A stretch of 64,000 nt of DNA from Pyruvatibacter mobilis (GTDB taxonomy: Bacteria > Pseudomonadota > Alphaproteobacteria > CGMCC-115125), in NCBI RefSeq assembly GCF_012848855.1, contig NZ_CP051630.1, positions 723,501-787,500 of the forward strand, written 5' to 3'. Positions 1-64,000 of this stretch are shown here, in pieces. Under the pieces are notes generated by a model, which was not told the DNA's origin, did no database searches, and saw nothing but the letters and a program-made list of their open reading frames with translations. The stretch's first letter is position 1; each line of letters begins with the position of its first letter. The position numbers and the translations under genes were made by a program.

Positions 1-1823
1 GCGCGGACGGTGCCAGCGGCACCCTGTCCGGCCAATCCTCCGGCGGGGTCGGTGACTATCAGGCCACGCTGACGGCCCCTGACGCATCGGCGCTGGCGGG
101 CGTGCTGCCGCTGCCGCAGGCGGCGCTGGAGCGCGTTCAGTCCCTGTCGCTCAGCGCCCGTGCCTCGTGGCCCGCGGAAGCTGTGCCGGACCGGGCGGTG
201 GTCGGCCCCGAGCAGACCATGGCTCTGTCGGTGCTCGGCCGGGTGGGCGCTGTCCGCGTGGTGACGGAAGCGCTTTATGCCGCCGGGCCGAACGGCAACG
301 CGGATGCAGCCTATGAGGTTTCGTCCACCCTTGAATCCGATCACTGGCAGGATCTCATCAGCACGGTGACGGCCATTGCCGGTGTCGCGGGTGATGATTT
401 GCAGGATGCGGCTGCCGCCAAGGCGCAGGAAGCCGGTGAGGCCAAGGGGCCGCACATCATGACCGCCGCCATCGAGGGCGTGCGCGGGGCACCTTCCGTC
501 GTCGCGGTGGAAGTGGCGACCGACGCGCTGATGGGCAGCGCTGCGGGCACCGTGGATCTGGTGGCAAAGCCCGCCATCTACGCGCTTGATGTCCAGGCAG
601 GCAGTGATGACCCGGCAGCCGTCGCGGCGGCTGCGGGCTACCGCCTGCGCGATATCGATACGGTCACCTTCATGGGCGGTGTGCGGTTTGACGGGGAAGC
701 CTACAGCACCACCGGCATGTCGCTGGCGATGACCGGCAGTGACGGGCGTCTCGACATGACCATCGACGCAAGCGTGACGCCCGCTCATCTGATTGAAGGC
801 GGCGCCGTGCGTCCCCGGGGCACGGTGACGCTGGCCTCGCGGCAGACGGATCTGCCGATGCTGTTCGCGCTGCTGGGCGGGCACCACGTCACCCCGGCGG
901 CGGAGGGAAATGACAGTGACGCAACGGACGCGCCCCTGGAAACGGAGAGCCGCTGGAGCACAGGCCTGCTGCCCGTCGGCTGGATGACGGCGGCTGATCT
1001 CGACATTACCGTCACCGGCGAAAATGTGGGTGCGGGTGACCTGCGGGCCAGCGAGCTTGACGGCACCATGACCCTCAAGGACGGGGTGCTGACCCTGCCG
1101 CAGATGCGGGCCATCGCCTTTGACGGTGAGGTCCGGTCCTCGGGGTCCGTCACGGCGGGGGATGGTGTCAGCCTCGACATGAGTGTCGCAGGCACGGGGC
1201 TTGCCGCAGGAGATTTCGTGCGGGCGCTAGGCCTGGGTGAGGCGGGTACCGGCCTTGCCAATGTCGATTTCAAGATCACCGGCAATGGGCTCAGCGCCCT
1301 GGCGCTCGTCTCGTCCATCAAGGGTGAGGGCAGTTTCGAGGTGGTGGATGGCGCGCTTACGGGCGTGGACCTTGCCGCCCTCGGTGACGGGCTTGTGCAG
1401 CTTGATGATGTGGCCGATTTCGCGCCGCTGGCGGATGCCACGCTCAGCTCCGGCGCCACCTCCTTCAAGACGATCAAGGGCAATCTCGCCGTCACGTCCG
1501 GTGTCGTGCGCGCGCCGGATATCGCGCTGGAGCTTACGGCGGGCACGGGCCGGTCAGCGGCCTTCGCCGATATCGGCCGCATGGCGCTCGACGTGGAAGC
1601 CCGTTTGACGCCGCCGCAGCCGGAAGGCGCACCGCCGGTCGAGATCGTGGTGGCGGGGGATTTCACCGCACCGGAGCGGGTGACGAACACGTCGGCCCTT
1701 GAAGCCTTCGCAGGCCGCCGGCTGCTAGAAAAGGAAATCGAGGAGTTGGGCGCAGACCCCGCATCCGTCCGTGTACTGCTGGATCAGCCGTCGGACGGGA
1801 AGGCCGCTGTTTCCACACCCTGA
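1..1823 (+). CDS. AsmA family protein, C-terminal part (5' end outside window)
   Basis: The reading frame is already open at base 3 and runs to a TGA at 1821-1823; the N-terminus lies upstream of the window, so the GTG at 102 is an internal codon and not the start. About 607 residues are visible. They are low in Cys and rich in Gly, Thr and Asp, with the repeated pattern of short beta strands typical of the AsmA/TamB-like proteins. The stretch around 1230-1500 (GLANVDFKITGNG, IKGEGSFEVVDGALTGVDL) closely follows the conserved AsmA C-terminal region. Family members are inner-membrane-anchored periplasmic proteins linked to phospholipid transport and outer-membrane assembly. The family call is good; the specific role is unknown. 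Confidence 0.8.
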   Translation, partial: ADGASGTLSGQSSGGVGDYQATLTAPDASALAGVLPLPQAALERVQSLSLSARASWPAEAVPDRAVVGPEQTMALSVLGRVGAVRVVTEALYAAGPNGNADAAYEVSSTLESDHWQDLISTVTAIAGVAGDDLQDAAAAKAQEAGEAKGPHIMTAAIEGVRGAPSVVAVEVATDALMGSAAGTVDLVAKPAIYALDVQAGSDDPAAVAAAAGYRLRDIDTVTFMGGVRFDGEAYSTTGMSLAMTGSDGRLDMTIDASVTPAHLIEGGAVRPRGTVTLASRQTDLPMLFALLGGHHVTPAAEGNDSDATDAPLETESRWSTGLLPVGWMTAADLDITVTGENVGAGDLRASELDGTMTLKDGVLTLPQMRAIAFDGEVRSSGSVTAGDGVSLDMSVAGTGLAAGDFVRALGLGEAGTGLANVDFKITGNGLSALALVSSIKGEGSFEVVDGALTGVDLAALGDGLVQLDDVADFAPLADATLSSGATSFKTIKGNLAVTSGVVRAPDIALELTAGTGRSAAFADIGRMALDVEARLTPPQPEGAPPVEIVVAGDFTAPERVTNTSALEAFAGRRLLEKEIEELGADPASVRVLLDQPSDGKAAVSTP

Positions 1824-1838
1824 CGCCTCCGCCTGATC

Positions 1839-2096
1839 TCACTCACCGTCGGTCAAATCCGTGTCGCAGGCGGCGCGGGTCTTGAAGTGGTCGAGGATAT
1901 GCACCCTTACCTCGCTTGAGAGGCCACGCGGGGCATCGTCCCCCACGCGGCCTTCATCAATGCGGCGCACAAGCTCGTTGACGGAGATCTTGCGGGTGCA
2001 GGCGATCTCCTTGAGGGCGGACCAGAACTCCGGTTCCAGCGTGATGGATGTCCGGTGGCCGGACAGGGTCACAGATCGTTTGATCTCCGCGGGCAT
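1839..2096 (-). CDS. Small ribbon-helix-helix domain protein
   Basis: An 85-residue protein made almost entirely of one ribbon-helix-helix fold: a beta strand (KRSVTLSGHRTSITLEPEFW) followed by two helices (SALKEIACTRKISVNELVRRIDEGR). This matches the alphaproteobacterial RHH_4-type family of small DNA-binding-like proteins. Such proteins dimerise, and the paired strands contact DNA. It lies 43 bp downstream of fumC on the same strand and could be cotranscribed with it. It is convergent with the AsmA gene, only 15 bp away. The target genes are unknown. Confidence 0.8.
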   Translation of the reverse strand: MPAEIKRSVTLSGHRTSITLEPEFWSALKEIACTRKISVNELVRRIDEGRVGDDAPRGLSSEVRVHILDHFKTRAACDTDLTDGE

Positions 2097-2139
2097 GTGC
2101 GTCTCTTTCCGTTCCGGGCGGGTGCCTTAGGCTGGTCCC

Positions 2140-3531
<1,392 letters not shown>

Positions 3532-3701
3532 GGTGGGGGCTTCCCGTCTGGCTTGAGGTGGTTGAAACGGCCAGCGGTTTAGCACGCAGCACGGCTTCAT
3601 GCCACTCGCCCCCCGACCAGACCCCCCGCCAGTGCAGGGCGGCAGGGTGGCAAGGGGGGCAGTCGGCGCACAGGGGCTGATATGCGGGGGAGGGAGGTAG
3701 C

Positions 3702-4226
3702 CTACTTCTTGCGGAAGGCGTCGAGGCTCACGACCTCGCCCTGGGTCTCGCCGTCGCCGGCTTCGTCGGAGGTGTCGATCTCGGCGGGGCCGGGCACGGG
3801 CGGCATAGTGTCGCCTGCAGTTTCCTCCGCCGGTGCAGGCGCGGGGGCCGGTGTGCCGGTGCCTTCCTGGGGAGAGGGGGCGAATTGCAGGCCGAACTGG
3901 ACGCTGGGGTCGAAGAAGCCGGTCACCGCCTTGAAGGGAACCACCAGCTCGCGCGGCACGCCGCCGAACGCCAGCTTCACCGCAAAGCGGTCGCGGCTCA
4001 CTTCCAGGTCCCAGTACTGGTGCTGGAGCACGATGGTCATTTCGTCCGGGAAGTCCGACCGCAGCTCGTCGCTCATCACCACGCCGGGTGCCTGGGTGGC
4101 AAAGGTGATGAAGAAATGGTGCTCGCCGGGCAGGCCCTCGCGCTGAGCCTGTTCCAGAACGTCATGCACCACCTGGCGTAGCGCCTCTCGGGCGAGAATG
4201 TCGTACTGGATGGAATCAGTCGGCAA
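3702..4226 (-). CDS. sspB: SspB family ClpXP adaptor (alpha type)
   Basis: A 174-residue homologue of stringent starvation protein B, the adaptor that binds ssrA-tagged polypeptides and hands them to the ClpXP protease. The conserved SspB core covers about residues 5-125 ([64 protein letters not shown]). It is followed by an acidic, Pro/Ala-rich linker and a short C-terminal tail ([12 protein letters not shown]) of the kind that docks on ClpX. The start is a TTG at 4226, supported by AAGGAG seven bases upstream; no ATG fits the conserved N-terminus. The permuted ssrA gene lies directly upstream on the same strand, a meaningful pairing. Confidence 0.92.
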
Positions 4227-4384
4227 GGGGGCTCTCCTTGATCGTTGGTCCGGGGAGGTCGGTCCAGGGTGATCTGACCAGCGATCCTTATCGCTGAAAA
4301 TAGCTGGGAATTCAAAGCATGGCGATGTGGATGGTTACCCCATCCCGAACAACCCGCCGCACCAGTCTGCATGCTTGAATATGG

Positions 4385-4738
4385 AAGTGAGGGCTTCTGT
4401 TGCCAGGTGCCCTCGAACCCCGCTCAACGGTGCGAACCGTTAAGGCTTGAATTGAAGCGATCGCGCTGCGTTACGCAGCGAGACGTGCTTCCGCATAGTT
4501 GTCGTTGGCAACTATCAATATGGCCCGATAACGGCGGAACCATGCCGAGCGAAAGAACTGCCTTTACGCCCTCGTCGATCCTAGTTCGCCCCCACAGAAA
4601 CCCGCCGTCGCAGCTTGTGCCCAATGGGCTGCCGGGATACCGGCGGGTTTGTGGTGGAGGCGCCGGGTACTGCCCCCGGGTCCGATAGGTTTATTGCGCA
4701 GACCGTTTATCGCCATAGTCAGGTGCGACCTGACACAC
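4385..4738 (-). ncRNA. ssrA: tmRNA, circularly permuted two-piece form
   Basis: Read on the minus strand, the gene begins with an acceptor piece ending ...GGCGCCTCCACCA (CCA at 4654-4652, with a T-arm just before it). It continues with a 58-nt spacer whose ends pair (AAACCCGCCG with CGGCGGGTTT). The coding piece starts at 4593 with GGGGGCGAAC, followed by GGATCGACG, the conserved tmRNA D-loop-like segment. GGGGGCG pairs with CGCCTCC to rebuild the acceptor stem. The tag frame at 4509-4471 reads ANDNYAEARLAA-stop and ends in the LAA expected for ClpXP recognition. Permutation and processing into two RNAs are characteristic of alphaproteobacteria. Outer ends are approximate. A candidate -10 (TATATA, 4746-4741) lies just upstream. 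Confidence 0.93.
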
Positions 4739-4740
4739 CC

Positions 4741-4769
4741 TATATAGGCCCATATGAGGGTTGATTAAA
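4741..4769 (-). promoter_or_regulatory. Candidate ssrA promoter
   Basis: On the minus strand a TATATA box at 4746-4741 sits 17 bp downstream of a weak -35 (TTTAAT, 4769-4764). This would start transcription near 4733. A perfect 7-bp stem, 3-nt loop hairpin (4718-4734) begins right there and could be the 5' end of the precursor. The -10 is convincing; the -35 is poor, so the assignment is tentative. Confidence 0.4.
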
Positions 4770-4836
4770 GGTGTTCGGCACCAAAACCCCTTCAAACCCG
4801 CGCCTTTGGTGCATGGAGCCCCACACCGCCTCCCGC

Positions 4837-6006
4837 TCAATCGGCGGGCAGGTTGGCCCGCAGGAAGCGGATCAGGTTGCCGCCCATCACCTTGGCGATG
4901 GTTTCTTCCGGCAGGCCCGCCTTCAGCAGTTCATCGGTCAGCACCGCCAGCTCGGACGTATCGAAGGCCACCTGGGTAGCCCCGTCATAGTCAGAGCCGA
5001 GGGCCACATGATCCTCGCCCACGAGATTGACTGCGTAGACGATGCTGCGGGCGATACCCGCGGGGGAGATGTCGCAGACAGCCCCTTCCCAGTAGCCGAT
5101 GCCGATGAGGCCGCCCTGGGACGCGATGCGCTGCATCAGCCCGTCCGAGAGGTTGCGCACGCTGTCGCAGGCACCGCGCACGCCGGTATGCGAAACCACG
5201 ACCGGCCGGGTGGCCATGTCGAGCACGTCCGCCACCGCGTTGGGGGAGGAGTGGGCCACATCAATGATGATCTTGCGGGCTTCGGCGGCCTTCACCACCT
5301 CGCGGCCATAAGCGTTGAGGCCTTCGCCGGTGAGACCGTGCAGGGAGCCGCCGAGATCATTGTCGAAGAAATGGTGCAGGCCGAACATGCGGTAGCCCGC
5401 CTCATAGAGTACCTCCACATTGGCGATGTCGCCTTCAAGCGGGTGGGAGCCCTCGGTGGCCAGCAGGCCGCCGACGAGGCCGGGATTGCCGGCGCGGGCG
5501 GCGAGAAGGGCGTCGAGGTCCGCGCGGGTGCGGATCAGTTTGAGGGCATCCGGCTTGCGCTCGGCGGCGGTCGCCAGCTTGTCGGCCTGGTAGAGCGCGC
5601 GCTCCAGCAGGCTGCCCCAGGTGGACACCGGCCAGGCCTGCGCCATGGCGGCCAGGGTAATCTGGTCGCTGTCGGCTGAGTTCTCTTCATAGTTCTGGCC
5701 GTCCGGCACCTTGGTGACGACCGAGAACACCTGCAGCGCCACATTGCCTTCCACAAGGCGCGGCACATCCACATGGCCGCGGTCCGCGCGGTCCAGCACA
5801 TCGCGGCTCCACAGCAGGGTGTCGGAGTGCAGGTCGGCGATGGTGAGCCGCTCATGCAGCTTCATGGCCGTATCGCTCACCTGATAGGGCGCGTGCTCCA
5901 GCACCCGGTTGGTCGGCCGCTCCAGCGCGCCGGGCACGATGAACCAGGCCAGGCCGTAATAGATGACGGCCAGTGCGCCGATGATGATCGCGGTCCATTT
6001 GAACAT
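4837..6006 (-). CDS. Membrane-anchored dipeptidase, peptidase M19 family
   Basis: A 389-residue zinc dipeptidase of the renal (membrane) dipeptidase family. One N-terminal hydrophobic segment (residues 4-24) should anchor it with the catalytic domain in the periplasm. Metal-ligand motifs of the M19 TIM barrel are visible in order: LHSDT, LLATEGSHPLEG, IIDVAHSS, VVSHTG and GSDYDG. The family hydrolyses a range of L-L and L-D dipeptides, and bacterial members often act on cell-wall-derived or D-amino-acid dipeptides. The substrate here cannot be told from sequence. It stands alone, divergent from the inverse autotransporter gene. Its 3' side faces the ssrA promoter with an AT-rich gap holding an inverted repeat (4778-4785 with 4805-4812). 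Confidence 0.9.
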   Translation of the reverse strand: MFKWTAIIIGALAVIYYGLAWFIVPGALERPTNRVLEHAPYQVSDTAMKLHERLTIADLHSDTLLWSRDVLDRADRGHVDVPRLVEGNVALQVFSVVTKVPDGQNYEENSADSDQITLAAMAQAWPVSTWGSLLERALYQADKLATAAERKPDALKLIRTRADLDALLAARAGNPGLVGGLLATEGSHPLEGDIANVEVLYEAGYRMFGLHHFFDNDLGGSLHGLTGEGLNAYGREVVKAAEARKIIIDVAHSSPNAVADVLDMATRPVVVSHTGVRGACDSVRNLSDGLMQRIASQGGLIGIGYWEGAVCDISPAGIARSIVYAVNLVGEDHVALGSDYDGATQVAFDTSELAVLTDELLKAGLPEETIAKVMGGNLIRFLRANLPAD

Positions 6007-6218
6007 GAGTGTCCCCCCTTGTTGCTGGGCTATCCGTCTTTGCGGCCCCTATAGCACTGAAAGGTGACGGGCACGCACCGGATTTACCTTGAATCCTGCC
6101 CGCCTATTGGCGCGCTGTCGCCTGCGTGCCAAACTGCAATGGTAAACAGATGATTAACGCGGGCCGAAGCGGACACTTGGGGGTGCCGCCGCCTGCAATC
6201 TGTGTGCGGGGGCACCAC

Positions 6219-8477
6219 ATGATCGACCGTTCTGTTCGCCGGTTCGTGCATTTGCTCGGACGTCTGGCGCTTGGCGTTGCGCTGGGCACCCTGGTCCTTG
6301 CGCCCGGCCAGGCGGCGGCCTCCGGCACCGCCTCGACGGGTGGCGACAGCGCCTGGAGCGGCTGGGCGGAGCTTGGCGGCTATCTGGGCGGGTCGGGGTC
6401 CGAGCGTGGCGAGGCGGCGCTGTTTCTGCCGCTGATGCAGTCCGATGAGAGCCTGGTGTTCACCGATGTGCGGGGCAAGCTGTTCGAGGATCAGGTCTCC
6501 GAGATCAACGCCGCCGTGGGTTTCCGCCACATGTTGCCGTCAGGCTGGAATCTCGGCGTGTGGGCCGGCGGGGATCATCGCCATAGTTCCGAGAAAAACA
6601 CGTTCTGGGCGGCCTCCGGCGGCGTGGAGGCCCTGTCCGAGCAGTTCGATGTGCGCATCAACGGCTATTGGGCGCTGACCGATCCCAAGCGGTCGCCGGG
6701 CACAACGCAGGCGCGGATCGAAGGCAGCCAGATCTATATCGAGGGCGCGTCCGAAGTGCCGCTGTCGGGGGTCGACGGCGAAATCGGCACCTTGGTACCG
6801 CTTGAATGGCTTGGGGCGGACCCGGCCACCCAGGCGCTGCGCATCTATGCGGGCGGCTTCCATTTCGATGCGGATGAGGCGCCGGACAATATCTCCGGCC
6901 CCAAGGCGCGGATCGAGTTCCGGGTGGATGACATCATCCCGGTGATGCCCGGCTCGCGCCTGTCGCTTGAAGGGGAGTGGCGGTCCGATGAAGTGCGCGG
7001 CGGCAATGTGGAAGCCGGCGTGCGGTTCAGGCTGCCGTTCACCGTCGTCTCCGGCGGGGCGGAGGTCGGCCGGCCGCGCAGTGTTCAGTGGCGGCGGATG
7101 ACCGACGGGCTGGAGCGCGACACGGATATCGTGACCGAGCCCAGCGGCCGGGAACTGGTGGAAGACGCTGCTACCGGCGTCGCGCTCGACCGGGTGGCCT
7201 ATGCGGATGCCACAACCGGCATCACGGCTCCGGCGGCCGCCAATGGCGGCAACACGCTGATCGTCGTGGACGGTTCGGCGGGCACGCTGTTCGGCCCGCA
7301 GACCTTGCAGGCCAACCAGACAGTGGTCGGCGGCGGCGGCAGTGTCGAGGTGCGCGGGCGCACCAGCGGCGCGGTCACCACGCTGACGGCGCCGGGCGCG
7401 CGCCCCACCTTGCGCAATCTCGCCGACGCACCGACCCTCAACCTCGTCGACCGCACCCATGTGGCGGGCCTTGATGTAACCGGCATACCGCTCAACGCCT
7501 TCAATGACGGCGTGTCGATCGGGTCGTCGGCCTTTGTGGTGCTGGATGATGTCAGCATCCGGAATGTCGGCGGTGCGGGCATCAATGCCATGGATGGCAA
7601 CACGCTGACCCTGCGCAATGTGTCGGTCGGGTTCACCCCGTTCGGCCCGTCGCTGGCGATCAACAATGCCAACCAGGTGACGGTGGCCAACAGCGTGTTC
7701 GACACCGGCCTGTTCGGCCTGTTTGCCAATGACAGCAACCAGATCACCATCAGCAACTCCACCATCTCCAATATGTGCAATGACGGTGTGCGCATTGATG
7801 ACGACAACACACTCGTGCTGTCGGGTGTCACTGTCAGCTCCATCTGCGGCGACGCGGTGGCCTTCGACAACCGCAATGGCATCACCATTGCCGGAACAAG
7901 CTTCTCGGGTATCGGGTTCGATGTGCTGTTCGGCTTCGACGACAACACCGTGAACGTCTCCGATGTCACGGTCAGCAGTGCAAATGAGGACTTTATCGAG
8001 GTGCGGGACGGCAACTCGATCACTGTCACCAACAGCACGGCTACGGGCCTGGGCGGCCGCGGCTACCTCCTGTCTGACCGGAACACTCTCTCCGTCACCG
8101 GCGGGTCCGTGACGGCGGTGCTCGAGGGGCTGGACGCGGATGACAACAACACCATCACCCTCACCAACACCGCCATCACCTCGACGGGTGGTGAAGAGGG
8201 CGTCGATATCTCGGACGGCAACGTGCTGACGGTCACCGGCACCACCATCTCCGCCAATGGCAATAACGGCCTGGAGATGACCGTGGGCAACCAGGTGACG
8301 GTGAACATGTCCGTCCTCGCCGGCACGCCGACCAACACCATCCGGTTCGATGGGGCAGGCAATGCCGTCTCCGGCTCGGGCAATGTGGACAATTCCGCAC
8401 CGACCACGGCCTTCTGCTCGGATATCGGCGGCCAGGTGGGGTCCATCGGCTTTACCAACGGGACGAGCTGCCCGTAG
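6219..8477 (+). CDS. Inverse-autotransporter-like surface protein with beta-helix passenger
   Basis: A 752-residue exported protein. The start at 6219 gives a clean signal peptide (Arg-rich n-region, hydrophobic core, cleavage near AAASG); upstream in-frame ATGs at 6126 and 6150 would mask it. Residues about 45-310 resemble the inverse autotransporter beta domain ([25 protein letters not shown], then [26 protein letters not shown], ending with the hallmark-like ERDTDIVTE). The passenger, residues about 340-740, is a right-handed parallel beta-helix with eleven rungs of 22-24 residues, each opening with N-x-[VIL]-T-[VIL]. The barrel inserts in the outer membrane and the C-terminal passenger is expected to be exposed. 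Intimin and invasin carry Ig-like passengers instead. Ligand and function are unknown. Confidence 0.75.
7598..8303 (+). repeat. Coding repeat: eleven beta-helix rungs of 66-72 bp
   Basis: Within the passenger region, eleven units of 22-24 codons follow each other, beginning with NTLTL, NQVTV, NQITI, NTLVL, NGITI, NTVNV, NSITV, NTLSV, NTITL, NVLTV and NQVTV. Each rung usually ends with an acidic turn (DDD, DNR, FDD, RDG). The pattern is a regular asparagine/hydrophobic ladder, expected to stack as a solenoid. DNA identity between units is modest, so the repeats are old or under protein-level selection. Confidence 0.8.
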
Positions 8478-8553
8478 CAGGGTGGAACCAGAGTCTTCGG
8501 GGGCGGCTGGAATCGGCTTCCGCCCCCGCCAGACTCGCGTTAACCTCTGGCCC

Positions 8554-9348
8554 ATGCAGCAATATCACGAGCTTATGAGCCGCGTTCTCCGCGAGGGCGT
8601 GCGCAAGGATGACCGGACCGGCACGGGCACGGTCTCGGTTTTCGGCCATCAGATGCGGTTTGATCTGGGGCAGGGCTTCCCCCTTGTCACCACCAAGAAG
8701 CTGCATCTCAAATCCATCATCCACGAGCTTCTGTGGTTCATCGCGGGCGATACCAACACCCGTTATCTCAAGGCGAACGGCGTCAGCATCTGGGATGAAT
8801 GGGCGGATGAGAACGGCAATCTCGGCCCCGTCTACGGCAAGCAGTGGCGCTCCTGGGACATGCCGGAGGGCGGCACGGTCGATCAGCTCAAATGGCTGGT
8901 GAACGAGATCAGGACCAACCCGGATTCGCGGCGGCTGATCGTGTCGGCGTGGAACCCGGCGGACCTCGACAAGATGGCGCTGGCCCCGTGCCACTGCCTG
9001 TTCCAGTTCTACGTGGCCGACGGCAAGCTTTCCTGCCAGCTCTACCAGCGCTCGGCGGACATCTTCCTCGGCGTGCCGTTCAACATCGCGTCCTATGCGC
9101 TGCTGACGCTGATGATCGCGCAGGTGGCGGGGCTTGAGCCGGGCGACTTCGTGCACACCTTCGGCGACGCGCATCTGTACTCCAACCATCTGGAGCAGGC
9201 GCGCACCCAGCTTGAGCGTGAGCCCTATCCGCTGCCGCGCATGGTGCTGAACCCGGAGGTGCGGTCGCTGTTCGATTTTACCTATGAGGATTTCAGCCTC
9301 GAGGGCTATCAGGCGCACCCGCACATCTCCGCGCCGGTCGCGGTCTGA
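8554..9348 (+). CDS. thyA: Thymidylate synthase
   Basis: A 264-residue protein, exactly the length of the E. coli enzyme. It makes dTMP from dUMP using methylenetetrahydrofolate and releases dihydrofolate. The catalytic cysteine is Cys146 in the motif [13 protein letters not shown]. The dUMP-binding motifs [20 protein letters not shown] and [12 protein letters not shown] are intact. The open frame extends 68 codons upstream over the end of the preceding gene, but the ATG at 8554 starts the canonical N-terminus [12 protein letters not shown]. folA follows after 12 bp, the usual pairing that regenerates tetrahydrofolate from the product. Confidence 0.98.
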
Positions 9349-9360
9349 GGGTCCTGCGTC

Positions 9361-9873
9361 ATGCGTATTTCCATGGTGGTCGCCGTGGCCGAGAACGGCA
9401 TCATCGGCGCGGATAACGGGTTGCCGTGGCGCCTGAAGGGCGACATGAAGCATTTCCGGGCGACGACCATGGGCAAGCCCATCATCGCCGGGCGCACCAC
9501 CTTCAATTCCTTCGGCAAGCCCCTGCCGGGCCGCACCAACATCGTGCTCAGCCGCAGTGAGGCGCCGGTGCCCGATGGCGTGGTGCTGGTGCATTCGCTG
9601 GAAGACGCGCTGGCCGCGGCGGCGGGCGAAGGGGCGGAAGAGGCCTGCATCGTCGGCGGCGCGCAGGTCTATGCCCAGGCCATGGCGTATGCGCACATTC
9701 TGCATTTCACCCGCGTCCACATGGATGCGGACGGCGATACGGCCTTTCCTGATTTCGACGAGGACGCATGGACGCAGGTATCCGCTGAGCGCCACGAGGC
9801 CGGGGAGGGCGACAACTGCGCCTACACAATTCTGCGGCTGGACCGGAAGGGCCCGCCGCCAAAAAGCATCTGA
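9361..9873 (+). CDS. folA: Dihydrofolate reductase
   Basis: A 170-residue NADPH-dependent enzyme that reduces dihydrofolate to tetrahydrofolate. Visible family features are the N-terminal strand and loop (MVVAVAENGIIGADNGLPWRLKGDMKHFR, holding the conserved Pro-Trp and the acidic Asp of the active site), the cofactor motif GRTTFNSFGKPLPGRTNIVLSR, and IVGGAQVYAQAM. The second cofactor motif is GRTTF where most relatives have GRKT; this is a conservative variation. It is 12 bp behind thyA and surely cotranscribed. Confidence 0.97.
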   Translation: MRISMVVAVAENGIIGADNGLPWRLKGDMKHFRATTMGKPIIAGRTTFNSFGKPLPGRTNIVLSRSEAPVPDGVVLVHSLEDALAAAAGEGAEEACIVGGAQVYAQAMAYAHILHFTRVHMDADGDTAFPDFDEDAWTQVSAERHEAGEGDNCAYTILRLDRKGPPPKSI

Positions 9874-9906
9874 CCACTTAGATAATCAGAACCCAGGGAG
9901 AATTTC

Positions 9907-10824
9907 ATGACCGACTTTACCGAGGTGGCCTCCGGCCTGCGCTTTCCCGAAGGCCCCATCGCGATGGATGACGGATCGGTCATCCTCGTGGAGATCGCCC
10001 GCGGCACGCTGAGCCGCGTGTCGCCGGAGGGCGAAGTGTCCGTCATCGCAGAGCTGGGCGGCGGGCCGAATGGCGCTGCCATCGGGCCGGACGGCGCGGT
10101 CTATGTCTGCAACAATGGCGGCTTTGCCTGGCATGAGCGCGACGGGCTGCTGATCCCCGGCGACAAGCCCGATGATTATTCCGGCGGCCGCATCGAGCGT
10201 GTGGACCTTGAGACCGGCAAGGTCGATGTTCTTTACACGGAATGTGACGGCGTGCCGCTCAACGGGCCGAACGACATCGTGTTCGACAAGCAGGGCGGGT
10301 TCTGGTTCACCGATCTTGGTAAGAGCTACGACCGGGTGACGGATCGCGGGGCGCTCTACTATGCCAAGCCGGACGGCTCGTCGATCACCCAGCAGGCCTT
10401 CCCGCTCAACACGCCCAACGGCGTCGGCCTGTCGCCGGACGAGGACCGGGTCTATTTCGCGGACACCGTGTCCGGCCGCGTCTGGTATCTCGACATTGAA
10501 AGCCCGGGCGTCGCCAAGGCACCGGACCTGCCGATCCCGGCCAACCTGCTGGTGAGCGTGCCGGACCTGCAATATTTCGACAGCCTGGCAGTGGATGCCG
10601 AGGGCAATATCTGCGTCGCCACCATCTTCAATGGCGGCATCACGTCCGTGTCGCCGGACGGGCAGACGGTGAAGCACACCCCGTTCCCGGATCTGCTGGT
10701 CACCAATATCTGCTTCGGCGGGCCTGACCTGAAAACCGCTTACATCACCCTGTCGGGCACCGGCAAGCTGGTGAAGTGCGAGTGGCCGGTCGCGGGCCTG
10801 CCGCTCAACTTCCTCAACAAGTAA
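9907..10824 (+). CDS. SMP-30/gluconolactonase/LRE family protein
   Basis: A 305-residue six-bladed beta-propeller of the SMP-30/Gluconolactonase family, whose members are metal-dependent lactonases or related hydrolases. The N-terminal FPEGPIAMDDGSVILVEI carries the first metal-ligand glutamate. LNGPNDIVFDKQGGFWFTD provides the Asn and Asp sites, and SLAVDAEGNICVATIF gives the last Asp motif. There is no signal peptide, so it is probably cytoplasmic. It starts 33 bp after folA, with GGGAG upstream of its ATG, and could be read through from the thyA-folA unit. A strong terminator follows. The substrate is unknown. Confidence 0.88.
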   Translation: MTDFTEVASGLRFPEGPIAMDDGSVILVEIARGTLSRVSPEGEVSVIAELGGGPNGAAIGPDGAVYVCNNGGFAWHERDGLLIPGDKPDDYSGGRIERVDLETGKVDVLYTECDGVPLNGPNDIVFDKQGGFWFTDLGKSYDRVTDRGALYYAKPDGSSITQQAFPLNTPNGVGLSPDEDRVYFADTVSGRVWYLDIESPGVAKAPDLPIPANLLVSVPDLQYFDSLAVDAEGNICVATIFNGGITSVSPDGQTVKHTPFPDLLVTNICFGGPDLKTAYITLSGTGKLVKCEWPVAGLPLNFLNK

Positions 10825-10841
10825 GCCATTTGCGGCTTTGC

Positions 10842-10876
10842 AGGGCCGGTACCCCGGGCGGGGTGCCGGCCCTTTT
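10842..10876 (+). terminator. Rho-independent terminator after the SMP-30 gene
   Basis: A long GC-rich stem (AGGGCCGG...CCGGCCCT with inner ACCCC/GGGGT pairing) is followed by TTTT. It closes the thyA-folA-SMP-30 unit. Confidence 0.85.
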
Positions 10877-11003
10877 GCATTTCCGGACGTTCTGCAAATT
10901 GGGCTTGCGCATGGCCGAGGCTGTGGCACTGTTTGGCCCGCGTTAACCAAACCCCGCGCGTGGGGTGCACAACAATAGACGCAATCCAATTGGGAGGACT
11001 TTC

Positions 11004-11354
11004 ATGCGACTTCTGCTTGCTTCCGTGGCCGCCCTCGGCCTGATGACGACTGCCGCCCTGGCTGACCCGATGGCCCCGTTCTACGAGAACACCGTCGAGG
11101 TGACCGCCGCCGACGGCTCGACCCGGGCGGTGCTGATCAATGAGGATGGCTCCTACCAGCAGGTAGCCGGTGACGCGACCGTCGACGGCACCTGGGAGCT
11201 GAAGGGTGAAGAGGAGGCCTGCTTCTCCTCCGCCGCCACCGCCGAGAGCGGGCCGTACTGCGTGGCCGCCACCGAGCGCGCCGTGGGCGACAGCTGGGAA
11301 ATGACGGCGCCGGACGGCTCCACCGAAACCGCGACGCTGAAGGCTGGCCGCTAA
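11004..11354 (+). CDS. Small secreted protein of unknown function
   Basis: A 116-residue protein with a clear signal peptide (MRLLLASVAALGLMTTAALADP). The ATG at 11004 follows GGGAGG at good spacing. The mature part holds a beta-rich pattern (STRAVLINEDGSYQQV, GTWELKGEEEACF, GPYCVA, GDSWEMTAPDGST) with two cysteines that could form a disulfide in the periplasm. I do not recognise a named family. It is a single-gene unit between two terminators. Confidence 0.8.
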   Translation: MRLLLASVAALGLMTTAALADPMAPFYENTVEVTAADGSTRAVLINEDGSYQQVAGDATVDGTWELKGEEEACFSSAATAESGPYCVAATERAVGDSWEMTAPDGSTETATLKAGR

Positions 11355-11397
11355 AGCGTCCGACCCGGTTTCGACACAGCTTCGACTGACATCACAG

Positions 11398-11429
11398 CCG
11401 GAGGTTCCGCACGGGACCTCCGGTTTTTT
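11398..11429 (+). terminator. Rho-independent terminator after the 116 aa protein gene
   Basis: An 8-bp stem CCGGAGGT/ACCTCCGG with a 10-nt loop is followed by six T residues. It is a textbook intrinsic terminator. Confidence 0.9.
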
Positions 11430-11601
11430 CGTGCGCGGGGCCGGTGCAGGGATGGAAAATCATCCGTCACGGAATGGTCACGGAACCTTCACATGAATGC
11501 GTTTGAGCTTGATGTGCGACAGCCCGGTGACGGGGGCATCTTCCAGGGGCGTAAACACGCGGCAGGGGAAACCAACAACAAGACCCTTGGAGGTATTTGA
11601 G

Positions 11602-11829
11602 ATGAAGACGCTTCTTATCGTTCCCGCCACCCTGATTGCCCTCAGCGTTCCGGCTCTCGCCGGTGATGACGTGCCGGGCCGCAACAGCCCGAGCCAACAG
11701 GACGCCCAGGCTGCCACCGTGACGCTCGACGCGTTCGAGGTGGCCGGTGACCGCTATGACGATGTGCCGGGCGACCGCAATCCCCGCAGCGGCAAGGCCG
11801 TTGACGGCGGGTCGGATTCGCTGGCCTGA
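11602..11829 (+). CDS. Very small secreted protein of unknown function
   Basis: A 75-residue protein. The first 20 residues form a signal peptide (MKTLLIVPATLIALSVPALAG). The remainder is short, hydrophilic and probably unstructured, with two DDVPG motifs (GDDVPGRNS and YDDVPGDRN). GGAGG lies ten bases before the ATG, and a strong terminator follows, so it looks like a genuine monocistronic gene. I do not recognise the family. Confidence 0.7.
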   Translation: MKTLLIVPATLIALSVPALAGDDVPGRNSPSQQDAQAATVTLDAFEVAGDRYDDVPGDRNPRSGKAVDGGSDSLA

Positions 11830-11850
11830 CCCAAGGCCGGTGGAACAGGA

Positions 11851-11890
11851 AACGGCCGGTGCGGGACCCAAACCCCGTACCGGCCGTTTT
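11851..11890 (+). terminator. Rho-independent terminator after the 75 aa protein gene
   Basis: A long stem (AACGGCCGGT...ACCGGCCGTT with inner GCGGG/CCCGT-like pairing) ends in TTTT. Because the arms begin and end with A and T runs, it may also act weakly for mrp on the other strand. Confidence 0.85.
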
Positions 11891-11924
11891 CATTTGTATA
11901 CAGATTAATTGGATGCCTGCGGGC

Positions 11925-13085
11925 CTAGTCCGAGATGGTGATGCGCGGGGCGGGCTTCTGGTCGGACCCTTCAAGTGACGCCATCAGGGCTGCCGCAATG
12001 TCCCTGAAGATTGTGGCGGTGGCGCTGTCGGGTGCTGTCCCGGTGACGGGTTTGCCGTCATCACCGCCTTCGCGGATGCCGGTGATCAGCGGCACTTCGC
12101 CGAGGAAGGGCACGTTCAGCTTTTCAGCCGTCTGGCGCGCGCCGCCTTCACCGAAGATGTGGTTGCGGCTGCCGTCGGGCATTTCAAGCCAGGCCATGTT
12201 CTCCACCACGCCGAGGATCGGCACGTGGGTCTTCTCGAACATGGCGACGGCCTTGCGCGCGTCGATAAGCGCAATCTCCTGCGGCGTCGAGACGATGACG
12301 GCGCCGGTCATCGGCACGCGCTGGGCCAGGGTCAGCTGGGCATCGCCCGTGCCCGGCGGCATGTCGACCACCAGCACGTCCAGCGGCGCCCATTCCACAT
12401 CCACCAGCATCTGCGAGATGGCGGATTGCACCATGGGCCCGCGCCAGATCATCGGCGTGTCCTCGTCCACGATGAGGCCGATGGACATGGCCTTGATGCC
12501 ATAGGCTTCCAGCGGAATGAGCTTCTTGTTCTCGCTGGCGTCCGGCTTGCGGTTGAGCCCCAGCATCCGCGGCACGGATGGTCCGTAAACATCTGCATCC
12601 AGCAGGCCAACCTTGAGGCCCAGCGCGCTGAGGCCGAGGGCGAGATTGACCGCGAGGGTGGATTTGCCCACGCCGCCCTTGCCGCTGGCCACGGCGATGA
12701 TGGCGCCGACGCCGGGGATGGTGAGGGGGCCGTTGCGGCCCGGCTGCTGGCCGCCGCCATGGCTGTGTCCGGCATTTTGCGCTGTGGGGGTACCCTGCGC
12801 GGGACGGGCCGGCGTACTGCCGGGGGTGTCATTATGCGCGGTGAGGACGGCGGTGACGGAGGTGACGCCCGCCAGCGCCTTTACCGCGTCGGCGGCGGCG
12901 CTGCGCACCTTTTCCATGCTGTCCGCATCGGCGGGGGCGATCTCCAGCGCAAAGCCCACATTGCCGTCCCGGATCACCAGGCCCTGCACCAGGCGCGCAT
13001 CCACGAGGCCGCGGCCGTCCGGCAGCGAGATGCTGTTGAGCGTCGCGAGAATGGTGTCCCTGTCTGGTCCGGGGCGGCTGGTCAT
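11925..13085 (-). CDS. mrp: Mrp/NBP35 family iron-sulfur cluster carrier ATPase
   Basis: A 386-residue P-loop ATPase thought to carry and deliver Fe-S clusters. Residues 1-75 form the MIP18/DUF59-like N-terminal domain, followed by a Gly/His/Pro-rich linker. The deviant Walker A motif VASGKGGVGKST follows, and later VVDMPPGTGDAQLTL. In place of the CPxC cluster-binding motif, this protein reads ENMAWLEMPDGSRNHIFGEGG, the cysteine-free version common in alphaproteobacteria. The long frame extends to 13250, but the ATG at 13085 gives the normal N-terminus. It is divergent from hflK. Confidence 0.93.
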   Translation of the reverse strand: MTSRPGPDRDTILATLNSISLPDGRGLVDARLVQGLVIRDGNVGFALEIAPADADSMEKVRSAAADAVKALAGVTSVTAVLTAHNDTPGSTPARPAQGTPTAQNAGHSHGGGQQPGRNGPLTIPGVGAIIAVASGKGGVGKSTLAVNLALGLSALGLKVGLLDADVYGPSVPRMLGLNRKPDASENKKLIPLEAYGIKAMSIGLIVDEDTPMIWRGPMVQSAISQMLVDVEWAPLDVLVVDMPPGTGDAQLTLAQRVPMTGAVIVSTPQEIALIDARKAVAMFEKTHVPILGVVENMAWLEMPDGSRNHIFGEGGARQTAEKLNVPFLGEVPLITGIREGGDDGKPVTGTAPDSATATIFRDIAAALMASLEGSDQKPAPRITISD

Positions 13086-13360
13086 GGCGCTTTGCTCTCC
13101 TGGTCGGTGTCTCTGGGCGGCTCTATCGGCACCGCAATCGACACTGCGCGGGGTGTTTTCCCTTGTGAACAAAGGGATTAGCGGTGCGATTTTGTGCCGG
13201 TTCGCGTTGCAGCGGGCGGTTTGCCTATCATATAAGCCGGTACAGATCATATGCTGCGCGATAGGTGGTTGCGCAGGTGACGCCAGTCAATGCGGCGCAA
13301 TGGTCACCGGGGCATGAGGTCCCGGCGTATCATCGCGCTTCAACGGATGAGGAATACTAT

Positions 13361-14512
13361 ATGCCCTGGGACGACAAGAGCGGTGGTGGCGGACCATGGG
13401 GGCAGGGGCCTTCAGGCGGCGGGACCGGTGGCGGTCGCGGCAATGGCAGCGGCGGCCCGGGCGGCGGCCAGGGGCCTGACCTGGAAGAGATCCTGCGCCG
13501 TGGCCAGGAGCGCTTCCGCCAGTCGTTCCCCGGTGGCGGCGGCCAGGGCGGGGGCCTCGGCTTCCGCGGCATCCTCGTCGGCATCGCCGTTCTCATTGCC
13601 ATCTGGCTGGTGTCAGGCTTCTACCGCGTCCAGCCGGACGAGCAGGGCGTCGTGCTCCGCTTCGGGGCCTATCAGGACACCACCAATCCCGGCCTCAACT
13701 ATCACCTGCCTTATCCGATCGAGACGGTGTACACGCCGCAGGTCACCCGCGTGAACCGGGTCGATGTGGGCATGCGCACCAGCGAGGAAACCCGCACGGT
13801 GCGCCAGGGCACGGTGCGTGACGTGCCGGAAGAAAGCCTGATGCTGACCGGTGACGAGAACATCATCGACATCGACTTCTCGGTGTTCTGGGTCATCAAC
13901 AATGCGCAGGACTACCTGTTCAACATCCAGAACCCGGTCGGCACCGTGAAGGCCGTGGCCGAAAGCTCCATGCGTGAAGTGGTGGGCCAGTCCAACATCC
14001 AGCCGCTGCTGACCGAAGGCCGCCAGCAGGCGGAGGCCCGCGTGCAGGACCTGATGCAGAACCTGCTGGATGAATACGGCGCCGGCATCCGCATTACCCA
14101 GGTGCAGATCCAGGACTCTAACCCTCCGGCAGCGGTGATTGACGCCTTCCGTGACGTGCAGGCCGCCCGCGCGGACGCCGAGCGCTCACGCAACGAGGCT
14201 GAATCCTACGCCAACCGCGTCCTGCCGCAGGCACGTGGTGAGTCCGAGCGGATCGAGCAGGAGGCTGCGGCCTATCGCGACCAGACGGTGGAAGAAGCCG
14301 AAGGTCAGGCGCGCCGCTTCCTGTCCATCTATGGCGAATATGCCCAGGCACCGGACGTGACGCGCCAGCGCATGTATCTGGAAACCATGGAGCGCGTGCT
14401 GGGCAAGATGAACAAGGTGCTGGTTGACGGCGACAGCGGCTCGGGGGTCGTGCCCTATCTGCCGCTGCCCGAGGTCGAGCGCCGTCGCAACACGCAGCAG
14501 GAGGCAAACTAA
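13361..14512 (+). CDS. hflK: FtsH protease modulator HflK
   Basis: A 383-residue SPFH (prohibitin-like) inner-membrane protein. It forms a cage with HflC around the FtsH protease and tunes membrane-protein degradation. Order: a Gly/Pro/Gln-rich cytoplasmic N-terminal tail (residues 5-60), one transmembrane segment (GILVGIAVLIAIWLVSGFY), the SPFH domain starting at VQPDEQGVVLRFG, then a long coiled-coil helix. The ATG at 13361 has GAGGAA upstream; an earlier in-frame start at 13265 would lack the family N-terminus. Its stop overlaps the hflC start by one base (TAATG). Confidence 0.95.
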   Translation: MPWDDKSGGGGPWGQGPSGGGTGGGRGNGSGGPGGGQGPDLEEILRRGQERFRQSFPGGGGQGGGLGFRGILVGIAVLIAIWLVSGFYRVQPDEQGVVLRFGAYQDTTNPGLNYHLPYPIETVYTPQVTRVNRVDVGMRTSEETRTVRQGTVRDVPEESLMLTGDENIIDIDFSVFWVINNAQDYLFNIQNPVGTVKAVAESSMREVVGQSNIQPLLTEGRQQAEARVQDLMQNLLDEYGAGIRITQVQIQDSNPPAAVIDAFRDVQAARADAERSRNEAESYANRVLPQARGESERIEQEAAAYRDQTVEEAEGQARRFLSIYGEYAQAPDVTRQRMYLETMERVLGKMNKVLVDGDSGSGVVPYLPLPEVERRRNTQQEAN

Positions 14513-15600
14513 TGGGCCGCACATCTCTTATCGCGCTGGCCGTTGTCCTCGTTCTGCTGGGCATCGTCGCCGCCAATTCGCTGTTCACCGTCCATCAGAC
14601 CCAGCAGGCGCTGGTGCTGCAGTTCGGTGACCCCCGCCAGGTGATCCGTGAGCCGGGCCTGCATGTGAAGGTGCCGTTCGTGCAGAACGTCATCACCATC
14701 GACAAGCGGATCCTTGATCTCGACATCCAGCCGAGCGAAGTCATCGCGTCGGACCAGAAGCGCCTGGTGGTGGATGCGTTTGCGCGCTTCCGCGTCGCCG
14801 ACCCGCTGCAGTTCTACATTGCCGTCGGCAATGAGGCCGTGGCCCGGTCGCGTCTGGGCACCATCCTCCAGTCGAGCCTGCGGCGCGTGCTGGGTGAGGA
14901 GAGCTTCGAAGCGGTGGTGCGGGATGACCGTGCGGACCTGATGGAGCGCATCAAGGACCAGATGAACAAGGAAGCCGAGCAGTTCGGTATCGATGTGGTG
15001 GATGTGCGCATCCGCCGTGCCGACCTGCCGGAGGCCAACAGTCAGGCCATTTTCCGCCGCATGCAGACCGAACGTGAGCGTGAAGCCAACGAGTTCCGCG
15101 CCCAGGGTAACGAGGTCGCCCAGCGCATCCGCGCCAATGCGGACCGTGAAGTGACGGTGACGGTGGCCGAAAGCACCCGTAACGCGGAAATCATCCGTGG
15201 TGAGGGCGATGCCTGCCGTAACCGTATCTTCGCTGCGGCCTTCGGCATCGATCCGAGCTTCTTTGCCTTCTACCGCTCCATGCAGTCCTACGAGCAGGCC
15301 CTGCAGCAGGGCGAGACGACGGCGGTGCTGTCGCCGGACAGCGAGTTCTTCCGCTACTTCACCGACCCGAATGCGATCCCCGAGGGCAATGCGCCTGTGG
15401 GCCGCTCGGCGTCGCGGGCCGCAGACTTGCTTGCCCGGCTTGAAGGGGACGAGACCCTGCGTAGCCTTCTGTGTGCGGAGCTTGAGCGGGTAGCCCCGAC
15501 GGGTGGCGCGGAAGTGCTTCCCGAAACCCTGCCTGACGACCTGCCGGCCGATCAGCCGATCGCCCCGGCTCTGGAAGAAGGGGCTGCCGGCGCGCAGTAG
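14512..15600 (+). CDS. hflC: FtsH protease modulator HflC
   Basis: A 362-residue partner of HflK, also SPFH family, with an N-terminal transmembrane anchor (residues 5-22). The family motif TVHQTQQALVLQFGDPRQVI follows, then the SPFH body and a coiled coil (RMQTEREREANEFRAQGNEVAQRIRA region). A Pro/Ala/Glu-rich C-terminal tail of about 60 residues beyond the conserved core is unlike E. coli HflC. Translation is coupled to hflK through the TAATG overlap. DUF2065 and degP follow, the standard alphaproteobacterial order. Confidence 0.95.
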   Translation: MGRTSLIALAVVLVLLGIVAANSLFTVHQTQQALVLQFGDPRQVIREPGLHVKVPFVQNVITIDKRILDLDIQPSEVIASDQKRLVVDAFARFRVADPLQFYIAVGNEAVARSRLGTILQSSLRRVLGEESFEAVVRDDRADLMERIKDQMNKEAEQFGIDVVDVRIRRADLPEANSQAIFRRMQTEREREANEFRAQGNEVAQRIRANADREVTVTVAESTRNAEIIRGEGDACRNRIFAAAFGIDPSFFAFYRSMQSYEQALQQGETTAVLSPDSEFFRYFTDPNAIPEGNAPVGRSASRAADLLARLEGDETLRSLLCAELERVAPTGGAEVLPETLPDDLPADQPIAPALEEGAAGAQ

Positions 15601-15635
15601 CGCCGGTTGCCTGCTTCGGAGAATGACCGTTCAGC

Positions 15636-15821
15636 ATGTCTGATCTTGTGGTTGCCATAGGCCTGGTCTTCATCATCGAAGGCCTGGCCTATGCTGCCTT
15701 TCCCGGTGCCATCCGCCGCATGCTGCGCATGGTGGAGGCAACGCCGGATTCCAGCCTGCGGGTGACCGGGCTGCTGGCCGCGGTCACGGGCCTTGCCATC
15801 GTCTGGCTCGTGCGCGGTTAA
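15636..15821 (+). CDS. DUF2065 small membrane protein
   Basis: A 61-residue protein with two predicted membrane helices (residues 3-24 and 42-58) separated by a basic loop (RRMLRM). It fits the DUF2065 family, small inner-membrane proteins found behind hflC in many proteobacteria. Function is not established; the constant linkage suggests a role with the HflKC-FtsH complex. It begins 35 bp after hflC. Confidence 0.88.
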   Translation: MSDLVVAIGLVFIIEGLAYAAFPGAIRRMLRMVEATPDSSLRVTGLLAAVTGLAIVWLVRG

Positions 15822-16147
15822 CCTCACGAAATCGTAATGTGGCGGGGTCGGCGGACGCCTCCTTTTGTCCACAATCTCTGCGGATAAAAGCTCAATCGCA
15901 GTAGGCCTATTGGGGTCTGCCGCCTTGTCCTTTCCCGCTGCCGGTCCGGCGCATCCTTCTTGGTTAACGCGGCTGCAACCGGCAGCAGTCTATGCAGGGC
16001 GGGCATGTGTCGCGGAGGCTCGGCCTCCGCCTGCGCAGTCCGCCATCATCTGGATCCGCAGGCCTTGCGGGTTCGCTGGTTCTGGATTTCGTGTGGTTCT
16101 CGACTTCGAGGCTGGGGCCTTTGCAACACCCAAGGAGACGTCCTCAA
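15822..16147 (+). other. Intergenic region upstream of degP
   Basis: This 326-bp gap holds no convincing gene. It contains a perfect 8-bp stem hairpin (GCGGAGGC/GCCTCCGC, 16012-16030) and AAGGAG at 16132-16137, the ribosome site for degP. A stress promoter would be expected here, but I cannot pick out sigma-specific boxes with confidence. Confidence 0.4.
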
Positions 16148-17623
16148 GTGACCTTCCATAACTCACCATCCGCCTTTCGCATGATGCGCAGCGCGACGCT
16201 GGCCGTCGGTGCTGCCTTTGCCATTGGCGTGGCTTCCATTGCCTGGACGCCGGCACAGGCGCGCTCCGCGCCGGAAAGCTTCGCCGACCTGGCGGAGAAG
16301 CTGACGCCGGCCGTTGTCAACATTTCCACGGCGCAGACCGTGTCCGGCGGCAACGCCGTGCCGCTGCCGGAATTTCCTCCCGGCTCGCCGTTTGAGGAAT
16401 ATTTCGAGGAGTTTCTTGAGCGTCATGGCGGCAACCAGCCGCAGCAGCGCCGGGTGCAGTCGCTGGGCTCGGGCTTCGTGATTGACCCTGACGGCCTCGT
16501 CGTCACCAACAACCACGTCGTGGAAGATGCGGACGAAGTCACCGTGACCTTCTCGGACGGGGAGACGCTGGACGCTGAAATCCTCGGCCGCGACCCGAAG
16601 ACCGATCTGGCGCTCCTGAAGGTGAAGGCCGACCGCAAGCTGCCCTTCGTGCGCTTCGGCGACAGTGACGCGCTGCGCGTGGGTGACTGGGTAATGGCGA
16701 TCGGCAATCCGTTCGGCCTCGGCGGTACGGTGACCGCCGGTATCGTCTCGGCGCGGGATCGCGACATCAATGCCGGTCCCTATGACGCCTTCATCCAGAC
16801 CGATGCCTCGATCAACCGCGGCAATTCCGGCGGTCCGCTGTTCAACATGGCCGGTGAAGTGATGGGCGTTAACACCGCCATCATCTCGCCGACCGGCGGG
16901 TCCATCGGCATCGGCTTTTCCATTCCGGCCACCACGGCCACCAATGTGATCGAGCAGCTCAAGGAATATGGCGAGACGCGCCGCGGCTGGCTGGGTGTGC
17001 GCATCCAGACGGTGACGGAAGACCTCGCTGAAGGCCTTGGCCTCAAGGATACCAATGGCGCGCTTGTTGCCGGTATCCAGGATGGCGGCCCGGCGGTCGG
17101 CAGCGGCATCGAAGCCGGTGACGTGATCGTCCGGTTTGATGATCAGCCGGTTGAGAAAATGCGCGATCTGCCCCGCATCGTGGCGGATACGCCTGTCGGC
17201 AAGGAAGTGGACGTGGTCGTCCTGCGTGATGGCGAAGAGAAGACCTACCAGGTCACCCTTGGCCGTCTCGAGGAGGCCGATGGCCAGGCGGAAGCCAAGG
17301 CCGAGCCGAAGGCACCGGCGGAGAACGAGACCCTCGGCCTGTCCCTGTCCTCGCTCAACGACGTGCTGCGCGAGCAGTACAACGTGGAAGACGGCCTGGA
17401 TGGTGTGCTCGTCGTCGCGGTCGTGCCCGGCAGCCAGGCGGCTGAGAAGCGGGTGCGGGCTGGTGACGTGATCGTCAAGGTCGCCCAGAAAGCCGTGACT
17501 GATCCGGAAGAGGTCGAGGAGCAGGTGGCGCGGGCCAAGTCCGAAGGCCTGAAGTCTGTGCTGCTGCAGATCAGCCGCGGCGGCGAGACGAGCTTCGTCG
17601 CTCTGCGGGTGGAAGGCAGCTAG
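16148..17623 (+). CDS. degP: Do-family periplasmic serine endopeptidase (DegP/DegQ type)
   Basis: A 491-residue HtrA-family chaperone-protease that degrades misfolded envelope proteins. A signal peptide is followed by a trypsin-like domain with the triad His123 (NNHVVEDAD), Asp153 (DPKTDLALLK) and Ser227 (NRGNSGGPLF). Two PDZ domains follow, at about residues 275-370 and 395-485 (the latter contains GVLVVAVVPGSQAAEKRVRAGDVIVKV). I chose the GTG at 16148 because AAGGAG lies ten bases upstream; the ATG at 16181 has no ribosome site but would also keep a signal peptide. DegP, DegQ and MucD cannot be told apart by sequence alone. Confidence 0.93.
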   Translation: MTFHNSPSAFRMMRSATLAVGAAFAIGVASIAWTPAQARSAPESFADLAEKLTPAVVNISTAQTVSGGNAVPLPEFPPGSPFEEYFEEFLERHGGNQPQQRRVQSLGSGFVIDPDGLVVTNNHVVEDADEVTVTFSDGETLDAEILGRDPKTDLALLKVKADRKLPFVRFGDSDALRVGDWVMAIGNPFGLGGTVTAGIVSARDRDINAGPYDAFIQTDASINRGNSGGPLFNMAGEVMGVNTAIISPTGGSIGIGFSIPATTATNVIEQLKEYGETRRGWLGVRIQTVTEDLAEGLGLKDTNGALVAGIQDGGPAVGSGIEAGDVIVRFDDQPVEKMRDLPRIVADTPVGKEVDVVVLRDGEEKTYQVTLGRLEEADGQAEAKAEPKAPAENETLGLSLSSLNDVLREQYNVEDGLDGVLVVAVVPGSQAAEKRVRAGDVIVKVAQKAVTDPEEVEEQVARAKSEGLKSVLLQISRGGETSFVALRVEGS

Positions 17624-17647
17624 GCCGCACAGCTTCCGTACACGAAC

Positions 17648-17681
17648 AAAAAAGCCCCGCACAGCGATGTGCGGGGCTTTT
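17648..17681. terminator. Bidirectional terminator between degP and serB
   Basis: A 9-bp perfect stem GCCCCGCAC/GTGCGGGGC (17654-17662 with 17669-17677) has an A6 run on one side and T4 on the other. It can stop both the plus-strand degP transcript and the minus-strand serB transcript. Confidence 0.92.
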
Positions 17682-17701
17682 GCGTTCCGGGTCCGGTGCG
17701 G

Positions 17702-18598
17702 TCAGGCGCCGGCGAATTCATCCCGCGCATAGCCCTGCATGTAGAGCAGGGTGGTGAGGTCCGTGTGGTCGATGCGGGCGGGGGCGGCCTGCGCCACCAC
17801 GGGCTTGGCGTGATAGGCGACGCCGATGCCGGCAGCCTCGATCATCGCCAGATCGTTGGCCCCGTCGCCCACGGCCATGGTGCTTTCAAGCGTGAGAGAT
17901 TTCTCGGCGGCGAATTCCTCAAGGCTTTCGAGTTTGGCGGCGCGGCCGAGAATCGGGTCGATCACTTGGCCCGTCAAATGGCCATCTTTCAGCTCCAGGG
18001 TGTTCGCCCTGTTGATGTCAAAGCCTGCCTTCACCGCCACGCGGGCCGTGAAGAAGGTGAAGCCGCCCGAAACAAGGGCACAATAGGCGCCGTTGAGGCG
18101 CATGGTGTCGGTCACGGTGCGGATGCCGGGGGACAGTGTGATGCGCGTTCCAAAAACCTGTTCAAGCTTGGCTTCCGGCAGGCCTTCCAGCAGCTTCACC
18201 CGCTCGCGCAGGGCTGGCTCAAAGGCCAGTTCGCCGCGCATGGCGCGCTCGGTGATCTCCGCCACATGGGCGCCGATGCCGGCTTCGGCTGCCAATTCGT
18301 CGATGCATTCCTGCTCGATGACGGTCGAATCCATATCCGCCACCAGCAATGCCTTGCGGCGGTGGCCGGTGCCCTGGGTCACCACGTCGATGGGCAGGCC
18401 GTCAAGCGCTGCCCGGGCGGCAGCTTCGATGGCGTGCAGCTCCGCCGGGGCGATGTCCACCAGCAGGTCGCAGGCCACATCCTCATGCAGCCAGGCGGGC
18501 GCGCCTGCTTCGGGCACGGCGCGGCGCACTGCATCAAGGTCTTCCGCTGAAAGCTTGCGTGTTTCAGGATTTGCGATGAGGGTCAGCACCGACCGCAT
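17702..18598 (-). CDS. serB: Phosphoserine phosphatase
   Basis: A 298-residue HAD-family hydrolase that releases serine from L-phosphoserine, the last step of serine synthesis. The first 80 residues form an ACT-like N-terminal region. The HAD motif I is DMDST (Asp88 nucleophile, Asp90). The conserved SGGFTFF, GQVIDPILGRAAK and GDGANDLAM motifs follow. A much longer open frame runs back to 19507, but the ATG at 18598 gives the normal protein. Only 24 bp separate its start from the divergent miaA start, so both promoters must be overlapping or inside the neighbouring gene. Confidence 0.95.
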   Translation of the reverse strand: MRSVLTLIANPETRKLSAEDLDAVRRAVPEAGAPAWLHEDVACDLLVDIAPAELHAIEAAARAALDGLPIDVVTQGTGHRRKALLVADMDSTVIEQECIDELAAEAGIGAHVAEITERAMRGELAFEPALRERVKLLEGLPEAKLEQVFGTRITLSPGIRTVTDTMRLNGAYCALVSGGFTFFTARVAVKAGFDINRANTLELKDGHLTGQVIDPILGRAAKLESLEEFAAEKSLTLESTMAVGDGANDLAMIEAAGIGVAYHAKPVVAQAAPARIDHTDLTTLLYMQGYARDEFAGA

Positions 18599-18622
18599 GA
18601 AGAATTCCGTTTCAGGCTGAGA

Positions 18623-19558
18623 ATGACGACTGGGAAAAACCGAGTGCTGCTTATTGCAGGGCCGACCGCGAGCGGCAAGTCGGCGCTGGCGCTGGACCTT
18701 GCCGGGCGCGTGGACGGCGAGATCGTCAATGCGGATTCGATGCAGGTCTATCGCGACCTGCGCATTCTCACGGCCCGGCCGTCGGAAGCGGAGGAAGCGA
18801 TGGTGCCGCATCATCTCTATGGGGCGATGGACGGAGCCATCCCGTGCTCGGCAGCCCATTGGGCGCGGCTTGCGGTGCATGAGATCGAGGGCATCTGGGC
18901 GCGGGGGCATCTGCCCATCGTCGTGGGCGGCACCGGTCTTTACTTCAAGGCACTGTCCGAGGGGCTGACGGAAATCCCCGAGATCCCCGGCATCAACCGG
19001 GAGGCGGCCCGCGTGCTGGTGGAGGAGTTCGGGCCCGAGCAGGCGCATGCGTATCTGTCGGATCGTGACCCGCAGACGGCGGCCAATATCCGCCCGTCCG
19101 ACCCGCAGCGGATCGCCCGGGCACTGGAGGTGCTGGCAGCGACGGGGCGGGGGCTGGCCGCGTGGCAGGAAGCCCCGGCGACGCCGCTTCTGGACGCAGA
19201 TTTCGTCAAGGTGGTGCTGGTGCCGGACAAGGCCGAGGTAAAGGAACAGGCCAATATCCGCTTCGACCAGATGATGGCTCAGGGCGCGCTGGCCGAGGTC
19301 GAGCGGCTGATGGCGCGGGAGCTGGACCCGGAGGTGCCGGTGATGAAGGCGGTGGGCGTACCGCCGCTGATGGCGCATTTGAGGGGCGAGATTTCGCTGG
19401 AAGAGGCCGTGGCGCAGGGCAAGGGGCAGACCAGGCGCTATATCAAGCGGCAGATGACCTGGGCGCGCACGCAAATGGTTTCGTGGAATGCTATTTCTGC
19501 GCAACAAATGAAAAGAAAGCGCAAAGAAATTTTGTCATTGCTTTCTGCTTCCGCTTGA
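18623..19558 (+). CDS. miaA: tRNA dimethylallyltransferase
   Basis: A 311-residue enzyme that adds a dimethylallyl group to A37 of tRNAs reading UNN codons. The P-loop GPTASGKS is at residues 13-20. NADSMQVYRDL, the substrate motif VGGTGLYFKAL, RARALEV-like PQRIARALEVL and the C-terminal QTRRYIKRQMTWARTQM are all present. The C-terminal tail is unusually Lys-rich (KRKRKEIL). Its stop codon overlaps a candidate -35 (TTGACG) for the following ilvB gene. Confidence 0.95.
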   Translation: MTTGKNRVLLIAGPTASGKSALALDLAGRVDGEIVNADSMQVYRDLRILTARPSEAEEAMVPHHLYGAMDGAIPCSAAHWARLAVHEIEGIWARGHLPIVVGGTGLYFKALSEGLTEIPEIPGINREAARVLVEEFGPEQAHAYLSDRDPQTAANIRPSDPQRIARALEVLAATGRGLAAWQEAPATPLLDADFVKVVLVPDKAEVKEQANIRFDQMMAQGALAEVERLMARELDPEVPVMKAVGVPPLMAHLRGEISLEEAVAQGKGQTRRYIKRQMTWARTQMVSWNAISAQQMKRKRKEILSLLSASA

Positions 19559-19583
19559 CGCGGCGCACAATCGCGCATAGTGT
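19555..19583 (+). promoter_or_regulatory. Candidate promoter of the ilvBNC genes
   Basis: TTGACG (19555-19560, overlapping the miaA stop) is followed at 17 bp by TAGTGT (19578-19583), or at 15 bp by CATAGT. The -35 is a good match and the -10 is poor. Transcription from here would give a leader of about 120 nt before ilvB. Confidence 0.35.
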
Positions 19584-19647
19584 CCCGCCTCGTTTCGGGC
19601 GGACCACGGCGTTCTCCCGGCACTTTTTCAAGTATTTCGCGGGTTTT

Positions 19648-19690
19648 GCGGGCCGTACCGTCCGGGTGCGGCAGGGCAGGGCCCGCTTTT
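19648..19690 (+). promoter_or_regulatory. Terminator-like hairpin in the ilvB leader (possible attenuator)
   Basis: GCGGGCC (19648-19654) pairs perfectly with GGCCCGC (19680-19686) and is followed by TTTT, immediately before the ilvB ribosome site. Its shape is that of an intrinsic terminator placed in the leader. No leader peptide rich in Ile, Val or Leu with its own stop codon was found, so attenuation is only a possibility. Confidence 0.35.
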
Positions 19691-19707
19691 GGTGAAGGAA
19701 AAGGGTC

Positions 19708-21471
19708 ATGGCCTCGCGCGAGATCAGCGGTGCGGAGATGGTTGTCAAAGCACTGGAGGATCACGGCGTAGACACGCTGTTCGGGTATCCGGGCGGCGCC
19801 GTGCTTCCCATCTATGACGCGCTGTTTGACCGTGAGACCATCAAGCACGTTCTCGTCCGCCATGAGCAGGGCGCCCTGCACGCGGCTGAAGGCTATGCGC
19901 GGTCGTCCGGCAAGCCGGGTGTGTGCCTGGTCACCTCCGGTCCCGGCGCCACCAATGCGGTCACCGGGCTGACGGATGCGCTGATGGATTCCATCCCGCT
20001 GGTCTGCATCACCGGGCAGGTGCCGACGCATCTCATTGGCAATGACGCGTTCCAGGAGGCCGACACGGTCGGCATCACGCGGCCCTGCACCAAGCACAAC
20101 TGGCTCGTCCAGTCGGTGGAGGATCTGCCGCGCATCCTGCATGAGGCGTTCTATGTGGCCACCCATGGCCGTCCGGGCCCCGTCGTCATCGACATCCCGA
20201 AGGACATCCAGTTCCAGCTCGGGCTCTATCAGGGTCCGTCCACCCAGGGTCACCCGACCTACCGGCCGCAGGTGAAGGGCAATATCGACCGCATCAAGGA
20301 AGCGGTTGACCTGATCGCGACGGCGAAAAAGCCGATCTTCTATACGGGCGGTGGCGTCATCAATTCGGGGCCCGAGGCCTGTCAGCTGCTGCGCGAATTC
20401 GTCCGCACCACGGGCTTTCCCATCACCTCCACGCTGATGGGGCTGGGTGCCTATCCGGCCAGCGACAAGCAGTGGCTGGGCATGCTCGGCATGCACGGCA
20501 CCTACGAGGCCAACTGGGCGATGCATGATTGCGACGTGATGATCAATCTCGGTGCGCGGTTCGATGACCGCGTCACCGGCGTGCTCGACAAGTTCGCGCC
20601 CAACGCCAAGAAGATCCACGTCGATATCGACCCCTCGTCGATCAACAAGAACGTCCACGTTGATGTCCCCATCGTCGGCGACGTCGCCCACGTGCTGGAA
20701 GACATGCTGCGCCTGTGGAAGGCCAAGTCCGCCAAGCAGGACAAGGGCGCGCTGGAACAGTGGTGGAAGCAGATCGACACCTGGCGGGCGCGGCAGTCGC
20801 TGTCGTTCCAGAACTCGGATGAGATCATCAAGCCGCAGCACGCGGTGCAGCGTCTCTACGAGCTCACCAAGGGGCCGAACACCTACATCACCACCGAAGT
20901 GGGGCAGCACCAGATGTGGGCGGCCCAGCATTATCACTTCGATGATCCCAACCGCTGGATGACCTCCGGCGGCCTGGGCACCATGGGCTATGGCCTGCCG
21001 GCGGCAATCGGCGTGCAGATGGCGCATCCGGATGCGCTGGTGATCGACATTGCCGGTGAGGCGTCGATCCAGATGTGCATCCAGGAGCTGTCGACGGCGA
21101 TCCAGTATGATCTGCCGGTGAAGGTGTTCATCCTCAACAATGAATATATGGGCATGGTCCGCCAGTGGCAGCAGCTGCTGCACGGCGCGCGCTATTCGCA
21201 CTCCTATTCGGAAGCGCTGCCTGACTTTGTGAAGCTGGCCGAGGCCTATGGTGCGGTCGGCATGCGGGCGGAAAACCCGGGCGAGCTCGACGACAAGATC
21301 AAGGAGATGATGGCGATCAACAAGCCGGTGCTCTTTGATTGCGTGGTCGACAAGGTCGAGAACTGCTTCCCGATGATCCCGTCGGGCGCTGCCCATAACG
21401 ACATGATTCTGGCGGATGAGGCGAAAGACCCCACGGATGCTATTTCCGATGAGGGCAAAATCCTCGTATAA
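19708..21471 (+). CDS. ilvB: Acetolactate synthase, large (catalytic) subunit
   Basis: A 587-residue thiamine-diphosphate enzyme that condenses pyruvate units (or pyruvate with 2-oxobutyrate) in the first common step of valine, leucine and isoleucine synthesis. The catalytic glutamate region is HEQGALHAAEGYARSSGKPG. The central FAD-binding domain and the C-terminal ThDP/Mg motif beginning GEASIQMCIQELST and ending NNEYMGMVRQWQ are visible. In most relatives the first of these reads GDGSFQM; GEAS is a known alphaproteobacterial form. The small subunit gene follows after 98 bp. Confidence 0.96.
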   Translation: MASREISGAEMVVKALEDHGVDTLFGYPGGAVLPIYDALFDRETIKHVLVRHEQGALHAAEGYARSSGKPGVCLVTSGPGATNAVTGLTDALMDSIPLVCITGQVPTHLIGNDAFQEADTVGITRPCTKHNWLVQSVEDLPRILHEAFYVATHGRPGPVVIDIPKDIQFQLGLYQGPSTQGHPTYRPQVKGNIDRIKEAVDLIATAKKPIFYTGGGVINSGPEACQLLREFVRTTGFPITSTLMGLGAYPASDKQWLGMLGMHGTYEANWAMHDCDVMINLGARFDDRVTGVLDKFAPNAKKIHVDIDPSSINKNVHVDVPIVGDVAHVLEDMLRLWKAKSAKQDKGALEQWWKQIDTWRARQSLSFQNSDEIIKPQHAVQRLYELTKGPNTYITTEVGQHQMWAAQHYHFDDPNRWMTSGGLGTMGYGLPAAIGVQMAHPDALVIDIAGEASIQMCIQELSTAIQYDLPVKVFILNNEYMGMVRQWQQLLHGARYSHSYSEALPDFVKLAEAYGAVGMRAENPGELDDKIKEMMAINKPVLFDCVVDKVENCFPMIPSGAAHNDMILADEAKDPTDAISDEGKILV

Positions 21472-21490
21472 CCCGCCCGCACGTCTTTGG

Positions 21491-21523
21491 ATGGCCGGTC
21501 CGGTGCAGCTGCCGGGCCGGCCA
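21491..21523 (+). other. Stable hairpin between ilvB and ilvN
   Basis: ATGGCCGG...CCGGCCAT with inner CCGG/CCGG pairing forms a long GC-rich stem followed by only TTTC. It may reduce readthrough or protect the mRNA end. It is not a full intrinsic terminator. Confidence 0.5.
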
Positions 21524-21569
21524 TTTCATCATCCGAAAACACCAAAAAGCTCAGGAAAAGCGCTGTTCC

Positions 21570-22082
21570 ATGCGGAAACCTGAAGAAATCGAACGCCACA
21601 CCATCGCCGTCCTCGTGGATAATGAGGCGGGCGTCCTGGCCCGCGTCATCGGCCTTTTTTCGGGCCGCGGCTACAACATCGAGAGCCTGACCGTGGCCGA
21701 GGTGGACGAGGCGGCGCACATGTCGCGCATCACCGTCGTCACCAATGGTACGCCGATGGTGGTGGAGCAGATCAAGGCGCAGCTTGACCGGCTGGTGCCG
21801 GTTCACAAGGTGGTGGACCTCACCGTCGAGACCAACCCGGTCGAGCGCGAGATGGCGCTGGTCAAGGTCGCCGGCACGGGCGAAAAGCGCGTCGAGGCGC
21901 TGCGCCTGTCAGACGCTTTCCGGGCGCGGGTGATCGACACCACGCACTCGTCCTTCGTGTTCGAGGTGACGGGCGCGCCGGACAAGATCAACGCCTTTGT
22001 CACCCTCATGCGCCCCCTGGGGCTGGTGGATGTCAGCCGCACCGGCGTTGTCGCCATCGCCCGCGGCGCGGAGCAGATGTAA
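21570..22082 (+). CDS. ilvN: Acetolactate synthase, small (regulatory) subunit
   Basis: A 170-residue subunit that binds valine for feedback inhibition and activates the large subunit. An N-terminal ACT domain (HTIAVLVDNEAGVLARVIGLFSGRGYNIESLTV) is followed by a second ACT-like domain (residues 80-160). Length and order match IlvN/IlvH of alphaproteobacteria. It is 75 bp upstream of ilvC. Confidence 0.96.
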   Translation: MRKPEEIERHTIAVLVDNEAGVLARVIGLFSGRGYNIESLTVAEVDEAAHMSRITVVTNGTPMVVEQIKAQLDRLVPVHKVVDLTVETNPVEREMALVKVAGTGEKRVEALRLSDAFRARVIDTTHSSFVFEVTGAPDKINAFVTLMRPLGLVDVSRTGVVAIARGAEQM

Positions 22083-22103
22083 CCCCGACTTCACACACTT
22101 TGA

Positions 22104-23177
<1,074 letters not shown>

Positions 23178-23228
23178 TCCGACACTCCACATCCCCGTGG
23201 AGTTCAGTTGCGTGCCGGAGGTGACGTG

Positions 23229-23942
23229 ATGCGCCGTGCTCTTGTGATGACACTGCTGCATACGTCGCCCCGGCACGTTGACGTTTTCGAGCGTCTTTTT
23301 GCCCGGCTTGCCGCTGAGGAGGCCGCTAGGGAAGAGGCTGACGGGGGAACGGACCTGCCGGGGATCCGGCTGTCCCATGTGGTGCGCGAGGATCTGCTGC
23401 GGCGCGCCATCGCTTCAGGCGTGCTGCCGGAAGATACGTTCGAGCGTGCCGCCCGCATCCTGCATGAAGCCACTGCTTCGTCGGACGGGGTGCTCTGCAC
23501 CTGCTCAACGCTTGGCCCCGCTGCTGATGAAGCCGCACGCCGGGCCGCCAAACCCGTGCTGCGGGTGGACCGCCCGATGGCGGCACTGGCCGCGCAGACC
23601 GGCCGCTCCATTGCCGTGCTGGCAACCATCAAATGCACCCTTGCGCCGACCTGCGAACTGATTGAGCAGGAAGTCGCGGCCATAGCGGACAGAGCAGATG
23701 TGGCACCGGTCCTGGTGGACGGCGCGTGGGACGCGCTTGAAGCCGGGGACACGGCCCGTGCCAACGCGCTGGTGGCCGACAATATCCGCCTTGCCCAGCG
23801 CGCCGGCGCCAATGTCATCGTCCTCGCCCAGGCTTCCATGGCCGAGGCATTGGACCAGGTGTCCGATGTCACCGTCCCGGTGCTGACGAGCCCGGCAAGT
23901 GGTTTGGCCGCGGCGGTTGCCGCCCTCAGGGCGCAAGCCTAG
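23229..23942 (+). CDS. Asp/Glu racemase-like protein with one candidate catalytic Cys
   Basis: A 237-residue protein of the aspartate/glutamate/hydantoin racemase superfamily. The start at 23229 has GGAGGTG upstream. The first catalytic-type cysteine region is CTCSTLGPAADEAA, and LATIKCTLAPTCEL corresponds to the phosphate- or carboxylate-binding loop. Where racemases carry the second cysteine (LGCTHYP-type), this protein reads VLAQASMAEAL, so the two-cysteine mechanism appears broken. It may act as an isomerase, decarboxylase or lyase of the superfamily. Its 3' end overlaps the convergent MerR gene by 17 bp. Confidence 0.7.
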   Translation: MRRALVMTLLHTSPRHVDVFERLFARLAAEEAAREEADGGTDLPGIRLSHVVREDLLRRAIASGVLPEDTFERAARILHEATASSDGVLCTCSTLGPAADEAARRAAKPVLRVDRPMAALAAQTGRSIAVLATIKCTLAPTCELIEQEVAAIADRADVAPVLVDGAWDALEAGDTARANALVADNIRLAQRAGANVIVLAQASMAEALDQVSDVTVPVLTSPASGLAAAVAALRAQA

Positions 23943-24378
23943 GCGCTGCGTCTTGCTGGTGGTCGTCGCTGGCGCAGAAGGTGTGGTCGGTGGCGGCCAG
24001 CACTTCGATCACCCGGCAGTCGGCCGCGGTGCCGTGCGCGCATTGGGCGATCATGCGGGTGAGTTCGGTTTTCAGGGCTTCGAGCCGGGCAATGCGGCTT
24101 TCCACTTCCGCCAGGCGGGCGCGGGCGATTTCGTCGGCCTCGGCGCAGGACTTGTCCGGGCTGTCCGAGAGATCAAGCAGGGTGCGGATGGCCTCGAGCG
24201 GGAAGCCGAGCTCGCGGGCATGGCGGATGAAGCCAAGGCGCTCCGCATGGGCATCGGTGTAAAGCCGCTGGTTGCCCGCTGACCGCTCCGCAGGCGGCAT
24301 CAGGCCGATCTGCTCGTAGTAGCGCACGGTCTGCACCTTCACGCCGCTCTGTTTTGCCAGCTTGCCGATGGTGAACAT
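23926..24378 (-). CDS. MerR family metal-type transcriptional regulator
   Basis: A 150-residue MerR-type activator. The N-terminal winged helix-turn-helix (FTIGKLAKQSGVKVQTVRYYEQIGL) is followed by the wing (NQRLYTDAHAERLGFI) and a dimerisation coiled coil. The C-terminal half carries SCAEAD near residue 83, then QCAHGTAADCRVIEVLA, a layout close to Zn/Cd/Pb sensors such as ZntR, with a further Cys in DHTFCAS. It faces the short metal transporter gene across a 137-bp region that contains a perfect MerR operator. The metal cannot be named from sequence. Confidence 0.92.
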   Translation of the reverse strand: MFTIGKLAKQSGVKVQTVRYYEQIGLMPPAERSAGNQRLYTDAHAERLGFIRHARELGFPLEAIRTLLDLSDSPDKSCAEADEIARARLAEVESRIARLEALKTELTRMIAQCAHGTAADCRVIEVLAATDHTFCASDDHQQDAAPRLAP

Positions 24379-24418
24379 GGATTTTCCCGCCTTTTCTCAC
24401 GTCGCGGCATTTTAGCCC

Positions 24419-24449
24419 TTGAAGCTACAGTCGCTGTAGCTCCTATCTT
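24419..24449 (+). promoter_or_regulatory. MerR-type promoter-operator with 19-bp spacer
   Basis: TTGAAG (24419-24424) and TATCTT (24444-24449) are separated by exactly 19 bp. The spacer region holds the perfect dyad AGCTACAG-TCG-CTGTAGCT (24423-24441). An over-long spacer with a central dyad is the hallmark of MerR-activated promoters; the metal-bound regulator untwists the DNA to align the boxes. It reads toward the transporter gene. Confidence 0.9.
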
Positions 24450-24515
24450 GGGTGTCACTTGAGCAATTCCAAGGCCCGCCGCGCGGTAAGCGGCAGGCCC
24501 AGTAAAGGTGACATG

Positions 24516-25139
24516 ATGAGTGGATGCTGTGGAAACGATGTGAAATTCGATGGGGCGAGCGCGGCCTATAAGCGGGCTCTGTGGATCGTCATCGCCATCA
24601 ACGGTGTGATGTTCTTCGTCGAAGGGAGCGCGGGGTTTGCCGGGCAGTCCATGGCGCTCAAGGCGGATGCGCTGGATTTTGCGGGCGATACCGCGACCTA
24701 TGCCATGTCGCTCATGGTGATCGGCATGGCGGTGCAGTGGCGGGCACGCGCGGCATTGGTGAAGGCCCTGTCGCTATTCGCCATGGGGGCGGGGGTGCTG
24801 GGCTTCACCGCCTATCGCGTCCTCGTGCTGAATGATCCGAGTGCGGAGATCATGGGGTCCATTGCGGCGCTGGCGCTGCTGGCCAATGTGGTGAGCGCGC
24901 TCATTCTGATGCGGTTCCGCGACGGGGACGCCAATGTGCGTTCCGTGTGGCTGTGCAGCCGCAACGATGCCATCGGCAATGCGGCAGTGATCGGCGCGGC
25001 GGGGCTTGTGGCCGTCACGGGCACGCCGTGGCCGGACCTTGCGGTGGCGGCGCTGATGGGGTGGCTGTTCACCTCGTCGGCGTGGTCGATCCTGCGGCAG
25101 GCGCGGGCGGAGCTGCGGACGGAGGCTGTGCCTGCATAG
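24516..25139 (+). CDS. Short CDF-like metal cation transporter
   Basis: A 207-residue inner-membrane protein with about six transmembrane helices, related to cation diffusion facilitators but lacking their C-terminal cytoplasmic domain. It opens with a Cys-Cys motif (SGCCGND). The site-A positions look like DxxxD in TM2 (LDFAGDT) and CxxxD in TM5 (LCSRNDAIGN), where classical CDFs use H/DxxxD. I prefer the second of two adjacent ATGs (24516) for spacing from AAAGGTG. Control by the neighbouring MerR protein is strongly suggested by the operator. Likely role: efflux of a soft divalent metal. Confidence 0.82.
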   Translation: MSGCCGNDVKFDGASAAYKRALWIVIAINGVMFFVEGSAGFAGQSMALKADALDFAGDTATYAMSLMVIGMAVQWRARAALVKALSLFAMGAGVLGFTAYRVLVLNDPSAEIMGSIAALALLANVVSALILMRFRDGDANVRSVWLCSRNDAIGNAAVIGAAGLVAVTGTPWPDLAVAALMGWLFTSSAWSILRQARAELRTEAVPA

Positions 25140-25147
25140 TTTTCATC

Positions 25148-25311
25148 CCGTAGCCCCGGACTTGATCCGGGCCCCACTCGCCTTGGTGATTGGGGATGGA
25201 GCTTGCGGGTTTTGCTCGGTTCCAGCTCTCAGCGCTGCGGCAAATGGGACTGAGAATGGGCCCTCCGGTCGAGCCGGAGGGATGCGGAGAGGGCGAGGTG
25301 CTGGGAGCTGC
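25148..25311. repeat. Intergenic palindromic repeat, copy A
   Basis: The unit starts with CCGTAGCCCCGGACTTGATC, whose arms CCGGA/TCCGG flank CTTGA. About 110 bp later comes the palindrome CCTCCGG-TCGAG-CCGGAGG. It realigns with copy B at an offset of exactly 203 bp. Elements built on CGGACTTGATCCGG are common in alphaproteobacterial intergenic DNA. No gene is present. Confidence 0.8.
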
Positions 25312-25350
25312 CTCTGATGCCGGCGAGGGGGCGTTTGGGTGCCCCTCTTT

Positions 25351-25514
25351 CCGTAGCCCCCGACTTGATCCGGGGCCTACTTGCCTTGGTGGTGGGGCAC
25401 GGAGGGAGTGGTTCTTGTGGGGGACTAGCTTCTTGCTCTGCGGCAAGTGGGGAGGAGAGTGGGCCCTCCGGTCGAGCCGGAGGGAGGCGGAGAGGGGGGA
25501 CGTGCCGGGAGTGG
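25351..25514. repeat. Intergenic palindromic repeat, copy B
   Basis: The second copy of the unit begins CCGTAGCCCCCGACTTGATC, where one arm of the first palindrome has changed. The second palindrome (CCTCCGG-TCGAG-CCGGAGG) is intact at 25465-25483. It ends 5 bp before the stop codon of the convergent MFS gene and may influence its mRNA 3' end. Together copies A and B fill the 379-bp gap. Confidence 0.8.
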
Positions 25515-25518
25515 CCTT

Positions 25519-26799
25519 TTACTCCTGGCCCGGTGCTCTCGGGGCTACGGCCAGTTTGCCGATGAAAGTCAGGACCAGGAGGATACTGATGATCATGGCC
25601 AGGGTTGCCAGGAGGTAGGGGGCGCCGGGCAGATGCAGCGGGGCGTCGGGGCCGGTGAAGGTGGAGAACAGGCCGGTCATGACCAGGGGCGTGATGATGG
25701 CGGTGAGGCCCATGACGCTGGTGATCGCGCCTTGCATTTCGCCCTGTTCCGTCTCCGACACCTGCTTGGACATCACCGAGCGCAGGGCGGAGGAGCCGAT
25801 GCCGACCATGGCGAAGAAGATGGTTGCCGCATACATCATCCAGCTTTCCCAGGCGATGGCGTAGCCGAGAAAGCCGATGGCGGCGCAGGTGAAGCCGATG
25901 AGGATGGCGCGGCGTTCACCCAACTTCGGCACGGCGACACCGGTGAGCCATCCCATCGAGAAGATCAGGCAGATGCCGACAAAGCCCAGCGACCAGCCGA
26001 TGTCGCCCGCGTCCCAGCCGAATTTGTACATGGTGTAGAACGACCAGATCGCCGGGTTGGCGTCATGGCCGATCTGATAGCAGATCATGGCAGCCAGCAG
26101 GCCGAGCACGCCCGGGTGGCGGGCCAGCATCTTAACGGCGCCGATGGTGTTGGCGCGCTTGAGATCAAAGGCGCGGCGTTTGTCCGAAGGCAGACTTTCC
26201 GGCAGCAGCAGATAGCCATAGGCCGCATTGGCGAAGGCCAGCACGCAGGCAAGGTAGAAGGGCGCGCGCGCACTGTCGGAGAAATCCGCTACCAGCCCGC
26301 CCAGCACCGGGCCGAGCATGAAGCCGGTGCCCCAGGCAGCGCCCAGCAGGCCATAGGATTTGGCGCGGTCATCGGGCGCTGTCACATCGGCGATATAGGC
26401 ATTGGCGGTGGTGAAGGTGGCCGCCGCAATGCCCGACATCGTGCGGCCGATGAGCAGCCACCAGATATTGGGTGCGAGCGCCATGACGAGATAATCGAGC
26501 CCCAGCACCGTGAGGCCGGTGATCAGGACCGGGCGCCTGCCGAAGCGATCGGACAGGTTGCCGAGGACGGGGGCGAAGAGGAAATTCATCAGCGCATAGA
26601 TGAAGATCAGCGCGCCGCCCCACAGGGCGCCGTCCGACAGGCTCAGCTCCGTTACCTCGGTGATCAGGCTTGGCAGCACGGGCACGATGATGCCCAGGCC
26701 GATCGCGTCAATCAGGATGGTGATGAGGAGGAAGGGCAGGGCTTTCTTCGCCGTCGGGCTGCTTGTCTGCGCGCCGCCGGCCGTCACGTTCTCGGTCAT
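25519..26799 (-). CDS. MFS transporter, TetA-like drug:proton antiporter group
   Basis: A 426-residue protein with twelve predicted membrane helices. Family motif A sits in the loop after TM2 (GNLSDRFGRRPVLI). The motif-C-like region of TM5 reads GAAWGTGFMLGPVLGGLV, typical of the DHA1 (12-TMS) tetracycline-type exporters. It probably exports small toxic compounds using the proton gradient; the substrate is unknown. It starts 4 bp after the alpha/beta hydrolase gene, so the two form an operon. Confidence 0.88.
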   Translation of the reverse strand: MTENVTAGGAQTSSPTAKKALPFLLITILIDAIGLGIIVPVLPSLITEVTELSLSDGALWGGALIFIYALMNFLFAPVLGNLSDRFGRRPVLITGLTVLGLDYLVMALAPNIWWLLIGRTMSGIAAATFTTANAYIADVTAPDDRAKSYGLLGAAWGTGFMLGPVLGGLVADFSDSARAPFYLACVLAFANAAYGYLLLPESLPSDKRRAFDLKRANTIGAVKMLARHPGVLGLLAAMICYQIGHDANPAIWSFYTMYKFGWDAGDIGWSLGFVGICLIFSMGWLTGVAVPKLGERRAILIGFTCAAIGFLGYAIAWESWMMYAATIFFAMVGIGSSALRSVMSKQVSETEQGEMQGAITSVMGLTAIITPLVMTGLFSTFTGPDAPLHLPGAPYLLATLAMIISILLVLTFIGKLAVAPRAPGQE

Positions 26800-26803
26800 C
26801 CGC

Positions 26804-27586
26804 CTATCCGCGCTCGCGGTAGAGCAGCGCCTTCACGCCGGTCTTCTCGAAGGGCTTCCAGCCACCCTCGGGCTGCGCCAGCCGGTCGGCAATGGCGTAA
26901 AGCGCCAGGGCGTTGACGCCGATGCCGATATGGGTGGCGGGCACCTCGATATTTTCCGTATGCGGATGGGCATCCTCGCGGCAGGTCTGCCAGGGGACGA
27001 CACCGTCATGGCGGGTATAGATCGCCGTGCAGGGTACCGGCGGCGGGGTGCGCAGGCGCTCGGCCAGCGCTTCGTCCACGTAGCGGGAATCCATCCGCAT
27101 GCCGGCGGCAAACGGGCTGGCCAGCGTGATGACCTGGCGCACGAGACGCGGATTGCGTCGGGCAAGTTCGCGGGCATAGATGCCGCCCAATGACCAGCCG
27201 ACGATGGAGACGCGGCGGCCGACCCGGCCTTCAATTTCTTCAAGGCGGCGCATCATGCCCGCGCGCAGCTCTGCGTTGGGGCCGAGATTGCGGCCGAGGT
27301 TCCACGGATGCACCGAATAGCCCAGCTCACGCAGATAACGCCGCAGGATCGCCATGGAGCCATCGGTTGCCATCAGCCCCGGCAGGGTCAGCACGGGCTG
27401 GCCGTCGCCGCGCGGGCTCAGGGCCAGAAGCGCGGGCAGGGAGGCGGGCAGGGTGCCGAGTTCGAACAGCGCCCGGCCCTCGCCGAGCACGTCTCTCAGG
27501 CGCATGGTCTTGGGAAGGGCGGGAATGCGTTGCACGGGATGGGTCCGTTTGATGAGCTGAGTGCCGGTCGGGCGGGCGGTGGCCAT
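26804..27586 (-). CDS. Alpha/beta hydrolase (lipase/esterase-like)
   Basis: A 260-residue alpha/beta hydrolase. The nucleophile elbow is VGWSLGGIYA with the serine in GWSLGG. YTRHDGVVPW and VPATHIGIGVN fit the acid and histidine sites. PGLMATDGSM gives the oxyanion-loop region. No signal peptide is evident. The ATG at 27586 is used here; the frame also opens at a TTG (27628) for 14 more residues, and neither start shows a good ribosome site. It precedes the MFS exporter in a tight operon and is divergent from the SDR gene. Confidence 0.8.
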   Translation of the reverse strand: MATARPTGTQLIKRTHPVQRIPALPKTMRLRDVLGEGRALFELGTLPASLPALLALSPRGDGQPVLTLPGLMATDGSMAILRRYLRELGYSVHPWNLGRNLGPNAELRAGMMRRLEEIEGRVGRRVSIVGWSLGGIYARELARRNPRLVRQVITLASPFAAGMRMDSRYVDEALAERLRTPPPVPCTAIYTRHDGVVPWQTCREDAHPHTENIEVPATHIGIGVNALALYAIADRLAQPEGGWKPFEKTGVKALLYRERG

Positions 27587-27688
27587 GGCGTGTTGCAATT
27601 GGCTGAAGGCGTGCTTAAATGACCGCAAGTCATATAAAGGGGCGGCCGGACGCTAGGTCCGGCCCCACAGTAACAGGGAGAGGCGGAA

Positions 27689-28663
27689 ATGGCGCGTGAT
27701 TTTGGACATGGCACGACGGCGCTTGAAGTGGTCGAGGGGATCGACCTGTCGGGCAAAACGGTGATCGTCACCGGCGCGTCCTCGGGCCTCGGCGTCGAGA
27801 CGGCGCGGGCGCTGGCCAAGGCGGGGGCGAAGGTGGTGCTGCCGGGCCGCAGCCCGGACAAGCTGGCGGGTGTGGTGGAGGATATCAAGGCCTCCACAGG
27901 CAATCAGAAGGTGGAAGCCGCGGAGATGGATCTCGGGGACCTCGACAGCGTGCGGCGCTTTGCCGATGCGTTCGTTGCCACGGGCGAGCCGCTGCATCTG
28001 CTCATCAACAATGCGGGCATCATGGCGACGCCGCACCGGACCACGGCGCAGGGCTTTGAGAGCCAGTTCGGCACCAACCATCTGGGGCATTTCGTGCTGT
28101 TCGCGCATTTGCTGCCGGCGCTGGAGAAGGCAGGCGCTAACGGCGGGGCGCGGGTGGTGGCGTTGTCCTCCACCGGCCACCGGATCAGCGATGTGGATCT
28201 GGATGACCCGAATTTCGAGGCGTCGGACTATCACAAGTGGATCGCCTATGGCCGTGCCAAGACGGCTAATGCCCTGTTCGCGCTGGAAGTGGACAAGCGT
28301 TACCAGGGCAAGGGCATCCGCGCGTTCTCTGTGCATCCGGGTGGCATCATGACCGGCCTGCAGCGGGACATGGACCCCGAGGAGTTCAAGACCCTCGGCT
28401 GGGTGGATGAAAACGGCAATGTGCGCGACGGCTTCAAGACGCCTGAGCAAGGGGCGGCAACAGCCACCTGGTGTGCCACGGCGCCCGAGCTTGAGGGGCA
28501 GGGCGGTTTTTACTGCGAGGACTGCCAGCGGGCGGAGCCGACGGATCTTGAAACCATGAGCAAGACCCATCGCGGCGTGATCCCCCATGCGCAGGACCCT
28601 GCCACCGCATCAGCGCTTTGGACGAAGTCGGAAGAAATGGTAGGAGAACGCGTTCCCGCCTGA
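27689..28663 (+). CDS. Short-chain dehydrogenase/reductase
   Basis: A 324-residue NAD(P)-dependent oxidoreductase. The cofactor motif is TGASSGLG, the structural motif NNAG, and the catalytic Ser and YxxxK are in [12 protein letters not shown] and YGRAK. Overall length and the C-terminal extension ([13 protein letters not shown]) resemble the retinol-dehydrogenase/WW-domain-oxidoreductase-like bacterial SDRs that act on lipophilic alcohols or ketones. GGGAGAGG precedes the ATG. The substrate is unknown. Confidence 0.88.
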
Positions 28664-28686
28664 CGATCTTCTCCCATGAGGCCCCC

Positions 28687-29883
28687 ATGCGCATCGGCAC
28701 GCCGCTTACCCCCTCCGCCACCCGTATCATGCTGTTGGGCTCGGGCGAGCTGGGCAAGGAAGTGGTCATCGAGCTGCAGCGCTTCGGGGCCGAGGTGATC
28801 GCCGTGGACCGCTATGCGGATGCCCCGGCCATGCAGGTGGCGCACCGGTCGCATGTCATCGACATGACGGATGGTGACGCCATCCGCCGGCTGGTGGTGG
28901 CCGAACAGCCGCACATGATCGTGCCGGAGATCGAGGCGATTGCCACTCAGGAACTCGTGGCAATCGAGCGGGAGGGGCTGGCGGAAGTCATCCCCACGGC
29001 GGAAGCTGCGCAGCTGACCATGAACCGCGAAGGCATTCGCCGGCTGGCGGCTGAAGAGCTGGGCCTGCCGACCTCGCCTTACGCCTTTGCCACCAGCGAG
29101 CGGGAGCTTGCCAGGGCGGCTGAGACAATCGGCTTTCCGGTGTTTGTGAAGCCCGTCATGTCGTCGTCCGGCAAGGGCCAGAGCTTTGTTCAGAAGGCGG
29201 AGGATGTGGCTGATGCCTGGGCGTACGCGCTGCAGTCCGGCCGCGTTGAAGAGGCGCGGGTGATCATCGAGGGCCGCGTTGAATTCGACTATGAGATCAC
29301 GCTCCTCACCGTGCGGTCGGTGGATGAGCGCGGCGATATCGCAACCTCCTTCTGCGCGCCCATCGGCCACCGTCAGGAGCATGGGGACTATGTCGAAAGC
29401 TGGCAGCCGCAGCCGATGTCGGAAAAGGCGCTGGCGCGGGCGCAGCAGATTGCTTTCAAAGTCACGTCGCGGCTCGGGGGACGCGGCATCTTCGGCGTTG
29501 AAATGTTCGTGAAGGGCGATGATGTGTGGTTCTCGGAAGTGAGCCCCAGGCCCCATGATACGGGCCTCGTGACGCTTGGCTCCCAGCGGCAGAGCGAGTT
29601 TGCGCTGCATGCGCGCGCCATTCTCGGCCTGCCGGTGACAACAGCGCTGACCCAGCCTGCTGCGAGTGCCGTGATTTATGGTGGCATGGCTGCCAGGGGC
29701 ATTGCCTTTGACGGGCTCGATGCAGCGCTGCGGGTGCCCGACGCGCAGGTGCGCCTGTTCGGCAAGCCGGAAGCCTTTGTGCGGCGGCGCATGGGGGTTG
29801 CGGTGGTGCCCGCCAAGGATATCGAGACAGCGCGGGAGCGCGCGAAGCAAGCAGCGTCGGCCATCACGCCCGTCAAAGTCTGA
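28687..29883 (+). CDS. purT: Formate-dependent phosphoribosylglycinamide formyltransferase
   Basis: A 398-residue ATP-grasp enzyme that formylates GAR with formate and ATP, a folate-independent route for step three of purine synthesis. The N-terminal preATP-grasp motif is [30 protein letters not shown] is present, and the ATP-grasp core has [14 protein letters not shown] and [13 protein letters not shown]. The frame extends 23 codons upstream, but the ATG at 28687 has GAGG at correct spacing and gives the family N-terminus. Confidence 0.96.
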
Positions 29884-29925
29884 GCGGGCGGGGTGGGCTG
29901 GCCGCCCTCAACAAGGATCAGCCTG

Positions 29926-30585
29926 ATGCCCGACATCTTCACTCTCGTTGACCGCTATTTGGACGGGCTGTTCGCACCGGAGGATGAGGCGCTTGCGGCC
30001 GTGCACGAAACAGCGCGCGCGGCGGGCATGCCGAACATTGCGGTTGCGCCCAATCAGGGCAAGCTGCTCAACCTGTTCGCCAAGCTGATCGGCGCCCGGC
30101 GCATTCTCGAATTCGGCACGCTTGCGGGCTACAGCGCGATCTGGATGGCGCGGGCGCTGCCGGAAGACGGCAAGCTCATTTCGCTTGAATATGATCCCGC
30201 CTATGCGGAGGTGGCGCGCGGCAACATTGCCCGCGCCGGGCTCGCGTCGCAGGTGGATATCCGTGTCGGTGCAGCCCTCGACACGCTGCCGGATCTTGCC
30301 CGTGACGAGACCGAGCCGTTCGACATGGCGTTTCTGGACGCGGACAAGCGGAACTATCCAGGCTATTTCGAGTGGGCACTCAAGCTCGTTCGCCCTGGCG
30401 GCCTGATCCTCGCTGACAATGTGGTGCGCGGCGGCAATGTGCTGGTGCCGGGGGATGACCCGGATGCGCGGGGTGCGGATGAATTCAACCGCATGGCGGC
30501 TGCCGATCCGCGCTGTGAGGCCGTGGTTGCCCAGCAGATCGGCCAGAAGGGCCATGACGGCCTTGCCGTGGTCCGCGTGCGCTAG
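29926..30585 (+). CDS. SAM-dependent O-methyltransferase (class I, catechol-type family)
   Basis: A 219-residue methyltransferase of the O-methyltransferase family 3. The SAM site is ILEFGTLAGYSAIWMA. LISLEYDPAYAEVARGNI gives the acidic residue that binds the ribose. FDMAFLDADKRNYPGYFEWA carries the metal-binding Asp, and ADNVVRGGNV the second Asp/Asn pair. AAGGA lies before the ATG at 29926. Substrates of this family are usually phenolic; the true one is unknown. The GNAT gene follows after 11 bp. Confidence 0.92.
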   Translation: MPDIFTLVDRYLDGLFAPEDEALAAVHETARAAGMPNIAVAPNQGKLLNLFAKLIGARRILEFGTLAGYSAIWMARALPEDGKLISLEYDPAYAEVARGNIARAGLASQVDIRVGAALDTLPDLARDETEPFDMAFLDADKRNYPGYFEWALKLVRPGGLILADNVVRGGNVLVPGDDPDARGADEFNRMAAADPRCEAVVAQQIGQKGHDGLAVVRVR

Positions 30586-30596
30586 GTCCGTTGCCC

Positions 30597-31097
30597 ATGT
30601 CAGACGAGACCAGTGCCCGGCGGGGACGCCCCCGCATCAGCTTTGTGCGCCTCACCGCCGTGGCCCCGGACGATATCCTCGCCCATATGGCTGACCCGCG
30701 CGTTGCCGTGCATCTGCCCCTGATGACCGAGCCGTGGGACCGGGCAACGGTGGACAGCTTCATCGCCGCCAAGGAAGCCTGCTGGCAGCGGGACGGGCTG
30801 GGCCATTGGGCCATTCTCGACCATGACCGCTATGTGGGCTGGGGCGGCTTCCAGCTTGAGGACGGGGAGTGGGATTTCGGCCTGGTGCTGCGGGCTGACT
30901 GTTTTGGCCTTGGCCCGTCTATAGCGCGGGCGGCGTTGGAGTTCGCTCGGTCGGATGCCCGCATTTCCTATGTCACGGCCCTGCTGCCGCCGTCGCGCAC
31001 GCGGCTTGCGGCGCTCCGCCGCTTCGGGGCACGGGCTGCGGGGGAGGTCACATATGATGGCCAGCGCTTCCTCAAATTCTGCATCGATACGGCTTAA
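30597..31097 (+). CDS. GNAT family N-acetyltransferase
   Basis: A 166-residue protein with a RimJ/RimL-like GNAT layout: FVRLTAVAPDD at the start, GHWAILDHDRYVGWGGFQL in the central strands, and FGLGPSIARAALEFARSDARISYVTALLPPSRTRLAALRRFG spanning the acetyl-CoA-binding and C-terminal parts. The acetyl-CoA loop (usually Q/RxxGxG/A) is degenerate here (CFGLGPS). It sits 11 bp behind the O-methyltransferase gene. The substrate is unknown. Confidence 0.78.
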   Translation: MSDETSARRGRPRISFVRLTAVAPDDILAHMADPRVAVHLPLMTEPWDRATVDSFIAAKEACWQRDGLGHWAILDHDRYVGWGGFQLEDGEWDFGLVLRADCFGLGPSIARAALEFARSDARISYVTALLPPSRTRLAALRRFGARAAGEVTYDGQRFLKFCIDTA

Positions 31098-31117
31098 CTG
31101 ACTGTATTGTCAGTTAA
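31094..31117. promoter_or_regulatory. AT-rich inverted repeat upstream of the LysR gene
   Basis: TTAACTGAC-TGTATT-GTCAGTTAA is a perfect 9-bp inverted repeat with a 6-nt centre. It contains the stop codon of the GNAT gene and lies about 100 bp before the LysR start. It could be an operator (LysR sites are often dyads of this size) or a weak terminator; there is no T run directly after it. Confidence 0.45.
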
Positions 31118-31219
31118 ATCGGTTGAAGTTTGCGTTTTTGCAGATTGATTGTCGCATTTATGAGTAGGTTCTGATATTTTACTTGCATAACCTGCATGAA
31201 GGATTTGCGGGAGTGTGCC

Positions 31220-32218
31220 ATGTCTGCAGGACTTAACTGGGACGATCTGCGTTTCTTCCTCGCTGTTGCCGAGGCAGGCAGCCTGTCGGCGGCGTCGTCG
31301 GTTCTCAAGGTCAATACCACCACCGTGCTGCGCCGGGTGGCGTCGCTCGAAGACTCGCTGGGCGCGCGCCTGTTTGACCGGTCACGCTCCGGCTACCGGC
31401 TGACGCCCCGGGGCGAGCGGCTGCTGGCGCAGCTGGCGCCGGTGGATCAGCGCCTGTCCGCGCTGACGCGGGATTTCGTGGCCGATGAAAATGAAGCCGA
31501 CGCGGTGGTGCGGGTGATGGCGGGCGAGGCGGTGGCCTCGGCCATGCTGGCGCCGCGGCTGCCGGGCTTCCGCGACGAGCATCCTGAGCTGCATCTGGAA
31601 ATCGTGGCCGAGCCGAGCCTCACGGGGCCTGCGCCCTCCGCCGGTGCGCCGGGCGGCTCGATGAAGGACATCGACGTGGCGATCCGTTTCGCCCGGCCGA
31701 CCCAGGGCAATGTGATCGTCCGCAAGATCGGCGACATGGCTTATGGGCTTTATGCCAGCCGGGCCTATACGGCCGTGCGCGGCGTGCCTCGGGAGCCGGG
31801 GCGGCTGGAAGGCCATCAGGTGATCGGCTTTGCCGTCTCCGAAAGCCCGCTGGGCCCGGTCTGGTGGATGAGCCGGGCGGAGCAGGGGGCGAGCGTAGTC
31901 ATCCGCTCCAATGCTGTGGGCGTGCGGGCAGAGGCTGCGCGCCAGGGCCTCGGTCTTGCGGCCTTGCCCTGCATTGTCGGCGACCGGGACCCCATGCTGG
32001 TACGCGTCGGCGAGCCGGAAGACGTAGGCGCGCTGGAATTGTGGCTGGTCACCCATAATGACACCGCCCATGTGGGCCGGGTGCGTGATGCCATGGACTT
32101 TGTGGTCGCCTGCGCCAAGGAAGCCCGGTCAGCGCTGATGGGCGAGGGCGCGGTTGCGGGAGAGCCTGCAGGCGCCGGTGCGAATGACGACCAGGCGGCG
32201 GTCACCGCGGCGGAATAG
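31220..32218 (+). CDS. LysR family transcriptional regulator
   Basis: A 332-residue regulator. The N-terminal winged helix-turn-helix covers residues 5-65 (DLRFFLAVAEAGSLSAASSVLKVNTTTVLRRVASLEDSLGARLFDR). It is followed by a linker helix and a periplasmic-binding-protein-like effector domain (residues 90-300), and a disordered Ala/Gly/Glu tail. The ATG at 31220 is preceded by GGGAG. An AT-rich upstream region with an inverted repeat could be its own binding site. The target and effector are unknown; it is not next to an obvious divergent target gene. Confidence 0.9.
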   Translation: MSAGLNWDDLRFFLAVAEAGSLSAASSVLKVNTTTVLRRVASLEDSLGARLFDRSRSGYRLTPRGERLLAQLAPVDQRLSALTRDFVADENEADAVVRVMAGEAVASAMLAPRLPGFRDEHPELHLEIVAEPSLTGPAPSAGAPGGSMKDIDVAIRFARPTQGNVIVRKIGDMAYGLYASRAYTAVRGVPREPGRLEGHQVIGFAVSESPLGPVWWMSRAEQGASVVIRSNAVGVRAEAARQGLGLAALPCIVGDRDPMLVRVGEPEDVGALELWLVTHNDTAHVGRVRDAMDFVVACAKEARSALMGEGAVAGEPAGAGANDDQAAVTAAE

Positions 32219-32512
32219 CGCAAAAGGCGGTGAAATCCGCCATTCAGGCTTGAAAAGCCGTCAAAACCATAGAGATAAGGCACGCGAGGCGGTTGCGCGC
32301 ACGGCGCGGAATGCCCTAAAAGCGTGTCTCGCGTACTGAACGCTTGATAGCGGCAGGCACGGGCCGGCTTGATGGAAACCGGACGGAAATTGGGTGTTTC
32401 ACCCATGACCGGTTACCTTTCGTTAACCAGCCAAGTCCTAGCTTCACAAGTGGTATTGGCTTTCGTGGATTTTCGCGAAGCTTGGCAGACTGAAGGAACG
32501 GATTGACGCGTC

Positions 32513-32632
32513 ATGAGCATCGCTCGCGCTGACATCTCCGGCATCACCGCCACCGTCTCGGGTGTTTCCCTGGGCGGCGTTTCCGCATGTCCGCTACTTC
32601 TCGGCACGCGCCTTCTCCTTACCAGCCCCTGA
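32513..32632 (+). CDS. leuL: Leucine-rich leader peptide upstream of leuA
   Basis: A 39-codon frame (ATG 32513, TGA 32630) whose end reads CPLLLGTRLLLTSP: six leucine codons in two runs of three, just before the stop. Such clusters are the signature of leader peptides that sense charged tRNA-Leu by ribosome stalling. The start ATG has only a distant GAAGGA. The frame lies 124 bp before leuA. The attenuator itself is less clear: candidate stems follow at 32643-32669 and near 32706-32726. Confidence 0.6.
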   Translation: MSIARADISGITATVSGVSLGGVSACPLLLGTRLLLTSP

Positions 32633-32705
32633 GCGCTGGCAGTCCTTCGGTACAAGCATTTCGCGGAAGGGCGGGCATTCAGGGGACGAAGACGACTTCG
32701 AACCG

Positions 32706-32734
32706 TGTGGGAGAGACCCCCTCACATGCTTTGG
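32706..32734 (+). promoter_or_regulatory. Possible attenuator hairpin before leuA
   Basis: GTGTGGG-AGAGA-CCCCCTCAC can fold into a short stem with one mismatch and is followed by ATGCTTT. It sits between the leucine-rich leader peptide and the leuA ribosome site, the right place for an attenuator. The T tract is weak, so the assignment is tentative. Confidence 0.3.
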
Positions 32735-32756
32735 CATCCGAGAAGGACGTAACAAC

Positions 32757-34343
32757 ATGATTCCCGATAGCACTTCCCGACGCGGCAAACAGGCAGCTGA
32801 CAGCGCCGACCGCGTTCTGATTTTCGATACGACATTGCGTGACGGCGAACAGTCGCCGGGCGCCTCCATGAACCTGGATGAAAAGATCCAGGTGGCGGAG
32901 ATCCTCGAGGCCATGGGCGTCGATGTGATCGAGGCCGGTTTTCCGATCGCATCGAATGGCGACTTTGAAGCGGTGTCCGAGATTGCCCGCCGGGTGAAGG
33001 ACAGCGTGGTGTGCGGGTTGTCGCGCGCCGGCGCCAAGGACATCGAGCGGGCAGGCGAGGCGTTGCGCCATGCCGAGCGCGGCCGGATCCACACCTTCAT
33101 CTCCACCAGCCCCGTGCATATGAAGCACAAGCTGCAGATGGAACCGGAGCAGGTGCTGGACGCGATCGTTGCCAGCGTGACGCTGGCGCGAAACCTGGTG
33201 GACAATGTGGAATGGTCCGCTGAGGACGCTACCCGCACGGACCGGGATTTCCTGTGCCGCTGCGTGGAAGCGGCCATTAAGGCGGGCGCTACCACCATCA
33301 ATATTCCGGACACGGTGGGCTACACGGTGCCGACGGAATATGCGGACATCTTCACGATGCTGCGGACCAGGGTGCCGAACGCCGACAAGGCGATCTTTTC
33401 CACGCATTGCCACAATGATCTGGGTCTCGCGGTTGCCAATTCGCTGGCAGGTGTGGGCGCAGGCGCGCGGCAGGTGGAATGCACCATCAACGGCCTGGGC
33501 GAACGCGCGGGCAATGCGGCGCTCGAGGAAATCGTCATGGCGCTGCGCACCCGCGCAGACGTCATGCCTTATGACACCGGCATCAACTCGCAGATGATTG
33601 CCCGCGCCTCCAAGGTGGTGTCGAGCGTCACCTCGTTCCCGGTGCAGTACAACAAGGCCATTGTCGGCCAGAATGCCTTTGCCCATGAGAGCGGCATTCA
33701 CCAGGACGGCATGCTGAAGAACACCGAGACCTACGAGATTATGACGCCGGAAAGCGTCGGCATCTCCAAGTCGTCGCTGGTGTTGGGCAAGCTGTCGGGC
33801 CGCCACGCCTTCAAGGACAAGCTGCAGTCGCTGGGCTACGAGCTGGGCGACAACCAGCTGCAGGATGCCTTCAAGCGCTTCAAGGATCTGGCTGACAAGA
33901 AGAAGCATGTCTTCGATGAAGACATCGTGGCGCTGGTGGACGACGAAGTCGCCGCCGGCAATGACAACATCAAGGTCGTGTCCCTGTCGGTTGTTGCCGG
34001 CACGGAAGGCCCGCAGGAAGCTGCCCTGACCCTGGATGTGGAGGGCGATGTCCGCTCCACCAAGGCAACGGGCGACGGGCCGGTGGATGCGATCTTCAAT
34101 GCCATCAAGGCGCTGGTGCCGTATCAGGCGCATCTGCAGCTCTACCAGGTGCATGCGGTGACCGGCGGCACGGATGCGCAGGCGGAAGTGTCGGTGCGGC
34201 TGGAAGAAGACGGCAAGACCGTCACCGGCCGCGGCGCGGATACGGATACGCTGGTGGCCAGCGCGCGGGCCTATGTCAGCGCGCTGAACCGCCTGCAGAC
34301 CAAGCGCCTGAAAACGGCGCCTGAAGCCATGGTCGCGCCATAA
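32757..34343 (+). CDS. leuA: 2-isopropylmalate synthase
   Basis: A 528-residue enzyme that condenses acetyl-CoA with 2-oxoisovalerate, the first committed step of leucine synthesis. The catalytic TIM barrel (residues 25-290) begins with [16 protein letters not shown], carries [30 protein letters not shown] with the metal-binding His-x-His, and ends in the GNAALEE region. The C-terminal LeuA allosteric domain (residues about 370-510) binds leucine for feedback control. The ATG at 32757 with AAGGA upstream is chosen over an open frame beginning at 32562. Confidence 0.97.
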
Positions 34344-34360
34344 AGGGCGTGCAACAGAGT

Positions 34361-34392
34361 TAACGGCGGTGCACAAAAAGGCACCGCCGTTA
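34361..34392 (+). terminator. Terminator-like hairpin between leuA and mreB
   Basis: TAACGGCGGTGC and GCACCGCCGTTA form a perfect 12-bp stem with an 8-nt loop. The tail (CTGATT) has few T residues. It separates the leucine gene from the cell-shape operon. Confidence 0.65.
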
Positions 34393-34396
34393 CTGA

Positions 34397-35491
<1,095 letters not shown>

Positions 35492-35702
35492 GTCAATCGA
35501 ACGCGGCGAGGGGACCGCTGACACGGAATTGCAGGCGGCCTGAAGTGATTGGGTGTGCTTGAGGGATGGCGTTAATAATGCTGTTATCTCAAGCAATTAG
35601 CTTCTAGCCGTTTGCTGACGGTCTGACCGGGGCGTGGGGGCGCTTTCAGACCGGCAATTCGGCGGGCACGGCCATTTCCGGCCTGCCAAGAGGGCGTGTG
35701 CA

Positions 35703-36758
35703 GTGAGGGAACCGACCAACAGGGTCAAGTTACCGTTCCGGGTGTCGTCGTACCGGCTGTCGCTGGTGCTGACGCTCACCATTGCCTCCGTGCTGCTTGT
35801 CGGCCGCGCGGAAAGCTATCTGGTGGACCGCACGCGCCAGGTGATGACCGACCTTTCCGCGCCCCTGCTCGAACTGGCCTCGCGGCCTGTCGCAGCGGTA
35901 CGCAATTTCATCGCATCAACAGACGAATACGCCTACGTCTTCGAGGAGAACGCGCGGCTGCGTGCCGAGAACGAAGCGCTGCGTGAATGGCGCGAAAAGG
36001 CTCTGGCACTCGAGCGCCGGGTGGCGCGTTTCGAAGCGCTGCTGGACGTGACGGTTGATCCGGCAATCCAGTATGCGACCGGCAAGATCATCGGCGACAG
36101 CGGCGGCCCATTCGTTCATGCCTTCATCGTCAATGTTCCGGCCTCGGAAGGCGCCGAAGCGGGGCAAGCAGTGGTGGACGACCAGGGGCTGATCGGCCGC
36201 GTCGTAAGTGCCGGGGCCACGGCGTCGCGCGTGCTGCTTCTGACCGACCTCAACAGCCGCATCCCCGTGCGGGTGGAGCCCGAGGGCTATCGCGCCATCG
36301 CGGTGGGCGACAACAGCCGCTTTCCCAAGATCCAGTTCCTGGCGCCGGAAGCGCGCCTCAAGCCGGGCGACCGCATTGTCACCTCCGGCCATGGCGGGCT
36401 GATGCCGCCGGACCTGCCGGTGGGCATGGTGGTGCTTGCCAGCGACGGCAGCCCGCGTCTTCAGACCTATTCCGAGTTCGACCGCACCAGCACCGTGCGT
36501 GTGCTGAATTATGACTTCCCGGACCTTGTGACCGCCGATACGGACGAAGCTGCCGCCGGCGAGGAAACAGCGCCGGAAGATGCCGCCACGCCGGAACTGC
36601 CGGGGGCGTCCGCACCTGCGGCCGCTGACCAGATCGTCGAGCGGGCCGGGCAGCCCGGTGCTGCATCCGGCACGGACAGCGCGCGTGCGGCGCCCGAGAC
36701 TTCACGTGACACCGCGCGTGAGACGCCGCGTGAAACGGCCGGGGAAAGCGATCTCTGA
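35703..36758 (+). CDS. mreC: Rod shape-determining protein MreC
   Basis: A 351-residue periplasmic scaffold of the elongasome. It starts at a GTG (35703) with GAGGG upstream. One transmembrane helix (residues 15-35) is followed by a coiled coil (YVFEENARLRAENEALREWREKAL region) and the two beta-barrel domain (about residues 120-270). The last 75 residues form a low-complexity Ala/Glu/Thr tail with repeated ETxRxT/P units beyond the conserved core. The stop is 3 bp before mreD. Confidence 0.93.
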   Translation: MREPTNRVKLPFRVSSYRLSLVLTLTIASVLLVGRAESYLVDRTRQVMTDLSAPLLELASRPVAAVRNFIASTDEYAYVFEENARLRAENEALREWREKALALERRVARFEALLDVTVDPAIQYATGKIIGDSGGPFVHAFIVNVPASEGAEAGQAVVDDQGLIGRVVSAGATASRVLLLTDLNSRIPVRVEPEGYRAIAVGDNSRFPKIQFLAPEARLKPGDRIVTSGHGGLMPPDLPVGMVVLASDGSPRLQTYSEFDRTSTVRVLNYDFPDLVTADTDEAAAGEETAPEDAATPELPGASAPAAADQIVERAGQPGAASGTDSARAAPETSRDTARETPRETAGESDL

Positions 36759-36761
36759 GCC

Positions 36762-37271
36762 ATGCGGGACCTGTCGCAAGCATTCTGGATCGCGGTGCCC
36801 GTCGGGCTGTCGCTGGTCTGCGTGCTGCTGGGGCTGATCCCGGTCGGCATCGGCACGGGCGGCACCACGGCCCCCATCTTCACGCTGGCGGTGGCCTATT
36901 TCTTCGCGGTGCACCGGCCCGAATTCTTCCCGCCCTGGGCGGTGTTCGGCATCGGCCTGTTGCAGGACGTGCTGTCGGGCGGGCCGCTTGGGCTCTACAC
37001 GGTGGTACTGCTGGCCGGCTTCGGCCTCACCCATTCCCAGCGCCTGTTCCTTGTGGGCCGCAGCTTCTCCACCCTGTGGGTCGGCTTCATGGCGGTCTGC
37101 GGCCTTGCGGCGGCGATTGCCTGGTTCGGGGCGTCGGTTCATTACGGCGTTGTGGTGAACCCGATGCCGCTCATCTGGCAGGCACTGATCACCATCGCCG
37201 TCTATCCGCCCATGTCTTTCATCCTCTCCCGGATCAACCAGCGCCTGACGGTGCTGGCACCGGCGGCCTAG
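36762..37271 (+). CDS. mreD: Rod shape-determining protein MreD
   Basis: A 169-residue inner-membrane protein with five or six predicted helices, matching MreD, which bridges MreC and the wall synthases. LLQDVLSGGPLGLYTVVLL is a conserved MreD motif. The start is 3 bp after the mreC stop, so the genes are translationally linked. Confidence 0.92.
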   Translation: MRDLSQAFWIAVPVGLSLVCVLLGLIPVGIGTGGTTAPIFTLAVAYFFAVHRPEFFPPWAVFGIGLLQDVLSGGPLGLYTVVLLAGFGLTHSQRLFLVGRSFSTLWVGFMAVCGLAAAIAWFGASVHYGVVVNPMPLIWQALITIAVYPPMSFILSRINQRLTVLAPAA

Positions 37272-37286
37272 GGGGAGGGCGGAGCC

Positions 37287-39209
37287 ATGGCGCTTGATAA
37301 TCGCGATGAGGAAAAACAGAAGCTGTTCACCCGCCGGGCGGCGGTGATCGGCGGCGGCCAGCTGGCGCTGTTCACGGTGCTGGCGGGGCGCATGTATTAC
37401 CTGCAGGTGATCGAAAGCCAGGAATACGAAATCCTGGCCGAGGAAAACCGCGTCAATGTCAGGCTGCTGCCGCCCCTGCGCGGCGAAATCGTGGACCGCT
37501 TCGGGGAGAAGCTGGCGAGCAACCGTCAGAATTTCCGTGTGGTGCTGATCCCCGAACAGACCGACGATGTGGAAGCAACGCTCGAGAAACTCTCCGAGAT
37601 CATCGATATCTCCGAGCGCACCCGCAAGCGCGTGCTGCGGGAGGTGCGCCAGAAGCGCGGTTTTGTCCCGCTGACGGTGGCGGAGAACCTCGAGTGGGAG
37701 ACCTTTGCCGAGATCAACATCCATACGCCGGACCTGCCGGGGCTGACACCGGAAGTGGGCGATACGCGGCATTATCCGTATGGGGAAGACTTGGCCCATG
37801 TAGTCGGCTACGTGGCGGCGGTGACGGATCGCGACTTTGAAGGCGAGGATGACCCGCTGCTGCAGCTTCCCGGCTTCCGTGTCGGGCGCTCCGGCGTTGA
37901 GCGGATGCTGGAAAAGGAATTGCGCGGCCAGGCGGGCAACAGCCGTGTCGAGGTGAACGCCTATGGCCGGGTGATCCGCGAACTGGCCAAGAATCCCGGC
38001 ACGCCGGGCGATGAAGTGGTGCTGACGCTGGACATGGATATCCAGCGCTACGCCACCGAGCGGGTACGCGGCGAAAGCGCGTCGATCGTTGTGATGGATG
38101 TGGTGACGGGCGAACTCGTCAGCATCGTGTCCGCACCTGGCTTTGACCCCAATCTGTTCAATATCGGTCTCAGCCAGGCGGAGTGGGAGGGGCTCACCAA
38201 CAACGAGCTCAACCCGCTGGTCAACAAGACGCTGGCCGGGCAGTACCCGCCGGGCTCCACCTTCAAGATGGTGGTGGCACTGGCAGCGCTTGATGCGGGG
38301 GTGATCGCCCCCAACCGCACAATCTTCTGCAGCGGCAAGGTGAGCCTGGGCAGCCATGACTTCCACTGCTGGAAGCGCGGCGGGCACGGGCCCATGGATA
38401 TGGTCGATGCCATCAAGCACTCCTGCAACGTCTATTTCTACGAGATCGGCAAGCGGCTGGGCATCGACAAGATCGAGAAGATGGCGCGCCGCTTTGGTCT
38501 GGGTGACCAGCTGGCGGTGGACATGGCCGGTGAGAAGGCGGGTAACATCCCCTCCGCCGGGTGGAAGCGCGCCACCACCGGTGTGCCCTGGCAGCAGGGT
38601 GAGACGCTCAATGCCTCGATCGGCCAGGGCTATGTGCTGACGACGCCCCTGCAGCTTGCCACCATGGCCGCGCGCATCGCCAATGGCGGCACGGCGGTGC
38701 GGCCGTGGCTGGTCCGCTCCGTGGGCGGACAATTGCGCGAGATGCCGCAGGCGGTGCCCATGGGCATTCCGCCGGCGCATATCTCCATCATCCAGCGGGG
38801 CATGAACGAAGTGGTGAACGTGCCGGGCGGCACGGCCTTCCGTTCCCGCCTGCCGCTGGAAAATGCCGCCATGGCAGGCAAGACCGGCACAGCGCTTGTG
38901 CGCCGCATCTCGCGCGAGGAGCGCGCCCGCGGCGTTTTGAAGAATGACGAGCTGCCGTGGAAGTTCCGCGACCACGCCCTGTTTGTCGGCTACGGGCCGG
39001 TAGAAAATCCGCGCTACGCGATTTCCGTGATCGTTGATCATGGCGGCGGCGGCAGCGCGGCGGCGGCCCCGGTCGCCAAGGACGTGATGACCCGCGTGCT
39101 GACCCGCGACCCGATGAACATGGCCGCCTATGAGCAGGTGCCCGGCGGCGGCAACGGCCTGTCGCGGCGGGCAGCGCTCACCGGCAGGCGCAGCGGGGGA
39201 GGTGGCTGA
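37287..39209 (+). CDS. mrdA: Penicillin-binding protein 2 (elongasome transpeptidase)
   Basis: A 640-residue class B PBP that crosslinks peptidoglycan during elongation, working with RodA. A short cytoplasmic part and one transmembrane helix (residues 20-38) are followed by the dimerisation domain and the transpeptidase domain. The catalytic motifs are STFK (Ser324), SCN (Ser379) and KTG (Lys532). The C-terminus ends in a Gly/Arg tail. Its stop overlaps the rodA start (TGATG). Confidence 0.97.
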   Translation: MALDNRDEEKQKLFTRRAAVIGGGQLALFTVLAGRMYYLQVIESQEYEILAEENRVNVRLLPPLRGEIVDRFGEKLASNRQNFRVVLIPEQTDDVEATLEKLSEIIDISERTRKRVLREVRQKRGFVPLTVAENLEWETFAEINIHTPDLPGLTPEVGDTRHYPYGEDLAHVVGYVAAVTDRDFEGEDDPLLQLPGFRVGRSGVERMLEKELRGQAGNSRVEVNAYGRVIRELAKNPGTPGDEVVLTLDMDIQRYATERVRGESASIVVMDVVTGELVSIVSAPGFDPNLFNIGLSQAEWEGLTNNELNPLVNKTLAGQYPPGSTFKMVVALAALDAGVIAPNRTIFCSGKVSLGSHDFHCWKRGGHGPMDMVDAIKHSCNVYFYEIGKRLGIDKIEKMARRFGLGDQLAVDMAGEKAGNIPSAGWKRATTGVPWQQGETLNASIGQGYVLTTPLQLATMAARIANGGTAVRPWLVRSVGGQLREMPQAVPMGIPPAHISIIQRGMNEVVNVPGGTAFRSRLPLENAAMAGKTGTALVRRISREERARGVLKNDELPWKFRDHALFVGYGPVENPRYAISVIVDHGGGGSAAAAPVAKDVMTRVLTRDPMNMAAYEQVPGGGNGLSRRAALTGRRSGGGG

Positions 39210-40357
39210 TGGTTCTCGAAGCAATTTCCCGCTCGGGCCGCCTGAGCCTCGGCGACAAGCTCTACGAGATCAATTGGGGCTTTGTCCTGCTGCTGACGGC
39301 CATCGCCTCGGTCGGCTTTGCCATGCTCTATTCGGCCGCCGACGGCAATTTCGATCCGTGGGCGTCGCGCCAGATGGTGCGTTTCGCCATGGGCATGGTG
39401 CTGCTGATGGTGTTTGCCGTCATCGACCCCCGGGTGTGGATGCAGCTTGCCTATCCGGCCTATGGCTTTGCCCTGCTGCTGCTCATCGGCGTGGAAGTGG
39501 CGGGCACCACCGGCATGGGCGCCACGCGCTGGATCAATCTCGGCGTCATTCAGCTGCAGCCGTCCGAGCTCATGAAGATCACCCTGGCGCTGGCGCTGGC
39601 GCGCTACTACCACATGCTTGAGCATGACCGGGTGTCGCATCCGCTCTATCTGCTGCCTGCCCTGGCGATGATCGGCCTGCCGGTGCTGCTGGTGCTGCGG
39701 CAGCCGGATCTGGGTACGTCGCTGCTGCTGACCGTGGTGGGCATTGCGATCATTTTCATGGCCGGGCTCTCATGGCGCTATGTCATCGGCGCGGGCGTGG
39801 CGGCGCTGATTGCCATCCCGGTCGGGTGGCAATATTTCCTGCTGCCCTATCAGCGGGAGCGTGTGTTCACCTTCCTTGATCCGTCGCGCGACCCGCTGGG
39901 CGCGGGCTATCACACCACCCAGGCCAAGATCGCGCTTGGCTCCGGCGGGGTGTGGGGCAAGGGCTTCATGGAAGGCACCCAAAGCCACCTCAACTTCCTG
40001 CCGGAAAAGCAGACCGACTTCATTTTCGTGATGCTGTCGGAGGAAATGGGCCTAATGGGCGGCCTTGCGCTGATGGGGCTCTATCTCGCCGTGCTCGGCT
40101 TTGCCTTCAGCGTGGCGGTGGGCGTGCGGCACCAGTTCGGCCGCCTGCTGGTGGCGGCGCTGGCGGTCAATTTCTTCCTCTATGTGTTCATCAACGCGGC
40201 GATGGTGATGGGGCTCATTCCGGTTGTCGGCGTGCCGCTGCCGCTCGTCTCTTACGGCGGCTCGGCCATGCTGGTGATCATGGCCGGCTTCGGCCTGATG
40301 ATGAGCATCTATGTGCATCGCCAGGAAGAGCTGCCGCGCGGCGGCGGCATTCTCTAG
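39209..40357 (+). CDS. rodA: Peptidoglycan glycosyltransferase RodA
   Basis: A 382-residue SEDS-family polymerase with about ten membrane helices. It polymerises lipid II glycan strands together with PBP2. SEDS signatures are visible: GATRWINLGVIQLQPSELMKI, RQPDLGTSLLL with the catalytic Asp loop nearby, GSGGVWGKGFMEGTQSHLNFLPEKQTDFIF and VPLPLVSYGGSAMLV. It is the last gene of the operon and meets the DUF2177 gene tail to tail 5 bp away. Confidence 0.97.
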   Translation: MVLEAISRSGRLSLGDKLYEINWGFVLLLTAIASVGFAMLYSAADGNFDPWASRQMVRFAMGMVLLMVFAVIDPRVWMQLAYPAYGFALLLLIGVEVAGTTGMGATRWINLGVIQLQPSELMKITLALALARYYHMLEHDRVSHPLYLLPALAMIGLPVLLVLRQPDLGTSLLLTVVGIAIIFMAGLSWRYVIGAGVAALIAIPVGWQYFLLPYQRERVFTFLDPSRDPLGAGYHTTQAKIALGSGGVWGKGFMEGTQSHLNFLPEKQTDFIFVMLSEEMGLMGGLALMGLYLAVLGFAFSVAVGVRHQFGRLLVAALAVNFFLYVFINAAMVMGLIPVVGVPLPLVSYGGSAMLVIMAGFGLMMSIYVHRQEELPRGGGIL

Positions 40358-40362
40358 GCCGC

Positions 40363-40764
40363 TTACCTGATCAATTTGATGATCCAGAACGCAGACGTGG
40401 CGCTCAGCGCCGTCAGCGCGCTGCCCCATGCCATGTCGACCGCAGCCATGCGCCACGGCCAGCCCTTGATGGTGGCAAGGTTGGTCACGTCATAAGTGCC
40501 ATAGGCAAGGAAGCCGAGCGCTGCGCCGAGCAGGGCTGCTGTCTGCCAGTTGTCCTGCGCGAGCGCTGGATTGACCGCGAACAGCACGATGCCCGCGGCA
40601 TAGATTGCGTAAAACAGGGCGGCGATCGCGAAGTTGGGCCGCTCGTGCATCAGGTCGCCCATCTCGCGGGCGTAGAAGTCCCGTGCCACGTGGCCCAGCC
40701 ACACATAATCAAGGGCGAGAAACACCACGAGGGTGGCGATATAGGCGGGCAGGTGCTGGGTCAT
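40363..40764 (-). CDS. DUF2177 membrane protein
   Basis: A 133-residue protein with four predicted helices. The family pattern is clear: LDYVWLGHVARDFYAREMGDLM near the N-terminus and GTYDVTNLATIKGWPWRMAAVDMAWGSAL near the C-terminus. Members of DUF2177 are inner-membrane proteins of unknown function. It stands 33 bp downstream of the small Rho_N-like protein gene on the same strand. Confidence 0.88.
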   Translation of the reverse strand: MTQHLPAYIATLVVFLALDYVWLGHVARDFYAREMGDLMHERPNFAIAALFYAIYAAGIVLFAVNPALAQDNWQTAALLGAALGFLAYGTYDVTNLATIKGWPWRMAAVDMAWGSALTALSATSAFWIIKLIR

Positions 40765-40797
40765 GACGGGCCTCGGGCAAAATGGCCTTCCGGCCGG

Positions 40798-41076
40798 TCA
40801 GTGGGAGCGCAGGGCGTCGATCAGGTCGTCCTTGGTCATCGAAGAACGGCCCTCGATGCCGATCTCCTGCGCGCGGTCATACAGCTCGTCCTTGGTCCAT
40901 TCCTCGTAGGGCGGATTGCTGCCGCCTTTCTTCGAGGGAGACCGGGACGGGTCCGCCTGGGCGTTGGCGATGCGGGCAGCCTTCTCCTTGCTCGCCCCGT
41001 CCTCGCGCAGGCTTTCATAGACCTCGTCATCCTTTACGGACGGACCGTGGTCACTGGATTTGTTTTCGGCGGCCAT
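40798..41076 (-). CDS. Small acidic protein with Rho-N-like domain
   Basis: A 92-residue protein. The middle (SKEKAARIANAQADPSRSPSKKGGSNPPYEEW) matches a small conserved family, and the last 35 residues (TKDELYDRAQEIGIEGRSSMTKDDLIDALRS) form a Rho termination factor N-terminal/SAP-like helical motif, often involved in nucleic-acid binding. The ATG at 41076 has AGGAAAGG upstream; the longer frame to 41367 is not supported. It probably acts as a stress-related or nucleoid-associated small protein, but this is inference. Confidence 0.8.
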   Translation of the reverse strand: MAAENKSSDHGPSVKDDEVYESLREDGASKEKAARIANAQADPSRSPSKKGGSNPPYEEWTKDELYDRAQEIGIEGRSSMTKDDLIDALRSH

Positions 41077-41436
41077 GCTGGTGCCTTTCCTGCGGGTTGG
41101 GGGAGGGGATCGATGCCGGTGGTGTCTGAAAGGCCAACATCCGGGCATGCCGACAGTTCCCGCACAGCCCCGCTGCTGCCACCAGCGTCCAGGCGCCAAG
41201 CCGCCGGAAGAGGTCTGAAAGCCGCCTGAATCTGCAGGAAATGCGCCGTCAGGGCTCTGAAACCCGGTCCGGCGCGCCACGGCCCCGAAACCGGCACATG
41301 GTGCGGGCCGCAAAAGCGGTTTTGGTGCTTGCCCTCCCCGGACCTGTTTGCTATTACGCGCCCTCACTCGCGCAGGCGGTGGCTTTCTTCCAACGACAAA
41401 TCACTTTGTCCGGCCGCCGATTTTCCCTGCCCGGAT

Positions 41437-41512
<76 letters not shown>

Positions 41513-41739
41513 TTCCCTTCCCGAATTCGTGATGATGCTGAATGTGCGTGGTTCCTGCCGTGCACCGGAACAGGATTGTCGCGTGTCACCAATCTCCGCA
41601 AGGCCGATGGGCCACAAGGGTCAAGATGGCCACCGGCGCGGGCGTGCGCACAGCTCTCCCACTGTAATGGGGCGTGGGCACGGGTGGCATGGACCGCGCA
41701 GAATGCCGGGACAGGTGCCGCGGCCCGGACCGGTCTGGC

Positions 41740-42759
41740 TCAGTCGCCGGAGGCAACAGACAGGAACTTTACCTCGGGATAGGACGCGCTGAGGGAGACG
41801 GTTCGCTGCAGCGACTCTACTGCACTGACGACACGGGCACGGCCGTCGGCCTTGGCGGTATAGAGCGCCCGGTCGGCGCTCTCATAGATGGCGTCCAGCG
41901 ATTTATGGCCCCGGGACTCGGTAACGCCGATGCTGACCGTGGTGCGGATTTCCTGATTTCTGTATCTGCTGGCATGGGCCGACACCGCCTTGCAAATGCG
42001 GGTGGCGACAACGATTGACTGGTTGAGATCGGTTTCGGGAAGAAGGACGGCGAATTCCTCCCCGCCTATACGGCCGGCAAAATCGCATTTGCGAGTGGAG
42101 CGGCGAATGATGGCGGACAGATCCTTCAACACCCTGTCACCGCCCGGATGGCCGTAGCTGTCATTGATTTTCTTGAAGTAATCCAGATCGAGCAACATGA
42201 AGGCGAGGGGGCGCTGATAACGCCGGGCGCGCTCGAACTCGCGGTCGAATTCTTCAAACAGGGTGCGGCGGTTGAGCAGGCCCGTGAGCTCGTCGACCCG
42301 TGCCAGATGCCGCTCTTCCTGCAGGGCGATGTTCTTGCGCTTCAGGGTTTCGTTGAGTTCGGCAAAGCGATGGGAGGAGACGCCCTGATCACGGAACAGG
42401 CGCAGCATTATGTGCCCGGGAGGCGCGTTTTCATCCAGACGCATGAGATTGCCATGGATAACGAAGCGGCACCTGGTGTTGTCATTGCCCGGCAGGACAA
42501 TGGATGTCGGGATCAATCCGCTGACTGTGGCGCAGGTTTTCAGCAGCCGGTTGATCTTGTCTTTGCTGGTGGGAAGCAGCTCCTGGAGCAGAGTGTCCTG
42601 CGGCACCGGGCCGGCTGTGTCGGCCAGGCGTGTCTCGGCGAAAGCGTCGAGCCATTCGCGGGCTGCTTTGTTGTGGCACAAGACCGCTCCCGAGAGATCC
42701 ACAATGAATGTCGGGTCGGCTATGCCATTGAGGACTGATTTAATCGCCAGCGCGACCAT
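41740..42759 (-). CDS. PAS-GGDEF diguanylate cyclase
   Basis: A 339-residue protein. The N-terminal part (residues 5-130) looks like a PAS domain (SVLNGIADPTFIVDLSGAVLCHNKAAREWL), followed by a helical linker (LNETLKRKNIALQEERHLARVDELTGLLNRR). The GGDEF domain has LLDLDYFKKINDSYGHPGGDRVL and RIGGEEFAVLLPET near residue 232, an intact active site for making c-di-GMP. No RxxD I-site is seen five residues before GGEEF. The ATG at 42759 is 7 bp after the stop of the upstream sensor-like gene and has AGGGA before it, so the pair is an operon. Confidence 0.9.
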   Translation of the reverse strand: MVALAIKSVLNGIADPTFIVDLSGAVLCHNKAAREWLDAFAETRLADTAGPVPQDTLLQELLPTSKDKINRLLKTCATVSGLIPTSIVLPGNDNTRCRFVIHGNLMRLDENAPPGHIMLRLFRDQGVSSHRFAELNETLKRKNIALQEERHLARVDELTGLLNRRTLFEEFDREFERARRYQRPLAFMLLDLDYFKKINDSYGHPGGDRVLKDLSAIIRRSTRKCDFAGRIGGEEFAVLLPETDLNQSIVVATRICKAVSAHASRYRNQEIRTTVSIGVTESRGHKSLDAIYESADRALYTAKADGRARVVSAVESLQRTVSLSASYPEVKFLSVASGD

Positions 42760-42766
42760 GGTGTCC

Positions 42767-43327
42767 CTAGAGTGGCTGTTCGCTGAAATACTCGCGGCCG
42801 TCGATTTCAGACGCGGAGTCTGACGGGCGCAGGTGAACAATTACCCGGCACCTGCCGTCACCTGAAGCAATGGTTTCAGCGAGTTCAATTCGGGCATAGC
42901 CCAGATTTTCTGCGGCAATCTTGCCGAAGACGTTGGATGTCATCATGCACAGCGAGGTTCGTCCGTTGACGGATGAACCGAAGGGGCATTTTGAATTGAC
43001 GAGCACGATGGCTTCGTCGGTGATGCGCTCGATGGAGAAGCCGCCATCTATGCGGCGTTTGAGGTCCACGAGAACCTGGGCGACAAGTTCACGATCCATA
43101 AGATCGCGCCCGAAATGTTGCCGGTATTCCTGATTGATCTGCAGTCCGATCATGCCGCCAACGACGCTGATCATGCCGGAAGCTTCTTCAAGCCCGGCCA
43201 CATCTTCCAGGGTCTGGCTCCAGTTGGTCAGGAGCTGAACAAGGAAGTTTTCCTTGGACAGGCCGATTGGTGCAGCGTCGGGTAATTCATCGCCCATGCG
43301 CGCGACGTTGACTGTTTGTAATGCCAT
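42767..43327 (-). CDS. Methanogen output domain 1 family protein
   Basis: A 186-residue cytoplasmic protein. The region VLVDLKRRIDGGFSIERITDEAIVLVNSKCPFGSSVNGRTSLCMMTSNVFGKIAAENLGYARIEL matches the methanogen output domain 1 family, usually found as the output or sensory module of signal proteins. It has conserved cysteines in KCPFG and SLCMM that could bind a ligand or metal. GGAAGGAG lies before the ATG at 43327. The diguanylate cyclase gene follows directly, suggesting that this protein senses a signal for it. Confidence 0.75.
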   Translation of the reverse strand: MALQTVNVARMGDELPDAAPIGLSKENFLVQLLTNWSQTLEDVAGLEEASGMISVVGGMIGLQINQEYRQHFGRDLMDRELVAQVLVDLKRRIDGGFSIERITDEAIVLVNSKCPFGSSVNGRTSLCMMTSNVFGKIAAENLGYARIELAETIASGDGRCRVIVHLRPSDSASEIDGREYFSEQPL

Positions 43328-43685
43328 CTTTGTCTCCTTCCAGATGTCTGCGACGTCTCTTCAGGGACAGGCTGGGCGCACCGGCACTTCCGCCAGTAGC
43401 GGGTCAAGTCCAGTCAGGTCTTCAAGTATCCAGAGTCTGGCAGTCAGGTATTAATGGACAATTTCCACATCGAACTACCTGCGGTGACCTCTTGGAAAGG
43501 GATCGCGGGCCAAGTCGAATAGGTTCGAGCGCTTCCTGGCCCGAAAAAGAGGAGAACTCTGCAGTTTTCGCGTGTGGTCGGTAGCAGGGCTTGGCTGTGC
43601 AAAGAGTAAATCGCGGGCGATACGGACTATTTTTTGCGAAATTTTCTGGCCTGCTACGAGCGGATTCGAGTACCGCGCCTGCGTC
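43328..43685 (-). other. Intergenic region upstream of the methanogen-output-domain gene
   Basis: This 358-bp gap has lower G+C in its centre (TAATGGACAATTTCCACATC) and no supported gene. It must hold the promoter of the two-gene signalling operon. I find no riboswitch, tRNA or strong terminator in it. Confidence 0.4.
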
Positions 43686-44246
43686 TCATGCCATGCGCCA
43701 GAGCATCCATGCGCCGGTTGCGGCGAAGAGGAGGGCGCTGGCGATGCGGATGGCGGTCAGCGGCAGGTGGTCGACGGCCTTGTGGCCGAGCAGGACCGCC
43801 GGGACATTCGCCAGCAGCATGCCGAGCGTCGTGCCGAGGGTGACCAGCAGCACATCCTGATGCTGGGCGGCGAGGGCAATGGTGGCGATCTGGGTCTTGT
43901 CGCCGATCTCGGCGAGGAAGAACAGCACGAGCGTCGCCATGAAGGGGCCGCCATAGCGGTCGAGGCGGGCAGGGGCGTCCGGCTTGTCCGGGATCAGCAC
44001 CCACAGCGCCATGGCGAAAAAGCCCGCGGCCACCGCATAGGTAAACCATTGCGCATCCACCAGCATGGCGACCGTGCTGCCGGCCCAGGCGGCCGCGGCG
44101 TGGTTGGCGAGGGTGGCTGCGAGGATGCCTGCGATGATGGTGAGCGGCGCGCGGAAGCGGGCGGCCAGCAGCAGCGCCAGAAGCTGGGTCTTGTCGCCGA
44201 TTTCGGCGATGGCGACGAGGGCCGTGGCGCTGAGGAAGGCTTCCAT
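43686..44246 (-). CDS. TMEM165/GDT1 family cation transporter
   Basis: A 186-residue inner-membrane protein with six helices in two homologous halves. Each half carries the family signature ExGDKT: AEIGDKTQLLALLLAAR near residue 14 and AEIGDKTQIATIALAAQ near residue 111. Bacterial relatives export Mn2+ or exchange Ca2+/Mn2+ for protons. No yybP-ykoY manganese riboswitch is recognisable upstream. Confidence 0.92.
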   Translation of the reverse strand: MEAFLSATALVAIAEIGDKTQLLALLLAARFRAPLTIIAGILAATLANHAAAAWAGSTVAMLVDAQWFTYAVAAGFFAMALWVLIPDKPDAPARLDRYGGPFMATLVLFFLAEIGDKTQIATIALAAQHQDVLLVTLGTTLGMLLANVPAVLLGHKAVDHLPLTAIRIASALLFAATGAWMLWRMA

Positions 44247-44417
44247 GGGGCGTTGTTTCTTCTTGCTCTTGGCTCGGGATACCTGCGCACAGGCTTAGCA
44301 GGGTGCCTGCGCGGCAGATAGGCCATTGCTGCATGGGGGACGCGCTGTGGCTTCTTCTGGTGTAGGATCGTCGTGTGGGACATGAAGCTGCAAGGCCATG
44401 CCGGGGAGGGCAGGAGA

Positions 44418-45956
44418 ATGCGCGTTACCCATCGGAACAAGCCGTCTGCACGGCATCGGGGTCGCCATGTCATGCGGCCCTTGGGCTTTTGCGCAGTGAC
44501 CGTTCTCGCGGTGGGGCTGGGTGTGGCACTAGCTGCGCTGCCGGCGCGCGCGGAACGGGTGCCCGCGCATCTCGCGGGGCTGGCGGGGCAGGTCTATGAC
44601 GCGTCGGGCGATACGCTCAAGGCCGCCCGCAAGGCGGCCTCTCCCGAGAAGCAGGCGATTTTCGACAAGGCGATGAATGCCTTCAAGCGGGCGCAGGTGG
44701 GGTCATGGGGCGGCAAGCCGGTTGATCTCAGCAAGCCCGTGGCCGAGGTGGCGCGGCTGATGAAACTGACCCCGGGCGACGAGACCACGTTCGACATCAT
44801 TTCAGAACTAACCAAGGTGACCGGCGATCCGCTCGTCGAGATGGTGAAGTCGCATATGGGCGAGGATGCCTCGCGTGATGCGGTGCTTGCGGCCGCTGCC
44901 GCCGTGGAGCAGCTCAAGGCTGCCGGCGGGCTTGAGACCGGGCATGAAATCGCGCTGGAAGATGGTGACATGGTGCGCATCGACTGGTCGCCGCAGACCG
45001 CCGAACTGGTGTTGCAGGCGTTGCGGGAGAGCGATGGGGATGATGCTTACGAGTTCTCCCTGCCGGGCAAGACCGAAGTTGTGCGGGACGCGGAGACGGG
45101 GGCGCCGACGCTGATGGCGGCCCCCGACGAGAGCGCTGTGCCGCGGGCCTTTACCGCGCGTGAAATCCGCGACCGCATCGCGTCGATCTTCGGGCTGTGG
45201 GAGAACGAGAAGTTCCGCATGAAGATCACCGGTGGCAGCGCGGATGACGGGCGGGTGCGCCGCTCGCCTGCGATGATCGAAGCGGACATGACGCGGGTGC
45301 GTGAGGAACTGGACGAGCTTGGCAGCGCCAAGGAATTTGTCTGGGAGCACCCGGAGACGGCGGAGATCATCCGCCAGGAACGTTTCCGCCGCCTGGATGA
45401 GCCGTGGGAATACAAGGGCGAGCGGCAGATCGTGCCTGACGGGGACGCGCGCAAGGTGGCGCTGGAGCGTGAGCTGAAAACGCTTGAAGACGAGATGACC
45501 GGCAAGAACCTGCCGACCTCGGAACGTCTGGACCCGGTGGCATTCAACGCGGTGAAGGCAAGCGGGCAGGCGCGCCGGCTGACCATCGATTTCACCGAGA
45601 AGGACGGCCCGTGCTCCTATGTCTTCACCGACGCCTATTTCGATGGGCGCCGCGTGGTGGCACGGGGAACGCACAAGGAGCCGTGCTCGATGAACAAGTC
45701 CCTGCCACCGGCCATCTCCAACGAGCTGATCGCAAGCTGGTCACCGCCGCGCTGGCTGCTGCTGCGTGCGTCCTATGATGCGGACGGGGCGCTGGCGCTC
45801 GATGGGGCGCTGTGGGGCATGTATGTGGCCTATGATCCCACCGCGATGAGTGTGAACCGCATCTTCGATCCCCATGCGAGTGACGCGCTGAGCTTCCGCG
45901 ATGGTGGCGGCGGGGAACTCGTGGCGCTCGGCGCGGCGGAGACCGCCTGGCCATAG
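44418..45956 (+). CDS. Secreted protein of unknown function (512 aa)
   Basis: A 512-residue protein with a long n-region and signal peptide (cleavage near ALPARAERV). The ATG at 44418 follows GGGAGGGCAGGAG; 44472 is the alternative. The mature protein is soluble-looking and mixed alpha/beta. A helical part spans residues about 40-150, an acidic middle contains REELDELGSAKEFVW and a Glu/Arg-rich helix, and a C-terminal beta part has two cysteines (GPCSYVF and KEPCSMN) that could pair. I do not recognise a family. It is convergent, 9 bp apart, with the 1173 aa secreted protein, and the two may work together. Confidence 0.7.
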   Translation: MRVTHRNKPSARHRGRHVMRPLGFCAVTVLAVGLGVALAALPARAERVPAHLAGLAGQVYDASGDTLKAARKAASPEKQAIFDKAMNAFKRAQVGSWGGKPVDLSKPVAEVARLMKLTPGDETTFDIISELTKVTGDPLVEMVKSHMGEDASRDAVLAAAAAVEQLKAAGGLETGHEIALEDGDMVRIDWSPQTAELVLQALRESDGDDAYEFSLPGKTEVVRDAETGAPTLMAAPDESAVPRAFTAREIRDRIASIFGLWENEKFRMKITGGSADDGRVRRSPAMIEADMTRVREELDELGSAKEFVWEHPETAEIIRQERFRRLDEPWEYKGERQIVPDGDARKVALERELKTLEDEMTGKNLPTSERLDPVAFNAVKASGQARRLTIDFTEKDGPCSYVFTDAYFDGRRVVARGTHKEPCSMNKSLPPAISNELIASWSPPRWLLLRASYDADGALALDGALWGMYVAYDPTAMSVNRIFDPHASDALSFRDGGGGELVALGAAETAWP

Positions 45957-45965
45957 GGGGCGCTG

Positions 45966-48900
45966 TCAGTTCACCGGCGGGTTCACCCGGCGCATGGCGT
46001 AGACCACGTCGTAATCCATGTTCTGGATCATCCAGCGTTCGAAGTTCGACGCCTTCATCTTCAGAAGGCCGCCCTGGGTGGGGCAGAAGAACACCACGTC
46101 CTTGATGCGGCCGAACCTGTCCTCGACGATGGACTGCACCACCACGGCATGGCCGCCGGCGATCTGGCCCGGCTTGCGGATGCCGACCCGCAGCTTGTAG
46201 CCCTTCTGGATGGCGCTCTGCAGCATGGCGAGGGAATAGCGGCCCCGCCGCGCAGGGTTGAAGGCATGAACCTCATAGCCGCGGCTGCGCAGGTAGTAGG
46301 CGATGTCGCGGGCGCGGTAGCCGGTGAAATGGCCGAAGCCCGCATCGATGAAAGCGCGGGTCGCCGTGGCGGCGTCAAAGCCCTGGCCCACCTTGCGCTG
46401 GACGAAGGCCCGCAGCATCTCCCCATGCATGGCGCCTTCGTTGAGGATCAGCTTTTCCTCTTGGAAGATCATGTAGGCGGCGGAGAGGCCCTCGCAGGCA
46501 TGCTCATTGCCGATCTGGCAGAAATCCGCTCCCAGATTGCCCAACGGCTTGGCGTCATTGCCATACCAGTTGGCGACGCCCGTCTGCGGGTTGATCTCAT
46601 ATGCCCTTGTGCCGGGATTGTGCAGGCCGGTGCCGAGCGCTGAGCCCAGCGGGTCGCCGGCCTCGCGCACCTGGTCGGTGTAGCGCGGCTTTGCGGCGGC
46701 GGGCATTACCTCGTCCACCTCTTCGAGGGGAATGAGGTCGGTGACCGTCTGTTTCTTCTGGGCGGGGGTCAGGCTTGCGGGCAGGGCGTCCAGCGCGTCC
46801 TCGGCCAGTTCCGGCAGTTCCTCCACGGCACCGTCGGCGCGGCGGATGATGGTGCGAACGTCGTTGCCGATGGCCGGTGTGGTGGGGAAGTAGCGCGTCA
46901 CCTGCTTCATGGTCTTGTCGATGAGCGCGTCTGACCAGGAGACGTCATCAGCCACGTTGCGGGCGGCTGCGCGCCAGATGTCTGCGTCCACGTTCTTGCG
47001 GCCGAGGGTCACCACCTCGTCCAGCGCACCGGCCCATTCGACCGCCACCGACAGGGTGGACACCCACCAGGGCAGGGAATATTGCGGCACCTTGTTGCCG
47101 TGAATGTCGGTCTCGAAGAAGGCGATGGCGATGTCGTCGGCGCCGGACGCCATGGCGATGCCTTCATAGAGACCGAAGGCGAGCGACGTTCCGTAATCCT
47201 TCAGGGCACGGTTCAGCAGATTGCGGCTGACGCGGACCAGCACCCGGTCCAGGCACTGGCGCTCCAGCGTGTGCACCCAGTCGAGCCCGTCCTCGTCCAG
47301 CGCCTTCACCGCATTGATGCCTGTATGGCCGAGGGCCGCCAGGGCTTCGCGTTGGATGGCGTCACCAATTTCCTCGCTGGTGGCGGCGCGGCCGCGTATC
47401 TCCGGTGCCTGCAGGGAGAGGGCGTAGCTCTTGGAGCTCATGGTCCCGCAGATCGCCATCCAGGTGGCGGATGAAATCACATCGGGCTCGCCGAAGGCCG
47501 CCTCGCCACGGCGCACGGTGGTGTGGATCTCTTCAAGTTTGGTTTTGCTGAAAGCCAGCAGCCGGCGGCCATTGGGGCGGCCGAGATAGGCCTCGGCGAT
47601 CGCCATCCGGTGCAGGTCGGTCAGGTGCTCGGATTGGCTCAGGCGCTGGTAGTTGGCCAGCATGCGCAGGCGATCGCGTGCTTCGGCCTTGATGGCCTCG
47701 GGCTGGCTTGAGGCCAGCACACCGCCATAGGTGGCGGCCATGGTGGTCATCTGCTCTTCATACTGAGCAACTGCCCGCTGCACCCATGTGGCATAGACGG
47801 GAAACCGCTGGGACGCATCGCCATAGCGGAACTCCACCTCGTCGCCATTGTCCGGTAGCACGCTGAGGCGGGGGCCGGGCTCGACCTCGCCGACGCCGAG
47901 GGCTGAGACGATCCACCCGTAGATGCGGCGCGGCGGGGCGGCGAAGGGGGCGTATTCCCGCTCCGGTGCGTCACCGCCAATGGTGATGACGCCGCTATGG
48001 CCATAGATGACGCGATTGTCCGGCGTCACCCGCTGCCGGGTGAGGGTGAGCTTCGTGCTGCCGCCGGATTCAGATGTGACATCAACCGCAAGGCTCGACC
48101 CGATCTCCTTGGCGGACGACCCGCTTGTCACCACGTTGATGATCAGAGGCATGCCCCGGGTGATTGCCTCGAGGCTGCGCAGGGACGGGTCGTGGCGCTT
48201 GTTGGCAAGCCGCACGAACAGCAGGGTGGGGGCGGCAAGGCGGGTGGCGAGCACCGTGTCCTGGCGCGCCTCGAAGCGCTTGGGCGGGCCGTCGCCATCC
48301 ACCCGCGCCTCCTGCGGTGCGTCATCCTTCCAGCGCACCCGCCCGCGGAAGAAGTTGAAGGCGAGGGCCGGGTTGGCGGCACTGCCGCTTTCAAAGGCTT
48401 CGATGCGCCATACGAGGTCTCCTTCCACCGCCTTGCGCGCGGCGTCGGGGATCTCGGGGTTCATCTCCTCGGCCTTGGGAATGTAGCTGAAGGTGAGGCG
48501 GGGCTCTGTTGCCCGGTCACCGCTGCCGCCAAGGTCGTGATAGAGGCCCTGCCATACCCGGTCGGCTGTGTGCAGCTCCAGGGCGCGGCTGTCCGTGTCC
48601 GGTGTTTTCTGGACGACGACCATCACCTCGTCCGGTGCGTCATCAGGCCGCCAGATGCCCAAGCTCTGGCCGAGGCCCATTTCATAGTCAGCGCGGACGG
48701 GTTCTTCAGCGGGGGTATCCGTCCCGGCCTTATCGCCGCCGCCTGCATCGGCCAGCTTGTCTTCCTCTGGTTCGCGGGCCAGCACCTTGTCGAGGCGGGC
48801 GATCAGGTCATCCAGCAATGCCATGCGGTCACGGAAGACTTCCCCTTCCTTGAGTTGCTTGGATGCCTCGGCGCGGCGTTCCTGCGCGCGTTTGTCGTCG

Positions 48901-49487
48901 CCTGCGGCCAGGTCACGCCAGAATTCTGCCTGACGGCGCAGCTCGGCCTTCTCCTCGTCCGTGAGGCTTGCATTGATGCCCGCCAGAATGTCGTCGGCGC
49001 GCTGACGGTTCTTGTCAGCGTCCGCCTCGCTGCCATCGGCCAATTCGTTCCAGCCATCGGCGCGGCGCTGGTAGCTTTCTGCGCTGGCCTGTTCAACTTC
49101 GCGGCGGGAGGCAAGCTCGGTCTTGAGGTCACGGGCCTGGGCCTTTGCACCGTCCAGGTCTGAATAGGACTGGGTCTCGATGTCAGAGACCTTGCGCTTT
49201 TCCGCGCTGTAGATGTCGCTCGGGCGGGGCGTGGTGTCGGCGGTCTCACCCGGGGCCGGGTCCACCGGCATCGGCTCCATCTCTATCGGCTCGGGCAGGG
49301 GAAGCGGTTCGGGCAGAACGGGCTCGAATTCGGGCAGCACAAGCTCCGGCAGGTCGAGGTCCGGAAGCTCCTGCGCCCTGGCCTGTGTATGGGTGCCGAT
49401 ACCCATGCTCATGCCCATGCCGGTGCCCATGACTATGAGCATGAGTGTGGCGGCGACGGCTGTGCCCTTCATGGCGTGTCGGCCCAT
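45966..49487 (-). CDS. Large secreted protein with C-terminal Cys/His papain-like domain
   Basis: A 1173-residue exported protein. The signal peptide is Met-rich (LMLIVMGTGMGMSMGIG). After it comes a Pro/Glu/Leu linker built on L-P-E/D repeats (residues 38-75), a strongly charged coiled coil (about 90-235), a large beta-rich middle of unknown fold, and helices. The last 190 residues show a spacing reminiscent of papain-fold or C39-like peptidases: ACEGLSAAYMIF near residue 995, then GGHAVVVQSI near 1112 and VVFFCPTQGG near 1133. The ATG at 49487 is preceded by AGGGG; the longer frame starts at a TTG. Family unknown; the peptidase idea is inference. Confidence 0.65.
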   Translation of the reverse strand: MGRHAMKGTAVAATLMLIVMGTGMGMSMGIGTHTQARAQELPDLDLPELVLPEFEPVLPEPLPLPEPIEMEPMPVDPAPGETADTTPRPSDIYSAEKRKVSDIETQSYSDLDGAKAQARDLKTELASRREVEQASAESYQRRADGWNELADGSEADADKNRQRADDILAGINASLTDEEKAELRRQAEFWRDLAAGDDKRAQERRAEASKQLKEGEVFRDRMALLDDLIARLDKVLAREPEEDKLADAGGGDKAGTDTPAEEPVRADYEMGLGQSLGIWRPDDAPDEVMVVVQKTPDTDSRALELHTADRVWQGLYHDLGGSGDRATEPRLTFSYIPKAEEMNPEIPDAARKAVEGDLVWRIEAFESGSAANPALAFNFFRGRVRWKDDAPQEARVDGDGPPKRFEARQDTVLATRLAAPTLLFVRLANKRHDPSLRSLEAITRGMPLIINVVTSGSSAKEIGSSLAVDVTSESGGSTKLTLTRQRVTPDNRVIYGHSGVITIGGDAPEREYAPFAAPPRRIYGWIVSALGVGEVEPGPRLSVLPDNGDEVEFRYGDASQRFPVYATWVQRAVAQYEEQMTTMAATYGGVLASSQPEAIKAEARDRLRMLANYQRLSQSEHLTDLHRMAIAEAYLGRPNGRRLLAFSKTKLEEIHTTVRRGEAAFGEPDVISSATWMAICGTMSSKSYALSLQAPEIRGRAATSEEIGDAIQREALAALGHTGINAVKALDEDGLDWVHTLERQCLDRVLVRVSRNLLNRALKDYGTSLAFGLYEGIAMASGADDIAIAFFETDIHGNKVPQYSLPWWVSTLSVAVEWAGALDEVVTLGRKNVDADIWRAAARNVADDVSWSDALIDKTMKQVTRYFPTTPAIGNDVRTIIRRADGAVEELPELAEDALDALPASLTPAQKKQTVTDLIPLEEVDEVMPAAAKPRYTDQVREAGDPLGSALGTGLHNPGTRAYEINPQTGVANWYGNDAKPLGNLGADFCQIGNEHACEGLSAAYMIFQEEKLILNEGAMHGEMLRAFVQRKVGQGFDAATATRAFIDAGFGHFTGYRARDIAYYLRSRGYEVHAFNPARRGRYSLAMLQSAIQKGYKLRVGIRKPGQIAGGHAVVVQSIVEDRFGRIKDVVFFCPTQGGLLKMKASNFERWMIQNMDYDVVYAMRRVNPPVN

Positions 49488-49521
49488 GACCCTGATCCCC
49501 TGTTGGCAGTGCCTTGAAAGC

Positions 49522-49555
49522 AAAACGGCGGAAGCCCCGGTGAGGACTTCCGCCG
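49522..49555 (-). terminator. Rho-independent terminator after the VWA gene
   Basis: On the minus strand CGGCGGAAG and CTTCCGCCG form a 9-bp stem with a 12-nt loop, followed by TTTT. It separates the VWA gene from the 1173 aa protein gene, which therefore probably has its own promoter or depends on partial readthrough. Confidence 0.85.
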
Positions 49556-49583
49556 CGATGTCGCGTTGCGTGCCGGAAGCGTC

Positions 49584-50957
49584 CTATTCGGACACGGACA
49601 CGATTTCGACGGAGTCGATATTGATCAGCACTTCGCCGTCGGCCTGCTTCCACTTGCCGATCAGGAAGGCGATCTCGCCCGGCGCGCGCAGGGAAGTGAG
49701 CGGGTCGGTCTCGACGACGATCTTCGTGCCGTCTTCTGCGACCTCACCCCGGTCGAAGCTCACATGGTAGCTGCGGCCGCGCTTGTGCAGGGACAGGCGG
49801 ATTGGGCGGGTCTCATTCTCCGTCAGCTCACTTGTCAGGCGTTCCGCCGACATGCCGGCACCGCAGCCAATGGCATTGCCGATGACGGGGCGCTCGAACT
49901 TGGTGATCGTGCCGCCGGAGTTCTTGTAGATGCCGACGCCGGCATGGCTGCAGCCGCAGCATCCGGCATTGCTCCAGAAGCGGCCGGCAAGATAGTTGGC
50001 GCTATCCTTGAAGAGGCCGAAGGTGACGTTGTCCTTGCCGGTCTTGAACTCGCCGGTGAAGGTGAAGTGGGCATCCCAGTCACCCTTGGGCAGGTCGCGC
50101 TTCAGGACAATGAGGTTCTGCGGTGTGTCGCTGTTGAACCCGGCAATGGTGCTGTTGATCATTAGCAGATTGCCGTCCTCGACGATGAAGGCGTCGGGGT
50201 TCGGGTTGTTGACGACCCAGTCTTCGCTCAGCTCGCTGTCGAAGCCATCGAAAAAGAACTGCGCCAGGGTGGGTTCAGCGGGTTCAGGCTCGGGCTCCGG
50301 TTCCGGGGCGGGCTCGGGGGCGGCTTCCACCACTTCCTTCACCTCGGCCAGGGCCACCTTCAGCTCATCCGCATTGCCGGCATTGTAGTAGGAGCCGTTG
50401 CCCTTTTCCGCGATACACTCAAGCTGCTCGCGGGCGGCATCATCCACGTCGAAGCCGACGGCATGCACCTTGGTGTCCACACCGCCCTTGGCAAGGTCGG
50501 CAGCAACGGCACACGGGTCGCCGCTGCAGGTCTCGATGCCGTCGGAGATGAGGATGACGTTGTTGTTGGCGTCATTGGTGGGAAACACGCCTGCGGCGGC
50601 CTGCAGCGCACCGGCGATGGGCGTCTTGCCCTTGGGCTTCAGCTCGTTGAGCTTGGCAAGAAGCGCCTCCGGCGTTTCAGCACCAAGGCCCGACAGGACC
50701 TCGATGTCGTCGCAGGCGCCTTCGGAGCGGTGGCCATAGGCGAGAAGGCCCACCGTCGTGCCCTCCGCCACATTGGCCAGGAGATCTCCCATGACCTCCC
50801 GAGCCGTCTCAATCTTCGCCGTTCCGTCGATCTGGCCCCACATGGAGTTCGACGCATCGAGAATATACACAACATTGGTCGCGGCAGCTGCGGGCAGGGC
50901 AGCGGCTGTCAGACCGGCGGAAACCAGAAATGCCGAGATGGCGGCGCGAAAACGCAT
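49584..50957 (-). CDS. Secreted VWA-domain protein with C-terminal beta-sandwich
   Basis: A 457-residue exported protein. A signal peptide (residues 1-26) precedes a von Willebrand factor A domain with MIDAS motif DASNS (Asp34, Ser36, Ser38) and further metal-site motifs (GKTPIAGAL, ISDGIETC). A Pro-Glu repeat linker (PEPAPEPEPEPEPAEP) leads to a C-terminal domain (FDGFDSELSEDW ... SLHKRGRSYHVSFDRGE) resembling concanavalin/laminin-G-like folds. That domain carries an unusual GCCGCSHAG cluster. The second of two adjacent ATGs (50957) best fits GGGGAG. VWA-MIDAS proteins bind partners through metal; the partner here may be the neighbouring secreted protein. Confidence 0.82.
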   Translation of the reverse strand: MRFRAAISAFLVSAGLTAAALPAAAATNVVYILDASNSMWGQIDGTAKIETAREVMGDLLANVAEGTTVGLLAYGHRSEGACDDIEVLSGLGAETPEALLAKLNELKPKGKTPIAGALQAAAGVFPTNDANNNVILISDGIETCSGDPCAVAADLAKGGVDTKVHAVGFDVDDAAREQLECIAEKGNGSYYNAGNADELKVALAEVKEVVEAAPEPAPEPEPEPEPAEPTLAQFFFDGFDSELSEDWVVNNPNPDAFIVEDGNLLMINSTIAGFNSDTPQNLIVLKRDLPKGDWDAHFTFTGEFKTGKDNVTFGLFKDSANYLAGRFWSNAGCCGCSHAGVGIYKNSGGTITKFERPVIGNAIGCGAGMSAERLTSELTENETRPIRLSLHKRGRSYHVSFDRGEVAEDGTKIVVETDPLTSLRAPGEIAFLIGKWKQADGEVLINIDSVEIVSVSE

Positions 50958-51366
50958 CATTCTCTCCCCAAAATGGCGTGCACCCGGCAAAACCCTAACG
51001 GCGGGGTGGTGCACCGGCAATGGATGCAGACCCCGTCGAGGTCCCGGGCGAGCAATCGCTAAATCAGGAGTACCGCCAATAATTCAGGGTTTCATCATCA
51101 ATAGTGATGATGAAATGCCGATACGGCGAATTAGCGGGTCGATGGGCGAAAAAGTGGTCTTCCGGCATGCCGCTTCCGGTTTGATTGCCATGCGGGCCCG
51201 CTGAAATACGATGACGAACAGACGGTCGCCATTGTATCCTCTGGCCGAGTTCATTCGGACGATGTGTTGGGTCTGCGGCAGGTATCAGCCGCGATTGCTC
51301 GGGGGAGCAATAGGCCGTCCATATTCGGTGCGTGGCAGGCGGTGACCCTGGCCACGGCGTAGGGCT
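50958..51366. promoter_or_regulatory. Divergent intergenic region with an 11-bp perfect palindrome
   Basis: This 409-bp region separates the VWA gene from the divergent antiporter gene. At 51090-51115 it holds TTTCATCATCA-ATAG-TGATGATGAAA, a perfect 11-bp AT-rich inverted repeat 133 bp upstream of the VWA start. Its low G+C stands out sharply from the surroundings and suggests an operator. No gene is supported here. Confidence 0.5.
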
Positions 51367-53142
51367 ATGGCAGACATTGTTTCCGGATACGTCTTCTATG
51401 AAATTTCCGCGCTGCTTGTGCTGGCCGCAGCTGTCGGCTTTGCGGGGCTGTTGCTGCGCCAGCCGCTGATCGTCAGCTTCATTGCCGTTGGCGTGCTGGC
51501 GGGACCGTCGGTGCTGGGCATTGCCCGGTCGGACGCGCATATCGACCTCTTGGCCGAACTGGGCATTGCGGTGCTGCTGTTTCTGGTGGGGCTGAAGCTC
51601 GACCTGAAGCTTGTGCGGACGCTGGGGCCGGTGGCGCTGGTGACCGGGCTGGGGCAGGTGGCGTTTACCTCTGCCTTCGGATTCCTGATCGCGCTGGCGC
51701 TTGGGTTTGACTGGGTGACGTCCGTTTATGTGGGCATTGCGCTCACGTTCTCGTCGACGATCATCATCGTCAAGCTGCTGTCGGACAAGCGCGAGATTGA
51801 CTCGCTGCATGGGCGCATCGCGCTGGGATTCCTGATCGTGCAGGACCTTGTGGTGGTCGCTGCGATGATTGTGCTGTCGGCGATCGGCCAGGGGGCGGGG
51901 GCGGCCGACGGGGAGGGCGGTCTTCTCGATGTGATGATGGTGTTTGTCTATGGGGCGGCGCTGGTCGGGCTGGTGGGGCTGTTCATCCGCTTTGTGGCAA
52001 CGCCGCTGGTGACGCGAATGGCGGCGGCGCCTGAGTTGCTGATTGCCTTTGCCATCGGCTGGGCGGCGCTTCTGGCGGCGGTGGGGCACTATCTGGGGTT
52101 CGGCAAGGAGCTGGGCGGGTTGCTTGCCGGGGTGTCGCTGGCGTCGACGCCGTTCCGCGAGGCGATTGCGGCGCGGCTGGCGGCGCTGCGGGACTTCCTG
52201 CTGCTGTTCTTCTTCATCTCGCTGGGGGCCGCGCTGGACCTTGCCATCCTCGGGGACAGTGTGGGCGCGGCGATTGTGTTCTCGCTGTTCGTACTCATCG
52301 GCAACCCGCTCATCGTGCTGATCATCATGCGCGCCATGGGCTACCGCGCCCGGACGGGATTTCTCGCCGGATTGACGGTGGCGCAGATTTCCGAGTTCTC
52401 GCTGATCTTCATGGCGATGGGGCTGTCGCTCGGGCACGTGACCGGGCAAGGCATGGGGCTTGTGACGCTTGTCGGGCTCATCACCATCGCGGCCTCCACC
52501 TACATGATTACCTATTCCCACTGGCTGTATGAGCGGATGGCACCGCTGTTGGCGCTGATCGACAAGGGGCACGGGATGCCCGAAGACTTGAGCGCTGTTG
52601 ATGTGGGGAGCAAAGCGCCGGACGTGATCGTCTTCGGGGTGGGGCGCTATGGCGGCGCGATCATGCAGCGGCTGATGAACCGGGGCGCGCATGTGCTCGG
52701 GGTGGATTTTGACCCTGTGGCGGCGGCCGCCTGGCGCAAGGCCGGGCTCAACGTCGTTTATGGTGATGCGACGGACCCGGAATATGTGGCGCATCTGCCG
52801 CTGGGAAGCCTGACATATGCGGTGGCCACCATGCCGGATCACTCGGCCTCGCTGACCCAGGATGATCCGCGGCTGGCGCTGGCTGCTGCGTTGCGCGGGG
52901 CAGGGTATGACGGGCGGATTGCGGCGGTGTGCCATCAGCCGGCGATGCGCCCGGCGCTGGAAGACGCCGGTGTCTCGCTGGTGTTGGAACCATTTCAGGA
53001 CGCCGCTGAGGAGGCGACCGATCTTATACTGGGGGCCGCACGGCCGCTGCGGATCAACCCGCAGGATCCGCTGGAGCAAATGTCACTGCCTGACGTCACG
53101 CCCAGCGACGTGCCGTCGCAAGCCAAGGAGAAGTCAGCATGA
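51367..53142 (+). CDS. CPA2 family monovalent cation:proton antiporter with TrkA-N domain
   Basis: A 591-residue membrane protein of the KefB/RosB-type CPA2 family. About twelve helices carry the Na/H exchanger domain (residues 15-385). GLKLDLK near residue 78, the AQISEFSLIFMAMGLSLG helix and an unwound helix region are recognisable. The C-terminal TrkA-N domain (DVIVFGVGRYGGAIMQRLM near 420) binds nucleotides and gates the channel. It probably exports K+ or Na+ in exchange for protons. Its last four bases overlap the universal stress protein start (ATGA). Confidence 0.92.
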   Translation: MADIVSGYVFYEISALLVLAAAVGFAGLLLRQPLIVSFIAVGVLAGPSVLGIARSDAHIDLLAELGIAVLLFLVGLKLDLKLVRTLGPVALVTGLGQVAFTSAFGFLIALALGFDWVTSVYVGIALTFSSTIIIVKLLSDKREIDSLHGRIALGFLIVQDLVVVAAMIVLSAIGQGAGAADGEGGLLDVMMVFVYGAALVGLVGLFIRFVATPLVTRMAAAPELLIAFAIGWAALLAAVGHYLGFGKELGGLLAGVSLASTPFREAIAARLAALRDFLLLFFFISLGAALDLAILGDSVGAAIVFSLFVLIGNPLIVLIIMRAMGYRARTGFLAGLTVAQISEFSLIFMAMGLSLGHVTGQGMGLVTLVGLITIAASTYMITYSHWLYERMAPLLALIDKGHGMPEDLSAVDVGSKAPDVIVFGVGRYGGAIMQRLMNRGAHVLGVDFDPVAAAAWRKAGLNVVYGDATDPEYVAHLPLGSLTYAVATMPDHSASLTQDDPRLALAAALRGAGYDGRIAAVCHQPAMRPALEDAGVSLVLEPFQDAAEEATDLILGAARPLRINPQDPLEQMSLPDVTPSDVPSQAKEKSA

Positions 53143-54209
53143 CCACGCATTCACCAAATGCCGTATCCGGCAACCGGCCCGGACTGATGTTCTCACGGAT
53201 GCTGGCCGTGTGCACCGGGGGGCCGCAGGATGTTGACGCCTTGCGCCACGTGGCGAGCCTTGCGGAGGCAGCGCGGGCGCAAGGGGCGGATCCTGTCGTG
53301 TCGGTCTTGTCGGTGGTGGAGCGCGAGCCGGGGGAGGATCTGATCCGCATCATTGGCGGGGCGTCGCAGGAGACGCTGGACGAGCTGCGGCGGCAGGAGC
53401 GGCTGGCGCATGTGCAGGCCATCATCAAGCGGGCGGGCCTGAGCGTGTCCGGCAAGCTTGAGGTTGTGACCGGCAAGATCTTTGTCGACGTCATTCGCCA
53501 TGCGGCGGCGTGGGACATCGAGCTTGTGGTGAAGCCGATGTCGCACACGTCAGCGCTGCATGCGCAGGTGTTCGGCAGCACGGACCTGCATCTGTTGCGG
53601 AAATGTCCGTGTCCGGTGTGGATCCTGCGGAAGCCGACAGGTCAGGGGGCTGCTCAAGCGCCTGAGAGGACGCCGGTGGTTATGGCGGCGGTTGATTTCG
53701 ATGCGTTTCAGACACCGGAAGATGATGCGGATGAGGTGCGCGCGCAGGATGCGCTCAACCGGGAGATCATGGTGTCAGCGCTGCGCATAGCGCTCGCGCA
53801 TGGGGCAGGGCTGGTGATCGTGCATGTGTGGCAGGCACCGGCGGAGGGGCTGCTGCAGCGGGCCTCGCCCGGCATTACCCCGGCACAGCTGAGGCATTAT
53901 GTGAAGGACGCGGAGAACCGGCACCATGCGGGGCTGGATGATCTGGCCGGTGTGGCGCGTGACATGCTGGGGAGGGTGCAGGGGACAAAGCCCTCCATCA
54001 CCACGCGCCTGCTTCAGGGGCAGCCGGAAGACGCGATTGCCGAGGAGGCCAACCGGGTGCATCCGCTGGCCCTGGTGATGGGGACGGTGGGGCGGTCCGG
54101 CATTCCCGGTGTCATCATCGGCAACACGGCGGAGGACATCCTGACCGCCGTCGACGGGGCCGTGCTGGCCGTGAAGCCGCCGGGCTTCCGCAGTCCGGTG
54201 CGTGGCTAG
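53139..54209 (+). CDS. Tandem universal stress protein
   Basis: A 356-residue cytoplasmic protein with two Usp domains (residues about 15-160 and 170-350). The second contains LALVMGTVGRSGIPGVIIGNTAEDILTAVDGAVLAVKP, the ATP-binding type motif GxxGxxGxxxGxxxE/D. The first has the degenerate form VKPMSHTSALHAQVFGSTDLHLLRKCPCPVWI. UspE-like tandem proteins are common in stress and osmotic responses. The ATGA overlap with the antiporter gene makes translational coupling likely, so it may regulate or respond to that transporter. Confidence 0.9.
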   Translation: MTTHSPNAVSGNRPGLMFSRMLAVCTGGPQDVDALRHVASLAEAARAQGADPVVSVLSVVEREPGEDLIRIIGGASQETLDELRRQERLAHVQAIIKRAGLSVSGKLEVVTGKIFVDVIRHAAAWDIELVVKPMSHTSALHAQVFGSTDLHLLRKCPCPVWILRKPTGQGAAQAPERTPVVMAAVDFDAFQTPEDDADEVRAQDALNREIMVSALRIALAHGAGLVIVHVWQAPAEGLLQRASPGITPAQLRHYVKDAENRHHAGLDDLAGVARDMLGRVQGTKPSITTRLLQGQPEDAIAEEANRVHPLALVMGTVGRSGIPGVIIGNTAEDILTAVDGAVLAVKPPGFRSPVRG

Positions 54210-54216
54210 GTGACGC

Positions 54217-56286
<2,070 letters not shown>

Positions 56287-56372
56287 TCAATAACCTCCCT
56301 GAAAGTCACAAAGGGGCGGCGCTTCTTGTTATGTGCCGCCGCCCCGCTTTTTGCGCGTCGCTGATCTACGTT

Positions 56373-57668
56373 TTAGGCCATCTTGAACTTGATGGGTACG
56401 GATTTAGGCCCGCACACGAAGTTGGCCACCATGCGCTGCGGGTCGCCATTGAGTTCCACGTGCTCGAGGCGCGGCAGCAACTCTTCCCACAGGGCGCGCA
56501 TTTCCATCCGCGCCAGGTGCTGGCCAAGGCAGATGTGGGCGCCGTGGCCGAAGGCGATGTGGCGGTTGGGCTGGCGGTCCACCTTGAAATCGAACGGGTC
56601 GTCGAACACGTCCTCGTCGCGGTTGCCGGAGGGGTAGCAGAGCATCATCCAGTCGCCCTTCTTGATCTCCTGGCCGCCGACTTCGGTGTCCTGGGTGGCT
56701 GAGCGCATGAAGTGCTTCACCGGCGTCGTCCAGCGGATGGATTCCTCGACGATCAGCGGGACGAGCTTGGGCTCGGCCTTGGCGCGGGCGAATTTCTCCG
56801 GCGACTTGGCCAGCTCCCACATGGTGCCGGCGGTGGTGGCCGATGTGGTGTCGTGGCCGGCGGTGGCGACGATGATGTAGTAGCTCATGGCTTCCAGCAC
56901 GCCGAGCGGCTCGCCGTCGATCTTGCCATTGGCTATGACGCTGGCGATGTCCTTGCGTGGGGTGGCGCGGCGGTCTTCGGTGATCGTGGTGAAGTACTCG
57001 ATGAATTCGGCGACGGTGCCGGACAGGGCTTCGAGCGCCTTTTTGGGGTCGCCGCGTTCCTCGCCGGTGCGGTTCAGTTCCGGGTCGGCGGCGCCGAACA
57101 GCTCCTGGGTGAGCTTCAGCATCTTGGGTTCATCCGCCTGCGGAACGCCAAGCAGTTCCATCACCACATGGAGCGGGTAGAGGAAGGCCACGTCCTTGGC
57201 GAAGTCGCACTGGCCGTCATTCTTGCGGCCCAGCTCTTCCATGTGATCGACGAAGGACTTGGCGATGGCGCGGACGCGGGTTTCCAGCGCCTTCAGTTCC
57301 TGCGGCATGAACTGGTCGGCGGTGATGCCGCGGTAGTTCTTGTGGTCGGGATTGTCCATCTGCACCAGCGAGCGCACGAGGTGGGGCGAGCCGCCCATCA
57401 TCTCGCGTACGGCGGCGTCGGTGTTCACATCCACCAGCGTCGTTGCCTTGTCGCCATTGTGGAACAGCTCGTTGTTGCGCTCGATATGGAGGATGTCCTT
57501 GTGCTTGGTGACGACCCAGAACGGCTCGAAGCCCTTGGGCTGCGCCACGCCCAGCGGAATGTCGCGGCGCAGGGTGGCGAAGGCCTGATCCACCCGGTCC
57601 CCGTCCTGATAGGCATAGGGGTCGACGATCGTCTGGGCGATCTCCTGGGGGATGTTGGGGTCGATCAT
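56373..57668 (-). CDS. Cytochrome P450 monooxygenase
   Basis: A 431-residue soluble bacterial P450. The heme-binding loop is FGHGAHICLGQ with proximal Cys380. The I-helix motif is AGHDTTS with the Asp-Thr pair for oxygen activation, and the ExxR motif is EESIRW. The K'/meander region contains FDFKVDRQPN. It needs external ferredoxin and ferredoxin reductase, and none is encoded in this window. The substrate is unknown; bacterial P450s of this form hydroxylate terpenes, steroids or alkyl chains. Confidence 0.93.
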   Translation of the reverse strand: MIDPNIPQEIAQTIVDPYAYQDGDRVDQAFATLRRDIPLGVAQPKGFEPFWVVTKHKDILHIERNNELFHNGDKATTLVDVNTDAAVREMMGGSPHLVRSLVQMDNPDHKNYRGITADQFMPQELKALETRVRAIAKSFVDHMEELGRKNDGQCDFAKDVAFLYPLHVVMELLGVPQADEPKMLKLTQELFGAADPELNRTGEERGDPKKALEALSGTVAEFIEYFTTITEDRRATPRKDIASVIANGKIDGEPLGVLEAMSYYIIVATAGHDTTSATTAGTMWELAKSPEKFARAKAEPKLVPLIVEESIRWTTPVKHFMRSATQDTEVGGQEIKKGDWMMLCYPSGNRDEDVFDDPFDFKVDRQPNRHIAFGHGAHICLGQHLARMEMRALWEELLPRLEHVELNGDPQRMVANFVCGPKSVPIKFKMA

Positions 57669-57795
57669 GGGGTCCTCCCGAAAAATGGACGCTGTGTGCA
57701 GTTTTTTCGATGATGGCCGGGATATGGCCCTGTTTCAACAGCTTTCGCCGCCAAACGTGGGCGAAAAGCGGGTTGTCTGCCAGTGGTTTAGCGGG

Positions 57796-57808
57796 TGACG
57801 CAGCGTCA
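57796..57808. promoter_or_regulatory. Short palindrome upstream of the P450 gene
   Basis: TGACGC-A-GCGTCA is a perfect 13-bp palindrome about 130 bp upstream of the P450 start codon. It may be an operator for an unlinked regulator. A single short site is weak evidence. Confidence 0.25.
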
Positions 57809-57914
57809 TCCGCGACTTGCAGACGAGGCGCATGCGGCCCGTTGCTGAAAAGCCGCTTTTAAGGATCGCCGGCGCGCCATGGCTTGCGCGCGCGGGGAGG
57901 GCACGGCTAAAAGC

Positions 57915-58120
57915 GGGGCGACCACCGGTTCGCTGGAGACAGCGATGAAAAGGGAATGCGGTGCGGCCTCCTGCGAGGCCCAGTCCGCAGCTGCCCCCGC
58001 AACTGTGAGCGGTGAGCGCGAAGGCCACAACGCCACTGGCATCCGTCCGGAGATATCCGGCAGCCGGGAAGGCGGTCTTCACATGGCGCTTTGACCCGCA
58101 AGCCAGGAGACCTGCCGGTG
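57915..58120 (+). promoter_or_regulatory. Cobalamin riboswitch
   Basis: The conserved elements of the B12 riboswitch occur in order: AAAAGGGAATGCGGT (57947-57962), GCTGCCCCCGCAACTGT including the B12 box (57990-58006), GCCACTGG (58032-58039), CGGGAAGG (58064-58071) and AGCCAGGAGACCTGCCGG (58101-58118). B12 binding is expected to shut off the downstream uptake operon. The 184 nt between the riboswitch and btuB would hold the expression platform; I cannot identify a clear terminator there, so control of translation is possible. Confidence 0.95.
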
Positions 58121-58304
58121 CGAGCATCGCCTAAGACGGCGCGCGGTGGGCGCGGGTCTTGCGGAGTTCCGCCTGGCGTTTGCGTTTTAACTGAAACGTG
58201 GCGCCCGGGCAGGCGGACGATGTGTTTTCCGACACTTCTCCTTCCTCGGGCCATCCGGCGTGGCTTCAGGCCTGCCGGGTCTTGAGAAGAGGGGATTGGG
58301 GCTC

Positions 58305-60356
58305 ATGGGGCTCATCACCAAACTGCGTGCCGGGACGGCACTTGTATCTGCATTTATGGGCGTCGCTATCGCTGCGCCCGCATTCGCCCAGGACGGGGCC
58401 GGGCAGGGGGGCGAGATTGATCTGGCTTCCGCTTTCGAGCTGCCGCCGATCATCACCTCCGCCAGCCGCTTGAGCGCCGGCCTATCGTCCTCCTCCGTCA
58501 CGGTGGTGGAGCGGGAAGCCATCGACCGCCATCCCGGGCTGACCATTCCGGAGATCCTGGCAACCGAAGCGGGGCTCCACATCCGCGACTTGTTCGGCAA
58601 CGGCAATGAATCCGCGACCGTGGACATCCGCGGCTTCGGTGAACAGGCCGGACAGAACGTGCTGGTGCTTGTGGATGGCCGCAAGATCAATGATCTCGAC
58701 CTGTCGGGCGTCCAGTTCTCGCTGGTGCCGCGCGCGTCCATCCAGCGTATCGAGGTGCTGCGCGGTTCGGCGGCATCGGTGCTCTATGGTGAGGGCGGCG
58801 TCGGCGGGGCGATCAATATCGTGACCCAGGGCGGCGACAAGGAAGAAGGCGTGACGCTGTCCGCCACCGGCGGCAGCTTCGGCTTCCGCCGCACGCAGGG
58901 CCTGTTCCAGTGGGGCGGCAAGCCTGCCCATGTGGCGCTGTCTGCGGATGTGACCGAGAGCGATGGCTACCGCCACAACAATGAGCTGACGCGGCAGGTC
59001 TATTCGGCCGTCGTGAGCATTGACCGGGGTGCGACGGATTATCGCCTGAGCGCGACCTACAACACCGAGGAAACGGGCCTGCCGGGCAACCGGCTGGTGG
59101 ATACATCCACCGGCCTTGACCTTGTGCGCACCAATCCGCGCGGCGCGCAGACGCCGGAAGACGGGGCCGAAGAGCGCGGCGCGCGCCTCGAGGCCGGTGT
59201 CGAAAGCCAGCTCAGTGACAGTCTCAAGCTGTCGGTCGATGCGGGCTACCGTCGCAGCGTCACCTCAAGCGACTTCCAGTTCCAGCTTGACGACCGCTCT
59301 GTCAGCACCGCCACCCTCACACCGCGCGTCACCTATTCGGGCACGCTGGGCGGCATGGCGTTCAACGCGATCACCGGCATTGACCTGTCCTACTCCCAGG
59401 GCGAGGTGGAACAGCGCTTCGTCGGCTTCCCCGGCGGCAATGACTTCGATGGCTGGCAGTCGTCCATGGCCCTCTACGGCCAGGGTGATCTGGGTCTTAC
59501 GGACCGCCTGACGCTGGACGCGGGCGTGCGGGTGATCCGTACCGAGATCAAACTGGACTCACCGCAGAATACCGCCGCGCGGGTGCGCGACAAGGAAACC
59601 AACTGGGCGGGCAATCTTGGCCTTGCCTATGACGTGACCGACGATGTGGAAGTGTTTGTCCGCGGCGGCCATGCGGTGCGGGTGCCGACCATCGACGAGC
59701 GGGTGGGCACGCGCCTTGACCCGATCACCTTCCAGCCGATCAGTTTCGATCTCGACACCCAGACCTCCTGGGATGTCGAAGTGGGTACGGAGTTCTCCGT
59801 GGGGCCGGTCGATGCCCGCGTCTCGGCGTTCCAGATCAATGTGAAGGACCAGATCGCGTTCACGCCGGATACGATCGGCACGTTCGGGTTCAACACCAAT
59901 CTTGATGACACCCGCCGCCGTGGCGTGGAGGCCGAGGCCCGCGCGCCGCTGGGCTGGGGGTTTGAGCTTGCACCGCGCGTCACCTACACCGAAGCTGAGT
60001 TCACCAAGGGGCCGTTTGACGGCAACGAGGTGCCGGTGGTGCCGGAATGGACCGGCGGCGTCGGCCTCAACTGGACGGGGGATGATGTGTGGGCTTCGCT
60101 CAACTGGCGCTATGTCGGCGATCAGCGGATGATCAATGATCAGGAAGGTATTTTCCCGGAGATCCCGTCCTATGACCTGCTCGACGTGGCGTTGGGCTGG
60201 ACCATCGGCAATGTGGCGCTCAAGGGCGAAATCCGGAATGCGCTGGATGAAGACTATTTCACCAGTGCCGCGGCGTCCGACACCAATGCCAACCGCTATG
60301 GCGCGTTCCCGCTGCCGGGGCGGGCTGCCTATGTGGAAGCATCGGTTGCGTTCTAG
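58305..60356 (+). CDS. btuB: TonB-dependent vitamin B12 receptor
   Basis: A 683-residue outer-membrane receptor that imports cobalamin with energy from TonB. The signal peptide ends at APAFAQ. The plug domain covers residues 45-165 (VDIRGFGEQAGQNVLVLVDGRKINDLDLSG, then IQRIEVLRGSAASVLYGEGGVGGAINIVT). A 22-strand barrel follows and ends in the aromatic C-terminus YVEASVAF. No clear TonB box is visible after the signal peptide. The ATG at 58305 fits the signal peptide; an upstream ATG at 58260 adds 15 residues. The B12 riboswitch upstream and btuFCD downstream give the substrate. Confidence 0.92.
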   Translation: MGLITKLRAGTALVSAFMGVAIAAPAFAQDGAGQGGEIDLASAFELPPIITSASRLSAGLSSSSVTVVEREAIDRHPGLTIPEILATEAGLHIRDLFGNGNESATVDIRGFGEQAGQNVLVLVDGRKINDLDLSGVQFSLVPRASIQRIEVLRGSAASVLYGEGGVGGAINIVTQGGDKEEGVTLSATGGSFGFRRTQGLFQWGGKPAHVALSADVTESDGYRHNNELTRQVYSAVVSIDRGATDYRLSATYNTEETGLPGNRLVDTSTGLDLVRTNPRGAQTPEDGAEERGARLEAGVESQLSDSLKLSVDAGYRRSVTSSDFQFQLDDRSVSTATLTPRVTYSGTLGGMAFNAITGIDLSYSQGEVEQRFVGFPGGNDFDGWQSSMALYGQGDLGLTDRLTLDAGVRVIRTEIKLDSPQNTAARVRDKETNWAGNLGLAYDVTDDVEVFVRGGHAVRVPTIDERVGTRLDPITFQPISFDLDTQTSWDVEVGTEFSVGPVDARVSAFQINVKDQIAFTPDTIGTFGFNTNLDDTRRRGVEAEARAPLGWGFELAPRVTYTEAEFTKGPFDGNEVPVVPEWTGGVGLNWTGDDVWASLNWRYVGDQRMINDQEGIFPEIPSYDLLDVALGWTIGNVALKGEIRNALDEDYFTSAAASDTNANRYGAFPLPGRAAYVEASVAF

Positions 60357-61194
60357 GCGCGGCCATAGGCTCAGGGCACTCGTGACGGGTGTCCTGCTGG
60401 CGGCCGGGGTGGTGCATGCCGCCCCGGCTGCAGGTGCGTCCGGCAGTGCGCCGGAGCGGATCGTCTCGATCAATTTGTGTACGGACCAGATCGTGCTGGC
60501 GCTGGACCTTGGGGAACGTCTTGTGGCGGTGTCGTCGCTGGCGACCGACCGGACGCTGTCCGTCCATTGGCGGGCGGCGGAAAGCGTTGAGGCCGTGCCT
60601 GCGGCGTTGGAGCCGATCCTGCTGCGTCAGCCTGATCTGGTCGTTGCCGGTGGCTTCGGCCATGGGCGGCTGGTGGCCCAGCTTGAGCGGCTAGGCGTTG
60701 CGGTGCTGCGGGTGCCGGAGCCAGCCAGCCTTGCTGACGTGCCCGCCGCCTATCTGGCGATGGGCCGTGCGGTGGGGGCTGAAACCCGCGCCCAGGCGCT
60801 GGCGGCGGAATTTGACGCTGTGCTGGGCGCGCCCGCAGCGCCATCCGGAACCGACGCCCTGCTGCTGGCGACCGGGCTGCTGGTGCATGGGGAGGGCATG
60901 CTGGGCGGCGACGTGCTGCGCCATGCGGGCCTTGCCAATGCGGCAATGGCACCGGCCTTTGGCGGGCAGGCCTATCTGTCGCTTGAGCGGGTCGTGGCTT
61001 CGCCGCCGGACCTGGTGCTCGTGGCGCGGGGTGAAGCCTCGGCGCCCTCACGCTCGCAGCATCTGTTCAGCCATCCGGCACTGGTCCACGGAACACGTAT
61101 CAAATCCGTGCCGCCGTCCGCGCTGATCTGCGGCACGGTGGAAACGGCACGGCTGGCGGCATCGCTTGCCGCGCCGGAAGGGCAAGCACGATGA
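60331..61194 (+). CDS. btuF: ABC transporter periplasmic binding protein for B12
   Basis: A 287-residue class III binding protein. A signal peptide (basic n-region RLRSRRGHRLR, core VTGVLLAAGVVHAA) precedes the helical-backbone lobes; RIVSINLCTDQIVLALDLGERLVAVSSL is the typical BtuF/FecB-like beginning. It collects B12 in the periplasm for the inner-membrane transporter. The start at 60331 lies 26 bp inside the end of btuB, implying translational coupling. Its stop overlaps btuC (ATGA). Confidence 0.88.
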   Translation: MWKHRLRSRRGHRLRALVTGVLLAAGVVHAAPAAGASGSAPERIVSINLCTDQIVLALDLGERLVAVSSLATDRTLSVHWRAAESVEAVPAALEPILLRQPDLVVAGGFGHGRLVAQLERLGVAVLRVPEPASLADVPAAYLAMGRAVGAETRAQALAAEFDAVLGAPAAPSGTDALLLATGLLVHGEGMLGGDVLRHAGLANAAMAPAFGGQAYLSLERVVASPPDLVLVARGEASAPSRSQHLFSHPALVHGTRIKSVPPSALICGTVETARLAASLAAPEGQAR

Positions 61195-62177
61195 CCCGGT
61201 CGGTGCTGGTGTCCCTGTTTCTTGCGGTGCTGCTGCTGGCGGCCTGCGCGGCGTCCCTTGTCGCTGGACCGGCGGGGCTGTTGATTGGGTCCGGAACGGC
61301 ACTTGATCCGCAGGCGGCGGATCTCATCCTGTTCGAATTGCGGGCGCCGCGCACATTGCTGGCGATTGCGGCGGGCGGTGTGCTGGGGCTTGGCGGGGCG
61401 GTGCTGCAGGGGCTGCTGCGCAACCCGCTGGCTGATCCGGGCCTGCTAGGCATTTCGGGTGCCGGGGCGCTGGGCGGTGTTGGTGCGCTTTATTTCGGGC
61501 TTGCGGGCATGGCGCCGCTGGCCATGCCGGTGGCCGGCCTTGGCGGGGCGGCGCTGGCCATGCTGGTGTTGATGGGGCTTGCCGGACGGCGGCCGCCGCC
61601 CGCGACGCTCATTCTTGCAGGGCTTGCCGTCAGTGCGCTTGTGGGGGCGCTGACCTGGCTGGCCCTGTCGCTGGCGCCCAGCCCCTTCGCCGTGGCTGAA
61701 GCGCTGACCTGGATCATGGGGACGCTGGACGCTGCAACCCGGCAGGATGTGTGGCTGGTCGCGCCGTTTGCGCTGGTCAGTGTGCTGCTGTTGCTGCCGC
61801 TGGGCCGGGGGCTTGATGCGCTGGCCCTGGGGGATGACACGGCAGAGACGCTGGGCATGCGGCCCGCGCTGGTGCGCCTTCTGGCAATTGTCGGTGTGGC
61901 CGTGGGTACGGGTGCCGTTGGTGCCGTTGTCGGCGCGCTGGCCTTTGTGGGGCTGGTGGTGCCGCACGCGCTGCGGCCTCTCGTCGGCGCGCGGCCGGGG
62001 GCGCTGCTGCTGCCGTCGATGATCGGCGGTGCCTTTCTGGTGCTGGTCGCGGACATTGTGCTGCGGGTGGGTTTTGACGGGACGCGGCTGCAGCTTGGCG
62101 TGCTGACTTCGCTGCTCGGCGCGCCCGTCTTCCTGTGGCTGGTGATGCGGGCACGGATCCATGGGGGCGGCGCATGA
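61191..62177 (+). CDS. btuC: ABC transporter permease for B12 (FecCD family)
   Basis: A 328-residue inner-membrane permease with about ten helices. FecCD signatures include RAPRTLLAIAAGGVLGLGGAVLQGLLRNPLADPGLLGISGAGALG and the later GALAFVGLVVPHALRPLVGARPGALL cytoplasmic coupling loop. It overlaps btuF and btuD by four bases each (ATGA). It forms a dimer that works with BtuD. Confidence 0.93.
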   Translation: MTRSVLVSLFLAVLLLAACAASLVAGPAGLLIGSGTALDPQAADLILFELRAPRTLLAIAAGGVLGLGGAVLQGLLRNPLADPGLLGISGAGALGGVGALYFGLAGMAPLAMPVAGLGGAALAMLVLMGLAGRRPPPATLILAGLAVSALVGALTWLALSLAPSPFAVAEALTWIMGTLDAATRQDVWLVAPFALVSVLLLLPLGRGLDALALGDDTAETLGMRPALVRLLAIVGVAVGTGAVGAVVGALAFVGLVVPHALRPLVGARPGALLLPSMIGGAFLVLVADIVLRVGFDGTRLQLGVLTSLLGAPVFLWLVMRARIHGGGA

Positions 62178-62974
62178 GCGGCGGCAGCATTGCAGCGCGT
62201 GGTCTATCGCTTGCCTATGGCGGCTGTTCGGTGCTGGACGGGGCGGGGCTGACGGCGTTCGGCGGCGAGGTCGTCGGCGTGCTTGGGGCCAATGGTGCGG
62301 GCAAGTCCACTCTGTTGCGGTGTCTTGCCGGCGTGCAGGCGGCGGATGCGGGGCAGGTGGTGCTGTCCGGCGCACGTGTCGAGACCCTGCCGCCGCGGGT
62401 GCGGGCGCAGCGGCTTGGCTATCTGCCGCAGCGGCCGCGTGCTGAATGGGCCCTGTCCGTTACACAGGTTGCAGCGCTCGGCCGCCTGCCGCATCTGCCC
62501 TGGTGGCAGGGCAGCGAGACCGCACGGCGCGCCCCGGAAGTCATCTCAGCCCTTTCAGCCTGTCATCTTGAGCCGTTCGCCAACCGGCCCGTGGACACGC
62601 TGTCGGGCGGTGAGTTCGCCCGCGCCATGCTGGCGCGGCTTCTGGCCGGGCGGCATGACGTGGTGATCGCCGATGAGCCGGTAGCTGATCTCGATCCGCC
62701 GCATGCGGTGGATGTGATGCGCATCCTGGCCAGTGAGGCGGCGCGCGGTGCGGCAGTGCTGGTGGCGCTGCATGATCTGGCGCTGGCGGACAGGTTTTGT
62801 GACCGGGTGATCGTGCTGGCGCAGGGGCGGGTGATTGCCCAGGGGCGCCCGCGCGCTATTCTCGAAGCCGGTGTGCTGGCGCGTGCCTATGGCGCGCCAT
62901 GCTCTGTTGCGCGGATCGACGGCCAGTTGCTGGCGCGGTTCGACGGCGGAACATCCGCGCAAGATGGTTCCTGA
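62174..62974 (+). CDS. btuD: ABC transporter ATP-binding protein for B12
   Basis: A 266-residue ATPase. The Walker A is GANGAGKST, the Q-loop region is YLPQRPRAEW, the signature is LSGGEFARAMLARLL, the Walker B is DVVIADEPVADLD, and the H-loop is VALHDL. It drives B12 import through BtuC. The start at 62174 overlaps btuC by four bases. Confidence 0.93.
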   Translation: MSGGSIAARGLSLAYGGCSVLDGAGLTAFGGEVVGVLGANGAGKSTLLRCLAGVQAADAGQVVLSGARVETLPPRVRAQRLGYLPQRPRAEWALSVTQVAALGRLPHLPWWQGSETARRAPEVISALSACHLEPFANRPVDTLSGGEFARAMLARLLAGRHDVVIADEPVADLDPPHAVDVMRILASEAARGAAVLVALHDLALADRFCDRVIVLAQGRVIAQGRPRAILEAGVLARAYGAPCSVARIDGQLLARFDGGTSAQDGS

Positions 62975-62986
62975 AAGGATGATGAC

Positions 62987-63550
62987 ATGGTCCGGCTGAC
63001 CTCTATCACCACGCGGACAGGCGACGATGGGCAGACGAGCCTGGCTGACGGCACGCGCGTCTCCAAGGCGGATGCGCGGATTGTGGCGCAGGGCAGTGTT
63101 GATGAACTGAATGCAGCAGTCGGGCTGGCGGCGGCCATGGGTGCTGCGGGGGTGGCCGGGCTGCTGCAGCGCATCCAGAACGACCTGTTTGATCTGGGGG
63201 CGGACATTACCGTGCCGGACAGCGCCAAGACTGAGCAGTCCCTGCGCATGACCGCGCGCCACATCGAGGCGCTGGAGCAGGCCGTGGCGGAGGTGAACGG
63301 GCGGCTTCAGCCGCTGTCGTCCTTCGTGCTGCCGGGCGGCACGGTGGCCGCCGCGCATCTGCATGTGGCGCGCACCATTGCCCGGCGTGCGGAACGCGAT
63401 GTGTGGGCGCTGGCGGCGGAAGCCGAGATCAACCCGCTGATCGGCCAGTATCTCAACCGGGTCAGCGACCTGTTGTTCGTCATGGCGCGGGACGCCAATG
63501 ACGGCGGGCGCGGCGACGTGTTGTGGGTGCCGGGAGGGGCGGACACCTGA
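62987..63550 (+). CDS. Corrinoid adenosyltransferase (PduO type)
   Basis: A 187-residue ATP:cob(I)alamin adenosyltransferase of the PduO family, which makes adenosylcobalamin from reduced B12. The hallmark N-terminus TTRTGDDGQTSLADGTRVSKADARIVAQGSVDELNA is present. The C-terminal part has the typical HVARTIARRAERDVWAL and NRVSDLLFVMAR. It lies 12 bp after btuD and completes an uptake-and-activation operon under the riboswitch. Confidence 0.93.
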   Translation: MVRLTSITTRTGDDGQTSLADGTRVSKADARIVAQGSVDELNAAVGLAAAMGAAGVAGLLQRIQNDLFDLGADITVPDSAKTEQSLRMTARHIEALEQAVAEVNGRLQPLSSFVLPGGTVAAAHLHVARTIARRAERDVWALAAEAEINPLIGQYLNRVSDLLFVMARDANDGGRGDVLWVPGGADT

Positions 63551-63586
63551 CGGGCTAAGACGGCTCACCCGGCCGTGCCTTGAATT

Positions 63587-63608
63587 GATATAAAGAAAGC
63601 TTTATGTC
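63587..63608. promoter_or_regulatory. Palindromic candidate operator upstream of metH
   Basis: GATATAAAG-AAAG-CTTTATGTC is a 22-bp imperfect dyad centred on ATAAAG/CTTTAT. It lies across the spacer and -10 of a candidate promoter (TTGAAT 63580-63585, TATGTC 63603-63608), where a bound protein would block transcription. From memory it resembles sites ascribed to ArsR-family SahR regulators of methionine-cycle genes in alphaproteobacteria, but I could not verify this. Confidence 0.5.
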
Positions 63609-63686
63609 CTGTGGCCTTGCCGGGTTGCGGGAAAATTGGTTTTTCGCAGAATTCCGGCGGTTTCGGGCCAAAGGACCCTGGCTGTG

Positions 63687-64000
63687 ATGACTCGCGATGA
63701 CCGGTTGAAGGCGCTTAATACGGCGCTTGCCTCCCGAATTCTTGTGCTCGACGGGGCCATGGGCACCATGATCCAGAAGCACAAATTCACCGAGGAAGAT
63801 TATCGCGGGGAGCGTTTCAAGGACTGGCAGCAGCCGCTGCAGGGCAACAACGACCTGTTGGTGCTGACGCAGCCGGATGCGATCCGCGACATCCACACGG
63901 CCTATCTGGAGGCCGGGGCGGACTTCGCCGAGACCAACACGTTTTCCTCCACCACCATCGCGCAGGCTGATTATGCGATGGAGCATCTGGCCTATGAGAT
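63687..64000 (+). CDS. metH: Cobalamin-dependent methionine synthase, N-terminal part (3' end outside window)
   Basis: An open frame runs from ATG 63687 to the end of the window, giving about 104 residues. They match the homocysteine-binding domain of Met[15 protein letters not shown], then [25 protein letters not shown] and [21 protein letters not shown]. The complete enzyme transfers a methyl group from methyltetrahydrofolate to homocysteine through bound B12. A GTG directly before the ATG (63684) is an alternative start with slightly better spacing from AAGGA. Its position next to the B12 uptake operon makes metabolic sense. Confidence 0.93.

What the first reader, a model, noticed from the sequence alone, without database searches (positions are those of the whole stretch)
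44418..50957. Three-gene block of large secreted proteins with no recognised system
Seen: three exported proteins lie together, a 512 aa protein convergent with a 1173 aa protein, and upstream of the latter a VWA-MIDAS protein. None has an enzyme neighbour that explains it. The 1173 aa protein combines a Pro/Glu linker, a coiled coil and a Cys/His C-terminal domain. Inference: the VWA protein could be a metal-dependent docking partner, and the block could be a periplasmic or surface protein-processing system.
Basis: partly seen in the sequence, partly recalled or inferred. Interest (0 to 1): 0.62.

Follow-up and report, generated by a model that had tools for sequence, protein, structure and literature searches.

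The report
Mobile exported cysteine-protease-like cassette with VWA partner
Three neighbouring genes of a marine, alga-associated kind of bacterium travel together between chromosome sites and encode exported proteins, one ending in a papain-like cysteine-protease fold; they may form a small secreted protein-cutting or rival-inhibiting system, but what it acts on is unknown.

Summary
In detail: three exported proteins, A (512 aa), B (1173 aa) and a VWA protein with complete MIDAS residues; A and B are tail-to-tail. Apart from the VWA domain nothing matches Pfam, NCBIfam, PHROGs or PADLOC. The block is one inherited unit. A and B occur together in two of four genus members and in no other of 357-385 alphaproteobacterial genomes searched. 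The trio keeps order and orientation at two chromosomal sites, and its VWA copy follows the trio, not the genome. In the other two species a sister VWA gene precedes a different exported pair, X-Y; X-, Y- and VWA-like genes also lie together in another family. So VWA is constant and the large partners swap. B's C-terminal ~185 residues model as a papain-like cysteine peptidase (best Foldseek hit a papain-like toxin/immunity pair; VIA Z 9.6 to a C39-like domain), with conserved Cys1010, His1125 and Cys1147. Best reading: an accessory conflict or surface-processing cassette with B as thiol enzyme, A as dedicated exported partner, VWA as docking protein. Fold (from a modest-confidence model) and unit status are supported; enzyme activity, the roles of A and VWA, and the target are inferred.

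The parts
44418..45956 (+). Gene A: exported 512 aa protein, no known family; the true start may be codon 19 (44472)
   Evidence: ORF, signal-like stretch, orthologue in G002, no family hit
45903..45953 (+). A C-terminal tail GGGGELVALGAAETAWP, 15 of 17 identical in G002: possible double-glycine-type cleavage site (inference)
   Evidence: Alignment; conservation only modestly above the rest of A
45966..49487 (-). Gene B: exported 1173 aa protein (linker, coiled coil, central region, papain-like C-terminus)
   Evidence: Residue numbers in this report count from the TTG at 49523
49224..49367 (-). Pro/Glu linker of B, about residues 53-100; similar low-complexity linker in X
   Evidence: hhalign to X linker E 0.00025
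45984..46526 (-). Papain-like cysteine peptidase-like domain of B, about residues 1000-1180; Cys1010 at 46494-46496, His1125 at 46149-46151, Cys1147 at 46083-46085
   Evidence: AF2 model pLDDT 61, pTM 0.60; Foldseek, VIA-align; residues conserved in both orthologues
49525..49556 (-). Terminator-like hairpin between VWA and B, conserved at the same place in G002 with a paired change
   Evidence: RNA fold z-scores -5.4 and -5.2
49584..50957 (-). VWA gene: exported VWA-MIDAS protein with a Pro/Glu linker and a C-terminal domain of about 225 residues in no Pfam family (beta jelly-roll suspected, not shown)
50358..50876 (-). VWA domain, residues 49-221
   Evidence: Pfam PF00092 match
41437..41512 (+). 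tRNA-Lys (ctt) at the start of the variable interval that holds the block
   Evidence: same tRNA in the matching interval of G003

Best explanation
The three genes are one horizontally moving accessory cassette of exported proteins. B is a large Sec-type exported protein whose N-terminal linker, coiled coil and central region carry or anchor it, and whose C-terminal papain-like domain is a thiol enzyme (peptidase or amidase): Cys1010 the nucleophile, His1125 the base, Cys1147 in the place of the usual Asp/Asn that orients the His. A is its dedicated exported partner, most likely an inhibitor or immunity protein acting in the same compartment. VWA is a constant, metal-dependent docking or anchoring protein serving swappable large partners (A-B here, X-Y in sister species). 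Supported by data: signal-like N-termini, papain-like fold (model), conserved Cys/His/Cys, exact A-B co-occurrence, the trio at two sites, swapped partners next to VWA. Inferred: catalytic activity, A as inhibitor, VWA as dock, and antagonism of other cells as the purpose.
For: AF2 model of B residues 950-1185 matches a papain-like toxin/immunity pair, ComA C39 peptidase and a CdiA-CT toxin in Foldseek (E 7.3e-4 to 2.2e-3), and HlyB C39-like, phytochelatin synthase, staphopain and PCAT1 in VIA-align (Z 9.6-8.5). A and B have the same distribution: G000 and G002 only. The trio sits at two different sites, each lacking it in a relative. VWA is 83% identical between the two carriers but 72% between G002 and G003, although the antiporter gene is 91% identical between G002 and G003. 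In G001/G003 VWA precedes X-Y; in G341 it faces Y.
Against: The model rests on two sequences; the stretch around Cys1010 has pLDDT below 50 and active-site distances were not measured. A has no readable fold (pLDDT 41). Known immunity genes of papain-like toxins are short (79-239 aa) and follow the toxin gene (PMC12136450); A is 512 aa and convergent. No recognised delivery system was found with the block. B's C-terminus is not seen to vary while its N-terminus stays constant, which polymorphic toxins would show.
Confidence: 0.4

Rival explanations
1. Surface or periplasmic processing system, near the first reader's idea: B is a maturation peptidase and A its substrate, trimmed at the conserved GGGG motif near its C-terminus, as C39 peptidases cut after double glycine; VWA holds the complex.
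For: C39-like fold; ComA, LahT and Cpe1 cut at double glycine (PMC12136450); A ends in GGGGE(L/M)VALGAAET(A/M)WP in both orthologues.
Against: Tail conservation is only modestly above A's 63-65% average; a glycine run is common; restriction to two species and movement between sites fit an accessory conflict function better than core processing.
Confidence: 0.25
2. Adhesin or cell-surface attachment locus: the large proteins are structural surface proteins and the papain-like domain of B is inactive (as in HlyB) or used for binding only; VWA binds matrix or algal polymers.
For: VWA domains often bind ligands through MIDAS (general knowledge); the best VIA match is the C39-like domain of HlyB, which from general knowledge lacks the active Cys; G341 has a CsgG-family gene near its X-Y-VWA locus; the genus is known from algal cultures (PMC4110880).
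Against: Cys1010 and His1125 are kept in both orthologues; no adhesin domain was detected in A or B.
Confidence: 0.2
3. VWA is a bystander: only A-B form the functional pair, and VWA's place beside it is chance or shared mobility.
For: VWA of this kind occurs without A-B in seven other genomes found, without a large exported neighbour in G018 and G597; a terminator-like hairpin separates it from B.
Against: VWA follows A-B rather than the genome tree, and in G001/G003 and G341 it again lies beside a large exported pair.
Confidence: 0.15

Closest known systems
Cpe1/Cpi1 papain-like cysteine protease toxin and immunity pair (PDB 9L5U; PMC12136450)
   Same: C-terminal papain-like C39-type fold at the end of a longer secreted protein, with a dedicated neighbour; best Foldseek match
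   Different: Cpe1 goes with T6SS or CDI delivery, has an Asp/Asn third residue and a small immunity gene behind it; B has a signal peptide, Cys in the third place, and a large exported convergent partner
C39 peptidase domains (ComA, PCAT1, HlyB C39-like)
   Same: Fold and order of Cys, His and third residue
   Different: Those sit at the N-terminus of ABC transporters in the cytosol; B's is at the C-terminus of an exported protein without a transporter
Tse1/Tae1 peptidoglycan amidase effectors
   Same: Papain-like fold with Cys as third active-site residue (PMC10318531); a weak Foldseek match (4fgd, E 0.1)
   Different: Small stand-alone T6SS effectors; no sequence match to B
Polymorphic toxin systems (PMC3482391)
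   Same: Large exported proteins ending in a papain-like domain, next to a partner gene and in a variable region
   Different: No known trafficking, repeat, pre-toxin or immunity domain was detected; no family of shared N-termini with changing C-termini
VWA-MoxR conflict systems (PMC7159879)
   Same: A VWA protein beside variable partners
   Different: Here VWA is exported, and no MoxR-type ATPase was noticed among the neighbours

Membership tests
Papain-like cysteine peptidase superfamily (B C-terminal domain) | Papain-like fold: Cys at the start of a helix, His at the start of a strand, third residue on the next strand | tested here: met
   Model; Foldseek and VIA-align lists dominated by papain-like structures; modest model confidence
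Papain-like cysteine peptidase superfamily (B C-terminal domain) | Conserved catalytic Cys and His | tested here: met
   Cys1010 and His1125 in both orthologues; geometry not measured
Papain-like cysteine peptidase superfamily (B C-terminal domain) | Thiol hydrolase activity | not testable with these tools
   Needs biochemistry
C39 peptidase family proper (PF03412) | Sequence match to the family | tested here: not met
   No Pfam match up to E 10 for either orthologue's domain
VWA domain proteins | Pfam VWA match with full MIDAS (DxSxS, T, D) | tested here: met
Polymorphic toxin systems | Known trafficking, releasing or toxin domain profiles | tested here: not met
   No match for A or B in Pfam, NCBIfam, PHROGs or PADLOC
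Polymorphic toxin systems | Constant N-terminal part with exchangeable C-terminal toxin domains | tested here: inconclusive
   Only two B orthologues, alike throughout; Y of G341 is related at the C-terminus too
Polymorphic toxin systems | Cognate immunity protein that neutralises the toxin | not testable with these tools
   A co-occurs exactly with B, but binding or protection needs experiment
VWA-MoxR conflict systems | Adjacent MoxR-type AAA+ ATPase | tested here: inconclusive
   None seen when reading the neighbouring ORFs; neighbours were not scanned against profiles

The most novel reading that the evidence does not exclude
A new class of exported conflict or processing cassette in Alphaproteobacteria: a constant VWA docking protein paired with interchangeable large exported partners (B, with a Cys-His-Cys papain-like head, plus A; or X-Y), moving as units between chromosomal sites and absent from profile libraries.
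Probability: 0.25. Interest if true: 0.75.

Novelty: new variant of a known kind. Interest (0 to 1): 0.5.

Why it matters
If true, it adds an exported, VWA-associated form of papain-like enzyme to the known bacterial conflict and surface-processing systems, in bacteria found with algae. It gives a defined testable pair (B's domain and A) and a rule, constant VWA with swapped large partners, for finding more such loci that profile libraries miss.

Tried and rejected
(1) Family searches of A and B in Pfam, NCBIfam, PHROGs and PADLOC, of X and Y in Pfam and in part NCBIfam, and of B in the PDB by sequence: nothing beyond VWA and chance-level hits. (2) B in phages and plasmids, A in plasmids, both in viral contigs: no meaningful match. 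(3) Homology of B or A with X or Y, and of A with B: none by hhalign except the low-complexity linker shared by B and X. A motif after that linker looked shared, but 47 of 500 shuffles did as well, so dropped. (4) Fold of A: AF2 with two sequences failed (pLDDT 41), so no fold search was made. (5) A copy of the tRNA-Lys 3' end as an insertion scar: none in the window (one search used a wrong probe). (6) VWA-B as one simple operon: doubtful because of the conserved hairpin. (7) Y with a variable C-terminus, suspected: the alignment shows the C-termini are related as well. (8) Fold search among viral proteins: three matches below E 1e-3, none informative. (9) PBP2 as a further species-tree gene: no orthologue found in the incomplete G002.

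Full report
What is there. All three begin with a signal-peptide-like stretch and have no further clear membrane segment by hydropathy. A and B are tail-to-tail, 9 nt apart. VWA has the full set of MIDAS residues (D55, S57, S59, T133, D160), invariant in four species. Apart from the VWA domain nothing here is in Pfam, NCBIfam, PHROGs or PADLOC.

Where it occurs. Four genomes of the window's genus are held; the one named record is 'Candidatus Phaeomarinobacter', a genus described from brown-algal cultures (PMC4110880). B and A are in this genome and in G002 (61% and 64% identity), not in G001 or G003, and in no other of 385 (B) or 357 (A) genomes of the class; the further hits at E 0.003-0.01 are short and chance-like. 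A scan of 84,980 species for two short conserved peptides of B found only the G002 contig; it would miss distant relatives. VWA is in all four genus members. Its C-terminal domain is in 8 of 385 class genomes and, in a phylum-wide sample, in one more of the class (G597) and as weak partial matches in one other family.

One unit at two sites. In the window the block lies between tRNA-Lys and an antiporter gene (Kef-type by inspection). On the far side of the tRNA are the mre/PBP2/rodA genes, on the far side of the antiporter a USP gene, an oxidoreductase and a P450. G003 has the same flanks and the tRNA, but other genes inside (ethanolamine ammonia-lyase subunits and an AhpC-like protein by inspection). 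G002 has the AhpC-like gene beside the antiporter, like G003, and carries VWA-B-A elsewhere, between a TetR/GMC-oxidoreductase pair and an RTX-like gene; in G001 the TetR/GMC site lacks the block. The trio thus kept order and orientation at two sites. The antiporter is 91% identical between G002 and G003 and 77-79% between G000 and either; USP is 57% against 46-48%. VWA instead is 83% between G000 and G002 and 72% between G002 and G003. So VWA goes with A-B and not with the genome. The species order rests on two adjacent genes and one gene order, because G002 is 81% complete.

Swapped partners. In G001 and G003 the VWA gene is followed on its strand by X (657-665 aa) and Y (1348 aa), which also have signal-like N-termini. 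In G341, of another family, X-like and Y-like genes face a VWA gene of the same kind, with a CsgG-family protein (PF03783, E 4.7e-28) and a YD/RHS-like protein (by inspection) nearby. G002 has an X-Y pair without VWA beside it. VWA neighbours elsewhere vary: a HExxH-type large protein with its own VWA motif in G082, a second, VWA-less protein of the C-terminal-domain kind in G368 and G597, nothing obvious in G018. B and Y are not detectably related; B and X share only a Pro/Glu linker.

The C-terminus of B. From two sequences AF2 gave pLDDT 61 and pTM 0.60 for residues 950-1185. Cys1010 comes just before a helix, His1125 starts a strand, and Cys1147 ends the next strand: the places of the papain-like Cys, His and third residue. 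Foldseek finds a papain-like toxin/immunity pair (9L5U, E 7.3e-4), the ComA C39 peptidase (8.2e-4), a ubiquitin clippase and a CdiA-CT toxin. VIA-align gives Z 9.6 (120 residues, 2.9 A) to the C39-like domain of HlyB, and the listed rows are papain-like or related cysteine peptidases throughout. Z near 8 can be middling by the tool's own note; the uniform list and the motif positions make me hold the fold at about 0.85. The stretch around Cys1010 is below pLDDT 50, and active-site distances were not measured. Cys as the third residue has a precedent in Tae1/Tse1 amidases (PMC10318531).

Transcription. A 14-16 bp hairpin followed by a T-rich tail lies between VWA and B in both genomes (z -5.4 and -5.2), with a paired change GGAAG/CTTCC to GGGAG/CTCCC. 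VWA and B may be only partly co-transcribed.

How it may work. I favour an accessory cassette with B as exported thiol enzyme, A as its dedicated exported partner (inhibitor rather than substrate), and VWA as metal-dependent dock for interchangeable partners (0.4). A processing system in which B cuts A at its conserved GGGG tail is the main rival (0.25). A purely adhesive role (0.2) and VWA as bystander (0.15) remain. Papain-like domains serve both as toxins and as releasing peptidases in polymorphic toxins (PMC3482391), so the fold alone does not decide.

Verdict. Observation confirmed, interpretation partly supported. It is a new variant of a known kind: a papain-like domain in an unfamiliar, mobile, exported cassette with a VWA partner.

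Noticed in passing
L014 10023-12020 and L015 7207-9180: X differs far more between G001 and G003 (68% aa, dS about 1.8-1.95) than Y and the flanking genes (dS about 0.4-0.5), as if one X allele had been replaced by recombination.
   Followed up: partly
window 49525-49556; L016 7163-7197: Strong conserved hairpin with T-rich tail between VWA and B, with a compensatory pair change; absent from the VWA-X gap of G003.
   Followed up: partly
L024 2-4273: Next to the X-Y-VWA locus of G341 lie a CsgG-family gene and a Pro-rich YD/RHS-like protein: possibly a larger secretion or conflict island.
   Followed up: no
L025 6521-9310: G002 carries a second X-Y pair without VWA beside it; Y is cut by the contig end.
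   Followed up: no
L037 9022-15561: In G082 a VWA gene of this kind converges with a 557 aa exported protein and an 1122 aa protein with a HExxH-like motif and its own VWA-like motif.
   Followed up: no
L038 2299-4510 and L061 3665-5946: In G368 and G597 the VWA gene has a neighbour made of its C-terminal domain alone, which suggests a stand-alone domain family without a Pfam model.
   Followed up: no
window 41437-51366; L043 8500-11800: The interval from tRNA-Lys to the antiporter is a variable region in the genus: different gene content in the window and G003. No copy of the tRNA end was found.
   Followed up: partly
window 41740-43327: A GGDEF protein lies directly after a small protein that looks like a haem-NO-binding sensor (by inspection): a possible NO or redox-sensing cyclic-di-GMP pair.
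   Followed up: no
window 57909-58133: Cobalamin riboswitch (Rfam RF00174) upstream of a TonB-receptor-like gene.
   Followed up: no
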